Positions 1 to 10,001 of a stretch of DNA of 10,001 bases are shown here, in pieces. Position numbers and translations under genes: made by a program. Origin of the DNA: Deltaproteobacteria bacterium (GTDB lineage Bacteria > Desulfobacterota_B > Binatia > Binatales > Binataceae); NCBI GenBank assembly GCA_021827465.1, contig JAKAVX010000052.1, forward strand, positions 1-10,001, read 5' to 3'. The notes below the pieces were generated by a model. The model did not search any database and was not told where the DNA came from. It saw only the letters and a list, made by a program, of their open reading frames with translations. Within the stretch, counting starts at the first letter, position 1, and the number at the start of each line of letters is the position of its first letter.

Positions 1-1
1 C

Positions 2-448
2 GCCGCGGCGGGCACCAGGCCCGGAAATGCCGCCGCTGCGCTGAGCTGGTCGACGGAGCCGGCGTTGATCCCGCCGATGAGCGGATCGGCCAGGCGATCG
101 ACCACGCCGCGCCCGAGCCGTCCGCCCATATGGATCGGCGGCAACGGCCCGAACGCTGTTGAGCGCGTGCTGCGATACGGCGACGGATGGCATCCGATGC
201 TGCGCGCGGCGGAACTGAAGACTGCGGTCGCCGAGCTCAAGGCGCGCGCGAGCCAGGCCGGCCGTCCCGAGCCCGAAATAATCGTCAGGCGCGGACTTCG
301 GCTCGACGATACTTCCGCTGCGCGGGCCAGACTCGAAGAGGAGCGCGACGCGGGCGCAACCTGGTTCATCCTCGACCTCGGCCGCTATCCCGACGAAGTC
401 GCGTTTCGCGCCGGCGCCGAGACTTTCATGGCGAAAGTGGCCCGCTGA
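2..448 (+). CDS. Luciferase-like monooxygenase family (LLM class) oxidoreductase, C-terminal part
   Basis: This is the 3' end of a gene that enters from outside the window; the frame is open from base 2 to the TGA at 446-448. The block PPIWIGGNGPNAVERVLRYG followed by DGWHP is the signature near the C-terminus of bacterial luciferase-like flavin- or F420-dependent oxidoreductases, where this strand and loop form part of the TIM-barrel cofactor site. The tail with a helix rich in Ala/Glu and the ending FMAKVAR are also normal for the family. Such enzymes use reduced FMN or F420 for oxidations or reductions of small organic substrates in the cytoplasm; the substrate cannot be told. The first 35 or so visible residues, before the PPIWIGG block, match the family poorly, so either this segment is variable or there is a frame disturbance near the window edge. 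The downstream neighbour has its own likely promoter, so the two are probably functionally unrelated. Confidence 0.8.
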   Translation, partial: AAAGTRPGNAAAALSWSTEPALIPPMSGSARRSTTPRPSRPPIWIGGNGPNAVERVLRYGDGWHPMLRAAELKTAVAELKARASQAGRPEPEIIVRRGLRLDDTSAARARLEEERDAGATWFILDLGRYPDEVAFRAGAETFMAKVAR

Positions 449-519
449 TGGCCTCGTGCGGGGTCATGCTGCGCCGATCCGGCATGCTTCGCCCGGTTTT
501 GCCGAATTCCGCGGCGGCG

Positions 520-548
520 TTGGACCGCTATCGCACCCGGGCTATTAT
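520..548 (+). promoter_or_regulatory. Sigma70-like promoter for the FHA/kinase cassette
   Basis: TTGGAC at 520-525 (3 of 6 to TTGACA) and TATTAT at 543-548 (5 of 6 to TATAAT) are separated by exactly 17 bases. Transcription would begin near 555, leaving a leader of about 55 bases before the ATG at 609. The position, between the stop of the oxidoreductase gene and the FHA gene, is what one would expect for the start of a new operon. It also argues against the longer reading frame that opens with GTG at 456, because that start would lie upstream of the promoter. This is inferred from pattern matching only. Confidence 0.5.
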
Positions 549-608
549 GTTTTCCGCACTGTGGTGGAGATCGGCCCGTCCGTCGGAGCCGGCCAACGGT
601 CACTTGGA

Positions 609-1898
609 ATGAACGGCGCGATCAACCGGCGTGAACTCACTTACAAGGCGCTTGCGGGGCTGGCCGGCGGCGCGATCGGATGGATCCCCGTCGAGATCGC
701 GAGCCACGGGCACGCGCTGACCCAGCAGTTGTCCACCACTGCCATTGTCGCCTCGTACATCTCGATGGCGATTCTTGGCGGATTGATCGGTGGGTTGATT
801 CTCGCCTCCGACGAGCAGCGCCTCGAGCTGACGCCCCGGGTGCAGAACCGTTTCGTGACCGGCTTCGGTGTCTGCGCGGTCTTCGTCCTCGTCGCCAACT
901 ATTTCGCGAATCAGCTCTTCAGCGCGATCCTCGACTACGGTGGATGGAGCCTTGGACATCAAGGCTCGATCTTCCTCCTGGTGCTCGGCCGGATCATCTC
1001 GTGGCTGCTGCTGGGCGCGATGCTTGGCGCGGGAGTCGGCGTCGCGGGATTCTCCCAGGCGGACGTCCCGCGTTCGATGGTCAACGTGGCCAAGGGCGCG
1101 ATCGGCGGCGCGGCGGGCGGCTTCGCCGGCGGACTCGTCTTCGATTTCGTAAATCAGCTAACCGGCGGCGGCCTTGTCTCGCGCCTGATCGGGCTGAGCC
1201 TCATCGGACTCGCGATCGGACTCGTAATCGGGCTGGTTCACGAGTTGACCAAGAGCGCATGGCTCACGGTCGAGGCCGGGCGTCTCAAGGGCCGCCAATA
1301 CCGGCTTGAGGGCGCGATCTCCTCGATCGGCCGCGCCGAGGAAAATCGCGTCGGCCTGTTCGGCGATCCCTCGGTGCAGGCGCGTCACGCGGTAATCGAG
1401 CGCCACGGCGACGATTACGTGCTGCGCGGGCTCGCGGTGCAGGACGGCACGTTTCTCAACGGCGAGCGGGTCGAAAGCGCGCCAATCAAGGACGGCGACC
1501 GCATCGGGGTCGGCGCCTACGAACTGGGCTTCCATCTGCGCCAGGTTCCCGCGACCGCATCTCCCGCCTCGCGCATTCGCCCCGTCGTCGTGACGACCGC
1601 CCCCAGTGCTCAGGCCGCTTCGGGACCGTGCCTCATCGACGCCGCCGGAAATCGCTTTCCGCTTCGTTCCGGCGAGCCCACCCGTATCGGCCGCGCGCTC
1701 GACAACGACATCGTGATTTCCCACTCGTCGGTATCGCGCCATCACGCCAGCGTCGAACCGCGCGACGGCGCCTTCGATCTGCGCGATCTGGCGAGCCAGA
1801 ACGGAACCTTCGTCGGCCGCGAGCGCGTCAGCGAAGCGCCGCTGCGCGACGGCGACACGGTCCGTCTCGGCGAGGCGGTTCTGACGTTCCGTGCCTGA
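609..1898 (+). CDS. Membrane protein with two cytoplasmic FHA domains
   Basis: The product has 429 residues from the ATG at 609. Residues about 12-212 hold roughly six hydrophobic, glycine-rich segments (near 12-30, 45-66, 83-104, 119-146, 160-182 and 190-212). Two FHA-type domains follow. FHA1 (about 220-310) is divergent: after GR241-242 the phosphothreonine-binding SRxHA stretch reads QARHA at 257-261, and the NGT motif is DGT (279-281). FHA2 (about 341-429) is canonical: GR361-362, VSRHHA at 375-380 and QNGTF at 397-401. FHA2 should bind phosphothreonine peptides, placing the protein as a reader of a Ser/Thr kinase; the kinase encoded two genes downstream is the obvious partner. ATG609 is chosen because a promoter lies just upstream and the membrane segment begins soon after; no clear Shine-Dalgarno precedes it. 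GTG at 561 or 456 are alternatives. The gene overlaps the next by 8 bases, indicating one operon. Confidence 0.85.
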   Translation: MNGAINRRELTYKALAGLAGGAIGWIPVEIASHGHALTQQLSTTAIVASYISMAILGGLIGGLILASDEQRLELTPRVQNRFVTGFGVCAVFVLVANYFANQLFSAILDYGGWSLGHQGSIFLLVLGRIISWLLLGAMLGAGVGVAGFSQADVPRSMVNVAKGAIGGAAGGFAGGLVFDFVNQLTGGGLVSRLIGLSLIGLAIGLVIGLVHELTKSAWLTVEAGRLKGRQYRLEGAISSIGRAEENRVGLFGDPSVQARHAVIERHGDDYVLRGLAVQDGTFLNGERVESAPIKDGDRIGVGAYELGFHLRQVPATASPASRIRPVVVTTAPSAQAASGPCLIDAAGNRFPLRSGEPTRIGRALDNDIVISHSSVSRHHASVEPRDGAFDLRDLASQNGTFVGRERVSEAPLRDGDTVRLGEAVLTFRA

Positions 1899-2280
1899 CG
1901 CCGATTTTTCAAGACCGCGCTTCTGCTCCCAATGCGGTCAGCCGGTTACCGTCGAAGGAGCGAGCTTCTGCAAGGATTGCGGCGCGCCGCTCGAGGCGAC
2001 CGGCCCTATCGCGCGCGACTTCGGGATGCGCCCCGTGATCGCCTTCGCGCTTAGCATCATTCCGGGCCTCGGCCACGTCTACCAGCATCATCCGTGGCGG
2101 GGTATCGGATGGTTTTTCGGGGTGATAATAGCCTACGGCATAAGCAATCCGCTCGGTTTCCTGCTCCACCTGATATGCGCTGCCAACGCCGCGGTTTACG
2201 CTACAATGCGAACCGGGGGTGCGAAGCCGAATCCTGCACGCGGGACCGACCCGGCCGCGCCGGCCAACTTGAGGTTCTAG
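1891..2280 (+). CDS. Small zinc-ribbon membrane protein
   Basis: The 129-residue product starts with GTG at 1891, inside the last codons of the FHA gene, so translation is probably coupled. The N-terminus carries a double CxxC zinc ribbon: C12, C15, C27 and C30, in the pattern FCSQCGQPV and SFCKDCGAP typical of bacterial zinc_ribbon_2-like domains. After a short basic linker there are about three hydrophobic segments (about 47-64, 71-86 and 86-105). The first contains IPGLGHVYQHH, resembling the PGLGxxY motif of TM2-like/DUF5683-type small membrane proteins. The C-terminus is a polar tail rich in Pro and Ala. It sits between an FHA membrane protein and a membrane Ser/Thr kinase that has its own zinc ribbon, so a structural or adaptor role in a membrane complex is plausible. 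Its biochemical function is unknown. The start is supported by the zinc ribbon beginning ten residues in; no strong ribosome binding site is seen. Confidence 0.8.
   Translation: MPDADFSRPRFCSQCGQPVTVEGASFCKDCGAPLEATGPIARDFGMRPVIAFALSIIPGLGHVYQHHPWRGIGWFFGVIIAYGISNPLGFLLHLICAANAAVYATMRTGGAKPNPARGTDPAAPANLRF
2180..2207 (+). promoter_or_regulatory. Possible internal promoter ahead of the kinase gene
   Basis: TACAAT at 2202-2207 matches the -10 consensus in 5 of 6 positions, and CTGCCA at 2180-2185 matches the -35 consensus in 4 of 6, with a 16-base spacer. It lies within the 3' end of the zinc-ribbon gene and would give a leader of about 100 bases before the kinase ATG at 2318. It could allow kinase expression apart from the rest of the operon. 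Such matches occur by chance, so the call is weak. Confidence 0.25.
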
Positions 2281-2317
2281 CACGGCCCGAAGGGCGCGCG
2301 ATGCGGGCAAGTGGTCG

Positions 2318-3862
2318 ATGATATCGCCCGACACCATAATCGGCGGACGCTACCGCGTGACCAAACCGCTTGGTGGCGGCGGGATGAAGCTTGTCTATCT
2401 CGCCGAGGATCTCCGCCTTGCCGCACGGCCATGCGCGCTCGCCGAGATGGTCGATACGTTCACCAGCCCCAACATGCAGAATCAGGCCGTCGCCGCCTTC
2501 CAGCGCGAGGCCGACATGCTCGCCCAACTCAGCAACGAGCACATCCCGCGCATCTTCGACCGCTTCTCCGACGCCAACCGCCACTACCTCGTGATGGAGT
2601 TCGTGGACGGGATCACGCTCGAACAGGCGCTCGCAAAAAACGGCGGCAGGCTCGACGAGACCCGGGTCATCGATATTGCGCTCCAGATTCTCGACACGCT
2701 CGAATACCTGCACAACCTGAAACCGCCCGTCATCTATCGCGATCTGAAGCCCTCGAACGTGATGCTTACGGCGTCGGGCCAGATCAAGCTTATCGATTTC
2801 GGTATCGCGCGGTTCTTCCAGCCGCACAGCAACGTCACGATGATCGGCACGCAGGGCTACGCGCCGCCCGAGCAGTATCGCGGACTCGCCGAGGTGCGCT
2901 CGGATCTCTACGCGCTCGGCGCCACGATGCATCATGCGCTGACCGGGCGCGACCCCGCCGCCGAGGCCCCGTTCAGCTTCCCGCCGACCCGCTCGCTGCT
3001 CCCCGGCATCGACGCCGCCCTCGGCGACCTGATCGATCAGTCGCTCGCCTACGACGTCGTCCATCGGATGGCCGACGCGACCGAGTTCAAGCATCGCCTC
3101 ATCGAAATCAGGACGCGCCTTGCGACGGGAAACGGCCGTATCCGTCCGCCCGCGCGCACGCCCGGACAAAAGCCCCAGCTTCAACTCCCGCTCGGCGCCG
3201 CGATACCGGGCGCGCAGGTTTCCGCCTCGCAGGAGCCGACCGTGCTGATCGCGGGCGAGACCCAATGCGTCGCGTGCCGCCGGACTATCCCGGCCGACTC
3301 GCGCTTCTGCTCGTTCTGCGGAAGCGACGTTACGGCGTCGCTCGGCGCGCCCGCGGCGTCATCCAGTCCCGAGGCTGCAACCGTGATGCTCTCGAATCCG
3401 GCGCCGTCCGCCGGCGCCGCCGCTCGCGCGGGAGCGATCCATCGCGAATGGCGCGACCGGCCGAGCCGCAGTCACCCGATCACCTATATCGCGCTGGTCG
3501 CGATTGGACTGTTCCTCGCCGCCTTCGGCGTCACCACGATACTCGCCCATCTGCAACGGCCCGTGCCGCAGGCGACTCCGCCCGGGATGGGCACGGCGCC
3601 CTACCCGTACGTTCCCCCCGCCAACCCGCCGGCGGGATCCTCGTACGATACCCAGCGCGCGCAGCAATTCCGCCAGGCGCTCAACAGCGCCGGCCTGAAC
3701 GCGGTCAAGTTCAGAATCCAGGGCAACACCGTGACGCTATGGGGCACGGTGCCGGACGAGTTCGCGCGGATGAAGGTCGAAACGATGGCCTTCATGCTGC
3801 CCGGGATCATCTATCTCGAAGATCACCTCACGGTTTCCGGCTCGCCGTTCGCCGGTCCGTAG
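2318..3862 (+). CDS. Membrane-anchored Hanks-type Ser/Thr kinase with zinc ribbon and BON-like domain; atypical catalytic lysine
   Basis: The 514-residue protein has a kinase domain at about 11-265, a zinc ribbon with C317, C320, C331 and C334, one transmembrane helix at about 388-410, a Pro/Ala-rich linker, and a BON-like domain at about 446-507 (VTLWGTVPDEFARMKVE then a hydrophobic LPGIIYLEDHLTV). Visible catalytic elements are the alpha-C glutamate E64, YRDLKPSN (D142, K144, N147), DFG (160-162) and APPE (182-185), so an active enzyme is expected. However, the beta-3 VAIK motif is CALAEM (39-44), with Ala42 where lysine belongs. The glycine loop is GGGGMKLVY (19-27), with Lys24 in the position used by WNK kinases. 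The kinase and zinc ribbon should be cytoplasmic and the BON-like part outside, perhaps sensing envelope or lipid. The start gives the usual short lead before GGRYRV. The gene is 37 bases after the zinc-ribbon gene; the FHA protein is a likely phosphoprotein reader. Confidence 0.93.
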   Translation: MISPDTIIGGRYRVTKPLGGGGMKLVYLAEDLRLAARPCALAEMVDTFTSPNMQNQAVAAFQREADMLAQLSNEHIPRIFDRFSDANRHYLVMEFVDGITLEQALAKNGGRLDETRVIDIALQILDTLEYLHNLKPPVIYRDLKPSNVMLTASGQIKLIDFGIARFFQPHSNVTMIGTQGYAPPEQYRGLAEVRSDLYALGATMHHALTGRDPAAEAPFSFPPTRSLLPGIDAALGDLIDQSLAYDVVHRMADATEFKHRLIEIRTRLATGNGRIRPPARTPGQKPQLQLPLGAAIPGAQVSASQEPTVLIAGETQCVACRRTIPADSRFCSFCGSDVTASLGAPAASSSPEAATVMLSNPAPSAGAAARAGAIHREWRDRPSRSHPITYIALVAIGLFLAAFGVTTILAHLQRPVPQATPPGMGTAPYPYVPPANPPAGSSYDTQRAQQFRQALNSAGLNAVKFRIQGNTVTLWGTVPDEFARMKVETMAFMLPGIIYLEDHLTVSGSPFAGP

Positions 3863-3885
3863 CCGAGCCGCGTCGCGCCCCCGCG

Positions 3886-3903
3886 TCGCGAAACACGCGA
3901 TTT
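3886..3903 (+). terminator. Weak hairpin with short T run after the kinase gene
   Basis: TCGCG (3886-3890) can pair with CGCGA (3896-3900) across the loop AAACA, and three T residues follow. The stem is only five base pairs, so at best it is a poor intrinsic terminator for the kinase operon. Transcription may instead continue into the PHP gene. Confidence 0.2.
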
Positions 3904-3940
3904 GCCGGGATGCGCGATTTATGCTGAAAGAAGTCCCGCG

Positions 3941-4600
3941 ATGCTGGTAGATTTGCACGTTCATACCCACCTGTCCGACGATTCCAGGACCACGCCCGAG
4001 AAGTACCTCGAGACGGCGGTGAAAACCGGCTCGGGCCTCGGCGCCATATGCTTCACCGAGCATCGCCGCTTCCCGACCGACGCCGAAACCGATCGCCTGT
4101 ACGCGGAATTGACCGATCGCTACGGAATCCTGGTGATAAAGGGAATCGAGGCCGATACCGACCTCGGCCATCTGCTGCTCTTCGGCCTGACGCCCGCCGC
4201 GCTTCGCCATTTCGATCCGGCGCAGCGGATGCTCAAGAGCGCGCATCTGATCGATCTCGTTTACGGCGAGGGCGGCGTCGCAATCCCGTCGCATCCGTTT
4301 CGCGATTCCGGCTTCGGCGAGCGGCTCGAACAACTTACGGCGAAGCACGGAGCGGCGCTCGGCGCTATCGAGGTGTTGAACGGACAGAACTCGCCGCGCG
4401 AGAACGACCTTGCGGAGATCGCGGCGGAAAAATTCGGGCTTACCGCGCTCGGCGCGAGCGACGCGCATTTTCCGACCCCGCAATGGTTTCTCACCTGCGC
4501 GACGGAACTGGAGCGCGATATCAAGAGCGTCGCGGAACTATGCGCCGAAATCCGCGCCAGCCGCGCCAAACCGCACCGCTTCCGGGCCGCGACCTCCTAG
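3941..4600 (+). CDS. PHP-family metal-dependent phosphoesterase
   Basis: The 219-residue product is a compact, stand-alone PHP domain. The metal-binding motifs are all present: DLHVHTHLSDDS at 4-15 (H6, H8), FTEH at 38-41, KGIEADTDLGHLLLFG at 67-82 (E70, H77), PSHPFR at 116-121 (H118) and GASDAH at 171-176 (D174, H176). The family uses two or three metal ions to cleave phosphate esters; known members include TrpH/YciV-like nucleases, histidinol phosphatase and polymerase PHP domains. The short length and lack of an inserted domain fit the small hydrolases usually annotated only as PHP domain protein; the substrate is unknown. ATG3941 is chosen because the DLHVHTH motif normally begins within a few residues of the start. 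AAAGAAG lies seven bases upstream as a weak ribosome binding site. It follows the kinase gene by 78 bases and may be read from the same operon or from its own promoter. It converges with the histidine kinase gene. Confidence 0.9.
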   Translation: MLVDLHVHTHLSDDSRTTPEKYLETAVKTGSGLGAICFTEHRRFPTDAETDRLYAELTDRYGILVIKGIEADTDLGHLLLFGLTPAALRHFDPAQRMLKSAHLIDLVYGEGGVAIPSHPFRDSGFGERLEQLTAKHGAALGAIEVLNGQNSPRENDLAEIAAEKFGLTALGASDAHFPTPQWFLTCATELERDIKSVAELCAEIRASRAKPHRFRAATS

Positions 4601-4614
4601 CCGTGTCTTTCCTT

Positions 4615-4644
4615 CCTTCTCCCATTTTTCGACATGGGAGAGGG
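4615..4644. repeat. Stem-loop between convergent genes
   Basis: CCTTCTCCCAT (4615-4625) pairs with ATGGGAGAGGG (4634-4644), giving an 11-bp stem with one G-U pair and an 8-base loop. It lies 14 bases past the stop of the PHP gene and about 90 bases past the end of the convergent histidine kinase gene. No T run follows on either strand, so it is not a classical intrinsic terminator. It may protect mRNA 3' ends or be a member of a dispersed REP-like family, as the CTCCC/GGGAG core recalls repeats seen between genes in many high-GC genomes. Confidence 0.5.
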
Positions 4645-4733
4645 CCGAGGCCGAAGGTGCAGGCCGATTTTGAAGAATGAACGCGTTTGAAGCGCAGGCT
4701 TGAGTGATGCTCTCTGGAGTTATCCGCGGTCCG

Positions 4734-6002
4734 TTACCTGGGGCGGCGTACTGCCCGATGCGCCGGTAATCGCGTCCGTCGAGCGTTTCGCGCGACGGAC
4801 GTTTTCAAGGGCACGAACACTTCAACTGTCGTGCCCTGCCCCGGCCGGGAACGGATGTCGAATACGCCCTTCACCAGCCGCACCCGCTCTTCCATGCTGA
4901 CGAGGCCGAGCCTGCCGTTCTTGCGAACTTCCGCCACGTTGAACCCGCCGCCGCTGTCCTCGATATAAAGACTGACGCCTGCGGCCTTGCCTTGCAGCCG
5001 CACGCGGACGCTGGATGCTTCGGCATGCTTGCGGATGTTGAGAAGGCTTTCCTGCACGATTCGGTATAGACAAAGCGACACGTCATCGGGCAGCGAAGCC
5101 GGAGGTTTTTCGCATCTGAGGCTTGCCGGGATTCCCGCATACTCCGAGAACTTGCGGCATTCCTCCCTTAACGCGGCTTCCAGTCCAAGCTCGTGCAGAA
5201 TCACCGGATGGAGCCGGCGCGACGCGTCGTGCATCTGCTCCGCGAGCCATCCGATCTTCCTGCCGAGTTCCGCAAGGCGCTCCTTGAGCGGACCAGTGGC
5301 GTCCGAGGATGTCCGCAGAGCCGATACCTCCATCCCGAGCGCCGCCAGCTCCTGGCTGAAAACGTCGTGCAGCTCGCGCCCCAGTTCCCGATTCTCCATC
5401 TCCTGGGCGGAGAGCATCGCTCCCAGGTTTCGAAGCTGCCGTTCGGCCCTAAGGCGCTCGATAAATTGCGCGGCCTGATACGCGTAGAGATCGAACCGCT
5501 GCAAGTCGCCCTCGGATGGCCGATGGGGTCTGCGGAAATGCGTGGAAAACATTCCGATCGGCTGGCCGTCCTTGCCGAACAGCGGCGTGGATTGAACCGC
5601 GCGGTAGCCCGCCGACGCCACGACGCTACGATGCGGCGCGTGATCCTCGTCGGCATCCACATCCTCGATTATTATTCGCCGCCTGCTGCGCAGACTCCGG
5701 CCGCACGCCGAACTGTCGGCCGCTGAAACTTCGCGAAAGTGTTCCAGGAAATCCGGACCGAAACCGCGATACGCCACGATTTCCAGCACCTGCTTTTGCG
5801 GGTTCAACAACTGGATGTTGCCCATGTCGGCTCCCAGTAGAGCCATCCCGCCCTCGATTATTTCCTCCAGTCCCGCGACCAGGTCGTGTGACAGCCAAAG
5901 GCGGTCGCTCGCTTCGCGCAGGCGGGCGAGCGTGGAAGCCTCCAAGGCCAACCGGGCTTTTCGTTCCGCGTGCGCCCGTTCGGTCTTTTTGCGATTTTTC
6001 AT
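4734..6002 (-). CDS. GAF-domain sensor histidine kinase, NarL-type (HisKA_3)
   Basis: The 422-residue cytoplasmic protein begins with a charged, coiled-coil-like helix (about 1-35) and has no transmembrane segment. A GAF domain spans about 38-185, with the typical VQSTPLFGKDGQPIGMFSTH stretch (136-155), so it likely senses a soluble ligand, gas or redox state. The HisKA_3 dimerisation helix follows, with the phosphoacceptor H212 in RELHDVFSQ. The HATPase_c domain has its N box YRIVQESLLNIRKHAE (E318, N322), IEDSGGGF (D349) and GLVSMEERV. The domain ends near residue 399, and a basic tail of about 20 residues follows. Family members normally phosphorylate a NarL/LuxR-type response regulator encoded next door. 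None lies downstream here, where the convergent PHP gene is found, or upstream within the window, so it is an orphan as far as visible. The ATG at 6000-6002 gives a normal N-terminus; no strong ribosome binding site precedes it. Confidence 0.92.
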   Translation of the reverse strand: MKNRKKTERAHAERKARLALEASTLARLREASDRLWLSHDLVAGLEEIIEGGMALLGADMGNIQLLNPQKQVLEIVAYRGFGPDFLEHFREVSAADSSACGRSLRSRRRIIIEDVDADEDHAPHRSVVASAGYRAVQSTPLFGKDGQPIGMFSTHFRRPHRPSEGDLQRFDLYAYQAAQFIERLRAERQLRNLGAMLSAQEMENRELGRELHDVFSQELAALGMEVSALRTSSDATGPLKERLAELGRKIGWLAEQMHDASRRLHPVILHELGLEAALREECRKFSEYAGIPASLRCEKPPASLPDDVSLCLYRIVQESLLNIRKHAEASSVRVRLQGKAAGVSLYIEDSGGGFNVAEVRKNGRLGLVSMEERVRLVKGVFDIRSRPGQGTTVEVFVPLKTSVARNARRTRLPAHRAVRRPR

Positions 6003-6425
6003 CTGCGAGCCGAAGCCAATGCCGAGGTTTGCCTCATGTTTGTGGCGATGTAAACCGGCTGTCTATCGAAGGGAGCCGTCCTTGCGTGGGGAATGCTCCG
6101 AAGGCTCCGCCGATCGGGTCAATTCCATGGCGGGGACGCCGGAGCGATACGATCAGGGACGCAGGCAACGCTTCCTTGTGGGCCGTTGCTCCCCCCCATC
6201 CCGTGACGGATTTCACCGTATCTCAGCCAGATTCACGTTGCCAGTGCGCCGCGCCCCCCTTGCGCCGAGCGATAATTCCCCCGCAGCCTGAATGGCAACT
6301 CGCCAAGTCCGAGGCAAACCCTACGCTTCCCGCGCGCGGCTTAACCATCCGTTGACAGGGCAACGGACTTTCAGACGCGGGTGCGAGGCATCCGCCGATT
6401 TTCGGATCGTTGGGGGTTGCCAGGG
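6003..6425. other. Stretch without a convincing gene
   Basis: These 423 bases lie upstream of the histidine kinase gene and downstream of the broken toxin gene. A 60-codon frame on the minus strand (6034-6216) resembles no known family and has no ribosome binding site. Visible structure is limited to three items: a 10-base inverted pair, GGTTTGCCTC at 6027-6036 and GAGGCAAACC at 6311-6320; a small hairpin, TCCGTTG (6348-6354) with CAACGGA (6361-6367); and CCGA/TCGG around 6395-6405. The stretch may be the remnant of a decayed gene plus the histidine kinase promoter, but no clear -35/-10 pair was found for the minus strand. Confidence 0.5.
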
Positions 6426-6689
6426 TCAGAGGAGCTTGTCGTAATCAGCGTGGGAACCGATCCAGAACCACACGATCTCTCCGGGTTGCGCCATCACGCC
6501 GAGCGCGCGATACCCCAATCCTATTCTGACCGATTAGATCTCCGGCGAAGAATGTACGCGCTTGAAGCGGAGACTGGAGTGGTAAGGGTCCGTGGCGAAT
6601 CGCCGATACGCCTGCTTGGCGAGTCGCCGGACGGGCTCCGGAAGGCCTCGCAAGGCGATCCAGAAATCGCGAGTGGCGTGCGACTTCAG
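6426..6689 (-). pseudogene. RelE/ParE-family toxin, broken by an in-frame stop
   Basis: Reading the minus strand from 6689 gives KSHATRDFWIALRGLPEPV, a RelE/ParE-like N-terminal helix, later FKRVHSSPEI, a TAA stop at 6536-6534, then SVRIGLGYRALGVM and VWFWIGSHADYDKLL to the TGA at 6426-6428. The two halves are in the same frame and together make 87 codons, the usual size of these toxins. In relatives the stopped codon is an aromatic residue (the EIYSVRIG type of motif), so one base change from a TAT or TAC tyrosine codon explains the break. The first codon is CTG, overlapping the antitoxin stop as CTGA where an ATGA overlap would be expected, so the start seems damaged too. An intact toxin would be an mRNA-cleaving or gyrase-type inhibitor; this copy should yield at most a 51-residue fragment without the C-terminal catalytic part. 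Its antitoxin is intact immediately upstream. Confidence 0.82.
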
Positions 6690-6910
6690 AGCTTTTCCGG
6701 GTCCAATGGCCCGGCGCGCCCCGCACGGAAATCCTCAAGGGCGCGGGACGCCAGACGGCCAAGCTTGTCGCCGGAGCGGGCGAATGCGGTATCCCATCGA
6801 CGCTCGTCCGACTCGATTGCTTCGAGCAGCCATCGCGCAAATTCGTCCTGCTCGCTTTCGGACATCTCTCGGGAAGCTTTGTCGAAAGCCTCTTTTAGAA
6901 GCTTGGTCAC
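6686..6910 (-). CDS. Antitoxin of a RelE/ParE-type toxin-antitoxin pair
   Basis: The 74-residue product starts with GTG at 6910-6908. It is an acidic, helical protein beginning TKLLKEAFDKA, with SEQDEFARWLLEAIES in the middle, RWDTAFARS near residues 38-46 and the ending GPLDPEKL. This matches the small antitoxins commonly found directly upstream of RelE-like toxins, with the C-terminal half wrapping the toxin. Its stop codon overlaps the first codon of the toxin gene, the usual bicistronic arrangement in which the antitoxin comes first. No separate DNA-binding domain such as a ribbon-helix-helix can be pointed to with certainty. With the toxin gene disrupted, the antitoxin stands alone and may persist neutrally or still neutralise a related toxin elsewhere in the genome. 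Confidence 0.8.
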   Translation of the reverse strand: MTKLLKEAFDKASREMSESEQDEFARWLLEAIESDERRWDTAFARSGDKLGRLASRALEDFRAGRAGPLDPEKL

Positions 6911-6999
6911 AAATCAGAACGTAGCCCGCTTTCTCAACAGAGAGAAGCACCCGTTCGGCCGCCGCCGACCCTTCGTCGAGCGAGCTTGGGACTCCCTAT

Positions 7000-7054
7000 T
7001 TTTCGTCATCCTTCGACTGCGCTCGCTGACTCGCTTCGCTCAGGATGACGAAAA
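7000..7054. repeat. REP-like inverted repeat
   Basis: Perfect 13-base arms, TTTTCGTCATCCT at 7000-7012 and AGGATGACGAAAA at 7042-7054, enclose 29 bases made of short CGCTC/TCGCT units. The GTCATCC...GGATGAC ends with a CTTCGACTGCGCTCGCTG interior resemble a REP-like class of dispersed intergenic elements known from memory in many high-GC genomes. It lies in the 179-base gap between the antitoxin gene and the orphan HEPN-like gene, downstream of the latter, so it may also act as the 3' end structure of that transcript. No target-site duplication was recognised. Confidence 0.65.
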
Positions 7055-7089
7055 GAAGTCTAGATTCGATCCGTTCGCAGCGGGCGCGT

Positions 7090-7857
7090 TCATCCCAGAA
7101 TCATCAGCGCTCTCAACGTCGGGTTATGACTGTCGCTTTTCTCCTCAAGTTCCCGCTTAAAGGACTCCATAGCGCTCTCGAAACTTTCGACAATAAACCC
7201 CGTCGGAATCACCAGCGTGCGGCTCCCGTGTATGTCCTCTACGTAGTGAGGGGACGAGCTGCAAGCGTATCCGTTGCCCAACTCTGGGTCTGGGTCGAGG
7301 GCGTGAAGCCAACCGGAACGGTAGTGTCGATAAAGGAACTCGCCATAGCGGCTCCTCTGTAGCCATGAGCCGGGAATTCCGGCCGCGCGGATGTCTGGAT
7401 CGTCTAGCAAGACTTGGAGGCTTGGGTCTTGTGTCCAAGGGAGGACACCCGCCGGCACCCAAACAACCGGGGCGAGCAACTTGTGCAAGATAGAATGAAG
7501 TTCCTTTTGCTGCCGCGCTGGCCCCCCCGGACGATCATGCCTCGGCTTGTGCCCCGCCGCCTCTGCTCCCGCCCGGGCCAACAGATTCTGGTGGCTGCAC
7601 TTAGCCCAAGGCTCTCCGGCGTGGGCGGCAAGAAACTCTCCGAAGCGCGACTCTGAATTGGCGAAGTGCCGTCCTGAGTTGAGTGCCCAGTACTTCGCCA
7701 AGGCGTCGATCTGCGCTGAAACTAAGATGTTCAGTTCGGGGTTGAAGCTGGCGGCAGGGTGGATCTTGACCGCAGGGTTGCGCGTATCAAGTTCCCTAAG
7801 GTTCGCGAGACGCTGGCCGAAGAATGTGAAAAATTCTCTTGTGCTGACCTGTTTCAT
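7090..7857 (-). CDS. Uncharacterised protein with a HEPN-like R-x4-H motif
   Basis: The 255-residue product is not firmly recognised. The start ATG at 7857-7855 is supported by GGAGGA three bases before it; a TTG 33 bases further upstream is less likely. The protein is mostly helical by composition, with no signal peptide or transmembrane segment. The first part has ILVSAQIDALAKYWALNS (44-61), like helix-rich proteins that pack around a core bundle. The C-terminal part reads FLYRHYRSGWLHALDPDPEL (174-193), then PHY (203-205) and LVIPTGFIVESFESAMESFK (215-234). R180-SGWL-H185 has the spacing of the R-x4-6-H ribonuclease motif of HEPN domains, and the surrounding YR...H...P.Y...L..P..F order resembles HEPN-like defence or stress proteins. 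That assignment is an inference. The gene is visibly less GC-rich than its neighbours and stands alone between a CLC gene and a decayed toxin-antitoxin pair, suggesting horizontal transfer. Confidence 0.75.
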   Translation of the reverse strand: MKQVSTREFFTFFGQRLANLRELDTRNPAVKIHPAASFNPELNILVSAQIDALAKYWALNSGRHFANSESRFGEFLAAHAGEPWAKCSHQNLLARAGAEAAGHKPRHDRPGGPARQQKELHSILHKLLAPVVWVPAGVLPWTQDPSLQVLLDDPDIRAAGIPGSWLQRSRYGEFLYRHYRSGWLHALDPDPELGNGYACSSSPHYVEDIHGSRTLVIPTGFIVESFESAMESFKRELEEKSDSHNPTLRALMILG

Positions 7858-7860
7858 AAG

Positions 7861-7866
7861 TCCTCC
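7861..7866 (-). promoter_or_regulatory. Shine-Dalgarno of the HEPN-like gene
   Basis: The minus strand reads GGAGGA at 7866-7861, followed by CTT and the ATG at 7857. It is the best ribosome binding site in the window and decides the start in favour of ATG over the upstream TTG. The spacing is slightly short. Confidence 0.75.
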
Positions 7867-7941
7867 GGGACCGACTTGGCCAAAGAGCAACTCTAGCTAA
7901 CTCCGGGCGGGACTTGGTTGTCGCCAGCCAAAAGTCTCCAA

Positions 7942-7951
7942 CCGCTAGCGG
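7942..7951. repeat. Short perfect palindrome CCGCTAGCGG
   Basis: A 10-base perfect palindrome lies in the 116-base gap between the end of the CLC gene and the start of the HEPN-like gene. It could be a protein-binding site for control of the HEPN-like gene or part of an RNA hairpin after the CLC stop. GGTTG (7916-7920) and CAACC (7939-7943) form another weak inverted pair beside it. No clear promoter was found in the gap. Confidence 0.3.
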
Positions 7952-7973
7952 CTCTGCGAAGGACGTCCCGACC

Positions 7974-10001
7974 CTACGCCGATGATGGTTGCGTGGCTTC
8001 GCCCTGGGCGAGCGCGCGGGAAAAGCGCCTTAGATCCGCTGACCTGCCGGCGGTCACCAGCACGTCGCCGACGTTGAGCGCGCGGTCCGGCGCGGGCGGA
8101 ATGAATCCCGCCTCCGGATCTCCCGCGTCGCGCACCGCCAGCACCGAAATGCCGTAACGCGCGCGCGGATCGAGCTTGCGCAGCGTCGTCCCCTCCGCCT
8201 CGGGCGGCACCACCACCCGCGTGATCCTGTATCCCGTCGCCCAGAAGATGTTGCTGTCCTGGGTGCCCAGCGTCGAGAGCGACACGGTGACGCGGTTGAG
8301 CGCCTTGCCGATGTCGTGGCGCGTCACGATTCCGAGGAACCGTCCGCCATGCTGGCGCTCGGTGACCGGAAGCTCGTCGATTCCGTCGCGCTCCATCGTT
8401 TGCCCCGCCAAATCGAGGCTCGACTCCGGCATGATGGTTGGGTACTGGCGGTCGCACAGATCGAACGCGTTGACCAGCGGCGACAGTTCCTCGCGGCTGC
8501 CGAGCACTCCGACCAGCTCGCGCGTCACGATAACCCCGGCCAGCTCGCCCTCGTCGTCAACCACCGGAAGAATCCCCTGAGGGGTTTCGCCGGCTACGCG
8601 CAGCACGTCGGTAAGTTTCGCGCTGCCTGAAACCACCGTCACGTCCTTGGTCATCACGGAGCCGACCGGGATGTGGCTCAGCGCGATACGCTCCTGGTCC
8701 ACGTGCAGCGTCTTGCCCTCGCGCGCGAGCTTGTAGGTGTCTATCGACTCCGGCTCGATCGCGCGCGAGACCGCAAGCGCCGCAATCGTGGCGATCATCG
8801 CGGGCAGCGCGACCGTGTAGTTCTGCGTCATCTCGAAGAGCAGGAACAGCGCGGTAAGCGGCGCATGCGTGGTTCCGGCCAGGAACGCGCCCAATGAGAC
8901 CAGCGCGTAGGAGCCGCGCGGCCCGGTCAGATGCGGGATGATCGACGCGAACGCGCGCTGACACGCCCCACCCGCCATCGTGCCGATGAAGAAAATCGGG
9001 CCGAACACTCCTCCCGGCGCGCCGCATCCGAGCGACAGGCTGCTCGCCGTGAACTTCGCCATCGTCAGCGCAAACAGCAGTCCGAAGCCGAAGTCCCCCG
9101 CCAGCGCCCGGTTGATGATCGGATAGCCGTCGGAAAGATTCTGCGGCAGCGGAATCGCGATAAGGCCGACCGCCGCAAGTCCGATTGCAAGCCGCGCCCA
9201 ATCCGGAACCTTGAGCCGGCGGAAGTAACTGGCCGTGCCGTAAAAGAACCGGATATAGGCGGCGCTCAGAAGCCCGACGCCGACACCCATCAGGCCGTAG
9301 GTGATCATCTCCCAGTAGCTCTTGAGCACGAACGGCGGAACGACGAATACCGCCTGGTTGCCGTGAATCGCGCGCGCGGTCACGACCGCGCTGGTGGTGG
9401 CGACGATCAGCAGCGTAAGGTTCGCGACCTCGGCGTGACCGAGCAGGACGATCTCCTGCGCGAACATCAGGCCGCCGATCGGCGCGTTGAAAGTGACCGC
9501 GATAGCAGCGCCTGCGCCGGCCGCGACCAGCACCTTGAGGCGCTCGGTCGTGAGCTTGCGCGCCTGCGCCACCATCGAGCCGATCGCGCCGCCTATTTGC
9601 GCGATCGGGCCTTCACGCCCGACCGACGCGCCGCATCCGAGCGAAAGCGCCGCGCCCATCGCCTTGACGAAGATCCATCGCCGCTTGATACGCGCGTTTC
9701 CCAGGTTCACCTGTTCGAGGAAGTTCGGAAATCCGTAGCCGAGCGCGTCGCCCGGAAAGAACCACGCGAGGACGAGCATCCCGATTCCGCCCGTCACCAG
9801 GACCATCGGAATAAAGATCAGGAAAAATCCGCCGCGCGGAATCCCGAGCGCCCGCCATTCCAGGTCGCGAAACACCCGCGAGAAGAAGTCGATCAGCAGG
9901 TTGAAGCCGAAATGGCCGAGCGCACTCAGCACTCCGACCACCACGGCGAGAAGAATCAATTGAACGTATTCGAACTGATCGGTGCGAAGGCCAAAATTGT
10001 A
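7974..10001 (-). CDS. CLC chloride channel/transporter with CBS pair and TrkA-C-like domain, 5'-truncated
   Basis: The gene runs off the window: 14 codons upstream of the TTG at 9959 remain open to base 10001, so the true start lies outside. Numbered from that TTG, 661 residues are visible. The membrane part (to about 400) has the CLC anion-pathway motifs GYGFP (74-78, usually GSGIP), GREGP (114-118, gating glutamate E116) and GGVFGP (316-321). Two CBS domains follow at about 431-488 and 496-555, then a TrkA-C/RCK-C-like domain at about 575-648 (LRKLDPRARYGISVLAVR, ALNVGDVLVTAG). CLC proteins form inner-membrane dimers that conduct chloride or exchange it for protons; the CBS and TrkA-C parts probably gate in response to nucleotides or other small ligands. 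By alignment, the E. coli ClC-ec1 internal proton glutamate E203 is Ile170, and the central tyrosine Y445 appears to be Asp407. No neighbouring transport genes are visible. Confidence 0.93.
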   Translation of the reverse strand, partial: YNFGLRTDQFEYVQLILLAVVVGVLSALGHFGFNLLIDFFSRVFRDLEWRALGIPRGGFFLIFIPMVLVTGGIGMLVLAWFFPGDALGYGFPNFLEQVNLGNARIKRRWIFVKAMGAALSLGCGASVGREGPIAQIGGAIGSMVAQARKLTTERLKVLVAAGAGAAIAVTFNAPIGGLMFAQEIVLLGHAEVANLTLLIVATTSAVVTARAIHGNQAVFVVPPFVLKSYWEMITYGLMGVGVGLLSAAYIRFFYGTASYFRRLKVPDWARLAIGLAAVGLIAIPLPQNLSDGYPIINRALAGDFGFGLLFALTMAKFTASSLSLGCGAPGGVFGPIFFIGTMAGGACQRAFASIIPHLTGPRGSYALVSLGAFLAGTTHAPLTALFLLFEMTQNYTVALPAMIATIAALAVSRAIEPESIDTYKLAREGKTLHVDQERIALSHIPVGSVMTKDVTVVSGSAKLTDVLRVAGETPQGILPVVDDEGELAGVIVTRELVGVLGSREELSPLVNAFDLCDRQYPTIMPESSLDLAGQTMERDGIDELPVTERQHGGRFLGIVTRHDIGKALNRVTVSLSTLGTQDSNIFWATGYRITRVVVPPEAEGTTLRKLDPRARYGISVLAVRDAGDPEAGFIPPAPDRALNVGDVLVTAGRSADLRRFSRALAQGEATQPSSA

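Follow-up and report, generated by a model that had tools for sequence, protein, structure and literature searches.

A PknB-type kinase family of Binatales with a probable WNK-like relocation of the ATP-anchoring lysine, and a second such family in PVC bacteria

Loss of the beta3 lysine is the usual mark of a pseudokinase, as stated in the available text of PMC12599244. Kannan et al. (2007; PMC1821047) described two groups, WNK and CAK-chloro, in which the positive charge has moved from position 72 to position 55, and the available part of their paper names WNK as the only functional ePK family without K72. WNK kinases carry Cys in beta3 (PMC12599244) and Leu at the place of the DFG Phe (PMC7606576), while CAK-chloro, from a small-molecule-kinase-like group, has Arg55, Met72, Phe at the alpha-C Glu and Gln186 (PMC1821047). 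POMK also uses a loop lysine (PMC12599244); it has no alpha-C Glu, and its lysine pairs with an acidic residue of a DLD motif. Seven bacterial pseudokinase families are treated in PMC12599244, and in the available text a loop lysine together with intact HRD and DFG is described for none of them, the comparison being one of descriptions and CP1 being variable. Most of the families of O'Boyle et al. (2025), i.e. ActPs1-3, GLW, CP1, DYD and DLHK, are described in the available text as combining beta3 lysine loss with a degraded HRD and/or DFG, and CP1 is reported there to contain some proteins in which a single motif is degraded. In searches of the open-access literature we found no report of a swap of the beta3 lysine for a loop lysine in bacterial Hanks-type kinases.

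Here we analysed a stretch of 10,001 nucleotides (contig JAKAVX010000052.1, hereafter the window), the features of which are collected in Table 1. The kinase ORF, the start of which reads ...KPLGGGGMKLVYLAEDLRLAARPCALAEMVD..., comprises a kinase domain, a zinc ribbon, one transmembrane helix and a BON-like end. A previous sequence-only reading had identified Lys24 (AAG) in GGGGMKLVY and Ala42 (GCC) in CALAEM; both motifs were read correctly, and the other catalytic residues it listed (E64, D142, K144, N147 and D160) are all found in the ORF. The interval to which it assigned the feature, 2318-2443, spans the start codon to Ala42 only, and the relevant unit is the entire kinase gene.

Table 1. 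Positions of the kinase gene, its motifs and its neighbours in the window
Feature	Positions	Strand	Evidence
Membrane protein with two FHA domains	456..1898	+	Pfam FHA, two stretches
Small membrane protein with zinc ribbon; its gene overlaps that of the FHA protein	1891..2280	+	Homologue in 19/19 informative neighbourhoods
Ser/Thr kinase gene, 514 aa	2318..3862	+	Pfam Pkinase, E 1.1e-35
Glycine-rich loop GGGGMKLVY, residues 19-27; Lys24 = AAG at 2387-2389	2372..2398	+	
Beta3 motif CALAEM, residues 39-44; Ala42 = GCC at 2441-2443; Lys there in relatives	2432..2449	+	
Alpha-C Glu64, the presumed pairing residue for Lys24	2507..2509	+	Invariant in 167/167 aligned kinases
Catalytic loop YRDLKPSN (D142, K144, N147)	2735..2758	+	All three in 65/65 swapped rows
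DFG motif (D160, F161, G162); F161 = place of WNK1 Leu369	2795..2803	+	65/65 swapped rows
Activation-segment threonines T174 and T178 (TMIGT)	2837..2851	+	Both invariant in 59 aligned homologues
Zinc ribbon (Cys317, 320, 331, 334)	3266..3319	+	Four Cys invariant in 59/59
Predicted transmembrane helix, residues ~388-412	3479..3553	+	Helix in full-length model; hydropathy peak 385-403
BON-like C-terminal domain, residues 444-506	3647..3835	+	Pfam BON in 25/59 members, E<=0.01
PHP-domain protein, directly downstream of the kinase	3902..4600	+	Pfam PHP; 17/18 informative neighbourhoods
ClC-type channel/antiporter with CBS and TrkA_C domains	7974..9959	-	14/16 informative neighbourhoods

The closest solved relatives of the window kinase by sequence and fold are kinases of the PknB/StkP/PrkC type, StkP and PknB being the best PDB sequence matches, and the StkP alignments place Lys24 on the third loop glycine and Ala42 at the region of the VAVK lysine. 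HRD-like, DFG and GTxGYxxPEQ motifs and a membrane anchor are shared with these enzymes, which, however, keep the beta3 Lys and the loop Gly; the window kinase also lacks a PASTA region (score of 191 against a cutoff of 450 for the NCBIfam PASTA-kinase model). The NCBIfam matches were kinase models alone, all scoring far under threshold, and PADLOC matched nothing but broad kinase models. Among the hallmarks of Hanks-type kinases, the fold, the alpha-C Glu, the HRD-Asp, the Lys and Asn of the catalytic loop and the DFG-Asp are all present; the beta3 (VAIK) lysine is absent, its place being taken by Ala42 in 201/201 listed proteins.

The zinc-ribbon profile matches 58/59 family members at E<=0.01, with the window protein's own match lying under the Pfam cutoff, as does its own BON match (E 0.003). 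A full-length AlphaFold2 model with 59 close homologues had an unusable N-lobe (pLDDT ~30-50) and was replaced by a model of the kinase domain (residues 1-275), built on a diverse alignment of the window sequence and 93 of the 97 listed references, from which the decayed L207, L080 and weak rows of L174 and L021 were left out. This model (pLDDT 91.6) has the bilobal kinase fold, with beta2 at residues 24-31, beta3 at 37-45 and alpha-C at 51-69; Lys24 is the first residue of beta2, and Ala42 lies inside beta3.

A protein search recovered 6906 homologues at E<=0.001. GGGGMK and [CS]ALAEM occur together in 118 of the best 120, a list that contains the window's own protein; the other two start at the Met of MK and show no glycines. 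With both motifs recurring in 118 of these best 120 homologues, K24/A42 cannot be put down to accident or to misread bases. A search with a divergent relative as the query gave a further list, the best 120 of 5667 matches, and the two lists together comprise 201 distinct proteins, all of which (201/201) have K24/A42 by pairwise alignment. E/D/K/N/D occupy the five catalytic places in 200/201, the exception having Tyr at 142. Divergent members differ around the two sites (GGGGQKTVY, GGGGMKSVY; CAVAAMID), with K and A unchanged. Clustering at 85% left 60 representatives, of which 59 were aligned (P0112, with its short N-terminus, was left out), and in 65 diverse swapped rows E64, D142, K144, N147, D160 and T178 are each invariant. 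On these alignments, K24/A42 is a fixed, family-wide trait.

The locus nearest to the window kinase, L001 (89% identity), comes from a MAG labelled Deltaproteobacteria. Its genome belongs to the same order as the genome of the Binatus soli locus L014, and Binatus soli is placed by NCBI in Candidatus Binatota, Binatia, Binatales. Matches at E<=1e-60 were obtained in 40/41 genomes of this order, and a K24/A42 kinase was read at loci of all 40. At E<=1e-55, 49/148 genomes of the class matched; the nine matching genomes outside the order have one match each at this threshold, and their loci (L085, L189-L196) are all G24/K42. A strict pattern of the family was found in 5/297 genomes of the phylum to which the L001 genome belongs.

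The sequence-only reading had suggested testing whether loss of the beta3 lysine and gain of the loop lysine co-vary among homologues, and this co-variation was observed. In 132 close relatives read from genomes (>190 bits, >=215 aligned residues) we found 48 K24/A42, 83 G24/K42 (a few of these canonical rows being from Chloroflexota), one K24/V42 and no further state, with E/D/K/N/D intact in all 48 and all 83. Kinases with both lysines, which the same reading had named as the case that would overturn it, number 0/132 among the close relatives and 0/80 among the rows of a wider tree, and none of the 132 lacks both lysines. In the kinase L263, a loop Lys precedes position 24 by one residue, and the beta3 Lys is retained. 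The K24/V42 protein (L207, genome G305) is the sole relative among the 132 that has lost A42; it has Ser, Ala and His at the places of K144, N147 and D160, and therefore has the appearance of a genuine pseudokinase that descended from swapped kinases. Pairwise alignment also gave a few 'GA/GV/GT' states in remote kinases, which we rejected as alignment slips, most of those printed showing a VA[IV]K-type lysine a few residues off and L097 being known from context alone.

Canonical Binatota paralogues, of a b-type (GGGGMG..CAIKEM) and a c-type (GVGGMG..VAVKEM), occur in the same genomes; they are sister or near kin of the swapped kinase, with 50-57% identity over the kinase domain. When 65 swapped rows were compared with 47 b-type and 31 c-type rows, sorted by identity, positions 24 and 42 were the only ones of 269 scanned with one residue in 100% of the swapped rows and another in 100% of both paralogue groups: K against G at position 24 and A against K at position 42 (65/65 versus 47/47 and 31/31 in both cases). 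By the genetic code, GGN to AAR and AAR to GCN each take at least two base changes, and no intermediate between G24/K42 and K24/A42 was seen among the relatives read. The b- and c-type genes usually lie ~4 kb from each other and distant from the swapped gene. These tandem canonical kinases flank an ORF with weak kinase similarity and degenerate catalytic places (L174:1725-3872, 716 aa), which, with its counterparts, is perhaps a pseudokinase.

A maximum-likelihood tree was inferred from 167 rows reduced to 66 at 80% identity, with columns 24 and 42 removed. The 32 swapped rows (31 K24/A42 and L207) form one clade (support 100/99), which points to one origin of the swap in the Binatota family; this clade is sister to six b-type canonical rows (99/96), and Chloroflexota kinases and the c-type paralogues fall outside both. 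The position beside canonical Binatota kinases was recovered again in an 80-row tree (98/97) and indicates descent from kinases with a beta3 Lys. Most simply, the swap would have followed duplication of a canonical kinase, and the coupling within the Binatota family is, as read from these trees, one event followed by strict retention.

Like WNK, the window kinase has a Lys in place of the third loop glycine and lacks one in beta3. Its family differs in having Ala, not the WNK Cys, in beta3 and F161, not Leu, in DFG (both 65/65), as judged against the available text of PMC12599244 and PMC7606576, respectively. Independence from the WNK lineage rests on the placement beside canonical Binatota kinases, in trees built without WNK sequences. 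The window kinase is thus most likely not a member of the WNK family, and the convergence proposed by the sequence-only reading agrees with this bacterial placement (99/96). At the CAK-chloro places listed above it differs from that subfamily, with K24, A42, E64 and G162, and E64 and DFG, in 65/65 swapped rows, distinguish its family from POMK. Its intact YRD and DFG set it apart from the O'Boyle et al. families, as these are described in the available text.

Other phyla were scanned for DNA encoding GxGG[ML]Kx[VI][YF], with the reversed pattern as a control. Chloroflexota gave a match in 1/251 genomes, not a kinase (control 0), Planctomycetota 12 matches in 11/246 genomes, three of them kinases by eye (control 1), and Myxococcota, with a narrower ATG form, matches in 2/217 genomes, one of them a kinase (control 2); six single genomes gave 0 matches. 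Judged by the control, these counts are near chance, and therefore only locus-by-locus reading counts. None of the four kinases found by scanning has a Lys at the beta3 place, which holds Ala in L231 and L240 (one genome, one family) and, by eye, Cys or Gly in L233 and L242. Homologues of the L240/L244 kinase numbered 7758 at E<=0.001, and all of the best 120, query included (P0202-P0321), combine the loop Lys and beta3 Ala with intact E/D/K/N/D; DWG is present in 120/120 and HLD in all but one (HQD). Source names in this PVC family include Lentisphaera, Pontiella, Luteolibacter, Akkermansiaceae and Planctomycetes. Two genomes contributed 22 kinase loci: the 14 with a loop Lys all have beta3 Ala and HLD (14/14), whereas the eight without it, L263 among them, all have beta3 Lys and HRD (8/8). 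One genome, G725, holds 19 related kinases, 14 of them swapped (e.g. L244:574-2652 and L243:210-2171).

The PVC kinases share the loop Lys, the beta3 Ala and E/D/K/N/D with the window family, but have HLD/DWG instead of YRD/DFG, other C-terminal parts and a separate origin. On the 80-row tree, with rows picked by hand and columns 24 and 42 removed, the swap needs two changes, a single change sufficing in 0% of 200 bootstrap trees, and the AU test rejects one swapped clade (p 8.5e-63, logL difference 116), the group having been named after the data were seen. Only two independent pairs are available, both in the same direction, and are therefore too few for a sign test. By these tree-based comparisons the swap arose at least twice in bacteria, in Binatota and in PVC.

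A third case may be provided by kinases of the TerY-P ('Yegi1') kind. Three of them (L233:157-1590, L245:3410-4909 and L270:5001-6500) show, by eye, GGMK[DR]VY and VV[GC] at the likely beta3 place. They are very divergent from the window kinase, with HSDLS[YP]KN and D[VIL]D, both resembling the 'Yegi1' entry in Table 1 of PMC12599244; in the available text of that source the name 'Yegi' appears in this table alone, which enters the 'Yegi1' kinase with VVA- among the pseudokinases and makes no remark on a loop lysine. The kinases of L233 and L245 adjoin a phosphatase-like gene, the neighbours at L245 being, by Pfam, PP2C, TerY_C/VWA and TerC, and this arrangement of TerY-C, PP2C and kinase genes recurs in a relative on a Caballeronia plasmid. 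The case is tentative because Pfam leaves the N-lobe of the TerY-P kinases unaligned. Relatives of these kinases were found in 2325 plasmid records, where 'lipopolysaccharide kinase InaA family protein' is a frequent annotation.

The neighbourhood of the window kinase was compared over 19 loci, the window included, with L218 as the reference and presence counted over informative loci. The kinase is present in 19/19, the FHA gene in 18/18 and the gene before it in 14/15. FHA domains read phosphothreonine, and the conservation of this partner fits an active partner kinase. The listed FHA ORF starts with GTG at 456; the L218 homologue starts at MNG, which matches ATG 609 here, and the true start is therefore probably the ATG at 609. 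Between the PHP and ClC genes the window has a GAF histidine kinase (4734-6002) and a 266-aa ORF without Pfam match (7090-7890); in several relatives ClC directly follows PHP.

Taken together, the product of the gene is quite probably an active PknB-type kinase with a membrane anchor, one whose ATP-anchoring Lys has moved from beta3 (Ala42) to the third loop glycine (Lys24), making it WNK-like at the ATP site. Lys24 would reach the ATP site, pair with the alpha-C Glu64 and hold the alpha and beta phosphates, like the loop lysine of WNK1, and D142, N147 and D160 would act as in other Hanks kinases. Within this family the swap would have a single origin, in a duplicated canonical kinase of Binatales, and would have been retained since; the upstream FHA and zinc-ribbon membrane proteins probably read or localise the phosphothreonine output. 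The WNK-like swap that the sequence-only reading had proposed for a bacterial kinase is thus supported as a property of 201/201 listed proteins, with the other catalytic residues strictly retained but for the one Tyr at 142.

This must be weighed against the reading in which catalysis was lost with the beta3 lysine, so that the protein is a pseudokinase that binds ATP or acts as a scaffold within the FHA operon, its loop Lys only aiding nucleotide binding. The beta3 Lys is indeed absent from all 201 listed proteins, and the available text of PMC12599244 classes such proteins as pseudokinases unless activity is shown. However, D142, K144, N147, D160, E64 and T178 do not vary in 65/65 swapped rows, whereas the decayed relative L207 has lost several catalytic residues, and a scaffold would have no reason to keep a fixed Lys at the WNK position; we regard loss of catalysis as unlikely. 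An active kinase without a phosphate anchor, in which Lys24 has some other role, for example in contacting a substrate or partner, appears far less plausible still, since the changes at positions 24 and 42 go together in each of two independent lineages and Lys24 occupies the position used by WNK kinases, according to the available part of PMC1821047. The active kinase anchored by Lys24 remains our preferred reading.

As an addition to it, the kinase could sense chloride in the manner of WNK, in concert with the ClC gene nearby. In WNK1 the anion is bound by the Gly370/Leu371 amides, with Leu369 and other residues around it, and the moved lysine might permit this site, as a review suggests (PMC7606576, available text). 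The ClC gene lies within ~6 kb downstream in 14/16 informative neighbourhoods, the window included. Against this, the place of Leu369 is held by Phe161 in 65/65 swapped rows, and L369F makes WNK1 chloride-insensitive (PMC7606576, PMC13397483, available text); in the PVC family the same place is held by Trp in 120/120 listed kinases (the best 120 of 7758). The two genes beyond ClC are conserved nearly as often (13/16 and 12/16), and ClC therefore sits in a wider syntenic block; it is on the strand opposite to the kinase, and L226 and L227 keep FHA, zinc ribbon and kinase with no ClC in the ~7 kb examined. The ClC gene is thus probably a syntenic neighbour from outside the kinase unit, and WNK-type chloride sensing by the window kinase is unlikely; the chloride effect that the sequence-only reading had added as a speculation is not supported by the Phe161 comparison, and we give the combined sensor-and-ClC proposal very little credence.

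Kinases without the beta3 Lys are usually filed as dead. Two independent families that keep the other catalytic residues and have a Lys at the WNK place suggest that this rule mislabels active enzymes, and the second of them, in PVC bacteria, is by these comparisons new here. A much bolder proposal, which we consider unlikely, is that bacteria have repeatedly moved the lysine into the loop (in Binatota, PVC and perhaps TerY-P), leaving a small beta3 residue each time, that the vacated pocket would act in regulation by binding a small ligand or ion, as with chloride in WNKs, and that some 'pseudokinase' classes would be active ligand-gated kinases. The Binatota and PVC families are natural replicates of the WNK rewiring, and canonical relatives of the same fold exist for both, those of Binatota in the same genomes; paired mutants could therefore test which step came first, how the two changes interact (epistasis) and what relocation costs.
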